Both the position numbers and the translations under genes were made by a program. Positions 1 through 64,000 of a stretch of DNA of 64,000 bases are shown here, in pieces; the first letter of the stretch is position 1, and every line of letters begins with the position of its first letter. The notes beneath the pieces are model-generated. The model saw only the letters and a program-made list of their open reading frames with translations. It was not told the origin of the DNA and made no database searches. This stretch comes from Desulfitobacterium dichloroeliminans LMG P-21439 (lineage in GTDB: Bacteria > Bacillota > Desulfitobacteriia > Desulfitobacteriales > Desulfitobacteriaceae): contig NC_019903.1 in assembly GCF_000243135.2 (NCBI RefSeq), positions 1,154,001 through 1,218,000 on the forward strand, given 5' to 3'.

Positions 1-23
1 CAAAAAATAGGAGGAGTTTTTAT

Positions 24-245
24 ATGAAAAAAACATTTAGACTTGAAGGATTAGATTGCGCAAATTGCGCTGCGAAAATGGAAAACGCGATCATTGAGTT
101 GGATGGCGTAAAAAATGCTACAGTTAACTTTATGACTACAAAAATGGTGATTGAAGCTGAAGATGAAAAAATGGCTATGATTGTAGAAGCTGCTGAAAAA
201 ATAATAAAGAAAATTGAGCCTCAGGTTGTCGTGAAGAAGGCTTAA
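24..245 (+). CDS. Stand-alone HMA-domain metal-binding protein
   Basis: This 73-residue cytosolic protein is a single heavy-metal-associated (HMA) domain. The metal-binding loop GLDCANCAAK places its two cysteines at about residues 12 and 15, followed by the usual alternating helix/strand pattern. An AGGAGG-type ribosome site lies 8 nt before the ATG. The gene ends 16 bp before a P1B-type ATPase that has no N-terminal HMA domain of its own, so this looks like the ATPase's metal-binding domain split off as a separate polypeptide or chaperone. Zn, Cd or Pb is the likely cargo, judged from the ATPase. Identification of the fold is firm; the metal is inferred. Confidence 0.88.
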   Translation: MKKTFRLEGLDCANCAAKMENAIIELDGVKNATVNFMTTKMVIEAEDEKMAMIVEAAEKIIKKIEPQVVVKKA

Positions 246-261
246 AAAAGAGGTTGCGAAT

Positions 262-2106
262 ATGAAAAAACGTCTTTGGCGAATTATTATTGGCGGTGCA
301 GTTTTTGCTATCGCGCTCATTTTAAAAACAGACAATGAATTGTTAGAGCTTGCGTTGTATCTTGCTAGTTATATTATTGCGGGCGGCGATGTGGTATTAA
401 AGGCTGCTAAAAACATTCTTAGGGGTAAGGTATTCGATGAAAACTTTTTGATGAGTGTTGCTACCATCGGCGCATTCTTTATTGGTGAATATCCAGAAGG
501 CGTTGCAGTCATGCTATTTTATCTAGTTGGTGAAACGTTTCAAAGCTACGCAGTTGACAAGTCTAGAAAATCAATTGCAAACTTGATGGATATTCGCCCG
601 GATTATGCGAATGTGAAGCACGGTGATGAACTGGTCAGAACCGACCCGGATGAAGTAAAGATTGGCGATATTATCGTCATTAAGGCTGGCGAGAGAATTC
701 CGCTCGATGGAAAGGTCATTGACGGCAACTCTATGATCGACACTTCAGCACTTACTGGGGAGTCTGTTCCACGTGAAATAGGCGTAGCTGATGATATTTT
801 AAGCGGATGTATCAATATTAACGGTGTAATTACTGCGGAAGTCACCAAGGAATTTGGTGAATCCACTGTCACTAAGATTCTTGATTTGGTCGAAAATGCA
901 AGTAGTAAGAAATCGAAATCGGAACAGTTTATTACAAAGTTTGCAAGATACTATACCCCCGTTGTGGTAATCGTCGCCGTTCTTCTTGCAATTGTTCCCC
1001 CACTTGTTATTGAGGGAGCAACCTTTAGTGATTGGATTTACCGTGCACTCGCTTTTCTCGTGGTTTCCTGCCCGTGTGCTCTCGTTATTTCTATTCCGTT
1101 AAGTTTCTTCGGTGGAATAGGTGGAGCATCTAGAAGCGGAATTCTCGTCAAAGGCAGCAACTATCTGGAAGCGTTGGCACAAACGGAAATTGTTGTTTTC
1201 GATAAGACAGGTACCTTAACTAAAGGCGTGTTTAACGTCCAGGAAATTCATCCTGAAAATATATCTAAAGAAGAGTTGTTGGAGTTAACAGCATACGCTG
1301 AAAGCTACTCAAATCATCCGATCTCTCATTCACTAAAGCGTACCTATGGTAAAGACATTGACAATGAACGCATTACCAATGTTGAAGAGACAGCAGGTCA
1401 TGGTGTTACAGCAACAGTCGATGGTAAAAAAGTGATGGCGGGCAACATTAGGCTCATGGAAAAAATGGGTATCCCTTACTTCAAAGGTGAAGTCGTGGGT
1501 ACTGTAGTACACGTTGCAGTGGATAATGAATATGCTGGTTACATTGTCATTGCCGATGAAGTCAAAGCAGATTCAGCACAGGCCATCAGAGAACTGAAAG
1601 CTGCTAACATTAAACAAATCGTAATGCTGACGGGTGATGCTCAAAATGTAGGTACGAAAGTTGGCAAAGAGCTGGGTCTTGACAAGATTTATGCTGAATT
1701 GTTGCCGGCGGATAAAGTTGAAAAGCTAGAAGAGCTATTTGCTCAGAAGTCCGCAAAAGGAAAACTTGCTTTTGTAGGGGACGGGATTAATGATGCTCCT
1801 GTTTTAGCTCGTGCAGATATTGGAATAGCGATGGGCGGTTTAGGCTCTGATGCGGCTATTGAAGCTGCGGACATTGTCATTATGACCGATGAGCCTTCAA
1901 AAATTGCCACTGCGATGAAGATTTCACAAAAGACACTTAGAATTGCACGGCAAAACATCGCTTTTTCATTGGGTGTAAAAGCAGTTGTCCTTGTATTGAG
2001 TGCCTTTGGGCTATCGACCCTATGGGAGGCAGTGTTCGCTGATGTAGGGGTGACTATCATTGCGGTAATCAATGCTTCCAGGGTATTGAGTACGAAGAAA
2101 ATTTAG
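262..2106 (+). CDS. Zn/Cd/Pb-exporting P1B-type ATPase
   Basis: The 614-residue protein is a heavy-metal-translocating P-type ATPase that would pump Zn(II), Cd(II) or Pb(II) out of the cytoplasm. Visible hallmarks are the TGES actuator motif near residue 165, the membrane CPC motif at about 270-272, the phosphorylation site DKTGTLT with Asp near 314, the HP motif near 352, MLTGDA, and GDGINDAP near 506. The sequence after CPC (ALVISIPLSFF) is typical of the CadA/ZntA class rather than the copper class. The N-terminus starts directly with membrane segments; the HMA domain is encoded by the gene just upstream. ATG start, with AAAAAGAGG upstream. Metal specificity is inferred from motif class. 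Confidence 0.9.
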   Translation: MKKRLWRIIIGGAVFAIALILKTDNELLELALYLASYIIAGGDVVLKAAKNILRGKVFDENFLMSVATIGAFFIGEYPEGVAVMLFYLVGETFQSYAVDKSRKSIANLMDIRPDYANVKHGDELVRTDPDEVKIGDIIVIKAGERIPLDGKVIDGNSMIDTSALTGESVPREIGVADDILSGCININGVITAEVTKEFGESTVTKILDLVENASSKKSKSEQFITKFARYYTPVVVIVAVLLAIVPPLVIEGATFSDWIYRALAFLVVSCPCALVISIPLSFFGGIGGASRSGILVKGSNYLEALAQTEIVVFDKTGTLTKGVFNVQEIHPENISKEELLELTAYAESYSNHPISHSLKRTYGKDIDNERITNVEETAGHGVTATVDGKKVMAGNIRLMEKMGIPYFKGEVVGTVVHVAVDNEYAGYIVIADEVKADSAQAIRELKAANIKQIVMLTGDAQNVGTKVGKELGLDKIYAELLPADKVEKLEELFAQKSAKGKLAFVGDGINDAPVLARADIGIAMGGLGSDAAIEAADIVIMTDEPSKIATAMKISQKTLRIARQNIAFSLGVKAVVLVLSAFGLSTLWEAVFADVGVTIIAVINASRVLSTKKI

Positions 2107-2137
2107 TAGTACAATATAGGTTCTAGTTGGCACAATA

Positions 2138-2182
2138 AAAACAGAGAGTAGTTTGATTTATTTGAAACTGCTCTCTGTTTTA
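2138..2182. terminator. Bidirectional terminator between convergent genes
   Basis: An A-rich/T-rich hairpin (AACAGAGAGTAGTTT paired with AAACTGCTCTCTGTT) sits between the ATPase gene and the convergent kinase gene. A-tract and T-tract flanks on both sides would let it work in both directions. Confidence 0.8.
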
Positions 2183-2183
2183 T

Positions 2184-3596
2184 TTATCCACCACTCTGTT
2201 TTAAGGTAAAACCAAACGTACTTCCTTCCCCTGGGGTGCTCTCTACCATGACTTTACCTCCGTGTAGGTCGATTATTTCCTTAACAATTGCTAAACCTAA
2301 GCCAGTTCCCCCCTCATTACGGGAGCGGGCCTTATCAACTCGATAAAAACGATCCCAAATGAAAGGAATGTCCTTCGAAGGGATACCCTGCCCAAAATCA
2401 GTAATCTCTACTAAGATATCATCATCATAAGGTATAGCTGAGATAAGGATTTCACCTCTATCAGAAGAGTATCGTATGGCATTATCTAAAAGATTATATA
2501 TCACCTGCTCTATTCTATCTTCGTCACCGTAGCAAAGAGGTAAGTCAGAGGTCAGATTTGTAGTGATTATAAGGTCTTTGGCAGCCGTTTGAAGCCTAAG
2601 ACTTTTCATCGCCCTATCGATAATAGAGCGTAATGGAAACTCGTCCATGTTAAATAGCGCTGTTTGTGAATCGAAACGTGAAATTTCTAATAAGTCATTA
2701 ACAAGGCGACTTAAACGATGAGTTTCTTTTTGAACGATTTGAAGGTAATTCTTCTCCTCTTGCTTATCTTTTCCTTTCCCTTGAAGGAGGGCATCAATAT
2801 AACCTTGGATAGAGGTTAGCGGGCTTCTCAGTTCATGGGAGACATTGGCAACAAAATTACGCCTCATACTGTCTAATTCTGATAATTGCTTAGACATGTG
2901 ATTTATAGATAAGGCTAGAACACCTAATTCGTCTTTAGAATGGATTTCAACTCTCTCATCAAATTTCCCATCAGCAATATTACGGGTTATCTCGCAAACT
3001 CTTTTAATTGGCTTTGTAATTTGTCGAGAGAAAATAATTCCTATAAAAACTGAAATGAGTATTCCAAGCAAAGCAGCACCAACATAGATTTTACTCATAT
3101 TTTTGGAAGTATCATTCACTCCCCTAACGGGTGAATATAAGATAACTCCGCCGATGAACTCATTATCGTGAATCACTGGAGTAACTACACGTATTACAGC
3201 TTCCTGGAAATATTCGGACTGTCCGCTTTTGATACTGGCTTTTCCGGATTGTAGTTGCGTGAGGTCCATCGCCTCTAGAGTGTTTCCCTCACAGTACAAG
3301 TGATCTGCTGATGCAGTAATGACTTTGCCATATCTGTCAATGACCCAAACTTCTGTACCTAAAATTCTATCGGCTCTATTTACATTAAGTATCACAGGCC
3401 GCGGATTTAGGTTGGACATTAAGTAAGGCATTACCATATTACTTAGCTCTTGGCCTCGAACAACCATTTCTTGTTCTTTGGATTTAATTAAATAGTTTTC
3501 CACTAGATACACTTGCATACTTCCAATAATCGTAATGGCTACGATCACAAGTCCTATATAGCTCGCTAATAGTTTGAAAAAAATACTTTTATTCAT
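2184..3596 (-). CDS. Sensor histidine kinase (HAMP-HisKA-HATPase)
   Basis: A 470-residue membrane sensor kinase. Two membrane segments (near residues 8-30 and 165-190) flank an extracytoplasmic sensor domain of about 130 residues. HAMP, HisKA (phospho-acceptor His near 254 in NVSHELRSP), and a HATPase domain with DNAIRYSS (N box), DFGQGIP (G1) and GGTGLGLAIV (G2) follow. The start chosen is the ATG inside the end of the regulator gene (8-nt overlap), because an upstream in-frame ATG would read far into the regulator. There is no PAS domain after HAMP, so it is not a textbook PhoR. The signal sensed cannot be told from sequence. Confidence 0.9.
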   Translation of the reverse strand: MNKSIFFKLLASYIGLVIVAITIIGSMQVYLVENYLIKSKEQEMVVRGQELSNMVMPYLMSNLNPRPVILNVNRADRILGTEVWVIDRYGKVITASADHLYCEGNTLEAMDLTQLQSGKASIKSGQSEYFQEAVIRVVTPVIHDNEFIGGVILYSPVRGVNDTSKNMSKIYVGAALLGILISVFIGIIFSRQITKPIKRVCEITRNIADGKFDERVEIHSKDELGVLALSINHMSKQLSELDSMRRNFVANVSHELRSPLTSIQGYIDALLQGKGKDKQEEKNYLQIVQKETHRLSRLVNDLLEISRFDSQTALFNMDEFPLRSIIDRAMKSLRLQTAAKDLIITTNLTSDLPLCYGDEDRIEQVIYNLLDNAIRYSSDRGEILISAIPYDDDILVEITDFGQGIPSKDIPFIWDRFYRVDKARSRNEGGTGLGLAIVKEIIDLHGGKVMVESTPGEGSTFGFTLKQSGG

Positions 3597-4284
3597 TTCG
3601 GGCGACCTCGAACTTATAGCCAAGTCCCCAGACAGTTTGTATGTATACGGGTGCTTCGGGAACGGATTCAAGCTTTCTTCTTAGGCGTTTAATAGTATTA
3701 TCAATGGTCCGGGTATCCCCCAAATAATCAAATCCCCAAACTTTTAGCATAATATTTTCTCGTTGCAGTACTATTCCTGGATTGCTGGCAAAAAACCAAA
3801 GCAGACTAAATTCTTTGGCAGTGAGCTCAAGAAGTTGGCCCAAGATTTCCACCTTAAAGGATTCTTTGTTAAGGATGAACCCTGGGTACTTTATGATTTG
3901 AAGCTCTTCAGAACTAGCTGAATTAAAACGGCGTAATACGGCTTTGGCTCTAGCCAAAAGTTCACCTGGATTAAATGGCTTTGTGACATAATCATCAGCG
4001 CCTAAGTCGAATCCGAGAATTTTATCGTGTGGGTCGTCTTTAGCAGTTAACATAATGACGGGCGTATCGGATAACATACGGATTTTTCGGCACAACTCCC
4101 AACCATTAAGACCAGGCAGCATAATATCGAGCACGATTAAATCGAATTTTTTCTCTACGAACACCGATAGGGCAGTGTGTCCATCATATACTTTTGTAAT
4201 ATGAAATTCGTCGCTTAAGTATAGACTAACTAGATTACAGATATGTTCTTCATCATCTACTATGAGGAGTTGTTTTTTGTCCAT
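3589..4284 (-). CDS. OmpR-family response regulator
   Basis: A 231-residue two-domain regulator. The receiver domain has the acidic pair D10-D11, phospho-acceptor D53 in LIVLDIMLPG, and the conserved Lys in TKPF. The C-terminal half is an OmpR/PhoB winged helix (RTIDNTIKRLRRKLE, WGLGYKFE). It is the first gene of a two-gene operon with the sensor kinase, whose start codon overlaps its stop. The divergent neighbour is ccm cluster 1, with 251 bp between start codons. It is one of two candidates in this window for the regulator that binds the 11-bp direct repeats found upstream of many genes here. Confidence 0.93.
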   Translation of the reverse strand: MDKKQLLIVDDEEHICNLVSLYLSDEFHITKVYDGHTALSVFVEKKFDLIVLDIMLPGLNGWELCRKIRMLSDTPVIMLTAKDDPHDKILGFDLGADDYVTKPFNPGELLARAKAVLRRFNSASSEELQIIKYPGFILNKESFKVEILGQLLELTAKEFSLLWFFASNPGIVLQRENIMLKVWGFDYLGDTRTIDNTIKRLRRKLESVPEAPVYIQTVWGLGYKFEVARNE

Positions 4285-4438
4285 GTTTTATCACCCTAAT
4301 TCATATGTTAATTTATTACACGCAAGAAACATCAAAATAAGTGTATTAGTTAATCCTTACCTTAATTATAAAGAAACGAACCCCATTTGTATATGATTGA
4401 CATCGAAAGATAAGTTTAGGCTCGTATTTGCGCTAATT

Positions 4439-4502
4439 GTTACAAATTTATTACAGACTTCTTAACTTTTGATATAGATTTGTTACAACTTGGGAGTAAA
4501 AT
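4439..4502 (+). promoter_or_regulatory. 11-bp direct-repeat promoter of ccm cluster 1
   Basis: GTTAC (4439), ATTAC (4450) and CTTAA (4461) are spaced 11 bp. A further GTTAC at 4482 ends exactly 10 nt before a TAAAAT -10 hexamer (4497). The last interval is 21 rather than 22 bp, so this is a looser member of the repeat-promoter set. There is no -35 consensus at the usual distance. Confidence 0.55.
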
Positions 4503-4535
4503 AGGGCTACCAAATTTAATTAAAGGAGGATATAT

Positions 4536-5510
4536 GTGGTTAAAAGGTTTGTAATAAGTTTTATGGTACTATTATTCCTTCTATTTTTCTCCGTCAGCCC
4601 TGGGTATGCTGAAAATTCTCCAACCCTTGGAATAATGCAATTATCTGCGCATGTATTGCCTGAGTACGACACATCTGATGTATTAATAATTTACGGAATT
4701 CAATTTACTAATGATTCACAAAGTGATTATACGGGGGAGGTACGATTTGCTGTACCTAAAGGAGTTACCAAACCAATTGTTATAGAGGACACTCCACAGG
4801 CCACAGGAAGTGATAGTCATATTCAAGTTAGAGTCGAGGACAAGGGCGAGTACGATGAAATTGTATGGAATCCAACCAATCCAGTTAAAGCTATGGAGAA
4901 TTATCCCATTCACTTGGAATACTATTTTAATCCTTTACCCGGTACAGGACAGAAAAAATTTACCTATACCCTCTACTCTAATTTCGATATTGGTCAAGTC
5001 CAAGTAAATGTATTCGAACCATTGAAGGCTACGGAGTTTAAGATGGAGCCTGCCGGCAAATTTGTTAAGAAGGATAGCGAAGGTCTTAACATTTATAGGA
5101 TTGATCCCTCACCACTAAGTAAAGGTCAGAATTTAAATGTCGAGATTTCTTATATAAAAACTGATCCTGAGCCTTCTATTACACCTCTAAGTGCTACGCA
5201 GAATGCAGGAAGCAGCGTCAAGCAGAAGGGTTCTTTAAGCAGTGCTGCAGTATTGCTTCCTATGGTTGGAATGCTTGGCCTTGTTATTCTTATTTCTATT
5301 AAGTCGTTTAACACTTCAAGTGCTAGGGAAACTCCAACTCAAAGACCTAAAAAATCAATACAGAGGAATCAAGAGCAGAATTCTTCTGACAGAATAGAAA
5401 GTTTATATGCTCAAGAAAAACGAAAATTGAGGCAAAAGCTTTTAGATGGTGAAATTAATGAAGAGACATATCGTGAAATCTTAGTCGATATTGAACGAGA
5501 CTATAAATGA
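4536..5510 (+). CDS. Secreted/anchored protein of ccm cluster 1, function unknown
   Basis: This 324-residue protein has an N-terminal signal peptide (about residues 1-26, ending near GYAENS), a beta-rich extracytoplasmic region, one membrane segment near 240-260 and a basic cytoplasmic tail. The tail ends in a short helix-turn motif (KLLDGEINEETYREIL) resembling SHOCT-type C-terminal domains. A paralog with the same layout opens ccm cluster 2 at 26573, so it belongs to this type of cytochrome c maturation operon. GTG start at 4536 with AAAGGAGGA 5 nt upstream; the overlapping ATG at 4534 is out of frame. I do not recognise a characterised function; a scaffold or apocytochrome-handling role is only a guess. 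Confidence 0.75.
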   Translation: MVKRFVISFMVLLFLLFFSVSPGYAENSPTLGIMQLSAHVLPEYDTSDVLIIYGIQFTNDSQSDYTGEVRFAVPKGVTKPIVIEDTPQATGSDSHIQVRVEDKGEYDEIVWNPTNPVKAMENYPIHLEYYFNPLPGTGQKKFTYTLYSNFDIGQVQVNVFEPLKATEFKMEPAGKFVKKDSEGLNIYRIDPSPLSKGQNLNVEISYIKTDPEPSITPLSATQNAGSSVKQKGSLSSAAVLLPMVGMLGLVILISIKSFNTSSARETPTQRPKKSIQRNQEQNSSDRIESLYAQEKRKLRQKLLDGEINEETYREILVDIERDYK

Positions 5511-5550
5511 AATCCCAAAAGAAAACTGTATTTTCACGAGGAGGGAAAAC

Positions 5551-7509
<1,959 letters not shown>

Positions 7510-7512
7510 GCA

Positions 7513-7977
7513 ATGAGATACATTAGACAAGTTATGGTCTTAGTAGTTATACTCATTTTTTTCTCGCCAGGGCAGGCAAAGGCCGCGTTATATGATGAAA
7601 TTCAAGAGAGCTTAATTTGTCCTGCTTGTCTCGATGAACGTATGACAGTCGCTGCTTGTCAGGATGGTACAGCAGAAAAAGCCCGACAAGATATCCAAAA
7701 AAGGCTGTCTTCCGGACAAACGAAGGACGAGATTATACAAGCTTATGTGGCAGAGTATGGGGAGATTATTTTAGCTTTTCCACAGAAAAGCGGCTTCAAT
7801 TTGCTGGCTTGGGTGCTCCCGCCTGTCGCCCTTCTTGGAGGCACATTCTTGGTATATTATGCCATTAACAAATGGGTTAAAAACTCACAGAAGCGGAAAT
7901 CTCGTAAAAAGAAGCAACAGATTTTGGATTCAGTCGATGAGGATCGAATACATGAAGAGATGTTGAAGTACCTGTAG
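7513..7977 (+). CDS. ccmH: Cytochrome c maturation thiol oxidoreductase CcmH
   Basis: A 154-residue protein with an N-terminal signal/anchor, the CPAC (CXXC) thiol motif near residues 36-39, a short helical bundle (SSGQTKDEIIQAYVAEYG) and a C-terminal membrane segment around 98-120. This is the CcmH/CcmL layout, in which the CXXC keeps apocytochrome heme-site cysteines reduced. The residues after the motif (LDERMTVAAC) differ from the usual LRCxxCQNQ and include an extra Cys. It sits between ccmF and a CcmI-like gene. Family call firm; the extra Cys is unusual. Confidence 0.88.
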   Translation: MRYIRQVMVLVVILIFFSPGQAKAALYDEIQESLICPACLDERMTVAACQDGTAEKARQDIQKRLSSGQTKDEIIQAYVAEYGEIILAFPQKSGFNLLAWVLPPVALLGGTFLVYYAINKWVKNSQKRKSRKKKQQILDSVDEDRIHEEMLKYL

Positions 7978-7987
7978 GGGGGATAAC

Positions 7988-8302
7988 ATGATACTGGTAA
8001 TAAAGATGTTAATGGCGATTGCTGCGGGGATCTTGATTGCTAAACCCTTGTTTAAATCAAGTAGGCAAAGTATTGAACCGGCCTTAGATGGTTTAAGTGA
8101 TAACCCTAAAGAAACTGTTTTTACAGCCTTGGGAGAAATCGAATTTGAATATAATATGCATAAGCTTGAGAGAGAGGACTATGAAGAATTAAAAAGCAAG
8201 TATCAGTTGCAGGCCCTTGATCTGCTTGATGAAGAGGATCAAACATTTGATCGAGAAATAGAGCAGCAGATTAAGAAGCATAGGAAAAGGAAAAAGGATT
8301 AG
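7988..8302 (+). CDS. CcmI-like small membrane protein
   Basis: A 104-residue protein with one N-terminal membrane segment and a charged helical tail carrying GEIEFEYNMHKLEREDYEEL. That pattern (an ExEFDYxxGKLsxxDY-type helix) is seen in short CcmI-like proteins next to ccmH in bacterial ccm operons. It ends in a very basic RKRKKD tail. The paralog in cluster 2 (30558) keeps the same motif. A role in presenting apocytochrome to CcmF/CcmH is inferred from position. RBS GGGGGAT lies 6 nt before the ATG. Confidence 0.7.
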   Translation: MILVIKMLMAIAAGILIAKPLFKSSRQSIEPALDGLSDNPKETVFTALGEIEFEYNMHKLEREDYEELKSKYQLQALDLLDEEDQTFDREIEQQIKKHRKRKKD

Positions 8303-8313
8303 GGGGCCTGACT

Positions 8314-8715
8314 ATGAATAAAAAGATAAAAATGCTTATTGCAGTCAGCACCGTCTTAATAGCAGTGGCATTTCTGTTCATCCAGGGATTTAGGGCCAGT
8401 GGAGGGGTAGGTGAGTATCTCACAATTGAAGAAGCTTTATCTGCTGCTCAGGATAAAAGGGACAGATTCATTCAGTTAGAGGCTGTAGTCGTCAGTTCAT
8501 CAGTAAAATATGACAGCGCGCGACCCTTATTGACCTTCGATTTAACCGATGATAAAAACGTGATAAGCGTCGAGTATGCTGATGCGAAGCCGGATAACTT
8601 TGATTCTGGCTATCCCGTAATCGTTGAAGGAAGATTCGGTGAGGATAACAAGTTTAAGGCGGATAAGGTACTGGTTAAATGTCCGTCTAAATACGAAGAA
8701 GAGATTAAATCATAA
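8314..8715 (+). CDS. ccmE: Heme chaperone CcmE, Cys-type
   Basis: A 133-residue protein with an N-terminal membrane anchor and an OB-fold domain, ending in VKCPSKYEEE. CcmE accepts heme from CcmABCD covalently and hands it to CcmF. Classical CcmE binds heme through a His in an HxxxY motif; here the equivalent position is a Cys in CPSKY (CxxxY). That is the variant known from Desulfovibrio-type CcmE. The paralog at 27517 has the same CPSKYE ending, so both systems in this genome are of the Cys type. ATG start with GGGGG upstream. Confidence 0.9.
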   Translation: MNKKIKMLIAVSTVLIAVAFLFIQGFRASGGVGEYLTIEEALSAAQDKRDRFIQLEAVVVSSSVKYDSARPLLTFDLTDDKNVISVEYADAKPDNFDSGYPVIVEGRFGEDNKFKADKVLVKCPSKYEEEIKS

Positions 8716-8733
8716 AGGGAATGAAGGTGCGAA

Positions 8734-9240
8734 GTGAGAGCTAGAAGGCCTTTGTTTGTGCTATTACTTATTCTAGCGGTAGTACTGGGAAGTTCAACAG
8801 CTGTAGTAGCTAACCCAAATCAAGCGAATCAGGTATCTGTTAGAGAAATTAATGAGTATACTCCTCCAGACGTTGGTTTTCATAGTCCAGGACATATCCA
8901 GAGATGGGAAACGTCTCCTTTAAGTGAGCAAAATCCGCACCTCTGGACAGCGATGTTGTTGACATTGTTAGTTAGCGGAGGAGTATTCACTTCAATACAT
9001 ATAAGAAAAAAGAGTCGTGAAGCCAAGGAAAATCCTACGGATCAATTAAGTCAATACCTAAGTGAGCTTATCAGGCGAGAAGAGCGCTTAACTAAAAAGT
9101 TTCAAGAGGTTGACATAAAACACCGTTCAGGTGAGATCACTGAAGCAGATTACAAACGTTTTCTGAAATCGTATGAGGAAAACCTCTCGAAGACTCAAGA
9201 AAAGATAAGAGAAATCGAGCAGATTAGCAAACAAGAATAG
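8734..9240 (+). CDS. Unknown conserved ccm-cluster membrane protein
   Basis: A 168-residue protein with a signal-like N-terminus (residues 1-27), a short extracytoplasmic stretch with FHSPGHIQRW and NPHLW, one membrane segment near 70-88, and a cytoplasmic coiled-coil tail (RREERLTKKFQEVD...) of about 75 residues. The protein at 30938 in cluster 2 shares the PGHxQ...NPHLW signature and the coil. Both genes lie immediately before ccmA. GTG start; the nearby ATG at 8721 runs into a stop. I do not recognise a named family. Its position suggests a partner of the CcmABCD heme exporter. Confidence 0.75.
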   Translation: MRARRPLFVLLLILAVVLGSSTAVVANPNQANQVSVREINEYTPPDVGFHSPGHIQRWETSPLSEQNPHLWTAMLLTLLVSGGVFTSIHIRKKSREAKENPTDQLSQYLSELIRREERLTKKFQEVDIKHRSGEITEADYKRFLKSYEENLSKTQEKIREIEQISKQE

Positions 9241-9250
9241 AGGGATGGAT

Positions 9251-9973
9251 ATGCTCGTAGTTGAGAAAATTTCTAAAAAAATTGGCACTAAAACCATCCT
9301 TTTTAGTGTAGATTTGAAAGTGAATAAGGGAGATTTTATTTGTATTCTCGGAGAGAATGGTGCTGGGAAAAGCACACTATTGAAGATTCTTTCCCTAGTT
9401 ATGAAGCCTACGAGTGGCAAAGTATTCTTTCACGGGGTCGATGCGACAACTGCTGGTGGGGTTATTGGTAAGCACTTGGGTGTAATATCCCATCACACCT
9501 TTTTATATGAACAGTTAACTGCTTATGAAAATCTTCGATTTTACGGTCGAATGTATGGGGTAAGTCATCTTGAAGAGCGCATTTACAGTGTCCTAAAAGA
9601 GGTTGGTTTGGAACTTGCTTTGAATGAACGAATCCAAAGTTATTCGAGGGGAATGCAACAGCGTCTAGCAATCGCCAGGGCTATGATTCATAGCCCTGAG
9701 ATTCTATTCCTTGATGAGCCACACACTGGGTTGGATCAACAGGCTACTAATACATTTAACAATATAATGACGAAGATTAATTCGGCAGGCGGCACGATAA
9801 TCATGATTACCCACAATATAGAAGAGGGCTTACTCCTAGCGAATAAAGCAATTGTTGTGTCTCGGGGGCGGATAGTGTACCAAGGAACGACCGAAGGTTT
9901 GAATAAAGATGAAGTTCAAAAGCTTTGCATCGTAAATGGAGGTGGAAAAAATAAACTACCTCAACCAAGTTAA
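9251..9973 (+). CDS. ccmA: Heme exporter ATP-binding subunit CcmA
   Basis: A 240-residue ABC ATPase. Walker A (GENGAGKST), a signature region (YSRGMQQRL), Walker B (ILFLDEPHTGLD) and the H-loop His (MITHN) are all visible. With CcmB and CcmC it releases holo-CcmE from CcmC. The start taken is ATG 9251: AGAGGG ends 6 nt upstream, whereas the ATG at 9245 touches it, and the cluster 2 paralog aligns from this Met. Its 3' end overlaps ccmB. Confidence 0.93.
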   Translation: MLVVEKISKKIGTKTILFSVDLKVNKGDFICILGENGAGKSTLLKILSLVMKPTSGKVFFHGVDATTAGGVIGKHLGVISHHTFLYEQLTAYENLRFYGRMYGVSHLEERIYSVLKEVGLELALNERIQSYSRGMQQRLAIARAMIHSPEILFLDEPHTGLDQQATNTFNNIMTKINSAGGTIIMITHNIEEGLLLANKAIVVSRGRIVYQGTTEGLNKDEVQKLCIVNGGGKNKLPQPS

Positions 9974-10628
9974 AACGCTGATCTGGAAAGACCTTCTTTC
10001 TGAGTTGAAAACAAAGGAAATGATTAGTGGTATTCTCGTGTTTTCCCTTCTAACCATGGTGATCTTTAATTTTGCCTTTGATCCAAATATAGATACTATT
10101 AAACAGGTCTTTCCAGGAATTATGTGGGTTGCGTTCAGTTTCGCGGGAATAACAGGACTGAATCGCTCCTTTCTCACGGAGAAAACCAATGATTGTCTTA
10201 CAGGGCTAACTTTATGTACGTTAGATAGAGGGGTAATATATTTAGCTAAGTCTATATCGAATTTTATATTTATGTTCATTGTGGAGGTCATTACTGTCCC
10301 AATGATGTTTATCTTGTTTGATTACAAGTTTAAGGGTTCGCCTCTTTTTTTGGGTCTCGTTATCATACTAGGGACCTGGGGATTTATTTCCATCGGGACA
10401 TTTTTATCGGCGTTAGCAATTAATACGAGAAACAGTGAAATTTTACTTCCGATTATCTTATTTCCTCTAATTGTACCTGTGCTAATCGCTGCAGTCCAAG
10501 GAACAGGTGTAATACTCAGTGGCGGTACCTGGTTCGACGTCTCCAATTGGTTAAAAATTCTGTTGGCATTTGGAGCTATCTTTACTGTAGTCCCTTGGAT
10601 ACTATTTGACTATTTGTTGGAGGTGTGA
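9936..10628 (+). CDS. ccmB: Heme exporter permease CcmB
   Basis: A membrane protein of up to 230 residues with six hydrophobic segments, the CcmB permease partner of CcmA. It overlaps the end of ccmA. The start is uncertain: ATG 9936 has no ribosome site, while a perfect GGAGG at 9938-9942 sits 8 nt before an ATA codon (9951). That codon is exactly where the paralog in cluster 2 begins by alignment (KTLLWKEF / KTLIWKDL). Either the ATG without a Shine-Dalgarno is used or a rare AUA start gives 225 residues. The family call is secure from context and hydropathy. Confidence 0.9.
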   Translation: MEVEKINYLNQVKTLIWKDLLSELKTKEMISGILVFSLLTMVIFNFAFDPNIDTIKQVFPGIMWVAFSFAGITGLNRSFLTEKTNDCLTGLTLCTLDRGVIYLAKSISNFIFMFIVEVITVPMMFILFDYKFKGSPLFLGLVIILGTWGFISIGTFLSALAINTRNSEILLPIILFPLIVPVLIAAVQGTGVILSGGTWFDVSNWLKILLAFGAIFTVVPWILFDYLLEV

Positions 10629-10630
10629 AA

Positions 10631-11302
10631 ATGGTAAAAAGAGTATTAGCCTGGCTAACTTTTATAACAGTCCTGATAGCTACTTATCTTGTGTTTATGT
10701 GGGTACCCAATGAGCGAATTATGGGCCCGGTTCAAAAGATTTTTTATTTTCATGTGTCAGCAGCATGGATTGGCTTTTTTGCCTTTTTTGTGGTTTTTGT
10801 TGCAGGGGTATTATATCTCAGGACAAGGAACGAAAAGTGGGATGCTGTTGGTGCTGCTTCGGCAGAAATAGGTATCATGTTTACGGCTATCGTTCTGATT
10901 ACAGGGCCTATCTGGGGAAGAGCTGCCTGGAATGCATGGTGGACTTGGGACCCTAGACTTACAACAACCTTAGTTTTGTTTTTCATTTATATTGCCTACT
11001 TTATGGTCCGCTCTTCAATTATTGAGCCGGAGAAAAAAGCTCGCATAGCAGCAATTTTTGGAATGGTAGGTTTTATAGATGTGCCTATCGTATGGTTCTC
11101 AATACGATGGTGGAGAACGATCCATCCAGTAGTCGTAAGTAGTTCCGGTTTTGCAATGTCTTCAAAGATGGTGGTTACTCTCTTGGTTAGCGTAGTCGCA
11201 TTTACATTTCTTTATTTCTTTTTATTAGCCAATACTATGTTTGTTGTGAAAATGCAATCCGAACTCGCTATGCTAAAAGAAAAGATTAGAGAGGGGAGAT
11301 AG
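10631..11302 (+). CDS. ccmC: Heme handling protein CcmC
   Basis: A 223-residue six-helix membrane protein with the WWD-type heme motif WNAWWTWDPRLT in the middle of the protein and flanking conserved His residues (FYFHVSAAW; RTIHPVV). CcmC loads heme onto CcmE. The start chosen is ATG 10631, preceded by GGAGG at a 7-nt spacing; a GTG two codons upstream overlaps the ccmB stop. Followed after 3 bp by ccmD. Confidence 0.94.
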   Translation: MVKRVLAWLTFITVLIATYLVFMWVPNERIMGPVQKIFYFHVSAAWIGFFAFFVVFVAGVLYLRTRNEKWDAVGAASAEIGIMFTAIVLITGPIWGRAAWNAWWTWDPRLTTTLVLFFIYIAYFMVRSSIIEPEKKARIAAIFGMVGFIDVPIVWFSIRWWRTIHPVVVSSSGFAMSSKMVVTLLVSVVAFTFLYFFLLANTMFVVKMQSELAMLKEKIREGR

Positions 11303-11305
11303 AAT

Positions 11306-11458
11306 ATGAGTTATTTATTTGCTGCCTATTCAGCCATTTGGTTTGTAATTTTCTTTTATGTCTTTACGGTGTCTAAACGTCAACGCAGTATTGAGAAGGA
11401 AGTACTGTATATTAAATCTATTATAGATCCTAAGGGAAGTGTGCCAACTGATTTATAA
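11306..11458 (+). CDS. ccmD: CcmD-like small membrane protein
   Basis: A 50-residue ORF begins MSYLFAAYSAIWFVIFF and ends VPTDL. It has one membrane helix followed by a basic stretch (SKRQRSIEKEV), the layout of CcmD, which stabilises CcmC and holo-CcmE release. GAGGGGAG lies 6-7 nt upstream. The equivalent gene is at 33487 in cluster 2. The short length makes homology search weak, but position and topology are convincing. Confidence 0.82.
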   Translation: MSYLFAAYSAIWFVIFFYVFTVSKRQRSIEKEVLYIKSIIDPKGSVPTDL

Positions 11459-11511
11459 TATTGCTGGACGCTCCCATTGATTGGGCAGAAAAATCACTCG
11501 TTACTTAAATA

Positions 11512-11557
11512 AAACGAGCCACGAATACAGTTAGTACTAGTGGCTCGTTTCACTATT
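11512..11557 (+). terminator. Terminator of ccm cluster 1
   Basis: AAACGAGCCAC (11512-11522) pairs perfectly with GTGGCTCGTTT (11540-11550) and is followed by a short T-rich stretch, about 50 bp after ccmD. Confidence 0.85.
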
Positions 11558-11616
11558 TTGGGAATTTAGATATGTTACTATTTATTGAATCTAAGCATTT
11601 TAAAAACAAGCATAAA

Positions 11617-11640
11617 AAACAGCTCTAATCTGAGCTGTTT
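11617..11640 (-). terminator. Terminator for the minus-strand DUF2680 gene
   Basis: AAACAGCTC and GAGCTGTTT form a perfect 9-bp stem with a 6-nt loop; on the minus strand the 3' arm ends in a T run. Confidence 0.75.
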
Positions 11641-11660
11641 ATAAACAAATATTAATTTTC

Positions 11661-12014
11661 TTACCAGCAACCACCGTAGTAGCCGCCACCATTTGAACCC
11701 CAGCCGCCGTAATATCCACGGCCATATCCCCACCCGTAGTCTTGAGTCGGTGCATTTGTACCATACTGTTGGGTATACTGTTGCCTATTTTGCTCATAAA
11801 TATCAATATTAGCTTTAGTTACATCTGCTTGATCCAGGGTAATTTCTCCTGCCTCTGCATATTTATCGACGATCCGTTTCTGCAACTCTAATATTTGTTG
11901 GTTCAAAGCCTCAATTTCCGTTTTTTGTTGATCTGTTATTGCTGCATATGTAGGAGCTGCTGCGAAAGCTAGGATGGAAAGAGAGGCAATAATAGTGATT
12001 AATCTTTTTTTCAT
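11661..12014 (-). CDS. Secreted DUF2680-type protein ending in Gly-Cys-Trp
   Basis: A 117-residue exported protein. A signal peptide with cleavage near AAAPTYAA (about residue 24) precedes a helical region (NQQILELQKRIVDKYAEAGE) typical of DUF2680/YckD-like proteins. A Gly/Tyr-rich tail ends YYGGCW. Only one Cys is present, at the penultimate position. A DUF2680 paralog lies at 41916. The terminal Cys-Trp is shared with two unrelated-looking secreted proteins in this window. No function is known to me. Good RBS (GGGGTAG region) before the ATG; 59 bp separate it from the upstream gene, so it may be cotranscribed. Confidence 0.8.
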   Translation of the reverse strand: MKKRLITIIASLSILAFAAAPTYAAITDQQKTEIEALNQQILELQKRIVDKYAEAGEITLDQADVTKANIDIYEQNRQQYTQQYGTNAPTQDYGWGYGRGYYGGWGSNGGGYYGGCW

Positions 12015-12073
12015 ATAAACTACCCCTTCAATACTATTCTAGTTAAGACAAACTTTTTTGCATGATTGGTACG

Positions 12074-12364
12074 TTACCAGCACCACCACCCTGAACGGCT
12101 CATCATCGAACCATTATTACCGTTCCAGCGGCTATTTCCGTAGTTGTACCAACCATTATCTGACCAGTTCCCAGGATTCATCTGACCATAGTAGGGATAA
12201 TAAGATGGTCTTTGAGAGGATTCAGACTGATTTTGATCAGATTCTTGAGCAGCCCAGTATCCTTGTGGTGACATTGGAGCAGCGTTGACGTTTGAGGTGG
12301 ATAATCCAACCGTTAGGAATGTAGCCGCAGCACATAGAATCAAGGTTTTCTTAAAAAATTTCAT
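12074..12364 (-). CDS. Small secreted Asn/Gly/Trp-rich protein ending in Cys-Trp
   Basis: A 96-residue exported protein with a signal peptide (residues 1-28, cut near NVNAA) and a low-complexity mature part rich in Asn, Gly, Tyr, Trp, Ser and Met, ending GWWCW. Nothing in the mature chain suggests an enzyme. Its promoter carries three GTAAC-type half-sites at 11-bp spacing. It lies just upstream of the DUF2680 gene, in the same orientation. A metal-binding, surface or pilin-like structural role is possible, but I do not recognise the family. Confidence 0.72.
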   Translation of the reverse strand: MKFFKKTLILCAAATFLTVGLSTSNVNAAPMSPQGYWAAQESDQNQSESSQRPSYYPYYGQMNPGNWSDNGWYNYGNSRWNGNNGSMMSRSGWWCW

Positions 12365-12391
12365 TTGTACACCCCCTTTTTTTATAAGTTA

Positions 12392-12434
12392 ATTATATAA
12401 TCCTTAAATCACAATAATGTTACGGAATTTTAAC
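12392..12434 (-). promoter_or_regulatory. 11-bp direct-repeat promoter
   Basis: Read on the minus strand: GTTAA (12434-12430), GTAAC (12423-12419) and GTGAT (12412-12408) are spaced exactly 11 bp. A 10-nt gap follows, then a perfect TATAAT -10 (12397-12392). A further ATCAC lies one unit upstream. Drives the gene at 12074-12364. Confidence 0.65.
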
Positions 12435-12486
12435 ATTTTTGTGATAGGGATTCACCGTAATTTACCTGTTCGTTACTCCTTAAAAA

Positions 12487-12528
12487 GCACAGATGGCAGG
12501 CCCTTTTTAGGTAACCTGCCATTTGTGC
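12487..12528 (-). terminator. Strong hairpin terminator
   Basis: GCACAGATGGCAGG pairs with CCTGCCATTTGTGC, with A-rich and T-rich flanks. It lies just beyond the 3' end of the minus-strand gene at 12540 and could act in both directions. Confidence 0.82.
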
Positions 12529-12539
12529 CTTTTAAGATG

Positions 12540-13028
12540 TTACCACCTATAACCTGAACCGTTATTAGACATCATATTTCCGTTACCATTTCCGTTCCAA
12601 TTTCCATTCCAACAATTCTGATCCCATTGAGGAGGACAATAATTGTATTGATAGTTTTGGCTTGGAGCTGGTGTTGAAGGCTGACTGGGAGCCGGTTTAG
12701 GAGTAGGTTTAGCTACTGCTGGCTTTTGAGGTGTCGGTTGAGTTGGTGTCTGTTGCTGCACAGTTTCTTGGGTAGGTGTTGTAGAAGCAGGAGTCTGTGT
12801 GGAGGGATCAGTCGTAGTTGAAGGAGTTGTAGCTGTTGGCGTTGTAGCACTGGGGGAACTCGTATTCATATTCATAACCATTGGATTAGGATCATTTTTA
12901 ATCCAATCTGCCATTTTTTGTTCATAATCTGTAGAAGTTGCGGCTGTTGCAATTCCAGCTCCTCCAACAAATAGACCTAAAGCTAATGCACCTGTAAAGA
13001 GCTTGTTTCTGAAAATCTTCATAATCAT
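12540..13028 (-). CDS. Secreted Pro/Thr/Gln-rich protein, tandem copy A
   Basis: A protein of up to 162 residues. Its first 60 or so residues (signal peptide, then YEQKMADWIKNDPNP) are identical to those of the neighbour at 13299. The mature region is a Thr/Pro/Gln/Ser linker followed by an Asn/Gly-rich tail ending GSGYRW. ATG 13028 is 3 nt from GGGAG; the second ATG (13022, MKIFRN) has better spacing (9 nt) and may be the true start. The layout suggests an exported, cell-wall-spanning or surface protein. The linker differs in length between the two copies, as expected for slippage-prone repeats. No known family recognised. Confidence 0.75.
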   Translation of the reverse strand: MIMKIFRNKLFTGALALGLFVGGAGIATAATSTDYEQKMADWIKNDPNPMVMNMNTSSPSATTPTATTPSTTTDPSTQTPASTTPTQETVQQQTPTQPTPQKPAVAKPTPKPAPSQPSTPAPSQNYQYNYCPPQWDQNCWNGNWNGNGNGNMMSNNGSGYRW

Positions 13029-13156
13029 TTTCTCCCTTCAATTGTCTTTATAATTTTTCAACTTGCATGTAAAGAATATTTAGGCATCATTCGAATTTAT
13101 TGACCACCTCCGTGTTCAAGTAGTCTTTCGACATCAAAGATTACCTTTAGGGGGGT
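12832..13156. repeat. 325-bp direct repeat, copy 1
   Basis: This segment covers the start of the 12540 gene and about 130 bp upstream. It matches 13780-14104 at an offset of 948 bp with only isolated mismatches by eye, marking a recent tandem duplication. Confidence 0.85.
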
Positions 13157-13298
13157 CTATATAAAATTTGGTACTGTCTTTTAGAAGTCCATATAATCGG
13201 ACTCATAAGCACCAAGACTATACCGCCAATTTGTTCTTAGCTAAACAAAAAAATTCACATCCTTACAATTAAGGAGTACAACTATATGTTCACATATA
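13157..13298. other. Spacer between duplicated genes
   Basis: No gene seen. It holds a small hairpin (AGTCC/GGACT at 13185-13202) and a stretch near 13260-13290 that resembles 14195-14225, so the duplication probably once extended through here and has since diverged. Confidence 0.4.
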
Positions 13299-13976
13299 TT
13301 ACCTATGCCCACCGTTATAGCTACCTGACATATGATTCTCGCCCATGGAATTATGATTTTGACCATCACGGTTCATATTATGATTTTCGTTATAACCGTT
13401 TGTGGTAATGTTATTTGTGTTTTTAACCGTACTTGATGGCTGAGCGCTTTGATTCGTTTGAGCGTTATGCCATTGCTGGTGTTGTTGAGAATTCATATCT
13501 GAATGATCTTGGTAATCATTGCAATAATATTGATAGTTTTGGCTTGGAGCTGGCGTTGAAGGCTGACTTGGAGTAGGTTTAGATACTGCAGGTTTTTGAT
13601 GTGTCAGTTGAGTTGGAGTCTGCTGCTGAACAGTTTCTTGGGAAGGTGTTGTAGAAGCAGGAGCCGTTGTAGAGGGATCTGTATTATTAGTAGTTGTAGA
13701 ATCAGCCGGAGTCTGTGTGGAGGGATCAGTAGTTGTTGTTGTAGAATCAGCCGGAGTCTGTGTAGTAGTAGAAGGATCAGCTGTTGGCGTTGTAGCACTG
13801 GGGGAACTCGTATTCATATTCATAACCATTGGATTAGGATCATTTTTAATCCAATCTGCCATTTTTTGTTCATAATCTGTAGAAGTTGCGGCTGTTGCAA
13901 TTCCAGCTCCTCCAACAAATAGACCTAAAGCTAATGCACCTGTAAAGAGCTTGTTTCTGAAAATCTTCATAATCAT
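13299..13976 (-). CDS. Secreted Thr/Pro/Gln-rich protein, tandem copy B
   Basis: A protein of up to 225 residues, the longer partner of the gene at 12540. It has the same signal peptide and YEQKMADWIKNDPNP segment. A longer linker follows with repeated units such as TPADSTTTTTDPSTQ, then a different tail rich in His, Asn and Met (SMGENHMSGSYNGGHR). The tail lacks the terminal Trp of copy A. Alternative start at 13970 (MKIFRN) as for copy A. The His/Asn/Met-rich tail could bind metal, but this is inference only. The -10-like TATAAA and a TTTACA lie in the duplicated upstream region. Confidence 0.75.
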   Translation of the reverse strand: MIMKIFRNKLFTGALALGLFVGGAGIATAATSTDYEQKMADWIKNDPNPMVMNMNTSSPSATTPTADPSTTTQTPADSTTTTTDPSTQTPADSTTTNNTDPSTTAPASTTPSQETVQQQTPTQLTHQKPAVSKPTPSQPSTPAPSQNYQYYCNDYQDHSDMNSQQHQQWHNAQTNQSAQPSSTVKNTNNITTNGYNENHNMNRDGQNHNSMGENHMSGSYNGGHR

Positions 13977-14104
13977 TTTCTCCCTTCAATTGTCTTTATA
14001 ATTTTTCAACTTGCATGTAAAGAATATTTAGGTATCATTCGAATTTATTGACCACCTCCGTGTTCAAGTAGTCTTTCGACATCAAAGATCACCTTTAGGG
14101 GGGT
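13780..14104. repeat. 325-bp direct repeat, copy 2
   Basis: Near-identical partner of 12832-13156 (offset 948 bp), ending in the same GGGGGGT run. It includes the promoter and first ~60 codons of the 13299 gene. Confidence 0.85.
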
Positions 14105-14303
14105 GGCCGTAAAAACTTTTCAAAAAAACAGGCCGCTACCAAGTAACGGGTCTATTCTGAGGTGCGCAATTTAATAGCAGAAGAATTGCTCAGCCTTTCA
14201 ATTTAAGGAGTGCAATTTTTTATGTAACCAGTGACTCCGCCTCCCACTGTATGACTTTAGGCCAACAAGTGAAGACAGTGTCTTCGGGGTTTCTATGCCC
14301 TAT
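14105..14303. other. Gene-free stretch with unassigned hairpins
   Basis: No ORF seen. A perfect GAAGAC-AGT-GTCTTC hairpin lies at about 14272-14286, inside a longer segment with C/G-rich blocks that could fold. I compared it mentally with the common riboswitch classes and did not find a match. Confidence 0.35.
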
Positions 14304-14357
14304 GTAACAGGAAAACATACGATTTGTGACATTCCTGTAACATTTAAGCTCTATAAT
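14304..14357 (+). promoter_or_regulatory. 11-bp direct-repeat promoter of sigI-rsgI
   Basis: GTAAC (14304), ACATA (14315, poor), GTGAC (14326) and GTAAC (14337) lie on an exact 11-bp grid. A 10-nt gap and a perfect TATAAT (14352) follow. No -35 consensus at the usual distance. Confidence 0.65.
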
Positions 14358-14420
14358 GGAATCTAAAATGAAATGTAAATTATTTTATCCTACCCCATAA
14401 AAGAGGTTCACTTTATACGA

Positions 14421-15167
14421 ATGAATAACAGTGGAGTGATTAATGTGCATGAACCGATTTTAAAAGATTTTCTTCTCTCGGCTCAAAACGGTGATACTCT
14501 CTCCCGGGAGGAAATCATAAAATCTCACAAAAACTTTATCGCAAAGGTAAGTTCTAGAATATGCAATCGGTATTTAACCTGGGATAATGATGATGAGCTG
14601 AGCATAGCGCTCATGGCCTTTAATGAAGCCATTGACAGCTTTGACCCTCAAGGCGGAGCAGCTTTTGAAAGTTTTGCACACACCGTTATTCGAAGAAGAT
14701 TAGTCGATTATTTTCGCAAAGAAGGAAAACATAAGTATCTCTCCTTGTCCCCAATGAATCCTGAGGACGAGGAATTGAGCATTTACGACCTTAATAATTC
14801 TCAAGAGCAATATCGAGAAGAAAAGAGTAATGCCCAGTTTGCCGAAGTCATGGAGACCTACATTCATGCACTCAGTGAATATGGTGTTTGTATTGATGAT
14901 TTACTCAAAGTATCTCCTAAGCATCGAGATAGTAAACAAACCCTTATCCGAGTGACAATGACATTGATTCAATACCCTCATTTAGTTGCCCAATTAAAGA
15001 AGCATAAACTCTTACCTATCAAAGAACTCGAGCTTACAACCGGAGTTAAGCGAAAGGTTTTAGAAAAAGGAAGAAGGTATATTATTGCTCTTACCTTGAT
15101 TCTCTCTGAGCCAGGATTTTATCCACTCAAAACGTTTACCAAAATCACTACAGATTTAATGGAGTAG
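14421..15167 (+). CDS. sigI: RNA polymerase sigma factor SigI
   Basis: A 248-residue sigma-70-family factor of the SigI type. Region 2 is visible around residues 30-100 (DDELSIALMAFNEAIDSF, then AHTVIRRRLVDYFRKE), with a C-terminal helical DNA-binding region (ELTTGVKRKVLEKGRRYI). SigI factors are released from the membrane anti-sigma RsgI in response to heat or wall/polysaccharide signals; rsgI follows 11 bp downstream. ATG 14421 lacks a well-placed ribosome site. GTG 14445, preceded by TGGAG at about 7 nt, is an alternative start. An ACCCC...CGAA pair (14392 and 14418) resembles a SigI-type promoter and would fit only the later start. Confidence 0.9.
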   Translation: MNNSGVINVHEPILKDFLLSAQNGDTLSREEIIKSHKNFIAKVSSRICNRYLTWDNDDELSIALMAFNEAIDSFDPQGGAAFESFAHTVIRRRLVDYFRKEGKHKYLSLSPMNPEDEELSIYDLNNSQEQYREEKSNAQFAEVMETYIHALSEYGVCIDDLLKVSPKHRDSKQTLIRVTMTLIQYPHLVAQLKKHKLLPIKELELTTGVKRKVLEKGRRYIIALTLILSEPGFYPLKTFTKITTDLME

Positions 15168-15178
15168 GTGGTTATATT

Positions 15179-16351
15179 ATGGAAAAAACCAAAGGAATTG
15201 TTATGCGAACCTCAAAAAAGGTGACTGCTATATACACGGAAAAAGGAGACTTTATTGAAGTCCCTACGCCAAAAGAAATTCCGCGTGTAGGCGATATGAT
15301 TGAGGTGGATATTAAAAACAAACGGCTCCCGCTTTACAGTCAATCTTGGCTTAAGTACACGGCCTCTGCTGCTATCCTTCTCCTTGTCTTTTCGTTGGCC
15401 GCATTTAATATTTTAGCTCTTCCGAACATGGCAGTGGCCTCTGTTTCACTAGATATGAATAAAGGTATCGAACTTCTGGTGAATAAAGATGGTAAAGTGA
15501 TTGAAGTACGCGATGTTAATGGCGGGGCATATATGGTTGAGGGATTATCTCTAACCGGTCAAGATCCCTACCAAGCCATTAACCTCATTATCGAGAATGC
15601 TGTGAAATCAGGAGAACTAGAAGAGTCTGAAAATCTTATCTTTGTCCGTATCGTTCCTCTCTCTCAATGGTTTGATAATAATCTTGATAAAGAAACCCTA
15701 AAACGTTCAATTGAGGCTGAAATGTCACGTTTAAACGTCGCTGGGAATTTGATCGTTGGTGAGTCCAATGAAGAAGTGCGTAAGGAAGCTATAGAACATG
15801 GAATGTCCGTGAATGACCATATTATGTATGAGCGCTTCCAAGAAAACGGAATCGTTGTACAGCCTGAGGCCTTGCGCGGTAGTGATCCAAAACAAGTTTT
15901 ATCCGATACTAATATGAACATAAGTGACCTTTTTCCGGGAGAATGTACTGAGATTAGATCATCTATGCAGTCGGGAAGAACTGAGAGTAGTTCAAATTCA
16001 TGGGGTTCCGAAATGGGACCAAAGGCTCATGATAATCGGGGAATGGAATCCGGTGAACAAAGTCCCTCTTCTATGCATAACAACGGGTCTAACGAAACTC
16101 CTGAAGTCTGGCATAATTCACCTGCAAATTCAAGCAACTCAACACCTCAAAGCCCTACAGAGCAAAATTCAACGCCCCAAAGTCCCCCACAGCAGAACTC
16201 GACGACTACTCCGAATTTTATGAATAAAAATCACGATGAAAACTGGAATGGGGAATCAGAACACGATGGTGAATACAATTCCTCTGAGCCAATGAATTCA
16301 TGGCGAGATTCAAATCATAATTCAGATTGGAGCAAACATCGTTCCTGGTAA
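15179..16351 (+). CDS. rsgI: Anti-sigma-I factor RsgI-like membrane protein
   Basis: A 390-residue single-pass protein. The N-terminal cytoplasmic domain (IVMRTSKKVTAIYTEKGDF...) is the RsgI anti-sigma domain that binds SigI. One membrane segment lies near residues 60-82, followed by an extracytoplasmic domain of about 150 residues. A long Ser/Asn/Gln/Pro-rich tail ends HRSW. RsgI-type proteins hold SigI inactive until the outside domain or its cleavage signals. The tail shows no carbohydrate-binding module, unlike cellulolytic clostridia. It shares the C-terminal Trp seen in several secreted proteins here. Confidence 0.88.
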   Translation: MEKTKGIVMRTSKKVTAIYTEKGDFIEVPTPKEIPRVGDMIEVDIKNKRLPLYSQSWLKYTASAAILLLVFSLAAFNILALPNMAVASVSLDMNKGIELLVNKDGKVIEVRDVNGGAYMVEGLSLTGQDPYQAINLIIENAVKSGELEESENLIFVRIVPLSQWFDNNLDKETLKRSIEAEMSRLNVAGNLIVGESNEEVRKEAIEHGMSVNDHIMYERFQENGIVVQPEALRGSDPKQVLSDTNMNISDLFPGECTEIRSSMQSGRTESSSNSWGSEMGPKAHDNRGMESGEQSPSSMHNNGSNETPEVWHNSPANSSNSTPQSPTEQNSTPQSPPQQNSTTTPNFMNKNHDENWNGESEHDGEYNSSEPMNSWRDSNHNSDWSKHRSW

Positions 16352-16398
16352 AAACAATAAGGAGAAGGCGAGAATATCTCGACCTCTCCTTATTGTTT
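16352..16398. terminator. Bidirectional terminator, sigI-rsgI versus kinase operon
   Basis: AAACAATAAGGAGA (16352-16365) pairs perfectly with TCTCCTTATTGTTT (16385-16398), with an inner CGAGA/TCTCG stem. It lies exactly between convergent operons. Confidence 0.88.
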
Positions 16399-17821
16399 AA
16401 TTTTCTAACGGGAAATAGACGGTAAACATTGTACCATTCCCTAGTTTACTTTCGGCCGCAACCTTTCCACCATGCATTTCAGTTATCTTCTTTACAATGG
16501 AAAGTCCTAGACCCGTTCCGGTTCCTCTCCTGGACCTCGACTTGTCCACTTTATAAAATCTTTCCCAGATATTTTCGAGCTCTTCCTGGGGAATGCCGGG
16601 TCCAGAGTCTTTTACCGCAATAAAAGCCCAACTGTTCTCTATCCCAAGCTGAATACTTATTGTTCCATTTAAATCGGAATGTTTTATCGCATTATCCATT
16701 AAATTAGTAAGAACTTGTTTAAGTCGATCACTGTTTCCCCAAATCGTGATTTGTTGTTTTGGTAAAATAACATTTAATTGAATTTCTTTTGACTCTGCAA
16801 AATGTTTTAATCGTTCCGCTGAAATCTGAACAAGCTTATTTAGTACGATATAATCCATATCATCTAAGGAATTGATAGCTTCTAATCCCTTGAGGTCTTG
16901 AAGATCATCGACGAGCTCTCTAAGTCGTTCGGTCTCATCAATAATTAGTTTCAAATAGTGTTGTTCTTGTTCTTTAGATTTTACTAAACCGTCTAGGATG
17001 GCTTCGGAAAAACCCTGAATAACAGTCAATGGCGTACGCAATTCATGGGAGACGTCCGAAAGAAGTTCTTGTCTTAAACGATCGAGACGTTCAATATCAT
17101 CGATTTTTCCCTTCAGCTCGGAGGACATAACGTTAAATGAATGGGCAAGACGACCGACCTCATCTTCTGATGCTACTTGAATTTGTCGGCCATATTCTCC
17201 TTCTGCTATATACTGAGCAGTCTCCTCCATCTTAATCAAAGGCCGAACGAGCTTTCTTGAAATGAATACACTAATAATAGTCGCTAGTATAATTCCAATA
17301 ACAGCTCCAATGAGAGCTATGACTAAAATGCTGTTAACATGCTGCTTTATTGTTGATAATGGACTACTAATAACAACAGAACCAAGATTTTTACTTTGGT
17401 CTTTTAAAGGAACTACAACTAAAAAAATTTCATCGATTACTCCTGGAAGTTTTCCGGAGTAAACTACATTATTTCCGCTTGAGACTTTTTCTTTAAACCC
17501 TGGTTCATGAAGAATCCTTTCAAGGGGTTCATTAAGCGGCTGTCCGTATAACAACTCTCCGTCAAGATTAGCTATTGAAATATTAGCGTTTAAGAATTTT
17601 CCAAGAATCCGAAACCTTTCATTGATACGTTCGCCTTCTGTATCTTTATAGGTATTGTAGATGGTAACAACTTCCTGAGCCTCATAGATATAAAATTTAG
17701 CTTGTTGGTTATAAATTAGCGTTCTAATTTGCTGAGCTTGAACCAAAATAGAAAACAGAAATACCCCTAAAACCAAGGCGATAATTGTCAGCCAAAGTTT
17801 TAGGCTAAGGCTCTTTTTCAA
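16397..17821 (-). CDS. Sensor histidine kinase (second two-component system)
   Basis: A 474-residue membrane kinase. Two membrane segments (about 8-28 and 165-190) bracket an extracytoplasmic domain. HAMP, HisKA with His near 259 (DVSHELRTPLT), and HATPase with DNAIKHSD, DSGPGIP and GTGTGLGLSIV follow. It starts with TTG overlapping the regulator's TGA (TTGA), indicating translational coupling. The operon order from its promoter is small secreted protein, regulator, kinase. Signal unknown. Confidence 0.9.
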   Translation of the reverse strand: MKKSLSLKLWLTIIALVLGVFLFSILVQAQQIRTLIYNQQAKFYIYEAQEVVTIYNTYKDTEGERINERFRILGKFLNANISIANLDGELLYGQPLNEPLERILHEPGFKEKVSSGNNVVYSGKLPGVIDEIFLVVVPLKDQSKNLGSVVISSPLSTIKQHVNSILVIALIGAVIGIILATIISVFISRKLVRPLIKMEETAQYIAEGEYGRQIQVASEDEVGRLAHSFNVMSSELKGKIDDIERLDRLRQELLSDVSHELRTPLTVIQGFSEAILDGLVKSKEQEQHYLKLIIDETERLRELVDDLQDLKGLEAINSLDDMDYIVLNKLVQISAERLKHFAESKEIQLNVILPKQQITIWGNSDRLKQVLTNLMDNAIKHSDLNGTISIQLGIENSWAFIAVKDSGPGIPQEELENIWERFYKVDKSRSRRGTGTGLGLSIVKKITEMHGGKVAAESKLGNGTMFTVYFPLEN

Positions 17822-18501
17822 TGACCATTGAATTCGAATTTGTAACCAACTCCCCTAACAGTTTGAATGAAATCACTGTAACCTACTTGACTATCAAATT
17901 TGGAACGTAATCTGTTAATATGAGTATCGACCGTTCTTGAATCTCCGCAGTAATCAAAATCCCAGACTGAGTTAAGCAACTGGTCTCGTGTAAAAATTCG
18001 ACTTGGATATTTGGCTAAAACTAATAATAGGTCAAATTCTTTCGCTGTAAGTTTAACTTCTTTGCCTTCTACTACGATTTCACGGGTAATTTGGTTAATT
18101 GTAAAACCAGGGAAGATGATGAGATGATCTTTAGATTGTTCTCCATCTAGCCTTCGAAGAACAGCTTTTACACGTGCATTCAGTTCCCTTGGACTAAATG
18201 GTTTTACTACATAGTCATCGGCACCTAAATCAAAGCCGAGAATCCGATCATTTTCTTCACCTTTAGCAGTCAACATGATAATCGGAATTTGAGTCTCTTT
18301 TCTTAAGATCTTGCACACGGTCCACCCATCTAAACCAGGAATCATTAAATCCAAGACAATAAGGTCAAATGCACCATTTCGAACCCTTTCTAAAGCGCTA
18401 TTTCCGTTTTCAGCTTCTTCAATTTCGTAGCCCTCTGCCTCAAGGTATAGGCGAACAATCTCTCGTATTCGTTCATCATCGTCGACTACCAAAATTCTCA
18501 T
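17818..18501 (-). CDS. OmpR-family response regulator (second system)
   Basis: A 227-residue regulator. The receiver domain has D7-D9 and phospho-acceptor D51 in LIVLDLMIPG, plus Lys in VVKPFSPRE. The C-terminal winged helix carries SRTVDTHINRLRSKFD and VRGVGYKFEF. The kinase gene overlaps its stop codon; the small protein at 18523 lies 21 bp upstream in the same operon. Because the operon promoter itself has the 11-bp repeats found in front of many other genes here, this is my preferred candidate for their binding protein (autoregulation), but the sequence does not prove it. Confidence 0.92.
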   Translation of the reverse strand: MRILVVDDDERIREIVRLYLEAEGYEIEEAENGNSALERVRNGAFDLIVLDLMIPGLDGWTVCKILRKETQIPIIMLTAKGEENDRILGFDLGADDYVVKPFSPRELNARVKAVLRRLDGEQSKDHLIIFPGFTINQITREIVVEGKEVKLTAKEFDLLLVLAKYPSRIFTRDQLLNSVWDFDYCGDSRTVDTHINRLRSKFDSQVGYSDFIQTVRGVGYKFEFNGH

Positions 18502-18522
18502 TCTAACTGTCCTTCCTCCATT

Positions 18523-18804
18523 CTACCAACACCAATATCCTCCGTTATTTTTAGGAGGAGTATACCAATCGTATTGAGGATTGTAATTGGGATTCATGGG
18601 ACTAAACATCATTCCGCCTCCACTTGGAGGATATTGCTGATTGGTTGATCGCGGGTAATTTATTATACCAGGTTCATTCGGTTGTGATGTGGATGAACCC
18701 TTTGTCCATAGATAGGGCTGGACTATATCTAATCCTTTAGATATAACGAGACCTCCCAGAAACGCAATTACTATAACAAAGATCATTATGATTTTATTTC
18801 TCAT
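18523..18804 (-). CDS. Small membrane-anchored protein ending in Tyr-Trp-Cys-Trp
   Basis: A 93-residue protein with an N-terminal hydrophobic segment (MRNKIIMIFVIVIAFLGG), a Pro/Asn/Gly/Tyr-rich region and the terminus GGYWCW. The start chosen is ATG 18804, preceded by GGAGGGG; an in-frame ATG 17 codons earlier lacks this. It is the first gene of the second two-component operon, so it may be a sensor partner or a target of that system. Its only Cys is penultimate, as in two other secreted proteins at 11661 and 12074. Function unknown. Confidence 0.72.
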   Translation of the reverse strand: MRNKIIMIFVIVIAFLGGLVISKGLDIVQPYLWTKGSSTSQPNEPGIINYPRSTNQQYPPSGGGMMFSPMNPNYNPQYDWYTPPKNNGGYWCW

Positions 18805-18895
18805 CCCAATTCCCCTCCGACTAGGCTCTGACTCTTTTTCTAAGATTCTGTACATTGATAGCAGTTGTATTTTCGTTCATATATACGTAGTTTAC

Positions 18896-18949
18896 ATTAT
18901 AAATTCTAATCTTTACAGAACTTTAACGGCAATATAACAATTTTGTTAA
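18896..18949 (-). promoter_or_regulatory. 11-bp direct-repeat promoter of the second two-component operon
   Basis: On the minus strand, TTAAC, GTTAT, GTTAA and GTAAA sit on an exact 11-bp grid (18949 down to 18912). A 10-nt gap and a perfect TATAAT (18901-18896) follow. The layout is identical to the sigI and 12364 promoters. Confidence 0.65.
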
Positions 18950-19009
18950 AAACCTCGTACTACTTAATTAATGGCACGAGTTTTACTTGGTCTAGAGAAG
19001 TATGAGGCG

Positions 19010-19063
19010 TTCATGAGAATTTCATAAGTTTTTCATTGGTACAACATATCTATAGTATAAAGT
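19010..19063 (+). promoter_or_regulatory. 11-bp direct-repeat promoter of the NlpC/P60 gene
   Basis: TTCAT at 19010, 19021 and 19032 and AACAT at 19043 fall on an exact 11-bp grid. A 10-nt gap leads to TAAAGT (19058), with TATAAA two bases earlier as an alternative -10. Transcription would begin just before the riboswitch. Confidence 0.68.
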
Positions 19064-19084
19064 TATATTCAGCAAATTAAGTGA

Positions 19085-19200
19085 AGCTGAATCTGAGGTG
19101 CAAAGCCTTAGAACGGGGGAAACTTCTCGTGGGGTGAATCGCAGTATATTGCGTAGGGCATACACCTTTGCCCGAATCCGTCAACTAACCTCGTAAGCAG
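19085..19200 (+). ncRNA. Cyclic di-AMP riboswitch (ydaO-yuaA class)
   Basis: Conserved blocks of the ydaO/yuaA aptamer are present in order: ACGGGGGAAAC, GGGGTGAATC, TAGGGCA, TTTGCCCGAATCCGTCA and CTAACCTCGTAAGC. The element lies between the repeat promoter and the TTG start of a secreted NlpC/P60-like gene, a classic target. Members of this class usually turn expression off when c-di-AMP is high. The expression outcome here is inferred from the family. Confidence 0.93.
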
Positions 19201-19215
19201 AAAGGTGGTAAAAAA

Positions 19216-20061
19216 TTGAATATCCCGTACCCCAAGAAATGGTTTGGTGTGGCAGTTATTTCAGGAATAGTTTTAGCTACTAGTCTATTCAATGCCATTC
19301 CAGCACAAGCTTGGAAAAATCCGGTTTCCCGTATTGTACCTACAAATATCAGCCTAGAACAGGATAAGATTTTAAATCCTATTGTGAAAGAAGAGCTTAA
19401 TATGATAGCACTTGATGCACGTGTGGAGACGGAATCTTTAAAAAAAGAGGTTTTCCTAGAGAAAAAATGGCTTCGACAATCAAAGAGAGATAAATCTATA
19501 GAAGCTTCGCAAAGTTCTCTGAAATCCACGGAAATTAAGTTATCCACAATAAATACTGAAGAAGTAAAAAAAGAGGTATCTACTGCGCCAGCACCTACTA
19601 GATCAAAGCCAGCACCGGCTAAAGCAAAGCCAACCCCAGCGCAACCTCAAAAACAAACAGCTCAAAAGAGCTCACCTCCGGCAGTCTCCAGAGGAGCAGG
19701 TGAGATAGAGCAATTACTTAACAGGGCTAACGGTTTAATAGGAGTACCGTATCTTTGGGGAGGAACAACTCCTAAAGGATTTGATTGCTCTGGTTTTGTT
19801 GGATATGTATTTAAGGCATCAGGCATTTCCTTACCCCGTACCTCATTTGATATGTATAAAGTCGGCACGCCAGTAGAAAGGAATCAACTTAAACCTGGGG
19901 ACTTGGTGTTCTTCAGTACGTATCAGAAGGGTGCATCAGATGTACGAATCTATATCGGAGGAAATCAAACGATTGGAGCATCAAGTGGCGGTGTGGACAT
20001 TCGTAGTTTGTCAGAGAGCTATTGGGATAAGCATTATTATGGAGCAAGAAGGGTACTATAA
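19216..20061 (+). CDS. Secreted NlpC/P60-like protein lacking the catalytic His residues
   Basis: A 281-residue exported protein. It has a signal peptide (about 1-32), a coiled/charged region, a Pro/Ala/Lys linker (120-155) and a C-terminal NlpC/P60 domain. The Cys of DCSGF is present (C191). The two His residues expected in the HVGIY and HAS positions are Asp (SDVRIYIG, D242) and Gly (TIGASS, G254). Family members with the triad cleave peptidoglycan stem peptides; this one may be a non-catalytic wall-binding version. TTG start with AAAGGTGG upstream. It is controlled by the c-di-AMP riboswitch and an 11-bp repeat promoter. Confidence 0.88.
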   Translation: MNIPYPKKWFGVAVISGIVLATSLFNAIPAQAWKNPVSRIVPTNISLEQDKILNPIVKEELNMIALDARVETESLKKEVFLEKKWLRQSKRDKSIEASQSSLKSTEIKLSTINTEEVKKEVSTAPAPTRSKPAPAKAKPTPAQPQKQTAQKSSPPAVSRGAGEIEQLLNRANGLIGVPYLWGGTTPKGFDCSGFVGYVFKASGISLPRTSFDMYKVGTPVERNQLKPGDLVFFSTYQKGASDVRIYIGGNQTIGASSGGVDIRSLSESYWDKHYYGARRVL

Positions 20062-20068
20062 TCAAAAG

Positions 20069-20107
20069 CGAAACGGCAAGAGCTGGATGCCCTTGTCGTT
20101 TCTTTTT
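20069..20107 (+). terminator. Rho-independent terminator
   Basis: GAAACGGCAAG pairs with CTTGTCGTTTC (one G-T pair), followed by TTTTT, just after the NlpC/P60 gene. Confidence 0.85.
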
Positions 20108-20127
20108 ACTTCAAAGGGATGGTGTAA

Positions 20128-20730
20128 ATGGACAAAGAAACTTTATTAACCCGCAAAAGATATAATCGGACGGCACAATTCTACGATATCATGGATCGGA
20201 TGATTAAACCCGATTTGAGGAAAAAGGTACTCAGTGAAGCAGAGGGTAAAGTTCTCGAAGTCGGGGTAGGAACGGGAAAAAACTTGGAGTATTATTCACC
20301 GGATTGTCAGGTGATCGGTATTGATCTAAGTCCCGGTATGCTTGCGAAAGCAAAGGCAAAAGCCCAAAGATTACAAGTTAATATATCCCTGCAGGAAATG
20401 GATGCTCAGGAACTCCAGTTCCCTGATCACTTCTTCGATACTGTAGTTGCTACCTGTGTTTTTTGTTCTGTACCGGATCCCATTAAAGGGTTAAAGGAGA
20501 TTAAGCGAGTTTGCAAGCCAGGAGGTAAAGTACTTCTCCTTGAGCATGTTCGCAGTGAAAATCCAGTATTGGGGAAAATCATGGATATTATGGACCCCAT
20601 AACTGTTCGATTAGTGGGGCCACACATTAACCGTAGAACGGTTGAGAATATAGCAAAGGCTGGACTAAGGATAAAGTATATCGAGGATCGTTACTTCAAA
20701 ATTTTGAAGTCGATCCAGGCAGCACCGTAA
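20128..20730 (+). CDS. Class I SAM-dependent methyltransferase
   Basis: A 200-residue cytosolic protein with the Rossmann SAM-binding motifs VLEVGVGTGKN (motif I, about residues 42-52), VIGIDLSPGM (acidic loop) and VVATCVFCSVPDP (motif IV/post-II). The layout resembles UbiE/phospholipid N-methyltransferase-like proteins (KPGGKVLLLEH). The substrate cannot be assigned; lipid or quinone methylation is plausible. It follows the NlpC/P60 terminator and precedes ccdA. Confidence 0.85.
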   Translation: MDKETLLTRKRYNRTAQFYDIMDRMIKPDLRKKVLSEAEGKVLEVGVGTGKNLEYYSPDCQVIGIDLSPGMLAKAKAKAQRLQVNISLQEMDAQELQFPDHFFDTVVATCVFCSVPDPIKGLKEIKRVCKPGGKVLLLEHVRSENPVLGKIMDIMDPITVRLVGPHINRRTVENIAKAGLRIKYIEDRYFKILKSIQAAP

Positions 20731-20736
20731 ATGCAA

Positions 20737-20790
20737 TTCATAACTTTTTCATAGGGTTTTCAGAGGAAATTCAAAAGAATCTGCTACCAT
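20737..20790 (+). promoter_or_regulatory. 11-bp direct-repeat promoter of ccdA
   Basis: TTCAT (20737), TTCAT (20748), TTCAG (20759) and TTCAA (20770) form four in-phase 11-bp units, followed after 10 nt by TACCAT (20785). One of the clearest examples of the repeat. Confidence 0.65.
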
Positions 20791-20820
20791 AAAGATAAGG
20801 ATATAAGAACTAAAGTAAGT

Positions 20821-20851
20821 AAGAAAAGAGCCTACTCAGGGCTCTTTTCTT
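20821..20851 (+). promoter_or_regulatory. Leader hairpin before ccdA
   Basis: AAGAAAAGAGCC and GGCTCTTTTCTT form a perfect 12-bp stem downstream of the promoter and directly before the AGGAGG ribosome site. It could act as an attenuator or mask translation; the T-rich 3' arm resembles a terminator. Confidence 0.6.
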
Positions 20852-20862
20852 AGGAGGAACAT

Positions 20863-21615
20863 ATGGGTACAACCGTTATCATTATTGCTTTTGCGGCAGG
20901 TATTTTATCTTTTCTATCCCCTTGTATTATACCGATGTTGGGAGTTTATTTTTCCTTAATTACAGGTTTGACTGTTTCAGGCCTAAAAGAGGCCGCAGTA
21001 GATTCTGCTTTACGCTTAAGAATCCTGAAAAATACCCTTGCCTTTGTTGCAGGATTCTCTGTAGTTTTTATTGCAGCAGGCGCGGTAGCAGGGCAATTGG
21101 CTTCCTTGCTCAGTGAATGGCAAGGGGTTCTGAATTTCTTAGGGGGCACAATGATCTTGATTCTTGCCCTCAAAATGCTTGGCTTTTTTCAACTCCTTTT
21201 TCTTAATAGACTTCACTGGGAACCAAGTTTTTTTTCAAAGCTCAGGGCAAAAGCAACTCGAAGTGCCGGGTCTTCTTTCCTAGTAGGACTATTATTTTCG
21301 ATCGCGTGTTCTCATTGTATTGCCCCGACACTCTTTTCTATTTTAGCTCTTGCTGGTGCGACTCAAACTCCCGGAAGTGGTATGCTTGTGATGTTTTTCT
21401 TCTCGCTGGGGCTATCTATCCCTTATATATTAGCGGGAATGACTTTTAATAAGGTGATAAACTTATTGAAACGCTATCGTCGCCACCAAGTAATTGCTGA
21501 GCGTTTAGCAGGGGTTCTTATGCTTTTTATGGCATATGTCATTTACACCAATCAATTAACTGAAATAACAGGCTTCCTAGGACGTTTTTTGCCCAATCTA
21601 CCGTTAGGGATGTGA
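20863..21615 (+). CDS. ccdA: CcdA-like thiol-disulfide membrane transporter
   Basis: A 250-residue protein with six or more membrane helices. The two conserved Cys-Pro regions are visible: SPCIIPMLG near residue 25 and ACSHCIAPT near 148. CcdA/DsbD-core proteins move electrons from cytosolic thioredoxin to the outside, needed to reduce apocytochrome c before heme ligation. No ccmG-type thioredoxin gene is found in the window. Placed between the two ccm clusters and driven by an 11-bp repeat promoter. AGGAGG lies 5 nt before the ATG. Confidence 0.88.
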   Translation: MGTTVIIIAFAAGILSFLSPCIIPMLGVYFSLITGLTVSGLKEAAVDSALRLRILKNTLAFVAGFSVVFIAAGAVAGQLASLLSEWQGVLNFLGGTMILILALKMLGFFQLLFLNRLHWEPSFFSKLRAKATRSAGSSFLVGLLFSIACSHCIAPTLFSILALAGATQTPGSGMLVMFFFSLGLSIPYILAGMTFNKVINLLKRYRRHQVIAERLAGVLMLFMAYVIYTNQLTEITGFLGRFLPNLPLGM

Positions 21616-21619
21616 CCTA

Positions 21620-21673
21620 TTCATAAGATATTCACATCTAATTCATCGTATATTTAGAAGCTTGCTGTATAGT
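21620..21673 (+). promoter_or_regulatory. 11-bp direct-repeat promoter upstream of lgt operon
   Basis: TTCAT (21620), TTCAC (21631), TTCAT (21642) and TTTAG (21653), then 10 nt and TATAGT (21668). Exact spacing throughout. Confidence 0.68.
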
Positions 21674-21702
21674 AATACCATGATATTCAGGGAGGCATGA
21701 TT

Positions 21703-22188
21703 GTGAAGACTAAAGTAATTATTGGAGTTTTAGTACTTCTATTAGTCGGTGGCATTTATGGGGGCGTAGACGCAGCCAAAAAAGCGAAGGTAAGTACGAC
21801 AAATGCTGCTTCTTCGAATACAAGCGAAACTTCCAACCAGAAGATAACTGACCCCATCATTGATGACAAAGAGGGACTACAAGTGATCGTACAATGGATG
21901 AAACAAGAAAATCCATCTCAAGAACAAATTTTTTCGATAACTTTGGATAATCATGCCGTCGATGTGGATGAGTTTCAATTTGAAGGTAACATTACTGTTT
22001 TACTCGATGACAAAGAAGTCCCTATTCAGATTGAAGAACTAGAGAGGGAAGGCTCAGGACATCACCTTTCAGCTGAACTCAAAATTACAAGTCCAGAGTT
22101 TACTGAGATTAGCCCAGGGAGTAACTTCACATTGAATGTTAAAAATGTGTACGATACTCCGGCACGAAGTTTTACTTGGAAATACTAA
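21703..22188 (+). CDS. Exported protein of unknown function
   Basis: A 161-residue protein with an N-terminal signal/anchor (VIIGVLVLLLVGGIYGG), a short Ser/Thr/Asn linker and a beta-rich extracytoplasmic domain of about 110 residues ending SFTWKY. There are no Cys and no recognised motif. The start preferred is GTG 21703, with GGGAGG 7 nt upstream; ATG 21697 is only 1 nt from that site. First gene after the repeat promoter and 24 bp ahead of lgt, so probably cotranscribed with it. Confidence 0.7.
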   Translation: MKTKVIIGVLVLLLVGGIYGGVDAAKKAKVSTTNAASSNTSETSNQKITDPIIDDKEGLQVIVQWMKQENPSQEQIFSITLDNHAVDVDEFQFEGNITVLLDDKEVPIQIEELEREGSGHHLSAELKITSPEFTEISPGSNFTLNVKNVYDTPARSFTWKY

Positions 22189-22212
22189 AAAAAATTATTA
22201 TGGAGGTTAATT

Positions 22213-23016
22213 ATGGCACCGATTTTATTTACTATTGGGAATTTCTCCCTTCGTTCCTATGGAGTTATTGTAGCTTTCGCAATATTTATGGGTTTAACAG
22301 TTGCCTATCTTCTCACGTCGGATAAGGAATATAGAGAGCATTTATTAGATGTACCTATCTATGGGATTATTGGTGCAATTATTGGTGCACGAACTTGGCA
22401 AGTGTTTTTCTATGAATGGGATTATTATTCTCAAAATCTAGCGGAGATCCCTAAGATTTGGCATGGGGGATTGGCAATCCAAGGAGCTCTTGTGGGTGCT
22501 GTTCTTGCCGCAGTAATCTATACCAAAGTTAAGAAAATAAACTTTTGGCGTTTAGCAGATATTGCTGCACCAGGATTAATTCTAGGTCAAGGCATTGGGC
22601 GGATTGCATGTTTTCTTAATGGCGATGCTTATGGAACGCCTACAGGCTCGAACTTTGGAACCGTTTACCCTGAAGGGACACCTGCCTATGCAGCGTTTGG
22701 GAGTCAACCGTTATGGCCGGCTGAAATATGGGAAGGACAGTGGGATTTTATTGTTTTTGCCATAATTATTATGCTTAGTCGTTGGCGTAAATGGTCCGAA
22801 GGTTTCATTTTCCTAGCCTATATCATTCTTTATTCAGTCGGTCGATTTGCGCTAGAGTTTCTCCGAGGTGATAGTCCGTATTACTTGTTCAATTGGACAT
22901 CAGGTCAATGGACCAGTATGGGGATGATTATTATAAGTCTTGGGTTTATGGTAGTTTTGAGAAACAAGCATAAAAATTTAAAACAAACTGAGGTAAGTTC
23001 GAAACAATCTAAATGA
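22213..23016 (+). CDS. lgt: Prolipoprotein diacylglyceryl transferase
   Basis: A 267-residue multi-helix membrane enzyme. Lgt moves diacylglycerol from phosphatidylglycerol to the lipobox Cys of prolipoproteins. The signature is clear: HGGLAIQGAL (catalytic His region, about residues 83-92), GQGIGRIACFLNGDAYG (Arg/Asn/Gly motif) and a C-terminal GRFALEFLRGD. Length matches the family. ATGGAGG upstream of the ATG. No lipoprotein biogenesis genes are adjacent; its place in an envelope-stress-like group is the only context. Confidence 0.95.
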   Translation: MAPILFTIGNFSLRSYGVIVAFAIFMGLTVAYLLTSDKEYREHLLDVPIYGIIGAIIGARTWQVFFYEWDYYSQNLAEIPKIWHGGLAIQGALVGAVLAAVIYTKVKKINFWRLADIAAPGLILGQGIGRIACFLNGDAYGTPTGSNFGTVYPEGTPAYAAFGSQPLWPAEIWEGQWDFIVFAIIIMLSRWRKWSEGFIFLAYIILYSVGRFALEFLRGDSPYYLFNWTSGQWTSMGMIIISLGFMVVLRNKHKNLKQTEVSSKQSK

Positions 23017-23047
23017 TTAGAATATATTCCATGGAAAGGAGATATAA

Positions 23048-23698
23048 ATGTTTCAATATGGTTATTGGGAAATTGTAGTCATAAATTCACTAATTTTTAT
23101 CATTTTTGCATTTAGCTTTGTGAGACCGAAAAATGCAACGGATTGGCGTGTTTTCGGAACTTTCTCAGCCTTTATAGTAGCTTTATTTACAGAAATGTAT
23201 GGGTTTCCCCTCACGATCTACTTACTTTCAGGCTGGTTAAGCGAGAAGTTCCCCCAACTAAACCTATTTGCCCATGATTCAGGTCACCTTTGGTATGAAT
23301 TATTAGGTTTAAGCGGGGATCCACACACAAGCCCTATCCACATTGCAAGCACGTTGTTCATTAACGGTGGGCTTTTGTTCTTAGCTATTACATGGATGTT
23401 TTTATATAGGGCACAGCGTAAAGGTGTTGTAGCAAAAAGTGGTCCTTATGCGCTGATACGACATCCTCAATATGTAGCTTTTATCGTGATAATGTTTGGC
23501 TTCTTATTACAATGGCCTACCTTATTAACCTTATTGATGTTCCCAATCTTAGTCATCATGTATATAAAGCTGGCAAAGCTTGAAGAGCGCGAGTCCATTA
23601 AATCTTTTGGTGAAGAATACGCAACTTATGCTGATGATACAGGACGATTTTTCCCTAACTTCAAGAAACTTCGCAAGAAATTCACAATCAATTCATGA
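23048..23698 (+). CDS. ICMT-family (isoprenylcysteine methyltransferase-like) membrane protein
   Basis: A 216-residue protein with about five membrane segments and the C-terminal signature GPYALIRHPQY...EERESIKSFGEEYATY of the ICMT/phospholipid methyltransferase-like family. Such bacterial proteins methylate small lipids or thiols with SAM; the substrate is unknown. Its last 400 bp and the next gene have been duplicated and have decayed at 25806-26459. RBS AAAGGAG before the ATG. Confidence 0.85.
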   Translation: MFQYGYWEIVVINSLIFIIFAFSFVRPKNATDWRVFGTFSAFIVALFTEMYGFPLTIYLLSGWLSEKFPQLNLFAHDSGHLWYELLGLSGDPHTSPIHIASTLFINGGLLFLAITWMFLYRAQRKGVVAKSGPYALIRHPQYVAFIVIMFGFLLQWPTLLTLLMFPILVIMYIKLAKLEERESIKSFGEEYATYADDTGRFFPNFKKLRKKFTINS

Positions 23699-23758
23699 GA
23701 TAATCGAATTTGTAGCTTATACTTTTAATAAGTTATCTTACAAGAGAGGAGTAAATCG

Positions 23759-24037
23759 ATGAAATGTTGTGATAACGAAAAGTCAAATGTGGATGAGAGC
23801 GGGAATGAGACGGATTGTCAGCATGAGAAGAAACATAAGGGATTTTTTTCCCACATGTGGATGATGGTTTTATGCTGTGGTTTACCGATTGCTATTATTT
23901 TGCTAATACCACTTATGGGAGGTTTTTTATCTCCTGGGATAAGGATTGCGTTGCTATCTTTTGCTCCCTTCCTCTGTATGTTGTTAATGATCCCAATGAT
24001 GTTCATGATGATGAGAGGGCACAAGGAAAAGGGATAA
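23759..24037 (+). CDS. Small Cys/Met-rich membrane protein
   Basis: A 92-residue protein with a hydrophilic N-terminus carrying CC (residues 3-4), a further Cys at residue 20 and His residues. Two membrane segments contain CC and many Met (MMVLCC, MLLMIPMMFMMM). The pattern resembles small DUF2933-like proteins near metal or thiol genes, but I am not certain of the family. GAGAGGAG upstream of the ATG. A fragmentary second copy is at 26248. Confidence 0.7.
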   Translation: MKCCDNEKSNVDESGNETDCQHEKKHKGFFSHMWMMVLCCGLPIAIILLIPLMGGFLSPGIRIALLSFAPFLCMLLMIPMMFMMMRGHKEKG

Positions 24038-24083
24038 ATTCTTTTAAGAATAAAGCCTCAAAATCTACAGCCTCCATATTGAG

Positions 24084-24120
24084 ATCTCTTCTGAACATTT
24101 TCAGAAGAGATTTCTTTTTA
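24084..24120 (+). terminator. Rho-independent terminator
   Basis: ATCTCTTCTGAA pairs with TTCAGAAGAGAT, followed by TTCTTTTTA. Confidence 0.85.
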
Positions 24121-24122
24121 TT

Positions 24123-24211
24123 ATCGACTTTACTTTACGGAGTTTTGGAGATTTACCTGCAATGGATCAATGTGCCCTCCCATGATAGCTATTTACTACT
24201 TAGGGAGGGCA
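24123..24211. repeat. Remnant of the 36-kb Tim44-like gene end plus conserved hairpin
   Basis: 24123-24156 is identical over 34 bp to 36032-36065, inside the Tim44-like gene. A hairpin follows (TGCCCTCCC/GGGAGGGCA, 24173-24211) whose stem, 21-nt loop length and half of the loop match 36201-36239. The DNA between these two parts at 36 kb has been lost here. Confidence 0.8.
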
Positions 24212-24247
24212 TCCCTTTGGTTATGCATATGTAATTGAATTTCGAAA

Positions 24248-24301
24248 TTCATAAGTTATTCATAACTATGACATTCTTTTGACAAATTCGATTGCTATAA
24301 T
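24248..24301 (+). promoter_or_regulatory. 11-bp direct-repeat promoter
   Basis: TTCAT (24248), TTCAT (24259), GACAT (24270) and GACAA (24281), then 10 nt and TATAAT (24296). Serves the secreted protein at 24347. Confidence 0.66.
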
Positions 24302-24346
24302 CATAATTGTCAAAGAGAAATTGACGAAATAAAGGAGAAGAAAATA

Positions 24347-24799
24347 ATGAAAAAACTTAATGCAAAAGCAGGATTAATCTTAAGTAGTGCAGCTTTGGCT
24401 CTTGGAATTTTGGCTGTACCCGTATTTGCCGGTACTAACACAGAAACCGCGAATCAAGCGAATTTAGCTCCAATGGCTGCGGTCACCGATAATACCCAAC
24501 CGGTAGAGAATACCCAACCAGTAGATAATACCACTAAAAATAACTATATGAATGTTGAAGCTATGCAAAATATGCACGAATCAACAGTGATGCAAGAGGC
24601 TATGAATTCTGGAAATGTTGATAAAATGAAGGAGGCCATGAATTCTCCTGAGATTAAAGCTCAAATAGGCGAGGATGCAGTTGACGCTATGAATCAAATG
24701 ATGAGTAATGAAAACATGAATGCTATGCATAATGGAAATATGAACTCTATGCATAATGGAAATATGATGGGGTCAGGGACCAATATGATGAATTGGTAA
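24347..24799 (+). CDS. Secreted Met/Asn-rich protein ending in Trp
   Basis: A 150-residue exported protein. A signal peptide (about 1-28, cut after VFAG) leads to a linker with a duplicated NTQPV unit, a helical Met-rich part (MQEAMNSGNVDKMKEAMNS) and a tail with repeated MHNGNM units ending MMNW. Met/His/Asn-rich exported chains often bind Cu(I), which would suit the nearby copper and cytochrome genes, but this is inference. AAAGGAG precedes the ATG. It shares the C-terminal Trp with several neighbours. Confidence 0.75.
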   Translation: MKKLNAKAGLILSSAALALGILAVPVFAGTNTETANQANLAPMAAVTDNTQPVENTQPVDNTTKNNYMNVEAMQNMHESTVMQEAMNSGNVDKMKEAMNSPEIKAQIGEDAVDAMNQMMSNENMNAMHNGNMNSMHNGNMMGSGTNMMNW

Positions 24800-24853
24800 T
24801 AATCGGGTATGGGGACCGGGTTCGAGTTCTTTAATGGATACTTCAAAATGTCA

Positions 24854-24885
24854 AGGGGTAGATGCTCGCATGAGCTTCTACCCCT
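24854..24885 (+). terminator. Hairpin after the Met-rich gene
   Basis: AGGGGTAGATGCTC pairs imperfectly with GAGCTTCTACCCCT, 55 bp beyond the stop. There is no clear T run, so termination is likely but not certain. Confidence 0.6.
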
Positions 24886-25013
24886 AAGTGGGTCTATTTA
24901 AAATACCAATGGTTCTATTGAAATATTAAATAATTGTTTGGTCGAACTTTAACTTATAATGATGAAGGTAGAATATGAAATGCAACAATGAAGGAATAGA
25001 AGAGGGTACGGGC

Positions 25014-25712
25014 ATGCTCAAATTGTATTTATTCATTGGAATGATAGGGCTTAGTGTTTTTTACGCATGGTTTTCACATCTCGTTATGATACCCCTTAAT
25101 AATAATTTACTATTGCATTGTATCATTTTAGGCCTTAGTTTTGGTCTTGCCAATTTCTTGTTAGCGAATTTATATTTGTATAAACATAACAAACTTAAAA
25201 ATCAAAATGAACTATTAAAATCGAGACTTATAACCGATAATTTAACGGGATTACTTAATCGTAGAGCATTGGATGTAGAATTAAATAGTTGTAATGAATT
25301 GATTTATTCTGTGATCTTTATCGATATTGATAATTTCCATGTTTTTAACAATCAATATGGCCATAAAGCGGGGGACACGGTTCTTTGTAAAGTTTCTGAA
25401 ACCATTAAAACGACTATACGAGTTGGGGACCGAGCATACCGTTATGGGGGCGAGGAAATCGTAATAATTCTTAAAGACTGTAATCAAAAAAATGCTCAAG
25501 GAATCGCAGAAAAAATTCGCACCCGAATTGATATGCTAAGCAACGATCCTTATTCGCAAATTACAATTTCTTTAGGGGTAGCGAGTTGCTCCGAAGAGAG
25601 TGAACCGATACAGGATGTAATTGAGAAAGCGGATTTTGCCTTACTTCAGGCTAAGTGCGCTGGAAAAAATCGCACCATCGTATTTGATCCAAAAAATATA
25701 ATTAACGCTTAA
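25014..25712 (+). CDS. Membrane diguanylate cyclase (GGDEF)
   Basis: A protein of about 232 residues with two N-terminal membrane segments and a GGDEF domain (TDNLTGLLNRRALD, FIDIDNFHVFNNQYGH). The active-site loop is RYGGEEI near residue 145, a functional GGEEF-type variant, so c-di-GMP synthesis is expected. No RxxD inhibitory site stands out. An upstream in-frame ATG at 24975 is possible. 25014 is preferred because AGAGGG lies 7 nt before it and the paralog at 39258 aligns from here. The -10-like TATAAT at 24955 lacks the 11-bp repeats. Confidence 0.88.
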   Translation: MLKLYLFIGMIGLSVFYAWFSHLVMIPLNNNLLLHCIILGLSFGLANFLLANLYLYKHNKLKNQNELLKSRLITDNLTGLLNRRALDVELNSCNELIYSVIFIDIDNFHVFNNQYGHKAGDTVLCKVSETIKTTIRVGDRAYRYGGEEIVIILKDCNQKNAQGIAEKIRTRIDMLSNDPYSQITISLGVASCSEESEPIQDVIEKADFALLQAKCAGKNRTIVFDPKNIINA

Positions 25713-25805
25713 GGTTAGAAACTCCTGGAGATGTCATGATTATGGGATTAAAGAATGGTGCGATAATTTGTGACTAAGAGAACTTGAATCATGGCGAAAA
25801 TAATG

Positions 25806-26205
25806 GGTTCTTGGGTTTAAGCGGGGACCCACACACAAGCCCTATCTACATTGCAAGCACGTGGTTCATTAACGGTGGGCTTTTGTTCTTAGCTATTACA
25901 TGGATATTTTTATATAGGGCACAGCGTAAGGGTATTGTAGCCAAACGCGGCCCTTATGCGCTGATACGACATCCTCAATATGTAGCTTTTATCGTGATTA
26001 TGTTTGGCTTCTTATTACAATGGCCTACGTTATTAACATAATTAATGTTCCCAATCTTAGTCATCATGTATATAAAGTTGGCAAAGGTTGAAGAGCGTGA
26101 GTCCATTAAAATTTTCGGTGAAGAATACGTAACTTACGCTGATGATACAGGACGCTTTTTCCCTAACCTCAAGAATCCTCGCAAGAAATTCACAATCAAT
26201 TCATG
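25806..26205 (+). pseudogene. Decayed 5'-truncated copy of the ICMT-like gene
   Basis: The sequence from GGTTTAAGCGGGGA onward copies the last two thirds of the gene at 23048, with scattered substitutions. The reading frame is interrupted by TAA at about 26039 (TTAACATAATTAATG, against TTAACCTTATTGATG in the parent). The 5' third, including the start codon, is missing. Confidence 0.85.
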
Positions 26206-26247
26206 AGATAATCGAATTTGTAGTTTATACTTTTAATAAAACTATCT

Positions 26248-26459
26248 TACAAGAGAAGAAGAAACATAAGGGATTTTTATCCCATATGTGGATGATGGTT
26301 TTATGCTGTGGTTTACCGATTGCTATTATATTACTAATACCAGTTATGGGAGGTTTTTTATCTCCTGGAATAAGGAATATGTTGCTAACTCTAGCTCCTT
26401 TGCTCTGTTTGTTGATAATGATGCCAATGATGTTCATGATGATGAGAGGCACAAGGTAA
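26248..26459 (+). pseudogene. Start-less copy of the small Cys/Met-rich membrane protein
   Basis: From GAAGAAACATAAGGG the sequence follows the gene at 23759 to its stop, but the first 23 codons, including the CC-containing N-terminus and the start codon, have been deleted. The membrane segments remain open. The duplication then continues into a copy of the parent terminator. Confidence 0.8.
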
Positions 26460-26509
26460 AGGGATAAATTCTTTCAGAATAAAGCATCAAATGTACAGCC
26501 TCCATAGTT

Positions 26510-26545
26510 AGATCTCTTCTGAATATTGTCTGGAGAGATCTCTTT
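26510..26545 (+). terminator. Duplicated, partly decayed terminator
   Basis: AGATCTCTTC pairs with GAGAGATCT and a T-rich tail follows. It is the copy of the terminator at 24084 and marks the right end of the duplicated segment. Confidence 0.6.
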
Positions 26546-26572
26546 TCATTAAAAGGTAAGAGGTGATTCGAA

Positions 26573-27505
26573 TTGCTAACACGAAAAAAAATATCTGTTA
26601 TTACACTGGTGTTTTCGCTATTTTTAGTTCTTCTTATGCCCAATATATCATTAGCAGAAGCGAACAGTCTAAACGCCCAGAACTTTAATGTCTATGTAAA
26701 ACCAGAGTATGATGATCCGCAGACTTTAGTTATTTATAAAGGGGATTTTGTCAATTCAGGGGATGAGATCATAAAGAAAGGCACTCCTATCTCCTTTATC
26801 ATACCCGAGGATGCCAAGATTGGCATGGCCTGCGAACTTAATGTCCAAGGGGGTCATGAGTGTCAACCATATACTACCAAAGAACTTGGAGACAACAAAG
26901 TTCAATTATCGTGGAAAATAACTAAGGATATAGCCCCAAATCAAAAGTACCCTATCTTCCTTGAATTCTATTATGACAATAAAGCCGTGGCTCCCAATAA
27001 AAGTTTTGATTATACATTCATTCCCACCTCAAGCATTGATATACTGAAGCTCTGGATCATAGCGCCGAAGGCTGCAACTAATTTTATGACAAATCCCGCA
27101 TCATTAAATGTTACTCAAGATAAGGAAGGTCTCGCGAATTATCTCTATACTTACAATAACCTAACTTCAGATACACCCGTGAATGTTAACGTTAGTTATG
27201 TGAAGTCCGATAACAAACCTACCTTTGATACGCCTCAAGTTGGAGCGAAGACATCACCTTCGTTATCTGGAGCGGGAGAAAATTGGTTAACGAAACCAGC
27301 TGTCATTATACCGACAATTCTAGCTATAGTTACCATAGGCTTTCTCGTAATATATGCCTTACGAAAACCCCAAAGTCAATTAGTGAGCAATAACAAGTTA
27401 GATAAAGAAAAAAGACGAATACGTCAGATGTTCTTAGATGGAGAAATTAGTGAAGATACATATAAGCAACATATTGAGGACCTGGAGGAGAAATTGAATC
27501 GATAA
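26573..27505 (+). CDS. Secreted/anchored protein of ccm cluster 2, function unknown
   Basis: A 310-residue paralog of the protein at 4536. It has a signal peptide (about 1-29, cut after SLAEA), a beta-rich outside domain (about 30-220), a membrane segment near 240-262 and a cytoplasmic tail ending with RQMFLDGEISEDTYKQHI, the same SHOCT-like motif. Two Cys (in MACELNVQGGHECQ) are absent from the cluster 1 version. TTG start with AGAGGTG upstream. It opens cluster 2 and is followed by ccmE after 11 bp. No characterised function known to me. Confidence 0.75.
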   Translation: MLTRKKISVITLVFSLFLVLLMPNISLAEANSLNAQNFNVYVKPEYDDPQTLVIYKGDFVNSGDEIIKKGTPISFIIPEDAKIGMACELNVQGGHECQPYTTKELGDNKVQLSWKITKDIAPNQKYPIFLEFYYDNKAVAPNKSFDYTFIPTSSIDILKLWIIAPKAATNFMTNPASLNVTQDKEGLANYLYTYNNLTSDTPVNVNVSYVKSDNKPTFDTPQVGAKTSPSLSGAGENWLTKPAVIIPTILAIVTIGFLVIYALRKPQSQLVSNNKLDKEKRRIRQMFLDGEISEDTYKQHIEDLEEKLNR

Positions 27506-27516
27506 GGGGCAGAACA

Positions 27517-27990
27517 ATGGATCTTAGCAATAAAAAAAACTTAAAAGTTCTAGTTGGCACACTAGTTATTGTAGTTGCTATAGCCTACCTCATACTCTCA
27601 AGTTTATCTACAGTGACCACAGCGTACTATCTTAAGGTGGGAGAAGCTTTACAGGGAAACATTGATTTGGACAAATCGTACCGTATTGAGGGAAAGATTG
27701 ACGTTGAAAAGGCCACCTATAATACAAAAAAAACGCCTATTGAGCTAAAATTTCAAATCTACGATGAGGATAACCCAGATCAAAAGCTTACTGTGATATT
27801 CAAGGACGTAAAACCGGACAATTTTCAAGATGCCACGGGTGCCATTGTTGAGGGGAAATTTCAACAAGACGGCACCTTTAATGCGGATATCCTAAACCTG
27901 AAGTGCCCTTCGAAGTACGAAGCAGGCGAACCAACAGAGTATGAAGGGAGAGTCTCTGAATTTTTACGCTCCCTTGGCATTAAATCTTAG
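27517..27990 (+). CDS. ccmE: Heme chaperone CcmE, Cys-type (cluster 2)
   Basis: A 157-residue membrane-anchored OB-fold protein. The anchor covers about residues 11-31 and the heme-binding end LKCPSKYEAG contains CxxxY instead of HxxxY. A further 20 residues follow the motif, unlike cluster 1. In cluster 1 ccmE follows the CcmI-like gene; here it lies second, before ccmF, so gene order has been reshuffled since the duplication or the separate acquisition of one set. Confidence 0.88.
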   Translation: MDLSNKKNLKVLVGTLVIVVAIAYLILSSLSTVTTAYYLKVGEALQGNIDLDKSYRIEGKIDVEKATYNTKKTPIELKFQIYDEDNPDQKLTVIFKDVKPDNFQDATGAIVEGKFQQDGTFNADILNLKCPSKYEAGEPTEYEGRVSEFLRSLGIKS

Positions 27991-28026
27991 TCCTATTTTA
28001 AGTATTTTAAGGAGGTACATATAGCA

Positions 28027-30054
28027 ATGGCCGAAGTTGGCTATTTCTCACTGATTCTAGCTTTGATTGTAAGTTTATATGGCATCATTGCCTTCCTTTT
28101 AGGCGTGCGCAAACAGAATCCAATGTTTCTATCCAGTGCCAAAAACGCATCGCTTGCAGTTGCCCTCCTATGTACGGTGGCGACTGGGATTATGGTGTTT
28201 TATCTAATGACGGGTGAGTATACGATCAAATATGTCTATAGTTATACAAGTAACGATCTGTCTGTGTTCTATCGCTTTGCTGCTCTCTGGGCAGGAAATG
28301 CCGGCTCACTGCTACTTTGGCTGTTGCTTTTAGTCTGGTATACCGTTATTGTCGCGTATTCCAAAAAGACGCAACACTTAACTCCTTATGCAAGCAGCAT
28401 CTTGTTGCTCAATTCAGCCTTTTTTCTTTTCGTTCTAGCCTTTCTGAGCAACCCCTTTGAAAGGGTTTCGGGTTGGTATCCGGGTACATATCTGGCAGAC
28501 GGAGCAGGGATGAATCCAATGTTGCAGAATCCCGGTATGGTTTTCCATCCTGTAACAACTTATCTCGGTTATGTCGGCTTTGCTGTACCCTTTGCCTATG
28601 CAATGGCTGCCTTGATTACTCGCAATTCTGATGATCAGTGGATCCGGGTCACTCGACGTTGGACTATTGTGGCTTGGCTTTTTTTAACTCTCGGAAATTT
28701 ATGGGGAGCACAATGGGCTTACATAGAACTTGGCTGGGGAGGATACTGGGGATGGGATCCTGTCGAGAATGCATCGTTTATACCTTGGCTCACAGGTTCG
28801 GCGTTTTTACACTCGGTGATGATTCAAGAACGTAAGAATATGCTTAAGGTCTGGAATGTATCCCTCATTAGTATTACCTATGTTCTAACCTTATTCGGAA
28901 CATTCCTTGTTCGCAGTGGAGTATTAACCTCTGTTCATGCATTTGGCAGTGGCCCCCTGGGACGTTACTTTCTCATCTTTACTGTGTTCATGTGTTTTTT
29001 TGCAGGAGTACTTATCATATTCAGATATGATCTCCTTACCCAGGACCATACCTTTGAGTCCTTTCTTTCAAAAGAAAGTAGTTTCTTACTTAACAACTTA
29101 GTCCTAGTCGGGATGGCCTTTGCAATATATTTTGGGACTATATATCCTTTGATTTCTGAAGCGGTTCGTGGAGTTAAAGTTTCTGTTGGAGCTCCCTACT
29201 TTAACTCAGTTATCGCTCCTCTAGGCATTGTGCTATTTCTTCTAATGGGCATTTGCCCGCTTATCGCATGGCGTAAAGCCTCGTGGCGAAATCTTGTGAA
29301 AAACTTTCTGTGGCCAGCCTTAGGGGCACTGGTGGTGGTTATCATTTTGTTTGTTAGTGGAGAACGAAAAATATATCCTATGCTCGGATATGCTACAGCA
29401 TTTTTCACTATGGCAACTATACTACTAGAGTTTATTCGAGGAACTAGAGTACGCCATCGTATTACTAAAGAACCATATCCTCTAGCATTTATACGCTTAT
29501 TGCTACGCAACCGTCGTCGCCATGGTGGTTATATCATTCATCTTGGCCTTGTCATCATGTTGATCGGCATCATTGGTTCGAATAATTCGGATATACAACT
29601 TACCAAAACAGTTAATTTTGGAGAAAGTGTTGAGATTGGGAACTACCGGATTGTTTATGAAGGGCTTTACGAAAAACAAAATGGCAAAAAGGATATAGTC
29701 TATGCCGACCTTTTGATATCGGATAAAGAGAGCGGAAAATTGCTTGGCAGGATTGAACCACAGAAGGTTTTTTATCAGACGACCAAACAACCAGCGACAG
29801 AAGTGGGGCTTCGCTCCACACTTAAGGAAGATTTGTATATCATTTTATCGGCTTGGGAAAAAGATGGGACAGCGACGTTTAAGTTCCACGTAAACCCCTT
29901 AGTGGCTTGGATCTGGATTGGAGGATATATACTGATAATTGGCACGATATTTGCTCTATGGCCAGGACGTGGGAGTCAAGCAGGTTCAAAATACCTGAGC
30001 AAAGCCTCTTATCCAACGGCTACCAACTTAGGTGAAGGGGGACAGGTTTCGTGA
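28027..30054 (+). CDS. ccmF: Cytochrome c heme lyase CcmF (cluster 2)
   Basis: A 675-residue polytopic membrane protein, paralog of the cluster 1 CcmF. The WWD segment GWGGYWGWDPVEN begins near residue 236. The C-terminal outside domain and final membrane helix (WPGRGSQAGSKYLS) match its paralog. AAGGAGGT lies 11 nt before the ATG. ccmH overlaps by 4 bp (GTGA). Having two CcmF proteins suggests that two sets of c-type cytochromes, or two growth conditions, are served separately. Confidence 0.95.
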   Translation: MAEVGYFSLILALIVSLYGIIAFLLGVRKQNPMFLSSAKNASLAVALLCTVATGIMVFYLMTGEYTIKYVYSYTSNDLSVFYRFAALWAGNAGSLLLWLLLLVWYTVIVAYSKKTQHLTPYASSILLLNSAFFLFVLAFLSNPFERVSGWYPGTYLADGAGMNPMLQNPGMVFHPVTTYLGYVGFAVPFAYAMAALITRNSDDQWIRVTRRWTIVAWLFLTLGNLWGAQWAYIELGWGGYWGWDPVENASFIPWLTGSAFLHSVMIQERKNMLKVWNVSLISITYVLTLFGTFLVRSGVLTSVHAFGSGPLGRYFLIFTVFMCFFAGVLIIFRYDLLTQDHTFESFLSKESSFLLNNLVLVGMAFAIYFGTIYPLISEAVRGVKVSVGAPYFNSVIAPLGIVLFLLMGICPLIAWRKASWRNLVKNFLWPALGALVVVIILFVSGERKIYPMLGYATAFFTMATILLEFIRGTRVRHRITKEPYPLAFIRLLLRNRRRHGGYIIHLGLVIMLIGIIGSNNSDIQLTKTVNFGESVEIGNYRIVYEGLYEKQNGKKDIVYADLLISDKESGKLLGRIEPQKVFYQTTKQPATEVGLRSTLKEDLYIILSAWEKDGTATFKFHVNPLVAWIWIGGYILIIGTIFALWPGRGSQAGSKYLSKASYPTATNLGEGGQVS

Positions 30055-30542
30055 GGGAATTCTTATTTCGAATCTTCACGTTGACTTTAGTGCTTGTCGT
30101 GGTAGGTATACTTACCCCTTGGTCAGTAAAGGCTGAAGAATGGCAAACTCGCCAAATACCTGTCGAAGTTGAGCAAGGAGTTGTCTGTGTACTCGATGGT
30201 TGCATGATGAATCTTCCTTCCTGTGAAAATGTAGCAGCAGAACAATTAAGGAATGTCATACGCGAGAAGATGTTTAAAGATGGGCTTAACAAGGAACAAA
30301 CCTATACTTATCTTGCTCAGATCTACGGTGAAAAGGTTTTGGCTGCACCGCCAAAGAAAGGGTTTAACTGGACGGTTTGGTTGGCCCCCTTTGTTCTTAC
30401 GATCGGTGGAGGAGCATTTATTTATTTGGGCTTGGAGAAGTGGGTTATTCCTAATCGACTGGTAGAGCCCCAAGAGGATATCTCATCCATAGATCCGGAG
30501 CTTGAAAAACAGCTTGACGAGGAAATTAAAAAGTATATTTGA
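30051..30542 (+). CDS. ccmH: Divergent CcmH-like protein without CXXC
   Basis: A 163-residue protein with a signal/anchor, a short outside domain and a C-terminal membrane segment (about 107-128), in the position of ccmH. Its thiols are CVLDGC (CX4C) plus a third Cys (LPSC) eight residues on, instead of the CXXC of CcmH. The following helices (DGLNKEQTYTYLAQIYGEKV) match the cluster 1 protein. Whether it can do the same redox step is open. GTG start overlapping the ccmF stop. Confidence 0.8.
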   Translation: MREFLFRIFTLTLVLVVVGILTPWSVKAEEWQTRQIPVEVEQGVVCVLDGCMMNLPSCENVAAEQLRNVIREKMFKDGLNKEQTYTYLAQIYGEKVLAAPPKKGFNWTVWLAPFVLTIGGGAFIYLGLEKWVIPNRLVEPQEDISSIDPELEKQLDEEIKKYI

Positions 30543-30557
30543 GAGGAGGAATAGTCT

Positions 30558-30917
30558 TTGAATATCCTCTTTAGTACCCTTCTAATGATTTTAACGATTC
30601 TTCTTATTATACTTCCTTTTATTAGGAGGAGGCATACTGCCACATTAGCATTTAGCAACGGGCAATCTTCAGAATCAGTTAATCAAAAGGATTTGATACT
30701 CGGTACTTTAGGTGAAATCGAATTTGATTATCACATGGACAAGCTTTCATTAGACGATTATCAGACGTTGAAGAGCAATTATTCTCATATAGCTGTCGAG
30801 GTTTTGAAAGCTGAGAAATCAAATGCCTATACCAAGGATGATATAAACCTGGCGAAATATAATCTCCAAGACATTGAAGACGAAATCGAAAAAGAATTGG
30901 AGACTATGAATAGGTAA
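30558..30917 (+). CDS. CcmI-like small membrane protein (cluster 2)
   Basis: A 119-residue protein with one N-terminal membrane segment and the helix GEIEFDYHMDKLSLDDYQTL, paralogous to the one at 7988. The C-terminal part is acidic and helical (DIEDEIEKELETMNR) rather than basic. TTG start with GAGAGGAGGA upstream. Confidence 0.7.
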   Translation: MNILFSTLLMILTILLIILPFIRRRHTATLAFSNGQSSESVNQKDLILGTLGEIEFDYHMDKLSLDDYQTLKSNYSHIAVEVLKAEKSNAYTKDDINLAKYNLQDIEDEIEKELETMNR

Positions 30918-30937
30918 ATTATGAAAGGGCAAGCACA

Positions 30938-31393
30938 ATGAGAAATTCCTCTATTCTTCTAGCCCTTACAGGTGCACGCATAGAATCAGGGTATACTGTT
31001 CCGGGGCATCTTCAGTCTCACATTGCCCTTTTTAACTCAGAGCCTCTTGTTTATACAAATCCCCACTTGTGGGTAGTTTACTTCTTAATAATGCTTAGTT
31101 TAGGAATTGCCTGTATCGTTCTCATAGGTAGAAGGCGCAGGGATAGGTGTCAGGAAAAGCCGAATTGGAGCATACCGACTTTGGATAGTAAAAAGAACGA
31201 AGTGGTTGATGAAGAAGAAGCATTTCTAAGGCTTAAACGTTTAAATGATAGGTTGCTGGGCGAGATAAAATCACTGGATTCACAATTTACTTCTGGAAAA
31301 ATTCCTGAGGAACGGTATCAGGATTTGCGTGAGCAGAAAAAGGAAATGCTTGTACGAGTTAAAATAAGACTCAAAGATTTAACAGATGGTTAA
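30938..31393 (+). CDS. Unknown conserved ccm-cluster membrane protein (cluster 2)
   Basis: A 151-residue partner of the protein at 8734. It has GYTVPGHLQSH and NPHLWVVYF on the outer side of a single membrane segment (about 47-66), then a cytoplasmic coiled coil (FLRLKRLNDRLLGEIKSLD). It directly precedes ccmA, as in cluster 1. Unlike the paralog it has only a weak N-terminal signal. No named family recognised; conservation of the PGHxQ...NPHLW patch in two diverged clusters argues for function. Confidence 0.72.
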   Translation: MRNSSILLALTGARIESGYTVPGHLQSHIALFNSEPLVYTNPHLWVVYFLIMLSLGIACIVLIGRRRRDRCQEKPNWSIPTLDSKKNEVVDEEEAFLRLKRLNDRLLGEIKSLDSQFTSGKIPEERYQDLREQKKEMLVRVKIRLKDLTDG

Positions 31394-31417
31394 ACCACCA
31401 TCTTACGGAGGTAACAG

Positions 31418-32122
31418 ATGATTGTCGCTGAAGGTTTGACCAAGAAAATTGGAACCAAGGAAATTTTAAAAGGTATTGATTTAGAAATTCACGACGGTGA
31501 GTTTGTTACATGTTTTGGTCCCAATGGAGCAGGAAAAAGTACCACCTTAAATATTTTGGCACTCCTTAGTAAACCCTCAGGGGGCAATCTCTGGATAGAC
31601 GGTCAAGATACAAAAGAAAATACCGAAAGTTTGCGTTCAAAGATTGGTGTGATATCCCACAACTCATTTTTGTACAATAATCTCACGGCACAGGATAACT
31701 TAGAATTCTATGCCAGAATGTATCAAGTATCTCATCCCAAGGCGAGAGTAAGTGATTTGCTTGAGAGAGTGGGTTTAACATATGCTGCGAATGAACTTGT
31801 AGGTGCTTTTTCACGGGGTATGCAGCAACGTTTAAGCATTGCACGTTCACTCATACATAAGCCCTCGATTCTTCTGCTGGATGAACCATATACGGGTCTT
31901 GATGAACGAGCTAAGCATATTCTGAATACCCTTTTGGCCCAAATATCCCAGAACAAACGAACTATCTTCTTAATTACTCATGATTTTGAGCAAGGTCTCG
32001 CACAGAGCAACAAGAGTCTTATCCTTGTCGGAGGTCGTATCGTTTACCGTTGCAATTCTAAGGATATTGATCGGGTGGATTTTCGTAAGACCTACTTGGA
32101 GTACGTAGGTGGGGCTGCATGA
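31418..32122 (+). CDS. ccmA: Heme exporter ATP-binding subunit CcmA (cluster 2)
   Basis: A 234-residue ABC ATPase with GPNGAGKST (Walker A), FSRGMQQRLS (signature), LLLDEPYTGLD (Walker B) and ITHDF (H-loop). ACGGAGGT lies upstream of the ATG. Its last codons overlap ccmB by 4 bp. Confidence 0.93.
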   Translation: MIVAEGLTKKIGTKEILKGIDLEIHDGEFVTCFGPNGAGKSTTLNILALLSKPSGGNLWIDGQDTKENTESLRSKIGVISHNSFLYNNLTAQDNLEFYARMYQVSHPKARVSDLLERVGLTYAANELVGAFSRGMQQRLSIARSLIHKPSILLLDEPYTGLDERAKHILNTLLAQISQNKRTIFLITHDFEQGLAQSNKSLILVGGRIVYRCNSKDIDRVDFRKTYLEYVGGAA

Positions 32123-32790
32123 GCTTTATACATCTAAAGACTCTTCTATGGAAAGAATTCAGAGGAGAATTCCGAACCAAAGAGGTTCTAAGTTCAATGC
32201 TGGTTTTTTCTTTGTTAGTGGTTGCTGCTTTTGGATTTGCTCTTGATCTGGATCGTTCTGAAACAGGCAAGGTTTTACCTGGGGTTATCTGGGTGACGTT
32301 GATCTTTGCCGGAATCTTAGCCTTAAACCGTTCTTTTACCACTGAACTTCAAAACGATTGTATTTATGGTCTCATGCTCACGCGAGCGAGCCGAAGCACA
32401 ATCTATTTTGCTAAACTAATAACGAACTTGTTGCTAATGGCCGTCGTAGAAATTATCATCGTCCCTTTATTTTTCATTATGCTCAATTACCCAGCCCCCC
32501 CACACCTATCACTACTCGTCTTGGTTCTGATACTTGGAACCTATTGCTTCATGGCGGTAGGGACGTTTCTTGCTGCTTTAGCAGCCGGAACTAGAGTAAG
32601 TGAAATGCTTCTACCCTTACTAATGTTACCCATGACCATGCCGGTATTGCTCTGTTCTACCCTCGTCACCAAGGGGGCGTTTGAAATAATGCCTAATGAC
32701 GTAGGAATTTATATGAAACTGCTCGGTACCTACGCCGTAATCTTTACCGTATTACCTGCTCTATTGTTCGACCACCTACTGGAGGTGTAA
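32119..32790 (+). CDS. ccmB: Heme exporter permease CcmB (cluster 2)
   Basis: A 223-residue protein with six membrane segments, starting MSFIHLKTLLWKEFRGEF at an ATGA overlap with ccmA. It aligns end to end with the cluster 1 CcmB and supplies the reference for that gene's uncertain start. Confidence 0.92.
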   Translation: MSFIHLKTLLWKEFRGEFRTKEVLSSMLVFSLLVVAAFGFALDLDRSETGKVLPGVIWVTLIFAGILALNRSFTTELQNDCIYGLMLTRASRSTIYFAKLITNLLLMAVVEIIIVPLFFIMLNYPAPPHLSLLVLVLILGTYCFMAVGTFLAALAAGTRVSEMLLPLLMLPMTMPVLLCSTLVTKGAFEIMPNDVGIYMKLLGTYAVIFTVLPALLFDHLLEV

Positions 32791-32792
32791 TT

Positions 32793-33482
32793 TTGTTAAA
32801 AAAATTAGTAAATCGTTATGGAGAGAAAATATTAGCTTGGGCAACGTTTATTACAATGTTTTTGGCTTTGTATATGGCATTAGTTTATGCCCCCACTGAA
32901 AAGACCATGGGGGATATACAACGACTTTTCTATTTCCATGTTGCTTCTGCTTGGTTGGGGATGCTTGCTTTCTTTGTTGTATTTTTATCCAGCATCCTTT
33001 ATCTCATCAAACGAGAAAAGAAATGGGATAATTATGCTTATACATCCGCCGAAATTGGCGTGATATTTACTACCATTGTCCTTGTCACGGGTCCCATATG
33101 GGCCAGACCGATATGGCAAACTTGGTGGACTTGGGATCCTCGGCTGACAACGACTTTGATTATGTGGTTTTTGTATATTGCTTATGTTAAGATTCGCTCT
33201 TCTCTTCATGAGGATGATAAACGCTCCCGCTATGCAGCGGTTTTTGGAATTTTGGCATTTACCGATGTTCCTATCGTTTTTTTCTCGATTCGTTGGTGGA
33301 GAACTATGCATCCTGGTGCCATCGTCTCGGGAAGTGGTTTAGCACTTGCTCCGGATATGAAGCTAGCCTTTTATATGAGTCTTTTGGCATTTACATTACT
33401 CTATTTGTTGCTTATGGTTAAAGGTTCCAGAATTGAAACGCTTAGAGCGAAGATTACAGCTCTTAAAGAAACATTGAGGTGA
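32793..33482 (+). CDS. ccmC: Heme handling protein CcmC (cluster 2)
   Basis: A 229-residue six-helix protein with the WWD motif WQTWWTWDPRLT and conserved His residues in FYFHVASAW and RTMHPG. TTG start with GGAGGTG upstream. Followed by ccmD after 4 bp. Confidence 0.93.
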   Translation: MLKKLVNRYGEKILAWATFITMFLALYMALVYAPTEKTMGDIQRLFYFHVASAWLGMLAFFVVFLSSILYLIKREKKWDNYAYTSAEIGVIFTTIVLVTGPIWARPIWQTWWTWDPRLTTTLIMWFLYIAYVKIRSSLHEDDKRSRYAAVFGILAFTDVPIVFFSIRWWRTMHPGAIVSGSGLALAPDMKLAFYMSLLAFTLLYLLLMVKGSRIETLRAKITALKETLR

Positions 33483-33486
33483 GAGA

Positions 33487-33630
33487 ATGGATCGTTTGTT
33501 CTTTCTTTTTGTAGGGTACACCTTTATTTGGGTTCTAATTTTTTGGTACATATCACGACTAGGTACGCGCCAGAAGAAATTGCAAGAGGAGCTCGAATTG
33601 CTTAATAGATATCTTCAGGATAAGCCCTAA
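33487..33630 (+). CDS. ccmD: CcmD-like small membrane protein (cluster 2)
   Basis: A 47-residue ORF, MDRLFFLFVGYTFIWVLI at the N-terminus, with one membrane helix and a basic then acidic tail (RQKKLQEELELL). It occupies the ccmD position directly after ccmC, as at 11306. The GAGGTGAGAG region supplies the ribosome site. Confidence 0.8.
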   Translation: MDRLFFLFVGYTFIWVLIFWYISRLGTRQKKLQEELELLNRYLQDKP

Positions 33631-33692
33631 ATGGAGAATAAGTATGGAACGTAAAGTGTTATTAGAAGGAGATCGTTTAGGGGAGGAAATAC

Positions 33693-34328
33693 ATGGCAAA
33701 GCTTAATGAGAAAAAAGCCCGGTTTGAGGCAGTATATCAACAAAGTCGAAGACGTAAAAAGATTGTCTTAAGTGCTTTTGTCAGTGTGCTTATCCTTGGC
33801 ATCGCTGTCATGATACTTTCTACACGGGAGGCCATTCCGGGTTTTGATAATAAATATTCAATAGGGAAATCGATGGATTACAAAAATCAAAAAATAGAAA
33901 TGACCGAGGTTACCCCAACTATCGAAGATGGTCGAGTGAGCATATCCCTTGAAGATCTTAAAAAGAGCTCTATCCTTTATTTAATGTATGACCCAAATTA
34001 TGATGTTGGAAATGGGCAAAAAGGCTTACCGTTAATGGCCTATCTGACACCGGCAGGTCGAATTACAGTCGCCGTGAGTTTTTGCGAACCGTGTTATTCG
34101 CGCAAATTCCGTATCGAAGGGGATGTCCTTGTTTGTAATGTCTGCAATACACGATGGGCAATGGCGGATCTCACAGGGCTGAGCGGAGGGTGTCCGAAGT
34201 ACCCACCGGACGAGCTCAACTATACGGTAGAGGAGTCTACTGGTAAGATCTATGTTGAGGAAACAGAGCTAAAGGATTGGAAACCTAGAGATTATGACGC
34301 ATCCACCACGAGTGAGATGAAGAAATAA
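33693..34328 (+). CDS. DUF2318-type membrane protein with four-Cys site
   Basis: A 211-residue protein with a basic N-terminus, one membrane segment (about 26-46) and an outside domain holding CEPCYSRKF and CNVCNTRW, a four-Cys site like that of DUF2318 proteins, plus GGCPKYPP. DUF2318 proteins are predicted to bind an Fe-S cluster or metal and occur with iron/heme transport genes. It lies 62 bp after ccmD of cluster 2, in the same direction with GGGGAGG upstream, so it is probably the operon's last gene. Confidence 0.82.
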   Translation: MAKLNEKKARFEAVYQQSRRRKKIVLSAFVSVLILGIAVMILSTREAIPGFDNKYSIGKSMDYKNQKIEMTEVTPTIEDGRVSISLEDLKKSSILYLMYDPNYDVGNGQKGLPLMAYLTPAGRITVAVSFCEPCYSRKFRIEGDVLVCNVCNTRWAMADLTGLSGGCPKYPPDELNYTVEESTGKIYVEETELKDWKPRDYDASTTSEMKK

Positions 34329-34367
34329 AGTTAGTTAGTTAGTACCTTTCCTTTGTCGAATACTTAC

Positions 34368-34432
34368 TTCATTAGTTATTCACAGTTTATTCATGACTCG
34401 GTCTAATTCAATTGTTACAATTAAACTATACT
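34368..34432 (+). promoter_or_regulatory. 11-bp direct-repeat promoter of pspA
   Basis: TTCAT (34368), TTCAC (34379) and TTCAT (34390) are exact; GTCTA (34401) and TTGTT (34412) are weak units on the same grid. Then 10 nt and TATACT (34427). Five units rather than four. Confidence 0.62.
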
Positions 34433-34494
34433 TAGAAATTCAGGCATTACAGTATTGCATGTAATTTCGAAATATCGAGAGGAGAGAAATAGCA

Positions 34495-35172
34495 ATGGGA
34501 TTATTAAATCGTGTTAAAGATCTTTTTCAAGCGAATGTAACCGACATGCTAAATAAATCAGAAGATCCAGAGAAAATGCTGAATTTATATGTAGACAAGG
34601 CCTCAGAGGACGTTCGCAACTTTCAAATCCAAGTGAATCGCGCAATTGCGGATAAGATTCAATTAGAAGAGCGCATTTCAAACTTACAAAAGGAAATTAC
34701 TGAACGATCAGAACAAGCAACCTTAGCCGTTCAACAAGGAAAAGACGAGTTGGCGCGGACAGCCTTAACGCTTAAGAAGCAGGCGGAAACAAGTTTAGTG
34801 GACTTTGAATTGCAACTTGCGGATCAAGCGAAAGCTGTTGAAGAACTACAAGAGAATTTGCGGACCTTAACAGAGAAACTGGAAAAGGCTAAACAAGAAC
34901 GTAATAATCTTGTAATGCGTCGGCGCCGGGCAAAGACTATGAAAGATGCAAATGATACTGTATCAGGTATCGCAAACCATGACTCGATGGCCAATTTTGA
35001 TCGCATGAAGGAACGTGTTGAACGAATTGAGGCTGAAGCGAAAGCATCAAGCGTAATACTGAGTAACGAGAATTCACTGGAAGAACAGTTGGCTGATCTT
35101 AAAAAAGATCAAGAGAAATCCGCGATAGAAGATGAGCTTTTACAATTAAAGTCTCAAGTATACAAAGATTAG
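34495..35172 (+). CDS. pspA: PspA/IM30-family membrane stress protein
   Basis: A 225-residue, almost wholly alpha-helical protein beginning MGLLNRVKDLFQANVTDML, the amphipathic N-terminal helix of PspA/Vipp1, with LNKSEDPEKMLNLYVD and long coiled coils after it. PspA oligomers bind and protect damaged inner membranes. Length is typical. AGAGGAGAG precedes the ATG. A Tim44-like gene follows in the same direction, and a truncated paralog lies at 37149. Preceded by an 11-bp repeat promoter, consistent with envelope-stress control. Confidence 0.92.
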   Translation: MGLLNRVKDLFQANVTDMLNKSEDPEKMLNLYVDKASEDVRNFQIQVNRAIADKIQLEERISNLQKEITERSEQATLAVQQGKDELARTALTLKKQAETSLVDFELQLADQAKAVEELQENLRTLTEKLEKAKQERNNLVMRRRRAKTMKDANDTVSGIANHDSMANFDRMKERVERIEAEAKASSVILSNENSLEEQLADLKKDQEKSAIEDELLQLKSQVYKD

Positions 35173-35196
35173 TAACTGTATAAGTAGGTGATGGTT

Positions 35197-36150
35197 ATGA
35201 AGAAATGGGCGAAAAAGATGAGTATCGCCATCACCACTCTCCTGATCGTCACGAGCCAGGCAAATATTGCTCTGGCTCGTGCCGGCGGGGGAAGAGGTGG
35301 AAGCTTGGGGAAAAGCTACAGCGGAGGCGCTATGTCAGGTGGAGGATTCTCCGGTGGCGGCCTTTCGGGGGGATATTCTGGTGGAGGGTTAAATGGTTTT
35401 GCCTTCTTCCCATTTTTCTGGGGAGGTACTCCCTATGGAGGGAGTAGTAGTTTCTTTAGTGGATTAATCAGTATAGCATTAATCCTTGGGATAATTTATT
35501 TCTTATATATAACTTTGGGATCTTCATGTCGGACTCGGAAGAACAAGCGAAGCAAGGGAAATTCTAATTATAATGATCACAATGATTCCTCGTCCCATCC
35601 AATTGATGTTACTGGAAAACCAATTACAAATGAAGAAAATTTGCGTCGATTTGATAATGCTATCCAGTATACACGAGAAAATATGAGATATTATGCTGAA
35701 AGCTTCTCCCGTTGGGATCGGCGATTTTTGATTGAACAGGTTCGACAGGCGTTTTTCTGGATTCAAGACGCTTGGACGCGACAGGATTTAACTGGGGGAG
35801 AGAACTATATTGAATCCTCAGTCCTGCAAAAATTTTGTTCAGATTTGGAAAAGCTTAAATCTCGTGGTGAACGCAACGTAATTAAGGAACCAGTTCTTCA
35901 TGCAGAGGATATAGAATTTATTCATAGCCACCTTGGCGAATCAAGTCAGTACTTCGTGGTCATGTTAAGGGCGAGTATGATTGATTATACTGTCGATACA
36001 TCAGGGAAAATCATTGCAGGTGAGGATGATAATCGACTTTACTTTACGGAGTTTTGGAGATTTACTTGGCAAGGGGGTCAATGGATTCTCTCTGAAATTT
36101 ATCAAGAGGATGCTTTGGAGATGACTCAAATTGCACGGGGTGATAGGTAA
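35197..36150 (+). CDS. Tim44-like domain membrane protein
   Basis: A protein of about 317 residues. A signal-like segment ending ALARAGGG leads to a Gly/Ser-rich stretch (35-75), a membrane segment near 90-112 and a C-terminal Tim44-like domain (about 155-310) with AFFWIQDAWTRQD and FTEFWRFTWQ. Bacterial members are membrane proteins of poorly known role. Start taken at ATG 35197 (AGGTG about 7 nt upstream); GTG 35188 is in frame but poorly placed. Probably cotranscribed with pspA. A 34-bp piece of its 3' half recurs at 24123. Confidence 0.8.
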   Translation: MKKWAKKMSIAITTLLIVTSQANIALARAGGGRGGSLGKSYSGGAMSGGGFSGGGLSGGYSGGGLNGFAFFPFFWGGTPYGGSSSFFSGLISIALILGIIYFLYITLGSSCRTRKNKRSKGNSNYNDHNDSSSHPIDVTGKPITNEENLRRFDNAIQYTRENMRYYAESFSRWDRRFLIEQVRQAFFWIQDAWTRQDLTGGENYIESSVLQKFCSDLEKLKSRGERNVIKEPVLHAEDIEFIHSHLGESSQYFVVMLRASMIDYTVDTSGKIIAGEDDNRLYFTEFWRFTWQGGQWILSEIYQEDALEMTQIARGDR

Positions 36151-36200
36151 TCCTCTGGGCGATTTGAACTGAGATATACAACCCGGATAAAAAAACAAAG

Positions 36201-36239
36201 TGCCCTCCCATGGAATATATTTACTACTTAGGGAGGGCA
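36201..36239. repeat. Conserved hairpin (second copy at 24173)
   Basis: TGCCCTCCC and GGGAGGGCA flank a 21-nt loop ending TATTTACTACTTA. The A-rich sequence before it would make it a terminator on the minus strand rather than for the plus-strand gene. Same stem and half of the loop at 24173-24211. Confidence 0.75.
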
Positions 36240-36325
36240 CTCGCAGTGTAAATTATAGGAAATCTATGAATACCACCAGTAACTAAACTTGGGGCAAATA
36301 GACTAAAGGTGGAGAATGGAAGTTC

Positions 36326-37042
36326 ATGGAGAAGCAACGGATTTTAGAAATAGATATACTTCGTACCATAGCTATTATTCTAATGGTTGTATTTCACTTT
36401 ATATACGATCTTGATACATTTACGAACCTAGACATAAATGTACGAGATCCATTTTGGTACTACATCGGGAGGGTATCGGCCTTTTCGTTTATGTTTGTAT
36501 CTGGAGTAAGCAGTTGTTTTAGCCGACACCCTGTCAAAAATGGTATCAAGATATTTGCCTATGGCTTAGGGATTACGGTTGTTACATTTATCTTTCTCAG
36601 AGAAGATTATGTCCGCTTTGGAATCCTTCATTTTCTTGGAATCAGTATGGTGCTTAATCCCCTGTTTTCTATTTTACCTCGCTTAGCCCTTATACCTCTG
36701 GCTTTATTCTCGTTTTTGATAGGTCAAATCTTGAAGATTAGTTTGATTAACTCAGCTTGGCTTCTTCCTATAGGGGTTACTTATCCTAATTTTTCTTCCA
36801 TTGATTACTACCCACTATTCCCTTATATTGGTGTAACGATTCTTGGAGTATTCTTTTATAGAACATTCTATATCAATGGTAAGGGTTTGTTAGACGCTGA
36901 GCAAATCCCTATCTTAAATAGCAAGAAACCCCAATTTCTTATCAGAATGATGAGTCATCATTCGTTAGGAATTTACTTAATTCATCAACTTATCCTACTA
37001 TCAATTATTTTCCTTGTTCAAGCAGCCCTTCAAATAAGGTGA
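36326..37042 (+). CDS. DUF1624-family membrane protein
   Basis: A 238-residue protein with seven or so membrane segments, starting RILEIDILRTIAIILMVVFH, the signature of the DUF1624/heparan-alpha-glucosaminide N-acetyltransferase-like family (with FGILHFLGIS). Such proteins are acyltransferase-like; the substrate is unknown. RBS GGAG/GGAAG region before ATG. Stands alone between the Tim44-like gene and the short PspA. Confidence 0.82.
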   Translation: MEKQRILEIDILRTIAIILMVVFHFIYDLDTFTNLDINVRDPFWYYIGRVSAFSFMFVSGVSSCFSRHPVKNGIKIFAYGLGITVVTFIFLREDYVRFGILHFLGISMVLNPLFSILPRLALIPLALFSFLIGQILKISLINSAWLLPIGVTYPNFSSIDYYPLFPYIGVTILGVFFYRTFYINGKGLLDAEQIPILNSKKPQFLIRMMSHHSLGIYLIHQLILLSIIFLVQAALQIR

Positions 37043-37148
37043 AACTAGTACGAAATATGGTAAATCAGAAACGAATTAGAAATGGCTAATAACTTATTCA
37101 AGGAACAAAAGGTAGGCAAAATTTAATAAAGGAAGGAAGGAGATTCAA

Positions 37149-37625
37149 ATGGGATTATTTTCACATACTGAAGTTTTACTTCACGCAAATATTCTGGACT
37201 TAGTGAACAAGGCCGAGGCCCCAGAGAAACTCTTAAATCTTTATATTGAAAGGGTAGCTGAAGAGTCTCGAAACTTAGTGACTCAAGCTAATAGGGCAAT
37301 ATTCGATAAAACTCAGCTAGTAGAACGGATTAAAAAACTACGTGTAGAAATTGCGATGAGAGCAAAGCTAGCTTCATTAGCTGAAAAAGAGGGAGAAGAT
37401 GATTTAGCGCGGACTGCTCTCGACTTAAAGAAACAAGCCGAAACCAGTATGGCTGATTGCGAAGTGCAACTGATCGACCAAATTCAAACATTAGAAGCGC
37501 TATATGAAAATCTACGCATCTTAATTGAAAAGATAGGTAAGGCAGAACAAGTGCGAAATAACTTCGTAATACGTCAACACTGGGAGGAGACTAAGCCCCC
37601 AATGTACTGTTACATAGCAAAATAA
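37149..37625 (+). CDS. Short PspA/IM30 paralog
   Basis: A 158-residue relative of the PspA at 34495. It matches it from the N-terminal helix (MGLFSHTEVLLHANILDLV) to about residue 145. It then diverges and stops at PPMYCYIAK, so the last 70 residues, which take part in oligomer packing in full PspA, are missing. GGAAGGAAGGAG precedes the ATG. It could be a functional modulator of PspA or a decaying copy; the intact ribosome site and frame favour expression. Confidence 0.82.
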   Translation: MGLFSHTEVLLHANILDLVNKAEAPEKLLNLYIERVAEESRNLVTQANRAIFDKTQLVERIKKLRVEIAMRAKLASLAEKEGEDDLARTALDLKKQAETSMADCEVQLIDQIQTLEALYENLRILIEKIGKAEQVRNNFVIRQHWEETKPPMYCYIAK

Positions 37626-37648
37626 AAATAGTAATTAGGACATGTAGT

Positions 37649-37668
37649 CCCCGTGCCAATGCACGGGG
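37649..37668 (+). terminator. Hairpin after short PspA gene
   Basis: CCCCGTGC and GCACGGGG form a perfect stem with a CAAT loop, 24 bp past the stop. Confidence 0.7.
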
Positions 37669-37770
37669 ATCTTATATAGGCTCTATTTATATGCGCTTAC
37701 AGTCAAAGTAAATATATCTCGACAGACATTTCTCTTATAAATTGTATTGATTGATACTTACTACACTTAT

Positions 37771-39048
37771 CTAAGCTAATTTCTCTTCGGATTGGGAGTG
37801 GGTGTTTCCGTGTATACTCTGTAAGTCAATTTTCATAAAGGCCTCGACAATAATGGGATCGAACTGTGTTCCAGCGCATCTCTGTATTTCTTGAATGGCT
37901 ACGTCACGGATCAGACCCTTTCGATAAGGACGATCTGAGGTCATGGCGTCATAGGTGTCTGCGACCGCAATGATGCGAGATTCAAAGGGGATAGACTCTC
38001 CTTTAATACCTTCAGGGTAACCATGTCCATCATATCTTTCATGATGATGAAGGATGATAGGTAACACGCTATCGAGAAAATTAATATCTTTTAAGATATT
38101 GAAACCAATTGAAGGATGAAGCCTGATTATTTCAAATTCATATTCAGAGAGTTTACCGGGTTTATGTAGGATTTCATCAGGAATCCCGATTTTCCCTATA
38201 TCATGTAAAAGAGCAGCTAACTCAAGATGTTGGAGGCTTAGTGAATCAATTTCCATTATTTGACCAATGGCAGTAGCGATACCTGCAACTCTTTGAGAAT
38301 GTCTAGCAGTATATTTATCACGAGCATCTACGGCGTTTGAAAGTGCCATAACAGTATTTCTGTAGGATAAATCTAATTGAGCATAAGATTGTTCTAAGCT
38401 GAGTTTTTGCCTTACTAACGATTCGTTTTGTGAGAGTAAGGTCTGAGAAGCATTGGAGATGTTGCGTAAAAGAAAAATATAGAGGATTAATAACCCAAAG
38501 AAGGTTATTCCAGTAATAGTTATATTCAAAGTAACAATATGACTCTTAATGTCGTAGGAAGTATAGACTTCGTAAACACCTACTATTTTCTGATCTAAGG
38601 CAATAGGTGAAAAGATCTGAATAACTTCATGTGCACTACGACCCTGTGGTTGTTCCCAGTCCATATTCAAAAAATTACTTTGAATTTTGCCATTTAAAGC
38701 TTGGGCAATTTCTTTTCCACCATCATAAGAGATAGGAATATTTGTTGAAAATATCTCTTCACTTTCTGTATTCCAAATTCGTATTCCGAAGATATCTGAA
38801 GATTTTGCAATATTACTTAAAGTTTCATTTAAGGAAACAGTCCTGCTTTTAGGGGCAGAAAATTGAAAATCATTTGGAATTAGTTTTGGAGTAAGAATTG
38901 TATCTAGAGTTAATAAGGTAGATTCTTGAATATTATTTAGCTTATCAGTTTTTATATGGTTAGTAACGAAAAGACTAATCTGGAGTCCAGTAATAAGAAA
39001 TGCGGTAAGACTTAGGAGTATAAACTTTTTGGAAAGAGAATAATTCAT
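37771..39048 (-). CDS. Membrane HD-GYP c-di-GMP phosphodiesterase
   Basis: A 425-residue protein with two membrane segments (about 10-29 and 180-200) around an outside sensor domain, then a coiled linker and an HD-GYP domain. Key residues are HDIGK (His-Asp near 282-283), the HHHERYDGHGYPEG stretch with GYP near 343-345, and ADTYDAMTSDRPYR. It should hydrolyse c-di-GMP. Divergently transcribed from a GGDEF gene; both promoters carry 11-bp repeats. Confidence 0.93.
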   Translation of the reverse strand: MNYSLSKKFILLSLTAFLITGLQISLFVTNHIKTDKLNNIQESTLLTLDTILTPKLIPNDFQFSAPKSRTVSLNETLSNIAKSSDIFGIRIWNTESEEIFSTNIPISYDGGKEIAQALNGKIQSNFLNMDWEQPQGRSAHEVIQIFSPIALDQKIVGVYEVYTSYDIKSHIVTLNITITGITFFGLLILYIFLLRNISNASQTLLSQNESLVRQKLSLEQSYAQLDLSYRNTVMALSNAVDARDKYTARHSQRVAGIATAIGQIMEIDSLSLQHLELAALLHDIGKIGIPDEILHKPGKLSEYEFEIIRLHPSIGFNILKDINFLDSVLPIILHHHERYDGHGYPEGIKGESIPFESRIIAVADTYDAMTSDRPYRKGLIRDVAIQEIQRCAGTQFDPIIVEAFMKIDLQSIHGNTHSQSEEKLA

Positions 39049-39082
39049 TGCATAAAATGCTCCTCTTAAGTTCTTTTGATGA

Positions 39083-39114
39083 ATTTTAACACAAGATTAT
39101 GAAGAACTTGTAAA
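39083..39114 (-). promoter_or_regulatory. Two-unit direct-repeat promoter of the HD-GYP gene
   Basis: On the minus strand TTTAC (39114-39110) and TTCAT (39103-39099) are 11 bp apart, then 10 nt and TAAAAT (39088-39083). Only two units are recognisable; it mixes the two half-site forms. Confidence 0.5.
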
Positions 39115-39167
39115 GATTTTCCTTGTCTTAAAGAACATAAGGAAATTTTGGAGCTCGGGTAATAATC

Positions 39168-39221
39168 TTCATATGATATTCATCATTAATTAAGCGAAAA
39201 TTCACAACTTGAATATAGAAT
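39168..39221 (+). promoter_or_regulatory. 11-bp direct-repeat promoter of the GGDEF-chemoreceptor operon
   Basis: TTCAT (39168), TTCAT (39179), TTAAG (39190) and TTCAC (39201), then 10 nt and TAGAAT (39216). Confidence 0.64.
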
Positions 39222-39257
39222 TGAGAAGAATGAACATCGAAGTCAGGGGTGGACAGG

Positions 39258-39938
39258 ATGGTCAAAATTGGTTTGTTCATTGGAATGATAAGTATTGGTA
39301 ATATATATGCTCTGTTTTTTCATACTTTATCGATGCCCTTGTTTGATAGTACTCTGATTCATTGTCTTATTTTGGGATCTGGATTTGGAATAATTAATTT
39401 CCTGCTTGCGAACTGGTACATGGCTAAAAATGCTCAAATTAAGCGCGATAACGAAAGCCTCAAATCGAAGGTATATGGAGATGATTTAACAGGATTGCTT
39501 AATCGTAAAGCACTTGAATTAGAGTGTAATAATTTCAATAATCAAGTTTTTTCCGTGCTATTTGTTGATGTGGATGATTTTAGGATGTATAATAATCGAT
39601 ATGGACATAAAAGCGGAGACCGTGTCCTTCACCAAGTGGGTGATGTAATAAGAGCAATAATTCGATCTGGGGATAATGCATACCGTTATGGAGGAGAGGA
39701 AATTGTTGTGTTACTTAAGGATTGTGAAAAGATAAATGCTCTGCAAATTGCCGAAAAGATTCGCGTTCAGGTAAGCCGCATAGATAATACCCCTTATCCA
39801 CCAATAACCATTTCCTTAGGAGTTGCAAGCTGTCCCGAGGATGGACACTCAATTCAGGATGTTCTTGAGAAGTCCGATTCAGCGCTATTACTAGCAAAGA
39901 GGTTAGGCAAAAATCGTACCTTAGCCTTTGATGGTTAA
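39258..39938 (+). CDS. Membrane diguanylate cyclase (GGDEF), second copy
   Basis: A 226-residue paralog of the protein at 25014. It has two N-terminal membrane segments, DDLTGLLNRKALE, FVDVDDFRMYNNRYGH and the active-site loop RYGGEEIV near residue 145. ATG 39258 chosen because AGGGG lies 8 nt upstream; GTG 39249 overlaps that site. The chemoreceptor gene follows after 27 bp, so the two are likely cotranscribed. Confidence 0.9.
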   Translation: MVKIGLFIGMISIGNIYALFFHTLSMPLFDSTLIHCLILGSGFGIINFLLANWYMAKNAQIKRDNESLKSKVYGDDLTGLLNRKALELECNNFNNQVFSVLFVDVDDFRMYNNRYGHKSGDRVLHQVGDVIRAIIRSGDNAYRYGGEEIVVLLKDCEKINALQIAEKIRVQVSRIDNTPYPPITISLGVASCPEDGHSIQDVLEKSDSALLLAKRLGKNRTLAFDG

Positions 39939-39965
39939 TTCATCTAAAATTATAGGAGGAATATT

Positions 39966-41654
39966 GTGAAAATTAGCTTCAAAATAGGCTTGGCAAATTT
40001 TATTCTGGTACTTCTCATTATTATCTTGGGAAGCACTTTTGTCATTACCGAACAAAGGACAATCAATCGATTTAATGATCTAGCTGAGAATAACTACCCC
40101 TTACAGATTTTGCTGAAGGATATACAAGTTAATATTCAGGGCCGTGGGATGAGCGAGCTTAGCTTTATTGTGACACAAGATACTATGCATTTGGAAATGA
40201 TTTCGCACCAGACGGATGCAATTAAAGCAAGCTTAGACCAAGCCAAAACGCTTAATAACGATATAGCAGAATCAGAAAGAATTGAAATTCTTGAAAAAGA
40301 TCTCGAAGAGTATCTAATACTCAGTCAAATGGTTGAAAACAAAGTTAAATCAAAAGATATAGCTGGTGCTCAAAAAATTCACTATGGCGAAGAGATGATG
40401 GCAATTGATCAATTGAATAAAGACGTTAGTGAACTCCTTGAACACAAGACTAAGGCGGTTGCAGCCAATATTGAGAATATTCGTCAAATATCCACACGAG
40501 GCCTAACTCTTGCGTTCACAATTAGCATCATTTTCGTGCTTTTGGCTGCTTTAAGCTGGCTTTGGCTAACCAAGACTATTGTCAATCCTCTGAGAAATTT
40601 AACAGAGGTCAGTTCAAAAATTGCCAATGGGGATTTGTCATTAAGGCTCAACATACGACATCAGGCAAAAGATGAAGTTCAACTTCTTTCAAATCATTTT
40701 GGAATAATGGTAGACAACCTACGTGGAGTGATTCAACAAGTACAGCATAACGTCTTGACGGCCAAACAGACCGTAGATACTTTAGCCATTCAGATGGAAG
40801 GAGCCCAGGCTTCATCCGAAGAAATGGCGGCATCCATCGAGGAGGTCGCAGGTCATTTACATACTCAGCAGAAGGGCATTGAAGACATCGTAGAGGCTGT
40901 TAATCGAACAGCAGAGGGAATTATTCAAATTGAACAAATGGAAAGTACGACACTAGATGTCGTAAGGCAAAATAGAATACAGGCATTAGCAGGAAATGAA
41001 ACAAACCAGAGGGCAATTGATCAGATGGGAAAGATGGTCCTTCAAGAGCAGCAAATGACGGGAAAAATTCAGCAATTAGTAGTGGAATCTGAACAGATAC
41101 AGAGTATTGTTGAAATTATCACGGGATTAGCAGCCCAAACGAATCTCTTGGCGCTTAATGCTGCAATCGAGGCTGCGCGTGCAGGAAGTCATGGTCAAGG
41201 ATTTGCAGTAGTGGCAGAAGAGGTCAGAAAACTGGCAGAGCAATCGGCTAATTCCGCTAAGGAAATCGCCCTAATTAGTTCATCGATACGTCAAGGTATG
41301 CAAAATGTTGTGGAAGTGATGCAAGTTACCACTCAGGTCGTCGAGCAGGGGATGGAGAGTGTTCGGGAATCTGGGGAGGGATTTGAGCAGATATTAAATG
41401 CATCCAACGAGGCTGTAACGACAGTTGAACAGGTTAACCAAGCCATTCAGCGGATTTCTGCCGAGGCTCAGGTTATTGAAAAGTCGATTCAAGAGATATC
41501 TTTGGCTAGTCGCAATGTAAATCAGTCAGCAGAACAGATCCAAGCTGGAAGCCAAGAAGAAGCGGCAGCTATGGTAGAAATAACTACGCAAATTCAAGAT
41601 TTTGTTACGATTTTGCAAGACTTAAAGAAGAAAGTAGATCAATTCATAGTCTAG
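39966..41654 (+). CDS. Methyl-accepting chemotaxis protein
   Basis: A 562-residue receptor. Membrane segments lie near 7-27 and 178-198, with a four-helix-bundle type sensor domain between them. A HAMP region ([16 protein letters not shown]) and a long cytoplasmic coiled coil follow, with the signaling tip [22 protein letters not shown] start with AGGAGG upstream. Ligand unknown. Probably an operon with the diguanylate cyclase upstream. Confidence 0.93.
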
Positions 41655-41672
41655 TTATTTATAATGCAAGTT

Positions 41673-41706
41673 TTTAAGCCCAGAATAAGTAAGTTCTGGG
41701 CTTAAA
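41673..41706 (+). terminator. Terminator of the chemoreceptor gene
   Basis: TTTAAGCCCAGAA pairs perfectly with TTCTGGGCTTAAA around an 8-nt loop. Confidence 0.82.
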
Positions 41707-41757
41707 TCTCATCGGCGTGCAATTTGGTTTATATCAACGTGTACATAAATACCTAAA

Positions 41758-41793
41758 AATGGCCGCTACCTTTAGTTAGGTAGTTCGGCCATT
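41758..41793 (-). terminator. Terminator for the minus-strand DUF2680 gene
   Basis: AATGGCCG with CGGCCATT forms the outer stem and CTACCT with AGGTAG the inner one; on the minus strand the 3' arm runs into TTTTT. Confidence 0.75.
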
Positions 41794-41915
41794 AATAGAT
41801 ATAAATTCTAGATTTGAGGTTTTGACGGAGTAATCTTTGCTAAGACATTAATGGGGAAGTCTTACAAACCTCAGAGATGGATTTAATGTGTTCTGGAGAT
41901 GAGTATTGGGATCTT

Positions 41916-42257
41916 TTAAAGGTTATAGTTTGTTGAACTAGGGCCTTGATTCATCATATTTGGGCCGTTGCCTCCGCAATGTTGACCATTAAAACCTCCA
42001 AGGTCTCCGTTATCAATGGCTTGATTACGATATTCTTGGTTTTGATCGATAAATTTCTTAGCCGATTTTGCGTCCTCTTTGTTCATTGCACCGGCTTCTA
42101 CTTGTTTCTCAACAATCTGTTTTTGCAAATTAAACATTTGGCTGTAGAGGTCTTTAAGTTCACCAGCTTTAGACAAGTCTGTTTGGGCAAAAGCCGTTGT
42201 GGCTCCACCGATCATAAGAGATAATGTGAGGACTCCTAAGGCAATTTTCTTTTTCAT
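41916..42257 (-). CDS. Secreted DUF2680-type protein
   Basis: A 113-residue exported protein. A signal peptide (residues 1-25, cut after TTAFAQ) leads to the helical DUF2680-like region (YSQMFNLQKQIVEKQVEAGA) and an Asn/Gly-rich tail with NGQHCGGN. The start is ATG 42257 (MKKKIALGV), preceded by GGAGGG; in-frame codons further upstream are leader. Paralog of 11661, but here the single Cys is internal and the protein ends NYNL. It is divergent from csoR, with a repeat promoter in the shared region. Confidence 0.8.
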   Translation of the reverse strand: MKKKIALGVLTLSLMIGGATTAFAQTDLSKAGELKDLYSQMFNLQKQIVEKQVEAGAMNKEDAKSAKKFIDQNQEYRNQAIDNGDLGGFNGQHCGGNGPNMMNQGPSSTNYNL

Positions 42258-42312
42258 GTATATCCCTCCAACAATTGTTTTATCCAATAACTTGGATTTT
42301 TCTAACACTATT

Positions 42313-42366
42313 AGCTTAGCTTAAGATTATGAAAAGCTTGAGAAGATAATTTGAATATCGTGTGAA
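42313..42366 (-). promoter_or_regulatory. 11-bp direct-repeat promoter of the DUF2680 gene
   Basis: On the minus strand TTCAC, TTCAA, TTCTC and TTCAT occupy an exact 11-bp grid (42366 to 42329). The hexamer 10 nt further on is TAAGCT, a weak -10; TAATAG a few bases downstream is an alternative. Confidence 0.6.
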
Positions 42367-42392
42367 TTTGTCCGGAAATTCAAACGTAATTC

Positions 42393-42460
42393 TTGACAAA
42401 ATCATAAATCTAGTCTAGAATGCAAATGTAGAAAGAAATAGGGTACCCCCCTATACTATA
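42393..42460 (+). promoter_or_regulatory. csoR promoter and CsoR-type operator
   Basis: TTGACA (42393) and TAGAAT (42416) are separated by an ideal 17 bp. About 17 bp downstream lies ATAGGGTACCCCCCTAT (42438-42454), a G/C-tract inverted repeat of the CsoR operator type. Copper-loaded CsoR would leave this site and open the cop operon. Confidence 0.75.
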
Positions 42461-42486
42461 TAAACTCAGCGAAGGAGTTGGGTCTT

Positions 42487-42819
42487 ATGGGTGACGAAAT
42501 CAATGAGAACTGTTCTACCTGTGAAACTGAAACCAGCGGTACAAGAACAGCCCACCATGACGAAAAGATAATTAAAGAGTTAATTAATCGCCTGAATCGA
42601 ATTGAAGGGCAGGTTCGTGGTGTTAAAGGCATGATTGAAAGGCATGTCTATTGTGATGATGTACTGAATCAGATCACTTCGGCGCAATCTGCTTTAGATG
42701 GTGTGTCTAAGTTGTTACTGGAAAAGCACTTTAAATCTTGTGTCAAGGATCGTTTAAGTCAGGGTGATGATGAAGTCATCGACGAACTATTGAAAACTAT
42801 ATTCCGCATGAAAAGGTAG
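42487..42819 (+). CDS. csoR: Copper-sensing repressor CsoR
   Basis: A 110-residue all-helical CsoR/RcnR-family regulator. The Cu(I) site C-H-C is present as C56 (VYCDDVL), H81 and C85 (KHFKSC), with the family motif LNRIEGQVRGVKGMI. An N-terminal extension has two further Cys (NCSTC). ATG 42487, with GGAG 9 nt upstream, preferred over the TTG at 42478. First gene of the copper operon csoR-copA-copZ. Confidence 0.92.
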   Translation: MGDEINENCSTCETETSGTRTAHHDEKIIKELINRLNRIEGQVRGVKGMIERHVYCDDVLNQITSAQSALDGVSKLLLEKHFKSCVKDRLSQGDDEVIDELLKTIFRMKR

Positions 42820-42867
42820 TGTGAAATCCATAATTGGGTATATTAAAACAACGATAAAGGAAACTTG

Positions 42868-42895
42868 TTCTGGTGGAGTTAAAACTCCACCAGAA
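42868..42895 (+). terminator. Hairpin between csoR and copA
   Basis: TTCTGGTGGAGTT and AACTCCACCAGAA form a perfect 13-bp stem. No T run follows, so it may lower read-through or protect mRNA rather than stop transcription fully. A smaller TTGTCC/GGACAA hairpin lies next to it (42907-42925). Confidence 0.6.
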
Positions 42896-42945
42896 GCCTA
42901 GTTGACTTGTCCACGCAATGGACAAAATATCAGGGAGGGATAAAT

Positions 42946-45405
42946 GTGGCTAGTAAAACATTAAAAATAGAAGGAATGACCTGTGCAGCTTGCGCTAAGA
43001 CGGTAGAAAGGGTCACCAAAAAACTCGGAGGAGTTACGGAGTCCAATGTCAATTTAGCGACGGAAAAGCTCAATATTAGTTTTGACGAGGATAAGCTGAC
43101 CGTTGGAGATATTCAAGCTGCAGTAGAAAAGGCAGGCTATAAGGCACTTACTGATGCACTCAGCAAAACAATGAAAATTGAAGGGATGACCTGTGCGGCT
43201 TGTGCTAAAACGGTAGAAAGAGTTACGCGGAAGCTTGAAGGTGTAAATGAAGCCGATGTGAATTTGGCCACGGAAAAGCTGACCATTAACTATGAACCAT
43301 CACTTGTAAAAGTTTTGGATATAAAGAAGGCCATCGAAAAAGCGGGATATAAGGCTATAGAAGAAGAGACTACAGTTGACACTGATAAAGAGCGGAAAGA
43401 GGAAGAAAGGAAGCAACTCTGGAGGAGATTCCTATTATCGGCCATCTTCACAGTCCCCCTACTCTATATGGCTATGGGGCATATGTTTGGTGAAGTTATA
43501 GGATTAAGGCTGCCACTGTTCATCGATCCCATGATGAATCCGCTTAACTTTGCTCTCACTCAACTGTTATTAACGATTCCTGTAATGATTGCAGGAAGAC
43601 GCTTCTTTACAGTAGGTTTCAAATCCTTATTCCGGGGAAGTCCTAATATGGATTCCCTCATTGCCATGGGGACATCGGCAGCCTTTCTATATGGATTATA
43701 TGCTATCGTGCAGGTTTTTGGCGGAAATGCAGCCTATGTTGATCAGCTCTACTTCGAAGCAGCGGGGACCATTATTACTTTAATTTCTCTGGGTAAATAT
43801 CTAGAGGCTGTTACAAAAGGTAAGACTTCAGAAGCCATCAAGAAACTGATGGGACTTGCACCCAAAACAGCCCTTGTCGTTAGAGATGGAAAAGAAGTTG
43901 TCATCAACATCGATGAGGTTGAAGTCGGAGACGTGATTATCGTCAAACCCGGTGAAAAGATGCCTGTTGATGGTGAAGTGATCGAGGGAAATACGGCCGT
44001 AGACGAATCCATGCTTACTGGGGAAAGCATACCGGTAGAAAAGAATATCGGAGACAATATTATTGGGGCAAGTATTAATAAGAACGGAACCATTAAATAT
44101 CGAGCGACTCGGGTCGGGAAGGATACGGCACTAGCCCAAATCATCAAGCTCGTTGAGGATGCCCAAGGTTCCAAGGCCCCGATAGCTAAACTTGCCGATG
44201 TCATTTCCGGGTACTTTGTTCCCATCGTTATCGGGATTGCCACCTTATCCGCTTTAGCCTGGTACTTCATAGGCGGGCAGTCCACTGTTTTTGCCTTAAC
44301 CATCTTTATCTCGGTCTTGGTCATCGCCTGCCCCTGTGCTTTAGGCTTAGCTACTCCAACTGCAATTATGGTGGGGACAGGCAAGGGAGCTGAACATGGG
44401 GTTTTGATTAAAAGCGGTGTGGCTTTAGAAACGACTCATAAGATAAAGACCATTGTCTTTGATAAAACCGGTACGATCACCGAAGGTAAACCCAAGGTTA
44501 CCGATGTGCTGGTGGCCGATGGGATAACTCAAAGTGATTTGCTTCAACTGGCTGCTTCTGCAGAGAAGGGTTCAGAGCATCCTTTAGGGGAGGCTATCGT
44601 CAAAGATGCAGAAGAAAAAGGCTTGGAATTTAAAAAGCTCGATTCCTTTAAAGCCATTCCAGGGCATGGAATTGAAGTGGATATCGAAGGAAAACACCTT
44701 CTGCTGGGTAACAGAAAACTAATGGTTGAAAGCAAGGTATCTCTAGAGAACATGGAAGAAGCATCAGATCGCTTAGCTGAAGAAGGCAAGACTCCGATGT
44801 ATATCGCCATGGATAATAGACTGGCAGGCATCATTGCTGTAGCGGATACGGTAAAAGAGAATAGTAAAAAAGCCATTGAAAGGCTTCATAACATGGGCAT
44901 TGAAGTCGTCATGATTACCGGTGACAATAAGAGAACTGCTGAAGCTATTGCTAAAAACGTAGGGATAGACAGAGTCTTAGCCGAAGTTTTGCCCCAGGAT
45001 AAAGCCAATGAAGTTAAAAAGCTACAGGCCGAAGGAAAAAAGGTGGCTATGGTAGGGGACGGTATTAATGACGCTCCGGCTCTGGCCCAAGCTGATATCG
45101 GTATAGCCATCGGTTCAGGAACAGATGTGGCCATGGAATCCGCAGATATTGTTCTGATGCGAAGTGATCTAATGGATGTACCCACAGCGATTCATTTGAG
45201 TAAGAGCACAATACGGAACATTAAACAAAACTTATTCTGGGCCTTTGGTTACAATACCCTAGGTATACCCATTGCCATGGGAGTTCTCTACATTTTTGGC
45301 GGACCCTTACTAAATCCCATGTTTGCAGCTGCAGCCATGAGTTTTAGTTCTGTATCTGTATTATTGAATGCATTACGCTTGAAAGGGTTTAAACCCGTTC
45401 GTTAG
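42946..45405 (+). CDS. copA: Copper-exporting P1B-type ATPase CopA
   Basis: An 819-residue Cu(I) pump. Two HMA domains (GMTCAAC at about residues 11-17 and 81-87) are followed by the membrane domain with ACPCALGLATP (CPC near 462-464), TGES, phosphorylation site DKTGTIT (Asp near 506), HP (EHPLG) and GDGINDAPAL. The CPC context is that of the copper class. GTG 46-48 of line 42901 (42946) chosen because GGGAGG lies 7 nt upstream. Downstream copZ completes the set. Confidence 0.95.
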   Translation: MASKTLKIEGMTCAACAKTVERVTKKLGGVTESNVNLATEKLNISFDEDKLTVGDIQAAVEKAGYKALTDALSKTMKIEGMTCAACAKTVERVTRKLEGVNEADVNLATEKLTINYEPSLVKVLDIKKAIEKAGYKAIEEETTVDTDKERKEEERKQLWRRFLLSAIFTVPLLYMAMGHMFGEVIGLRLPLFIDPMMNPLNFALTQLLLTIPVMIAGRRFFTVGFKSLFRGSPNMDSLIAMGTSAAFLYGLYAIVQVFGGNAAYVDQLYFEAAGTIITLISLGKYLEAVTKGKTSEAIKKLMGLAPKTALVVRDGKEVVINIDEVEVGDVIIVKPGEKMPVDGEVIEGNTAVDESMLTGESIPVEKNIGDNIIGASINKNGTIKYRATRVGKDTALAQIIKLVEDAQGSKAPIAKLADVISGYFVPIVIGIATLSALAWYFIGGQSTVFALTIFISVLVIACPCALGLATPTAIMVGTGKGAEHGVLIKSGVALETTHKIKTIVFDKTGTITEGKPKVTDVLVADGITQSDLLQLAASAEKGSEHPLGEAIVKDAEEKGLEFKKLDSFKAIPGHGIEVDIEGKHLLLGNRKLMVESKVSLENMEEASDRLAEEGKTPMYIAMDNRLAGIIAVADTVKENSKKAIERLHNMGIEVVMITGDNKRTAEAIAKNVGIDRVLAEVLPQDKANEVKKLQAEGKKVAMVGDGINDAPALAQADIGIAIGSGTDVAMESADIVLMRSDLMDVPTAIHLSKSTIRNIKQNLFWAFGYNTLGIPIAMGVLYIFGGPLLNPMFAAAAMSFSSVSVLLNALRLKGFKPVR

Positions 45406-45486
45406 TTTTTAAAGGACTTAGTAATAATCTGCCAATACACATGCAGATTAGATATAATTAACGGTATTTGAAAGGAGTCAAATCAA

Positions 45487-45702
45487 ATGAAAAAGAAAGT
45501 ATCGATCGAGGGAATGAGCTGCGGACATTGCGTGAATCATGTTCGGGAGGCTTTAAGTGAACTGAATGGAGTAACTCAGGTTGAAGTAAGTCTTGAAGGC
45601 AAACATGCTATAGTCGAAGCAAACCAAGATGTAAGCGGCGATGCTATCAAAGCAGCCATTGAAGAAGTTGGATACGAAGTTGTAGGTGTCCAAGAAGCAT
45701 AA
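45487..45702 (+). CDS. copZ: Copper chaperone CopZ
   Basis: A 71-residue single HMA domain with GMSCGHC (Cys at about 12 and 15), which delivers Cu(I) to CopA and CsoR. GAAAGGAG precedes the ATG. A TATAAT at 45453 and a hairpin at 45426-45449 in the 80-bp gap after copA suggest it may also have its own promoter. Confidence 0.92.
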   Translation: MKKKVSIEGMSCGHCVNHVREALSELNGVTQVEVSLEGKHAIVEANQDVSGDAIKAAIEEVGYEVVGVQEA

Positions 45703-45728
45703 CTCCAGAGACAATAAATTAAGAAAGA

Positions 45729-45795
45729 GAAGACCCAAGCGTATTGCTATGCTCCCCTAGGAGACGCATATCATTTTTCGCCCTGGGTCTTCTTG
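45729..45795. terminator. Long hairpin terminator after copZ
   Basis: GAAGACCCA (45729) pairs with TGGGTCTTC (45784) around a long, partly structured loop, followed by a T-containing stretch. Confidence 0.72.
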
Positions 45796-45933
45796 CTTTG
45801 GAGTTTATTAATGAATTGTTTACTCTCTATTTACCGAATACTCTTGCTTAGGACTAATCTCAGGTGATAAGCTACTATGAGGATGTATATCCTTGATATG
45901 TAAATAATTACACGATTATAAAGGAGGTCAATA

Positions 45934-46572
45934 ATGATGAATGTGATATTAGTCAATGGTAGCCCACATGCCCATGGTTGTACATATGTTGCCCTAGAAG
46001 AAGTGGCCAATACCCTGAACGCTGAAGGAATTGCTACACAGATTTTCCAACTAGGAACAAAACCTTTAACTGGCTGCACCGCCTGCAAATCCTGCGCAAA
46101 AATAGGACATTGCATCTTCCCTGACTCTGTCAACGAGTTTCTTGATCTGGCTCAAGCAGCTGATGGATTTGTTTTTGGATCTCCTGTGCACTATGCAGCA
46201 GCGGGTGGTGCGATTACTTCTTTTATGGATCGGATTTTTTATGCAGACTCTCATGCTGGTAGAAATACCTTTTACTTAAAACCAGCAGCAGCTATTGTTT
46301 CTGCCAGGAGAGCTGGGACAACAGCCGCTTTTGATCAACTTAACAAATACTTCACCATAGCTCAGATGCCTGTAATATCCTCCCGCTATTGGAATATGGT
46401 CCACGGGGTTACGCCTGAGGATGTCAAAAAGGATTTAGAAGGTCTGCAGATAATGCGTATACTCGCAAGGAATATGGCTTGGTTCTTAAAGTGTAAAGAG
46501 GCAGGAATCAAAGCCGGAGTGCAGTTCCCTGAAAAGGAAGAAGGCATTCACACGAATTTTATCCATGACTAA
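45934..46572 (+). CDS. Flavodoxin-like NAD(P)H-dependent FMN oxidoreductase
   Basis: A 212-residue protein of the flavodoxin-fold iron-sulfur flavoprotein/FMN reductase group. It has an N-terminal VILVNGSPH (FMN phosphate loop), GSPVHYAAAGG (isoalloxazine region) and a Cys-rich loop GCTACKSCAKIGHC that could bind an Fe-S cluster. Substrate unknown. AAAGGAGG is 6 nt from ATG 45934 (or 9 nt from ATG 45937). It converges with tcdA and overlaps its end by 4 bp. Confidence 0.85.
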   Translation: MMNVILVNGSPHAHGCTYVALEEVANTLNAEGIATQIFQLGTKPLTGCTACKSCAKIGHCIFPDSVNEFLDLAQAADGFVFGSPVHYAAAGGAITSFMDRIFYADSHAGRNTFYLKPAAAIVSARRAGTTAAFDQLNKYFTIAQMPVISSRYWNMVHGVTPEDVKKDLEGLQIMRILARNMAWFLKCKEAGIKAGVQFPEKEEGIHTNFIHD

Positions 46573-47339
46573 TCACTAACACGCTCACAATCTGCGATTA
46601 GATCATTAACAACTTGCCCAGCCATAAGAAGTCCAGACACCGGTGGGACGAAGGAAATGCTACCGGGTATTTGCCGTTTGATTGCACAATGGGCATCTCC
46701 ACCTGGGCAAATGCAGTTATTCCGGCAATCGGCTTCCGTAGGCAGCGGCGTAAGGGGGAGATCCGGAGAATAAACGACTTTGATCCCTTTGGTTATCCCT
46801 TCCTTACGCAGTAATTTCCGTACAGCTTTCGCCAGAGGGTCACCACTGGTTTTGGAAATATCCGTTATCCGATAATTCTCAGCGGAGAGACGGTTACCGG
46901 CTCCCATACTGGAGATGAGGGGAATATTTCTTTGGATACATTCTTTGGCCAGAGTAACTTTACCTGAGACAGTATCAATGGCATCCACCACATAGTCAGG
47001 CTTACTGCCTAGGAAGCTTTCTGCATTTTCGGCAGAAAAGAACTCTTTGATGGCTTCCACCTTCGCTTTAGGGTTAATGTCTAGAATTCGTGCTTTCATA
47101 ACCTCAACCTTGGCTTTGCCAATAGTGGAGTAGAGGGCATGAAGCTGACGATTGATATTAGTCAAACAAATCTCGTCGTAGTCCACTAGAATTAAATGGC
47201 CTACCCCAGCCCGTGCCAGTGCTTCAGCTGTATAAGATCCCACCCCTCCAACACCGAAAATGATGACGGTGCTTTCACTAAGTTTATTTAAAGCTGATTT
47301 GCCTATAAGAATTTCCGTTCTCGAAAATTTATGTTGCAT
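46569..47339 (-). CDS. tcdA: tRNA threonylcarbamoyladenosine dehydratase TcdA
   Basis: A 256-residue E1/ThiF-fold protein that cyclises t6A at position 37 of tRNA to ct6A, using ATP. It shows the nucleotide motif GVGGVGSYTAEALARAG (about 31-47), D/N/R residues (LTNINRQLHA) and TcdA-type TDISKTSGDPLAKAVRKLLR. It sits about 8 kb from the tsaE-tsaB-tsaD genes that make t6A. AGGAGGT precedes the ATG. Confidence 0.9.
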   Translation of the reverse strand: MQHKFSRTEILIGKSALNKLSESTVIIFGVGGVGSYTAEALARAGVGHLILVDYDEICLTNINRQLHALYSTIGKAKVEVMKARILDINPKAKVEAIKEFFSAENAESFLGSKPDYVVDAIDTVSGKVTLAKECIQRNIPLISSMGAGNRLSAENYRITDISKTSGDPLAKAVRKLLRKEGITKGIKVVYSPDLPLTPLPTEADCRNNCICPGGDAHCAIKRQIPGSISFVPPVSGLLMAGQVVNDLIADCERVSD

Positions 47340-47513
47340 GAGTAAAACCTCCTAGCTTAATGCGTAAATCAACCGACGTTGTCAATGAATCAGTATATCA
47401 TGACAGACGGCCTAAATAAAATCGTTAGCTTCCCAAGATTAATTTATGGTGACTTGTCTGGGAATTCTAGAGGTAGTCTGTCAAATGACGAATCCTGAAC
47501 AGGAGGAATAGCT

Positions 47514-48173
47514 GTGGCAAGAAAATCTGCACTGTTAATTGGGGCCAGTGGCTTGGTAGGAGCTAAACTGCTTGGCCTATTATTAAATGACTCGGAATAT
47601 GAGAAAGTAATCATCTTTGTCAGAAAATCCCTTGAATTAAAACATCCGAAAGTAGAAGAGGTAGTGCTAGAATTTGATGAGCTAGCTCAGTATAAGGTTT
47701 ATTTCAAAGTCAACGACGTATTCTGCTGTTTAGGAACAACTATTAAGAAAGCCGGAACTCAAGAGGCCTTTAAAAAGGTTGATGTGGAATATCCGCTGGA
47801 AATCGCTGGCATCGCCAAGGAAATGGGGGCTGAAAAGTTCCTCGTGATTAGTTCGATGGGGGCAAATGCCCGATCCAAGGTGTTCTACTCCCGCATGAAA
47901 GGCATCCTCGAGCAGGAACTTGAGAAAATAGGGATGGGTTCTCTACATATCTTTCGGCCCTCTTTGCTATTGGGAGATAGAAAAGAATTTCGGGTGGGTG
48001 AATCAGTGTCGTCATTGATTAGTAAAGGATTGCCCTTCCTCTTTGCAGGCTCCTTGAGGAAGTATAAACCAATTGGTGCAGAAACTGTAGCTAAGGGGAT
48101 GGTTTTGGCAGCCCAAAGTGAGGCAGAAGGTGTCTTCATCCATGAGTCTTATGAAATAGAGAAAATGAACTAA
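47514..48173 (+). CDS. NAD(P)-binding Rossmann-fold oxidoreductase
   Basis: A 219-residue short-chain/atypical SDR-like protein. The dinucleotide-binding motif GASGLVGAKLL (about 9-19) and GTTIKKAGTQEAFKKVD place it with the HTATIP2/YwnB-type NAD(P)H-binding proteins. Substrate unknown. GTG start with CAGGAGGA upstream. The next gene follows after 14 bp. Confidence 0.8.
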   Translation: MARKSALLIGASGLVGAKLLGLLLNDSEYEKVIIFVRKSLELKHPKVEEVVLEFDELAQYKVYFKVNDVFCCLGTTIKKAGTQEAFKKVDVEYPLEIAGIAKEMGAEKFLVISSMGANARSKVFYSRMKGILEQELEKIGMGSLHIFRPSLLLGDRKEFRVGESVSSLISKGLPFLFAGSLRKYKPIGAETVAKGMVLAAQSEAEGVFIHESYEIEKMN

Positions 48174-48187
48174 GTGAGGATAGAACA

Positions 48188-48574
48188 GTGGTTGTCAAAA
48201 GAAATCGATGGACTTACCTTGCCCTAGTAGTGATCACGATGCTGCTAGGCCTAGGGAGTCGGCAATTTTCAGGGTATTTACCTAAGGTTATCAACTTTTA
48301 CTTAGGGGATGCTCTGTGGGCTCTTATGATTTTCTTTTTATTTGCTTGCATCTTTCGAAACAAAGAAACTTTCGGGGTTGCAGCGATAGCCATACTTTTT
48401 GCTTATGGAATTGAAATCAGCCAACTCTATCATGCTCCGTGGATTGACGCCCTAAGGCAAACCACGTTGGGCGGGTTAGTATTGGGATATGGTTTTCTGT
48501 GGAGGGATTTAGCAGCTTACACCATCGGGGTGGGTATAGGAGCATTGGTGGATCAAAAAATAAACTTAAAATAA
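48188..48574 (+). CDS. DUF2809-family membrane protein
   Basis: A 128-residue protein with four membrane segments and the DUF2809 hallmark spacing (GDALWALMIFFLF; GIEISQLYHAPWIDALRQT). Function unknown in the family. GTG start; likely cotranscribed with the preceding oxidoreductase. Confidence 0.82.
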   Translation: MVVKRNRWTYLALVVITMLLGLGSRQFSGYLPKVINFYLGDALWALMIFFLFACIFRNKETFGVAAIAILFAYGIEISQLYHAPWIDALRQTTLGGLVLGYGFLWRDLAAYTIGVGIGALVDQKINLK

Positions 48575-48636
48575 AAAATCAAATTTTGGATAATGGATCA
48601 ACAAAATGCTACACTTACTCATAGGGGTGAATGCAT

Positions 48637-48765
48637 TTGTCAGCAATTAAGCATCAGATTATGGTGACATTCATGCTGCTTTCTACTACTTCTATTTCCT
48701 CGTTCATAGCCTGTTATTTATCTTATCGAGGCTTTTTTAACGAGAGAAAGCAACTCACGATATGA
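48637..48765 (+). CDS. Possible 42-residue membrane peptide
   Basis: A TTG-started frame encodes one hydrophobic stretch (MVTFMLLSTTSISSFIA) and a basic end (RGFFNERKQLTI). AGGGGTGA lies 6 nt upstream. Its last codons overlap the stem of a terminator, which is unusual but occurs. Supported only by ribosome site and hydropathy. Confidence 0.35.
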   Translation: MSAIKHQIMVTFMLLSTTSISSFIACYLSYRGFFNERKQLTI

Positions 48766-48778
48766 TGGAGTTGCTTTC
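48745..48778 (+). terminator. Rho-independent terminator
   Basis: GAAAGCAACTC and GAGTTGCTTTC form a perfect 11-bp stem, 12-nt loop. Confidence 0.75.
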
Positions 48779-48844
48779 ATTACAATGATGGGTACACAGA
48801 TAATAGGCTTGTAAATAATGGGCTAAATGAGGAGAACGATAAAG

Positions 48845-49507
48845 ATGAGTTATATAAAGAGGATTGTGTACTTAGTATTGGGTACATTTATATTATCCGT
48901 GGGAATTGTCATGACGATGCAGGCTAATTTGGGATATGCTCCTTGGGATGTATTCCATCGGGGTATTTCCGATACGATCGGGATGTCTATCGGGAGTGTT
49001 TCTATAGTAGCGAGCCTTGTGATCAGTGCTGTGGTTGTACTGTTAGGTGAGAAGTTAGGCTTTGGGACGATTGTTAATATTTTTGCCATTGGTATTTATA
49101 TGGATATATTATTGGAAATTATCCCTGAGATGCAGAGTTTTGGATCAGGGCTTATTATGTTAATCCTTGGGCTCTTTATTTGCGCCTTTTCTACCTATCT
49201 CTACATTGCTTCGGGTTTCGGGGCGGGGCCGAGGGACAGCTTAATGGTTGCTTTGGAACGTTTAACCAAATTATCGGTCGGAGTGTGTCGTGGAACGATT
49301 GAGGTAGTGGTGTGCATAGTAGGGTGGCTTTTAGGCGGACCCGTCGGGATGGGTACAATTATTTCCGCTTTTGGAATCGGAGTCTGTGTACAGTTAATCT
49401 TTTCTTGGGTGAAATTTGATGCTACAGGTGTGAAGCATGAGACAATTAATGAAACCATAAAGAATCTTAAAGGATTTTTGAAGCGAACCCTTAAGGAAGA
49501 TGCGTAA
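48845..49507 (+). CDS. YczE/YitT-like integral membrane protein
   Basis: A 220-residue protein with five membrane segments (LGTFILSVGIVMTMQANLG; GFGAGPRDSLMVAL), matching the YczE-like membrane family whose function is unknown. Start taken at ATG 48845; GAGGAG lies inside the alternative upstream ATG (48827), which itself has no ribosome site. Confidence 0.8.
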   Translation: MSYIKRIVYLVLGTFILSVGIVMTMQANLGYAPWDVFHRGISDTIGMSIGSVSIVASLVISAVVVLLGEKLGFGTIVNIFAIGIYMDILLEIIPEMQSFGSGLIMLILGLFICAFSTYLYIASGFGAGPRDSLMVALERLTKLSVGVCRGTIEVVVCIVGWLLGGPVGMGTIISAFGIGVCVQLIFSWVKFDATGVKHETINETIKNLKGFLKRTLKEDA

Positions 49508-49564
49508 AAAGAGTTGTTGCTCTAAATGGATGAATGACTTATGGGAAAGCTGCAGGAGGTAATT

Positions 49565-50368
49565 ATGCAAGAAAAGTTGAATCGATTGAAGCAAATAGTA
49601 AAGGAAATGGAATCTGCTGTGGTTGCTTTTTCGGGTGGGGTGGACAGTACCTTTCTTCTAAGAGTAACCCATGAGGTCTTAGGAGATAGCTGTCTTGCCA
49701 TAATTGGTGCTTCGGAGACAATGCCTACTGTGGATTATAATAATGCTTTACAGCAGGTGAAAGAATTTGGGGCCAATTATATAATCATAAAGACCGAGGA
49801 AATGACCAAAGAGGAGTTCGTGAAAAATCCCCAAAATCGCTGTTACCATTGTAAGAACGAGTTGTTTTCAAAGCTTCTGGCCATTGCTCAAGAAAAGAAG
49901 ATCCAGTGGGTTCTAGATGGTAGTAATAAAGATGATTTAAAGGATTACCGCCCTGGGATGCAGGCTGCGAGAGCATTGGGGGTAAGAAGCCCGCTGCAAG
50001 AAGCAGGTTTAACCAAAGAGGAAATCCGTCAACTTTCCAAGGCAATGGGGCTCTCGACTTGGGATAAACCCTCCAGCCCGTGCTTATCCTCACGCTTTCC
50101 CTATGGAGAAGAAATAACCCTTGAGAAGCTTCAGCGAGTCGAGAGAGCAGAATCCTTGCTGAAGGAACTGGGATTTAGGAATTTAAGAGTCCGACATCAT
50201 CAAGATATGGCTCGACTGGAAATCCCCCAAGAAGACTTTCCAAAACTCATGGAGCTGGACCCTGAGGATATCGTCAAACCTTTTAAGGAATTAGGGTTTA
50301 CCTATGTTACCCTAGATCTAGAGGGTTTTCGGAGCGGCAGTTTAAACACCGGACTGCATATTCATTAA
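49565..50368 (+). CDS. larE: ATP-dependent sacrificial sulfur transferase LarE
   Basis: A 267-residue PP-loop protein. SGGVDST (about 23-29) binds ATP, and the conserved Cys of SSPCLSSRFPYG donates sulfur in LarE of the one-Cys type. LarE builds the nickel-pincer cofactor of lactate racemase and relatives. No larB or larC is adjacent. Start at ATG 49565 because CAGGAGGT lies 5-6 nt before it; ATG 49541 lacks one. Clear T-tailed terminator downstream. Confidence 0.9.
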   Translation: MQEKLNRLKQIVKEMESAVVAFSGGVDSTFLLRVTHEVLGDSCLAIIGASETMPTVDYNNALQQVKEFGANYIIIKTEEMTKEEFVKNPQNRCYHCKNELFSKLLAIAQEKKIQWVLDGSNKDDLKDYRPGMQAARALGVRSPLQEAGLTKEEIRQLSKAMGLSTWDKPSSPCLSSRFPYGEEITLEKLQRVERAESLLKELGFRNLRVRHHQDMARLEIPQEDFPKLMELDPEDIVKPFKELGFTYVTLDLEGFRSGSLNTGLHIH

Positions 50369-50456
50369 TGGATTCCTTGTGTCTGTAATATATCACTCTT
50401 ACCTCTATTCATCATAGTTTTACTTGATGACTCACTCATAGTTGTAGTGTTTTTAG

Positions 50457-50484
50457 CGAACTAGTATAGGCTAGTTCGTTTTTT
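50457..50484 (+). terminator. Terminator of larE
   Basis: CGAACTAG pairs with CTAGTTCG and is followed by TTTTTT. Confidence 0.9.
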
Positions 50485-50640
50485 GTTGGTTTGTTTTTAA
50501 TCTACACGATTTATCAGTTGATATGACATATCTTCGTCGAAAGAAGGATAGAGGCATAGAGATAGAGAATTCGTCATAAGATAATGGTAAATAATGGGAT
50601 ATCTAATTTAGGCAGAAGATGAAATTAAGGAGGGAGCCCT

Positions 50641-51501
50641 ATCAGGAAACGATGGATTATTCGCGGTGCCCTATTTTTCCTAGGAATGGCACTATGTGTT
50701 GCGTTCATGAATTTTGGTATCTTTCCTTTAAATGCCTTTAGGGGACCTAGTGCAGAGGAACTGACTTATTCAGAAACCCTAGTCACCAATCCTGACCAAA
50801 CTCCTCAGCAAAGAATGCAAGAACAAAGAGCCAATTATGCTGCATATGTGAAGAAGGTAAAGACCGCTGTAGTAGCGAATCCAAGTGAAACAAATAGCGG
50901 CCTAGTAAAAGGAGAGTCCCTGCGGTCAGAAAGCACTGCGCCAACAAAAGAACTTTTTCGAGTGACTACCAATCCCTATGTTCCTGACTTTATTCTTCAG
51001 GGAAATTATGTGGTTCATGGAAGTTCCCCAGATAAGCGCTACACAGCTTATATCTATCCAGATGAGTGGGAAACCATCGGGGATATTTATATCAAAGATA
51101 GTGCAAACAGTAGTTGGTCGCGACTGCAGCTGGACCAAGAGTATAGAGTAAGGCTGTGGGATTATTACGCTCCTGAAGGTAAATATACTCCGAAGAAGAA
51201 AATTCTCTGGATTAATGACGATGAATTCATTACGATTATTGGTTTTGCTCATGGAACGGTATCTAAGGGAGGAGAATTGGTTAAGATACATCGAGCCGCG
51301 GGCAAGGGAGAAATCCTATATCCAGCCGATCATAAGCTCAATCAAGAGGTCATAGATTTTGAACAAATAGGCGACGATTTAGTTCTGAACATCAATCTTA
51401 TCGATGCTAACGGATTTTGCTTAGAAAAAAGTGAGATGCGCGTTCCTCTGAGCGGTTTAGACTCATTGACTCAAGGCAAGGTGGCTATTAGTAAAGATTG
51501 A
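50641..51501 (+). CDS. Membrane-anchored protein of unknown function, probable non-ATG start
   Basis: The frame open from 50641 encodes RKRWIIRGALFFLGMALCV, a textbook N-terminal membrane anchor, followed by an outside domain of about 250 residues (PDKRYTAYIYPDEW, ILWINDDEFITIIGF) with beta-propeller-like Tyr/Trp/Asp patterns. AGGAGG ends 7 nt before an ATC codon at 50641. The first ATG (50686) lies inside the membrane segment and has no ribosome site. I therefore place the start at the ATC, with the ATG as fallback (271 residues). Function unknown. Confidence 0.7.
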   Translation: MRKRWIIRGALFFLGMALCVAFMNFGIFPLNAFRGPSAEELTYSETLVTNPDQTPQQRMQEQRANYAAYVKKVKTAVVANPSETNSGLVKGESLRSESTAPTKELFRVTTNPYVPDFILQGNYVVHGSSPDKRYTAYIYPDEWETIGDIYIKDSANSSWSRLQLDQEYRVRLWDYYAPEGKYTPKKKILWINDDEFITIIGFAHGTVSKGGELVKIHRAAGKGEILYPADHKLNQEVIDFEQIGDDLVLNINLIDANGFCLEKSEMRVPLSGLDSLTQGKVAISKD

Positions 51502-51531
51502 AAACAGGCTCTCAATAGGGTCTGTTTTTTG
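51501..51531 (+). terminator. Rho-independent terminator
   Basis: AAAACAGGCTC and GGGTCTGTTTT pair directly after the stop, followed by T-rich sequence. Confidence 0.85.
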
Positions 51532-51609
51532 CTTTTCCCATCTTTCTTTAGCTTTTTGGAGAAAGAATGATATAATAGAAAATTGAGAACGATCAGGAGG
51601 GATTATCCT

Positions 51610-53775
51610 TTGGAATTTTCAAAAATCATCGCGCAAGAACTTGGTATTCGAACCCATCAAATCAACGAGGCGATTCAACTCTTAGATGCAGGAAATACGA
51701 TCCCCTTTATCGCCCGTTATCGTAAAGAAGCAACTGGGGAGTTGGACGAAAATGTCCTGCGGAGCATTGTGGAACGCTTGGAATATTTAAGAAATTTAGA
51801 ACATCGCAAGAGTGAAGTTTTGCGTTTGATTGAAGAACAAGGAAAGCTAACAGATGAGTTGACCGCTCAGATAACCAAGGCAACTATTCTTCAAGAAGTG
51901 GAAGATATTTACCGCCCCTATAAGCAAAAACGTCGGACGCGGGCAACGGTGGCAAGGGAAAAGGGATTAGAACCCTTGGCGCTGTGGGTTATAGAGCAAT
52001 ATCCTAAAGCCCAACCGTTAGAAGAAGCTCAGAAATATATCAATGAGGAACTCGGAGTAGAAACTTCTGAAGAGGCAATTGACGGTGCCTCGGATATTAT
52101 CGCGGAAATGATTTCCGATGATGCCACGATGCGCAAAAGGGTACGGGAAGCAACGTTTCGCCTTGGTGATATGGTAGCTTCTGCGAAAAAAGCTGAAGAA
52201 CGCTCAGCCTATGAGATGTATTACGATTATCGAGAGCCTGTGAAAAAGCTACCTCCTCATCGCATCCTTGCTCTGAACCGTGGCGAGAAGGAAGAACTTC
52301 TCAGTGTAAAAGTGGAAGTTCCTGCAGAGCGCATTCTACTCTTAATTGAACAGGTCTTTGTGAAGCAAGGGCCTGCAGCGGAAATCGTGCGTTCAGCAGC
52401 AGAGGATTCCTATAAACGCTTAATAGCACCTTCTATTGAGCGAGAAATTCGCTCTTCTCTAAGCGAAAAGGCAGAAGAACAAGCGATCAAGGTCTTTGCC
52501 GGGAATTTACGGCAACTCTTACTACAACCTCCGGTGCGTGGGAAAGTGGTACTGGGGTTAGACCCGGGTTTCCGGACCGGTTGCAAATATGCTGTAGTCG
52601 ATGACACAGGTAAGCTCTTTCACGTAGGGGTAATTTATCCACATCCTCCCCAAAATAAGCGGGAAGAAGCTAAAGATATTCTTAGAAAGACGATGGAAAA
52701 ATACCAGGTGGATGTGATCGCCATCGGTAATGGTACAGCCTCTCGGGAAACTGAGGAAGTAACAGCAGAGTTACTCCGTGAAAGTGGCATGGCGGCCGAG
52801 TACATAATCGTCAGTGAAGCGGGTGCTTCAGTGTATTCTGCCTCTAAGCTAGCAGGAGAAGAGTTCCCGGATTTTGATCTCTCCTTGCGTAGCGCAGTCT
52901 CCATAGCTCGGCGTCTGCAGGATCCTTTAGCTGAGCTGGTTAAAATTGAACCCAAGGCTGTAGGAGTCGGACAATATCAGCATGATGTTCAACCCAAGCG
53001 TCTAGAAGAGTCCTTGCATGGAGTGGTGGAATCGGCTGTTAATGCTGTTGGTGTCGATCTAAACACCGCCTCACCCTCCCTTCTTCAATATATAGCAGGT
53101 CTTAAACCGACCATTGCTAAAAATATTGTGGCATACCGAGAGAATCACGGGAAATTCCAAAAACGGGATCAGCTAAAGAAGGTACCTCGCCTTGGTGAAC
53201 AGACTTATGTGCAGTGTGCTGGATTTATTCGTATCCCAGAAGGAACTAATCCTCTGGAAAACACACCAGTGCATCCTGAGTCCTACGAGCTTGCCCGAAA
53301 TATTTTGCATAAAGCAGGTTTTACCATCGAGGATCTCAAAGAACGTCCTAATGAAGTTCGCCTAGGGATTGCCCAACTAAGTCCAGAAGAATGTGCTCAA
53401 GAATTTAGTGCAGGGGTTCCTACAGTCAAAGATATTCTGGCCGCTCTCCAGCGACCTGGCCGGGATCCACGGGAGGATTTACCAAAACCTAAATTGCGTC
53501 AAGACGTTACCCATCTTGAAGATTTGCAAACCGGCATGATCATGGAAGGAACCGTCAGAAATATCGTAGATTTTGGAGCCTTTATTGATATCGGAGTTAA
53601 ACATGATGGTTTAGTGCATATCTCTCAGATCAGTGAAAAATTTATTAAACATCCTATGGAAGTGCTTTCTGTCGGAGATATTGTCAAAGTCCGTGTTTTA
53701 GGCATCGACTCTGGGCGAGAGCGAGTGAGCCTCTCTATGCGAGAAATACCTAAAGATGCTCTGGTCACTATCTAG
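51610..53775 (+). CDS. tex: RNA-binding transcription accessory protein Tex
   Basis: A 721-residue protein with the Tex layout: N-terminal helical region, a YqgF/RuvC-like domain (GLDPGFRTGCKYAV near residue 316), helix-hairpin-helix repeats (GVDLNTASPSLLQYIAGL) and a C-terminal S1 domain (GTVRNIVDFGAFIDIG). TTG start 51610 chosen since AGGAGG lies 9 nt upstream; TTG 51583 lies at the expected transcription start after TGATATAAT (51571). Confidence 0.93.
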   Translation: MEFSKIIAQELGIRTHQINEAIQLLDAGNTIPFIARYRKEATGELDENVLRSIVERLEYLRNLEHRKSEVLRLIEEQGKLTDELTAQITKATILQEVEDIYRPYKQKRRTRATVAREKGLEPLALWVIEQYPKAQPLEEAQKYINEELGVETSEEAIDGASDIIAEMISDDATMRKRVREATFRLGDMVASAKKAEERSAYEMYYDYREPVKKLPPHRILALNRGEKEELLSVKVEVPAERILLLIEQVFVKQGPAAEIVRSAAEDSYKRLIAPSIEREIRSSLSEKAEEQAIKVFAGNLRQLLLQPPVRGKVVLGLDPGFRTGCKYAVVDDTGKLFHVGVIYPHPPQNKREEAKDILRKTMEKYQVDVIAIGNGTASRETEEVTAELLRESGMAAEYIIVSEAGASVYSASKLAGEEFPDFDLSLRSAVSIARRLQDPLAELVKIEPKAVGVGQYQHDVQPKRLEESLHGVVESAVNAVGVDLNTASPSLLQYIAGLKPTIAKNIVAYRENHGKFQKRDQLKKVPRLGEQTYVQCAGFIRIPEGTNPLENTPVHPESYELARNILHKAGFTIEDLKERPNEVRLGIAQLSPEECAQEFSAGVPTVKDILAALQRPGRDPREDLPKPKLRQDVTHLEDLQTGMIMEGTVRNIVDFGAFIDIGVKHDGLVHISQISEKFIKHPMEVLSVGDIVKVRVLGIDSGRERVSLSMREIPKDALVTI

Positions 53776-53889
53776 CAGAGCTCCTTCGGAAACAAGTACA
53801 CTAACCTTGTAAAGCCGAAGTTCCGGTGTGAGTGAAGTTGCACGACCCGAAATAATTCCCAATGAGAATAAAGATTTTCGGAGGTAAGT
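53776..53889 (+). other. Structured leader, class not recognised
   Basis: CTTCGG/CCGAAG with an inner ACAAG/CTTGT stem (about 53787-53822) is followed by TTCCGGTGTGAG...CCCGAA. It lies between tex and the amidohydrolase. It may be a terminator without T run or a cis-acting leader; I could not match it to a known RNA class. Confidence 0.4.
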
Positions 53890-55059
53890 ATGAACGTAAA
53901 CACAAGCCTTTTTATTCATAATGGTCGCATCAAGACCATGAAAGGCCAAGAATTTATAGGAAGCATCCTAGTGGAAGGTACTCGGATTAAGGCCATGGGC
54001 GAGGAGTTAGTTGCTCCTGAAGGCGCAAAAGTTATTGAAGCTGAAGGTAAACTGGTTCTACCTGGTTTTATTGACGCTCATTGCCATGTAGGCCTTGGTG
54101 AGGAGATTTACCAGCACGAGGGAGATGACCTCAACGAGATGACAGAGCCTGTAACTCCAGAATTGCGTGCAATTGATGGTATTAATCCTGAAGATGAAGG
54201 ATTTCGCGATGCACGTTTAGGAGGGGTTACAACGGTGTTTTCCACTCCGGGTAGCGGCAATGTGATCGGAGGAACCGGTGTCGTGCTGAAAACTGCCGGC
54301 AAGGTCGTAGATAAGATGGTTTTGCGAGAACCTGCAGGTTTGAAGGTGGCTTTTGGCGAGAACCCCAAAGCGGTTTATGGAGCAGAGCAAAAGAAAATGC
54401 CCATGACTCGTATGGCAACAGCATCTCTGCTACGTCAAGCTTTAGTCGATGCTGAAACCTATCTGGAGAAATTAGAACAAGGTATAGAGGATCCGGAAAA
54501 GTTCCCGGAACGAGATCTAGGAATGGAAAGCATGATTCGCGTCATTAAGCGGGAAATTCCCCTGCGCGCACATGCACATCGTGCGGATGATATCATGACG
54601 GCTATCCGTATTGCTCAAGAATTTAATGTGGATTTAATCATAGAGCATTGCACAGAGGGCCATAAGATTGCGGATGTGCTTGCTGAATATGGCTATCCTG
54701 CTGTTGTCGGTCCTGTACTTGTCAATCGGGCCAAGGTGGAATTAAAGGATAAATCCTTTGAGACCCCTGGGATTCTTACCCGGGCTGGAGTCAAGGTGGC
54801 CATTATCACTGACCACTCTGTTACCCCCATTGAACAACTACCGCTCTGTGCAGCTCTTGTTGCTCGAGCCGGGATGGATGAAGAAGAGGCCTTAAAGGCA
54901 ATTACCATTAATCCGGCAGAAATCTTGGGTGTGGATGACCGGGTTGGCTCCCTTGAAGTGGGTAAAGATGCCGACATCGTGCTTTGGAGTGAACACCCCT
55001 TTGTCTTAAAAGCACGACCGGAAACCGTCATTATTAACGGTCAAGTGATAACCGACTAG
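53890..55059 (+). CDS. Metal-dependent amidohydrolase (imidazolonepropionase-like)
   Basis: A 389-residue TIM-barrel amidohydrolase. Metal ligands are visible in DAHCHVG (residues near 60-64), HAHRADD (about 219), EHCTEGH (about 257) and TDHS (about 313), and the composite beta-domain surrounds the barrel (GFIDAH... GKDADIVLWS). Substrate uncertain; the closest pattern I recognise is imidazolonepropionase-like/prolidase-like hydrolases. CGGAGGT precedes the ATG. Confidence 0.87.
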   Translation: MNVNTSLFIHNGRIKTMKGQEFIGSILVEGTRIKAMGEELVAPEGAKVIEAEGKLVLPGFIDAHCHVGLGEEIYQHEGDDLNEMTEPVTPELRAIDGINPEDEGFRDARLGGVTTVFSTPGSGNVIGGTGVVLKTAGKVVDKMVLREPAGLKVAFGENPKAVYGAEQKKMPMTRMATASLLRQALVDAETYLEKLEQGIEDPEKFPERDLGMESMIRVIKREIPLRAHAHRADDIMTAIRIAQEFNVDLIIEHCTEGHKIADVLAEYGYPAVVGPVLVNRAKVELKDKSFETPGILTRAGVKVAIITDHSVTPIEQLPLCAALVARAGMDEEEALKAITINPAEILGVDDRVGSLEVGKDADIVLWSEHPFVLKARPETVIINGQVITD

Positions 55060-55081
55060 CCGACAGGTAAGGAGGTTCGAA

Positions 55082-55561
55082 ATGAATCTAGTGGTCCAAA
55101 GTCTAAATGCAGAGAATACCCACTTCTTAGGAGTAAAGCTTGGTAAACTGCTACAAGGTGGGGATGTAATCTGCCTCATGGGTGATTTGGGTGCGGGTAA
55201 AACTGCTTTAGCTAAAGGAATTGGCTCAGCTTTGGCTATTCAAGAACCTATGACCAGCCCGACCTTTACCTTTCAAAACGAATATGCGGGGGTTGCGCAC
55301 TCTCAGCCTATTCGTTTAATCCACATGGATCTATATCGGCTGCGTTATCCCGAAGAGGTGGAGATCATCGGGGTTGAGGATGCATTCCAAGAAGATGCTA
55401 TTTGTCTGATTGAATGGCCGGAGATTGCCGCAGATATCTTGCCGAAGGATTGCTTGGAAATTCGTATTGAAGGATCAGGCGAGGAACCGCGCAACATCAG
55501 CTTCCGGTCCAACACAGATGACTGGGAGAGACGCCTAAAGGAATTCGAGGAGGTCTCATGA
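55082..55561 (+). CDS. tsaE: t6A biosynthesis ATPase TsaE
   Basis: A 159-residue P-loop protein, GDLGAGKTALAKG at about 36-48, with TSPTFTFQNEY and HMDLYRL typical of TsaE (YjeE). It drives turnover of the TsaB-TsaD complex that makes N6-threonylcarbamoyladenosine in tRNA. AAGGAGG upstream; overlaps tsaB by 4 bp. Confidence 0.95.
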   Translation: MNLVVQSLNAENTHFLGVKLGKLLQGGDVICLMGDLGAGKTALAKGIGSALAIQEPMTSPTFTFQNEYAGVAHSQPIRLIHMDLYRLRYPEEVEIIGVEDAFQEDAICLIEWPEIAADILPKDCLEIRIEGSGEEPRNISFRSNTDDWERRLKEFEEVS

Positions 55562-56274
55562 AATATCTTACCATTGATACTACCACCAAAGTTACGGCTT
55601 TAGCTTTGGCTGAAGACGGTCATTTGGTGGCGGAAGGTTTTTTGCATTCAACCAAAAATCATTCCGAACGCCTGATCCCAGTCTTGGATCAGGTTCTAAA
55701 AGCCTCGACTTGGAAACTTCAGGATTTGGATTTTATTGGTGTAGTACGGGGACCAGGCTCATTTACTGGTATACGTATTGGGATTGCCACAGCTCAAGGG
55801 TTAGCACAAGTATTAAAGGTACCTTTAGTTGGAGTGCTTTCATTAGATTCCTTAGCTTGGGCTGGGCATAGCCGCAAGGAAGCCATTATACCTATCTTAG
55901 ATGCTCGTAAGAATGAATGGTATACAGCCCAGTACTACTGGTCCGAGGCAGAGCTAAAGCCAGTGCGCACTAGGGAACCCTTTGCCATTGAGCCGGAGCG
56001 TTGGCTCGAAGAATTGGCGGCACAGAATCATCATTTTATTTTTGTGGGCGATGCCGTTCTGCGCTACGGGGAAAATATAAAGGACTATTTAGGTGAGCGA
56101 GCTGTTCTCTTGCCTGACTACTTAGGCCTGCCTCGAGGGGGGTATACGGCCCGATGTGTATGGAATGCATGGGAGAATAATCAGCAACATGGGCTGGTAG
56201 AACCTTATTACATTCGACTATCTGAAGCCGAGATGAACTGGGCTAAGAAAGAGAAGGCAGGTCTGGGGAAATGA
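55558..56274 (+). CDS. tsaB: t6A biosynthesis protein TsaB
   Basis: A 238-residue ASKHA-fold protein (YLTIDTTTKVTALAL; GPGSFTGIRIGIATAQGLA) that heterodimerises with TsaD. ATGA overlap with tsaE and with rimI point to translational coupling. Confidence 0.95.
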   Translation: MKYLTIDTTTKVTALALAEDGHLVAEGFLHSTKNHSERLIPVLDQVLKASTWKLQDLDFIGVVRGPGSFTGIRIGIATAQGLAQVLKVPLVGVLSLDSLAWAGHSRKEAIIPILDARKNEWYTAQYYWSEAELKPVRTREPFAIEPERWLEELAAQNHHFIFVGDAVLRYGENIKDYLGERAVLLPDYLGLPRGGYTARCVWNAWENNQQHGLVEPYYIRLSEAEMNWAKKEKAGLGK

Positions 56275-56723
56275 TTATTCGTCCCATGCAAGAAAAGGAC
56301 TTGCCAAGGATTATGGAAATCGAGCAAGCATGCTTTCCCGTCCCTTGGGCGCCTCAGTCCTTTGTTGGAGAGTTGAGGGATAATGAATATGCCCGCTATT
56401 TTTGCCTAGAATACGAGGAAAAGGTTATTGGCTATATGGGGCTATGGTTCATACTTGAAGAGGGCCATATCACTAATGTCGCCATTGCCCCTGAGTATAG
56501 AGGGAAAAGACGGGGGGAATTCCTCATGCGTTCTGTGATCGATTTTATGGTTAGAGAAGGCATGGAGCGGATGACCCTTGAAGTTCGTGCTACAAATGCT
56601 AGTGCTCAAAGACTCTATGAACGATTAGGCTTTGCGACTGCGGGGGTGCGCAAAGGATATTACTCGGATAATCGAGAAGACGCTTTAATTATGTGGCTTG
56701 ATATTGCTAATGATTATCGATAG
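56271..56723 (+). CDS. rimI: Ribosomal protein S18-alanine N-acetyltransferase RimI
   Basis: A 150-residue GNAT acetyltransferase. Motif A appears as VAIAPEYRGKRRGEFLM (acetyl-CoA loop, slightly variant: RGKRRGE rather than RGKGIG), and motif B as LEVRATNASAQRLYERLGF. Typical place between tsaB and tsaD. Confidence 0.92.
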   Translation: MIIRPMQEKDLPRIMEIEQACFPVPWAPQSFVGELRDNEYARYFCLEYEEKVIGYMGLWFILEEGHITNVAIAPEYRGKRRGEFLMRSVIDFMVREGMERMTLEVRATNASAQRLYERLGFATAGVRKGYYSDNREDALIMWLDIANDYR

Positions 56724-56747
56724 TGCAACCACCGGGAGGTCGTGCCA

Positions 56748-57767
56748 GTGAATGATAAGGATATTAATATATTAGGGATAGAGACAAGCTGTGATGAGAC
56801 CTCAGCTGCGGTGCTCCAAAATGGTCGAGATCTGCTCAGCCATGTGATCTCGTCCCAAATTAAAACCCATCAGAAATATGGTGGAGTTGTACCGGAAGTT
56901 GCTTCTCGGGAACATATTCTCCATCTGCAAGGGGTAGTGGAGCAGGCTTTAGATGAGGCAAATATGGATTTTGCCGATTTGTCCGCAATTGCTGTGACCT
57001 ATGGGCCAGGGCTCGTGGGCTCTCTTTTAGTGGGGGTAGCTGGAGCGAAGGCCATGGCCTATGCTGCAGGGATACCTTTGTTGAGAATTAATCATTTAGA
57101 AGGTCATATCTATGCCAACTTCCTCCACAATCCGGAGCTAGAGTTCCCGTTGCTGGCTCTTCTCGTCTCTGGGGGTCATTCTCACTTGGTGTATTTCGAA
57201 GGGCATGGGAAGTATCAAGTCCTGGGGCATACACGGGATGATGCCGCTGGGGAAGCTTTAGATAAGGTGGCTCGGACCTTGGGACTGGGTTATCCGGGTG
57301 GTCCCTATATTCAAAAGGCTGCTTTAGAAGGGAATCCACATGCTTTTGAATTTCCAAGAGCTATGTTGGAACCCAGGAGTTTGGATTTTAGTTTTAGCGG
57401 GGTTAAGTCTGCGGTCCTTAACACCTTAAATTCGGCAAGAATGAAGGGAGAAACAGTCAAGGTCGAAGACGTAGCTGCTTCCTTTCAAGAAGCTATCGTC
57501 GATGTACTGGTGCGCAAAACCCTTTTGGCGTTAGATAAAACTAAGGCTCCGACGCTAGTCCTTGCAGGAGGAGTGGCTGCAAATTCTTTACTAAGGGAGC
57601 GGTTGACAGAGGAGAGCCAAAAACGCGGAATTGCATTTCATTATCCTCCACCGATTCTCTGCACGGATAATGGAGCGATGATCGCCACAGCTGGGTATTA
57701 TCGTTATTTGGCTAAGGATTACGCTCCTTGGGATTTAAATGCTATACCGGGATTGGCTCTTGTTTAG
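56748..57767 (+). CDS. tsaD: tRNA t6A transferase TsaD
   Basis: A 339-residue ASKHA protein that transfers the threonylcarbamoyl group to A37 of tRNA. Metal ligands in HLEGH (about 110-114), N-terminal GIETSCDETSAAVL, VSGGHSHLV and LAGGVAANSLLR are as in the family. GTG 56748 chosen since GGGAGG is 8 nt upstream; GTG 56742 is too close to it. Confidence 0.95.
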   Translation: MNDKDINILGIETSCDETSAAVLQNGRDLLSHVISSQIKTHQKYGGVVPEVASREHILHLQGVVEQALDEANMDFADLSAIAVTYGPGLVGSLLVGVAGAKAMAYAAGIPLLRINHLEGHIYANFLHNPELEFPLLALLVSGGHSHLVYFEGHGKYQVLGHTRDDAAGEALDKVARTLGLGYPGGPYIQKAALEGNPHAFEFPRAMLEPRSLDFSFSGVKSAVLNTLNSARMKGETVKVEDVAASFQEAIVDVLVRKTLLALDKTKAPTLVLAGGVAANSLLRERLTEESQKRGIAFHYPPPILCTDNGAMIATAGYYRYLAKDYAPWDLNAIPGLALV

Positions 57768-57776
57768 CAATAAATT

Positions 57777-57808
57777 GGAATGGATGTCTCAAAAATGACA
57801 TCCATTCC
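57777..57808 (+). terminator. Terminator after tsaD
   Basis: GGAATGGATGTC pairs perfectly with GACATCCATTCC. Confidence 0.85.
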
Positions 57809-57857
57809 TGTGCATTTCAAGGTATTTACAATCGGTAGATGAAGAAGGAAACACTAT

Positions 57858-58393
57858 ATGATTATCTTTGCACTTGCGATTTTTTTCTTTCGGGCTATTT
57901 ATTTAAAAGATATTTTTCCTATTCGGAGGACCAGGCAGGACAGGTCTTATCACGTATCGTGCTCTATATAACGCTTCCGGCAACCATATTTTATTCAGCA
58001 AGCGGAACTAAAGCAGTATCACAGTCGTTTTTGTTCCCTTTCGTTGCCATCTTAATCCAGTTAGCTATGTATGGGATTTTTCGGTCGCTAGCTCCGAGAT
58101 TCAAACTGGAAAAAGATACGGAATGCATCTTTGTCTCAACCCCTTTGAACAGCAATATTATGTTGTTTCTGAGTCTGTTTTTCTACCTTTCTTATGGCGA
58201 TCCGGGGTTAACGCGTCTCATTCTTTACGATATTGGTAATTCATTCACGATTTTTATGATTATGCAGCCACTTTATCGGTTTGCTAATCAGGGGAAGAAT
58301 AATTTCTTGGCCGGTATTAAAATGGTTTTCCGTTCCGTACCTATTTGGGCGTTTTTCCTCGGAATTACCTTTTCTTACTTTGGATTAGTCTAA
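57858..58393 (+). pseudogene. Truncated, frameshifted AEC-family (auxin efflux carrier-like) transporter
   Basis: From ATG 57858 (GAAGGA 9 nt upstream) the frame encodes MIIFALAIFF. The continuation expected for an AEC protein (LSGYLFKRYFSYS) is in the next frame, the change falling in a run of seven T (57880-57886). The second frame then runs to FFLGITFSYFGLV and stops, giving only about half of the usual 300 residues. A perfect terminator follows, so the loss of the second half is not recent. A sequencing error could explain the frameshift but not the truncation. Confidence 0.75.
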
Positions 58394-58447
58394 AATACCT
58401 TAAAAGCCCTTAAGAATCAGTGAATCTTAAGGGCTTTTAGGTATTTT
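58393..58447. terminator. Long hairpin terminator
   Basis: AAATACCTTAAAAGCCCTTA (58393 on) pairs with the complementary arm 58425-58446; A- and T-rich ends suit both directions. Confidence 0.85.
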
Positions 58448-58580
58448 CAGGATAAAAAATAATGGTTTTTTGAGTAGATAAACTTTAGTATAACAAGAAA
58501 AGGGAATTTAAAATAGGTTGAAGTAGTCATTACGTAATAGGCCATTCGGGAAGTAGACTCTTTGGGGGGATAATATGTTC

Positions 58581-58710
58581 TGTGGATAGTTGTTTTGTGG
58601 ATAATGTGGATAACTTTGTGAGTAACTGATATTAGCGGATTGAGGAGTTTCAAGGATTTGAGGATAAATTGGGGAACTTTACCCACAGGTCCTGTGGATA
58701 GTGTGGATAA
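58581..58710 (+). promoter_or_regulatory. Cluster of DnaA boxes
   Basis: Five TGTGGATAR 9-mers lie in 130 bp, all in one orientation. TGTGGATAG is at 58581 and 58693; perfect TGTGGATAA (complement of the TTATCCACA consensus) at 58596, 58605 and 58702. The boxes at 58596/58605 and at 58693/58702 abut without a gap. The rest of the 58448-58856 spacer shows no gene. Confidence 0.75.
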
Positions 58711-58856
58711 GTTGGGAAGCCGAGCAATTTAACGGGGATGAGGATGGGGATAACTTTCCAAGAGTGGTAATAGAACAAATACCTTTTCTTTTTCCTGCTG
58801 TTCGATATAAAATGAAAACGTGCGTTATTGAATTTTCATAAGAATGGAGAACAACT

Positions 58857-59783
58857 ATGTGGGTATTGTTTGCATGCCTTATCCTTGGAGCGGTGATGGG
58901 GTGGTTCCGCGCGTTGCCGAAAATCTTCCTTGATCAGGCGGGAAAAGGAATGATGTTTGGGGTTCTGATCCTTTTATTAACCATGGGTCTACGCATTGGT
59001 GTAGACAGAAATACCCTTTCCCAATTGGGGAACTTTGGGTTTCAGGCCTTTATCTTTGCAGTCGCTGCAATTCTAGGCAGTGTGGTGACAGTACAATTGC
59101 TTGAGAAGTTATTTATCGGGAAGTCTCCTCTGCTTCCCGAATACGATACTATGGAGGTTAGTGCTACAGAGACAGCTCATCCACACCGGATGACTGGTGC
59201 AATAATGGGGGCGTTTGCCCTAGGAATTCTATGGGGCATGACCTTTTTTCCCGAAACGTGGGCGAATACTTTACCTTTGATTACGGATCTTGCCCTTGAT
59301 TTTACCCTCGTCATGGTTGGGATTGATTTGGGAATGAATCGTGAGATTTGGAAACATATGATCAAAGTTGGTTGGCAGGTGTTCTTAGCACCCTTTGGTG
59401 TAGTGCTGGGGAGTATTATTGCGGCCATGGCGGTTGGCCTATGCTTCGGCTGGGATTTTCGAGAAGGTGGGGCAGTCGGAGCCGGGTTTGGGTGGTATAG
59501 TTTATCAGGAGTTCTGATTTCTGATCTCCATTCGGTTTCTTTGGGAACAATCGCATTTTTAAGCAATATTTTTAGAGAAGTCTTAGCAATTATTTTTGCT
59601 CCTTTTTTGGCAAAGAAGCTAGGTCCTCTCGCACTGGTAGCTCCCAGTGGTGCTACGGCAATGGATTCGACTTTACCTGTACTGGTTGCCGTCGGTCCGA
59701 AGGGGATTGGAATCGTGGCCATAATCAGCGGACTTTCTTTATCCCTTCTTGTTCCTGTCTTAGTTCCCCTAGTTTTAGGATAA
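58857..59783 (+). CDS. lysO: LysO-family (DUF340) membrane exporter
   Basis: A 308-residue protein with about eight to ten membrane segments. The conserved signature GAGFGWYSLSGVLI (about 208-221), REVLAIIFAPF and TAMDSTLP mark the LysO/YbjE lysine exporter family. Here the N-terminal DUF340 part and the C-terminal part are fused in one chain as in other long members. Substrate assignment (lysine) rests on the family. Confidence 0.87.
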   Translation: MWVLFACLILGAVMGWFRALPKIFLDQAGKGMMFGVLILLLTMGLRIGVDRNTLSQLGNFGFQAFIFAVAAILGSVVTVQLLEKLFIGKSPLLPEYDTMEVSATETAHPHRMTGAIMGAFALGILWGMTFFPETWANTLPLITDLALDFTLVMVGIDLGMNREIWKHMIKVGWQVFLAPFGVVLGSIIAAMAVGLCFGWDFREGGAVGAGFGWYSLSGVLISDLHSVSLGTIAFLSNIFREVLAIIFAPFLAKKLGPLALVAPSGATAMDSTLPVLVAVGPKGIGIVAIISGLSLSLLVPVLVPLVLG

Positions 59784-59873
59784 AATCAATGATAGTAGGA
59801 GGAATACTCTAAAATATGCCGAACTCAATTAATAGTCTGACATTTAATCATTAGTGATTTGGGGGATTATAGA

Positions 59874-60449
59874 GTGGCTGAAGCTAAAAGATTACTTCGC
59901 GAAAAGGTTCTATCCCTTCGCGCAGCAATGAATCGGGATGAGCGGACTATGTATAGCCAGAAGATTCAGGGTTTGGTGACTCAGACCCCTGAGTTTTTAG
60001 AAGCCAACACAATCATGCTCTTTCTGAATTTTCGCGATGAGATTGAGACTACTGAATTGACTCAGCAAGTACTTGATTTGGGGAAGCGCCTAGTTCTGCC
60101 TCGTTGTGCCCCAAAAGGAATGCTTATTCTATCCCAGATCCGTGATTTGGAAAAGGATATTGAACCGGGAAGGTGGGGGATTCGTGAACCGAAATTAGAA
60201 GGTCTCACACGTGTTCTTCCTGAAGAAATTGATTGTATAGTTGTCCCTGGAGTAGCCTTTGATAGACAAGGGAATCGCTTAGGCTATGGTGGGGGGTATT
60301 ATGATCGTTTATTTGAACGTGTAAGAGAAACAACACCTAAGATAGCACTCGCTTTTCACTGCCAGATTGTCGAAAGTATCCCGGTTGAGGTTTACGATAA
60401 AAAGATAGATGCTTTAATCACGGAACGGGGTATCATGCGTTTTGATTAA
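59874..60449 (+). CDS. 5-formyltetrahydrofolate cyclo-ligase
   Basis: A 191-residue enzyme that converts 5-formyl-THF to 5,10-methenyl-THF with ATP. It shows the N-terminal Arg/Lys-rich helix, LPRCAPKGML and PGVAFDRQGNRLGYGGGYYDR, the family's signature. GTG 59874 preferred, with GGGGGA 8 nt upstream. Its place ahead of the formate dehydrogenase genes suits one-carbon metabolism. Confidence 0.93.
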   Translation: MAEAKRLLREKVLSLRAAMNRDERTMYSQKIQGLVTQTPEFLEANTIMLFLNFRDEIETTELTQQVLDLGKRLVLPRCAPKGMLILSQIRDLEKDIEPGRWGIREPKLEGLTRVLPEEIDCIVVPGVAFDRQGNRLGYGGGYYDRLFERVRETTPKIALAFHCQIVESIPVEVYDKKIDALITERGIMRFD

Positions 60450-60492
60450 CGCTTTGTTTTTTGGAAAAAAGGAAAAGGGGAGGAAAATAATA

Positions 60493-60975
60493 GTGTGTCA
60501 GGAGTGCAAGGAGCTTATCGATCCAAAAGAAGAAAAATTGGATGGTATTATCGCTCGCTTTAAGCATGGGAAAGGGGCGCTAATTCCCGTACTGCAGGAA
60601 GCACAAGAACTATATGGATACTTACCTGAGCATGTTATCAAACGTATAAGTAGGGGCTTGCGTATTCCTATTGCCAAAGTGTACGGTGTAGTCACCTTTT
60701 ATGCTCAGTTTCGACTTGCCCCTATGGGGCGCAATGTCATCAGTGTTTGTCTCGGTACGGCTTGTCATGTTCGTGGAGGAGCCAAGGTTCTCGAGGCTAT
60801 TGAGAAAACAACGAAGATCAAAGACGGACAGACGTCAGCCGATGGACAATATACTCTGGAAATTGTCAACTGTATTGGAGCCTGTGGTTTAGCTCCTGTA
60901 ATGTCCATTAATGGCAATGTACATGGTCGACTAAATCCGGAGCAAATCCCGGGAATCCTGGCAGAGTATAAGTAG
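60493..60975 (+). CDS. NuoE-like 2Fe-2S subunit of NAD-linked formate dehydrogenase
   Basis: A 160-residue thioredoxin-fold 2Fe-2S protein. The four cluster Cys lie in CLGTACHVRG (two) and CIGACGLAP (two). Homologous to the 24-kDa subunit of complex I and to HydC/HylC. GTG 60493 chosen for its GGGGAGG 9 nt upstream; the in-frame ATG at 60442 lies within the previous gene. Followed by the NuoF-like and FdhA genes after 11 bp. Confidence 0.92.
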   Translation: MCQECKELIDPKEEKLDGIIARFKHGKGALIPVLQEAQELYGYLPEHVIKRISRGLRIPIAKVYGVVTFYAQFRLAPMGRNVISVCLGTACHVRGGAKVLEAIEKTTKIKDGQTSADGQYTLEIVNCIGACGLAPVMSINGNVHGRLNPEQIPGILAEYK

Positions 60976-60986
60976 GAGGAATAGGG

Positions 60987-62780
60987 ATGAACAGTGAAGC
61001 TAGAAAGCAAGTTTTTGTCTGTGCAGGAACAGGCTGTGTGGCCTCGGGAGCTAATAAAATTATCGACTTACTCCAGGCGGAGATTGCAAGGCAAGGAATG
61101 ACAGAACGTGTCGATGTAATAGCCACCGGCTGTCATGGTTTTTGTGAACAAGGTCCGACCTTATTCATCGAACCTGAGAAAAAGTTCTATCGCCACATCC
61201 AAGCGGAAGATGTGCGTGAGATTGTTGAGAAAGATTTGGCTCAAGATCAAAAGGTAGAGCGACTTCTATATAAGGAACCACTAACAGGCGAGCTGGCAGT
61301 CACCTATGGGGATATTAACTTTTTTGCCAAGCAGAGCCGCATAGCGCTTAAAAATTGTGGATTTATTGATCCCAACAAAATCGAGGATTATTTGGCACAG
61401 GGTGGATTCGAAGGCTTAAAGAAAGCTTTGCAACTGACGCCAGATGAGGTTATAGAGGAAGTGAAGGCATCAGGTCTACGGGGACGCGGCGGCGCCGGGT
61501 TTCCCACAGGTCTGAAATGGAGCTTGTGCCGAACTAACCCCGGTGATAAGAAGTATGTAATCTGCAATGCCGATGAAGGTGATCCGGGAGCTTTCATGGA
61601 TCGCGGTCTTCTCGAAGGAGATCCGCAATCGGTTATTGAGGGCATGCTGATCGGAGCTTACGCGATCGGTGCCGATGAAGGATATGTGTATTGCCGTGCT
61701 GAGTACCCCTTAGCGATTAGAAATTTTCAGATTGCCATCGCTCAAGCTACGGAAGCAGGTTTTTTGGGTGATAATATCCTTGGTTCGGAATTTAGCTTCC
61801 ACCTGAAAATCTACGCGGGGGCCGGGGCGTTTGTCTGCGGTGAGGAAACGGCTTTGATGGCCTCTATCGAAGGAAAAAGAGGAATGCCTAGGGTCCGTCC
61901 ACCCTTTCCGGCTCAAAGCGGTTTATGGGGTAAACCAACGAATATCAATAACGTAGAGACTTGGTCGAACATCCCTCATATTTTGAGGAATGGTTCCCCT
62001 TGGTATGCTCAGTACGGAACTGAAAAGAGTAAAGGAACTAAGATTTTCGCTTTGACAGGGAAAGTCAATAACACCGGCTTAGTAGAAGTTCCCATGGGCA
62101 TGCCCCTTAGGGAGATTATCTTTGATATCGGCGGCGGGGTCGCTGACGGTAAGCAGTTTAAGGCTGTGCAAATCGGTGGCCCCTCCGGTAGCTGCCTGCC
62201 TGCAGAGTTGCTGGACTTGCCTGTCGACTATGACACTTTAGCTCAAGCTGGTGCTATGGTCGGTTCCGGTGGTCTGGTCGTGATGGATGAGACTACCTGT
62301 ATGGTGGATATTGCTAAATTTTTCGTGAACTTCTCCCAAGAGGAGTCTTGCGGCAAATGTACACCCTGTCGTGAGGGCAATAAACGAATGTGGGAGATGC
62401 TTGATCGGATTTCTCGTGGTGAGGGGAAGATGGCAGATCTGGACAAGCTGGAGCAGCTGGCGCGCACCATTAAGGAGACTTCTCTTTGTGGTTTAGGACA
62501 GAATGCACCTAATCCCGTCCTTGCCGCCTTAAAATACTTCCGCGAAGAGTTTGTCGAGCATATCGAAGCTAAAAAATGTCGAGCGGGAGCCTGTAGTAAT
62601 CTCCTGTCCTATTCGATTGATCCCGAGAAATGCAAGAAATGTAGTCTCTGTGCCAAGAATTGTCCGGTGAACTGTATCACCGGGAATAAGAATACCCCCT
62701 ATGTTATTGATGGGGATAAATGTATCAGTTGCGGAAGCTGTATGGATTCCTGTAAATTTGGCGCGGTCCTCCGGGCCTAA
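60987..62780 (+). CDS. NuoF-like NADH/FMN subunit with C-terminal ferredoxin domain
   Basis: A 597-residue flavoprotein. It has an N-terminal thioredoxin-like 2Fe-2S domain (CAGTGCVASG, ATGCHGFCEQGP), FMN/NADH domain (GRGGAGFPTGLKW; CNADEGDPGAFMDR), a 4Fe-4S site ESCGKCTPCREGNKR, and two C-terminal 4Fe-4S motifs (CKKCSLCAKNCP, CISCGSCMDSC). This layout is that of HydB/HylB and of bifurcating or NAD-dependent formate dehydrogenases. It would pass electrons between FdhA and NAD(P). Confidence 0.94.
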   Translation: MNSEARKQVFVCAGTGCVASGANKIIDLLQAEIARQGMTERVDVIATGCHGFCEQGPTLFIEPEKKFYRHIQAEDVREIVEKDLAQDQKVERLLYKEPLTGELAVTYGDINFFAKQSRIALKNCGFIDPNKIEDYLAQGGFEGLKKALQLTPDEVIEEVKASGLRGRGGAGFPTGLKWSLCRTNPGDKKYVICNADEGDPGAFMDRGLLEGDPQSVIEGMLIGAYAIGADEGYVYCRAEYPLAIRNFQIAIAQATEAGFLGDNILGSEFSFHLKIYAGAGAFVCGEETALMASIEGKRGMPRVRPPFPAQSGLWGKPTNINNVETWSNIPHILRNGSPWYAQYGTEKSKGTKIFALTGKVNNTGLVEVPMGMPLREIIFDIGGGVADGKQFKAVQIGGPSGSCLPAELLDLPVDYDTLAQAGAMVGSGGLVVMDETTCMVDIAKFFVNFSQEESCGKCTPCREGNKRMWEMLDRISRGEGKMADLDKLEQLARTIKETSLCGLGQNAPNPVLAALKYFREEFVEHIEAKKCRAGACSNLLSYSIDPEKCKKCSLCAKNCPVNCITGNKNTPYVIDGDKCISCGSCMDSCKFGAVLRA

Positions 62781-62797
62781 AAGAAGGGGTGGATTTG

Positions 62798-64000
62798 GTG
62801 GAATGGCTTAATTTAACCATTGATGAAAAAGAAGTTGTAGTGCCCAAAGGAAGCACAGTTTTAGAAGCATGCCGAATGCACGATATCCCGGTTCCGACCC
62901 TTTGTCAGGACCCGGAACTTACCAATGCAGGGGCCTGCCGTCTTTGTATTGTCGAGATCGCAGGCATGCGTAATCTGCCCCCGTCCTGTGTTACTCAGGT
63001 GACCCAAGGAATGGTTGTCAAAACACAGACCCCAAAAGTGCGCAATTCCCGCAAGGTGATTCTAGAGCTCTTAGTCGCGAACCACCCCTTGGATTGCATG
63101 ACCTGTCAGAAGATGGGAGACTGTTCCCTTGCTGAATATGCTTATGAATATGGGGTAACCGGCGAGGATTACCGAGGGGATCGACGTGAACTTCCCCTTG
63201 ATGATAGCAATCCCTTTATTCTCAGAGATCCGAATAAATGTATCCTCTGCGGCAAATGTGTGCGGGCCTGCGAAGAGATTCAGGGACGTAGCGTGTTAGA
63301 TTTCTTTAAACGGGGCTTTGATTCTCAGGTGGGACCGGCCTTTGATGTTCCTTACAGTGAGTCGGAATGCGTTTTCTGCGGTTCTTGTGTTTCTGTCTGT
63401 CCTGTAGGAGCCTTGGTGGAGAAAAAGATGGTTGGCCAGGGTCGGGCTTGGAACATCGAAAAAGTCCAGACCACCTGTCCTTTCTGTGGTACAGGCTGCA
63501 ACTTTGATTTGAATGTCAGCAATGGCCAAGTAATTGGGGTAACCTCCAATCCTGAGGCACCAGTGAATGGTAAAGCTCTCTGCGTCAAAGGACGTTTTGG
63601 GATGGACTTGATTCACAGTCCTGAGCGTTTAACGACCCCACTGATCAAAAAAGATGGAGACTTCGTCCCGGCCAGCTGGGATGAAGCTCTTGGTTTAATC
63701 GCTGACAAGTTCACAGAGATCAAAGGTCAATACGGACCGGATTCTATAGCTGCCCTTAGTTCAGCTCGTTGTACCAATGAAGAAAATTACCTGATGCAAA
63801 AATTTATGCGCGCGGTGATCGGCACCAATAACGTCGATCACTGCGCCCGTACCTGACACGCTCCCACTGTGGCAGGTCTTGCCACTTCATTTGGCTCAGG
63901 AGCGATGACTAATTCCATTAATGAAATACCTAATGCCCAAGTCATGTTTGTCATCGGTTCGAATACCACAGAAGCCCATCCAATCATTGGAACTAAGATG
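62798..64000 (+). CDS. fdhA: Selenocysteine-containing formate dehydrogenase alpha subunit (partial)
   Basis: Open past the window end. It has an N-terminal NuoG-like 2Fe-2S domain, a Cys-rich 4Fe-4S motif ([10 protein letters not shown]), a two-cluster ferredoxin domain ([22 protein letters not shown]), then the molybdopterin domain with its own 4Fe-4S ([11 protein letters not shown]). The frame meets TGA at 63854-63856, at about residue 353 from GTG 62798, in the context CART-U-HAPTVAG. That is the selenocysteine position of FdhA, and a SECIS hairpin follows at once. Translation continues in frame ([15 protein letters not shown]) to the window edge. Oxidises formate to CO2, or the reverse, with Mo/W-bis-MGD. 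Confidence 0.93.
63854..63890 (+). promoter_or_regulatory. Selenocysteine TGA and bacterial SECIS element
   Basis: TGA at 63854 is followed 12 nt later by GTGGCA-GGTCT-TGCCAC (63869-63885), a perfect 6-bp stem whose GGTCT loop matches the SelB-binding loop of the E. coli fdhF element. This supports UGA recoding over termination. Confidence 0.92.

Follow-up and report, generated by a model that had tools for sequence, protein, structure and literature searches.

Results

The window, a 64,000-nucleotide stretch of the Desulfitobacterium dichloroeliminans LMG P-21439 chromosome (genome 1,154,001-1,218,000), contains tsaD (gcp; 56742..57767, + strand; Pfam TsaD, 4.3e-99), a gene of tRNA t6A synthesis that is the last of a tsaE-tsaB-rimI-tsaD series. 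Downstream of tsaD, which ends at 57767, lies an array of DnaA boxes whose first box starts at 58581. A truncated permease-like open reading frame (57839..58393, + strand) separates the two; its Pfam Mem_trans match (E 1e-4) is under the curated cut-off, and it encodes 184 amino acids against a 343-position model. Between this remnant and the array is an A+T-rich imperfect palindrome (58392..58447, no strand assigned; CTTAAAAGCCCTTAAGA...TCTTAAGGGCTTTTAGG). The palindrome looks like a terminator, yet a terminator scan made no call there, and its miRNA matches were at chance level only. On the other side, 103 bp past the end of the array, an incidental neighbour begins: the lysine exporter gene lysO (58857..59783, + strand; Pfam Lys_export, 7.9e-63). 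A block upstream of lysO (58780-58824, TACCTTTTCTTTTTCCTGCTGTTCGATATAAAAT...) is conserved in the genus and is perhaps a lysO promoter or operator.

The array comprises eight boxes between 58581 and 58753 when inverted and one-mismatch boxes are counted. The left module consists of box L1 (58581..58589, + strand, TGTGGATAG) and an abutting pair, L2 (58596..58604, + strand, TGTGGATAA) and L3 (58605..58613, + strand, TGTGGATAA). A one-mismatch box follows (58659..58667, + strand, TGAGGATAA), at a position poorly kept in relatives. The right module holds a three-box core, in which an inverted box, core box I (58679..58687, - strand, TTACCCACA, reading TGTGGGTAA on that strand), stands 5 bp before a second abutting pair, core box II (58693..58701, + strand, TGTGGATAG) and core box III (58702..58710, + strand, TGTGGATAA). 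A further one-mismatch box (58745..58753, + strand, TGGGGATAA) lies 34 bp past the right pair, at a conserved position. With gaps in bp, > for boxes on the tsaD strand and < for the inverted box, the layout reads > 6 > 0 > 45 > 11 < 5 > 0 > 34 >. An earlier note on this DNA had counted five boxes, three TGTGGATAA and two TGTGGATAG at 58581, 58596, 58605, 58693 and 58702; these coordinates are exact, all five boxes lie on the + strand, and the two abutting pairs (58596/58605 and 58693/58702) are as it described. Absent from its count were one inverted and two degenerate boxes. Its description of the boxes as co-oriented thus holds for those five, but the array is not purely co-oriented, as a conserved inverted box belongs to the core. 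Both this box at 58679 and the box at 58745 are conserved in relatives.

Random clustering does not account for the array. TGTGGATAR matches the window eight times against 1.05 expected, and none of the shuffles contained as many as eight. By a Poisson estimate, a genome would hold about 4e-10 clusters of five boxes in 130 bp. The single contig of 3,624,449 bp that makes up the genome carries 69 copies of TGTGGATAA and 19 of TGTGGATAG, yet only this array and 606,904-607,057 have two TGTGGATAR no more than 30 bp apart, in both cases on the + strand. These two places are the outcome of the genome-wide cluster count that the earlier note had proposed. The second extra-origin cluster extends over genome positions 606,896-607,121 (+ strand; positions 3896-4121 of locus L022), flanked by argH and a gene for nicotinate phosphoribosyltransferase (pncB). 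Like the array, it has abutting and 3-bp-spaced co-oriented boxes on the + strand; unlike the array, it is not linked to tsaD and has no inverted-box core.

Among relatives, the array is attached to tsaD. In the class to which the source organism belongs (69 genomes, a phylogenetically uneven set with many Desulfosporosinus), the exact doublet TGTGGATAATGTGGATAA occurs as 78 copies in 54 genomes. Of the 78 copies, 45 (from 40 genomes) follow tsaD at a distance of at most 12 kb, without exception on the same strand as tsaD. Some copies on sequence pieces without tsaD adjoin genes for a 5-formyltetrahydrofolate cyclo-ligase and a NuoE-like protein (identified by eye from translated open reading frames). 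Because these genes also come after lysO in the window, such copies are probably the same locus. Insertions can separate tsaD from the array, namely the truncated permease frame in the source genome and about 9 kb in another genome (G002), while a close relative (G003) has no permease insertion and carries the array 150 bp past its tsaD match.

The right module keeps its dimensions in the class, with the inverted box 5 bp (37/45) or 6 bp (8/45) before the abutting pair and a further box, commonly TGGGGATAA, 33-35 bp after it. Within the core, spacer length is fixed and spacer sequence is variable. Column conservation inside the boxes is partly circular, because alignment rows were picked by box match; the informative measures are the spacer-length counts and the TGGGGATAA box, for which rows were not selected.

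To follow the element beyond the class, we sampled 60 genomes across the phylum and 15 Bacillaceae-type genomes picked for SirA, a phylogenetically uneven set, and scored a cluster wherever the first 1 kb after tsaD held three or more boxes inside a span of 300 bp. Clusters were present in 50 of the 75 genomes and in 34 of 51 families outside the class, compared with 1 of 1500 mononucleotide-shuffled controls. Control windows 1.5-3.5 kb downstream of tsaD contained a cluster in 6 of 120 cases, most of which are probably explained by displaced arrays, as several genomes carry their array that far out. In the 75-genome sample, 249 boxes had the orientation of tsaD and 33 the opposite one. From one co-oriented box to the next, the favoured gaps were 0 bp (49 vs 6.1 expected), 3 bp (20 vs 7.9) and 33-36 bp (40 vs 8.0), each over the maximum of 1000 random placements. 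Abutting 9-mers, which the earlier note had called unusual, are in fact the commonest spacing of the element phylum-wide (49/194 gaps). An independent whole-genome count in the phylum placed 30 of 56 doublets at most 3.5 kb downstream of tsaD, all 30 on the same strand, with about 0.07 expected. Among the SirA-bearing Bacillaceae-type genomes, downstream sequence was usable in 15; of these, 14 carry the cluster, and the same 14 have an ABC-F gene that converges on tsaD, the arrangement of gcp-ydiF.

The complete core is distributed more narrowly. When 84,980 species were scanned for exact matches to TTAYCCACA, 5-6 bp, TGTGGATAR and TGTGGATAA, 55 places were returned. Twenty-five of these lie 32-3373 bp downstream of tsaD, every one on the tsaD strand; they come mostly from Desulfosporosinus and relatives, with one in Bacillaceae (Halalkalibacter). 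The core is almost confined to the class of the source organism (7 of 398 phylum genomes), which rules it out as a phylum-wide signature. Outside that class, the inverted box is mostly missing or differently spaced. The doublet and the spacing rules, unlike the core, hold phylum-wide.

The core also occurs away from tsaD. Two Desulfosporosinus loci (L168 1032-1064 and L197 1222-1254) carry an extra core, with the inverted box 6 bp from the abutting pair. Small CxxC zinc-ribbon-like genes lie close by, and this may be a second conserved cluster. In Coprothermobacter platensis (L186 1925-1957), the same core lies right before a dnaA-like open reading frame, so the layout can occur at an origin too.

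We compared the genes that follow 112 arrays. They fall into 23 unrelated groups, including cyclo-ligase (37), convergent ABC-F (18), radical-SAM-like (11), lysO (9), Lgt-like (9) and others, with group names judged by eye except for lysO and cyclo-ligase. A search starting from lysO relatives showed these boxes ahead of lysO both within the genus and beyond it in other genera, with lysO in only 12 of 41 relatives. Given this variety of downstream genes, the array follows tsaD and not a target promoter, and lysO can be rejected as a general target. The earlier note had named lysO as the neighbour; yet arrays persist in genomes that lack lysO there, and lysO follows only 9 of the 112 arrays. 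We also considered an RNA element ahead of lysO, either a lysine riboswitch or another structured RNA, and rejected it on two results: there were no Rfam matches above gathering score in 57000-59500, and folding stability was ordinary (z-score 0.41).

The nearest known counterpart is a DnaA-binding region of Bacillus subtilis that lies downstream of both gcp (tsaD) and ydiF and counts among the six extra-origin DnaA-box clusters of that species. This region shows the fourth strongest DnaA binding in vitro, with 10 sites and a Kd of 0.15 uM (ATP) or 0.33 uM (ADP), has a 16-fold preference for ATP-DnaA at 55 nM, and belongs to the eight strongest regions, which alone were readily detected in vivo (PMC4447404). 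When six extra-origin clusters are removed from B. subtilis, initiation is early (PMC5295017; PMC13220808). Like the gcp/ydiF region, the array is an intergenic cluster of many consensus boxes, away from oriC and in the gap directly downstream of tsaD. The Bacillaceae-type genomes, with tsaD, boxes and a convergent ABC-F gene, bridge B. subtilis and the Desulfitobacterium-type cases. The present locus differs from gcp/ydiF in its co-directional downstream gene (lysO), in the interposed permease remnant and in its right module, whose inverted-box core is typical of Desulfitobacterium relatives. Judged on gene position and box content, the array appears to be the positional counterpart of the gcp/ydiF region; the sequence between boxes is not alignable at this distance. 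The proposal in the earlier note that this is an extra-origin cluster of the B. subtilis kind is backed by the boxes and by the tsaD position, and titration stays the leading candidate function. In B. subtilis, ywlC is the tsaC gene. Three extra-origin DnaA regions of B. subtilis adjoin tRNA-modification genes, perhaps by coincidence: gcp (tsaD), ywlC and trmE (PMC4447404).

Our search of the full-text literature turned up no paper that treats tsaD together with DnaA boxes; an earlier description of the wider conservation may nevertheless exist.

Discussion

We propose, with somewhat better than even confidence, that this feature is a tsaD-linked extra-origin DnaA-box cluster of the Bacillota that sequesters DnaA and restrains initiation. 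The eight-box array is probably an old chromosome-replication control element rather than a regulator of lysO. By analogy with B. subtilis, we infer that DnaA binds the array in the source organism and that the array acts by sequestration. Following this logic, binding of DnaA to the abutting head-to-tail pairs would be cooperative, and some 6-8 protomers would form a compact ordered complex in the untranslated gap. The array would then hold DnaA, preferentially in the ATP form, away from oriC, leaving less free active DnaA and thereby restraining initiation.

The lysO start 103 bp past the array, the genus-conserved block at 58780-58824 and the known role of DnaA as a transcription factor are the points that would fit DnaA-dependent transcriptional control of the downstream gene, here lysO. 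We regard such control as improbable, since the downstream gene varies by lineage (23 groups in 112 arrays, 9 of them lysO) and since in the 18 genomes with a convergent ABC-F neighbour the array faces no promoter. Dense consensus DnaA boxes also recall oriC, yet a second replication origin has next to no likelihood and was rejected. dnaA (genome 508-1857) and dnaN (2123-3226) are some 1.21 Mb off, confirming the remark of the earlier note that no origin gene is nearby; these genes lie with their box clusters at genome 1-3 kb, where oriC-type boxes flank dnaA at 259-2012. GC skew remains positive from one side of the array to the other. A site that uses DnaA to organise the chromosome or to segregate sisters, leaving initiation unaffected, would draw on the ordered spacing and the strand fixed relative to tsaD; on that basis it is a speculative reading, to which we give very little weight.

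A different kind of control is suggested by the DARS elements of Escherichia coli. In the MG1655 sequence, the cores of DARS1 and DARS2 consist of an inverted box, 5 bp, a direct box, 3 bp and a second direct box, and, according to a review, both loci have box I turned against II and III at the same spacing (PMC5742627). The array shares the three-box core, the inverted box I and the 5-bp gap between I and II, a notable agreement. It differs in the gap between II and III (0 bp here vs 3 bp), in having all boxes near consensus and in its gene context. Because of the II-III mismatch, we do not file the site as a DARS. Resemblance to datA and the chromosomal titration regions of E. coli is of a more general kind, as these too are intergenic clusters, remote from oriC, to which much DnaA binds (PMC12371093). 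datA itself depends on IHF, and its layout and position are unlike those of the array.

A DARS-like activity would mean that the core assembles DnaA in such a way that the bound nucleotide is released or exchanged, promoting initiation; we include here the mirror case of datA-like hydrolysis. The core orientation, the I-II spacing and the conservation of core spacer length without that of spacer sequence are consistent with this reading. Its weaknesses are the II-III spacing, an inverted box that is mostly missing or otherwise spaced outside the class, and the net negative effect of the B. subtilis clusters on initiation; in addition, one spacing in common among about 10 possibilities is weak evidence of likeness. 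We consider a DARS-like activity unlikely. We hold a broader idea in similar doubt: that the Bacillota possess, in the tsaD-linked array, an ancient DnaA-remodelling element acting in cis, comparable in function to DARS or datA and with a spacing code of its own.

Two features nevertheless bear on how sequestration might work. A site for simple titration would have no need of fixed distances between boxes; their conservation here hints at an ordered complex whose task is more specific than that of a loose sink. The array also sits 1.21 Mb into the 3.62 Mb genome. With oriC placed at coordinate 1 and the terminus assumed to be opposite, this is roughly two thirds of the way along the arm, so that the array would be duplicated late and would make a poor titration timer. 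Together, the conserved spacing and the late replication keep a nucleotide-remodelling role in play beside the sequestration that we favour.

Extra-origin clusters of B. subtilis have so far been treated mainly as DnaA-binding sinks. Our survey shows that one such cluster is kept beside tsaD, on one strand, in most sampled Bacillota families. The linkage to tsaD, the single strand and the preferred spacings of 0, 3 and 33-36 bp imply selection on an ordered DnaA complex, and these spacings provide a testable layout. According to a 2026 review, B. subtilis lacks datA, DARS1 and DARS2, and whether it has any regulators of the DnaA-ATP/ADP balance is not known (PMC13220808). A conserved element with a partly DARS-like core makes the question of such a regulator directly testable and, if the remodelling idea were true, the element would be the missing regulator of the DnaA-ATP/ADP balance in a phylum without a known one.
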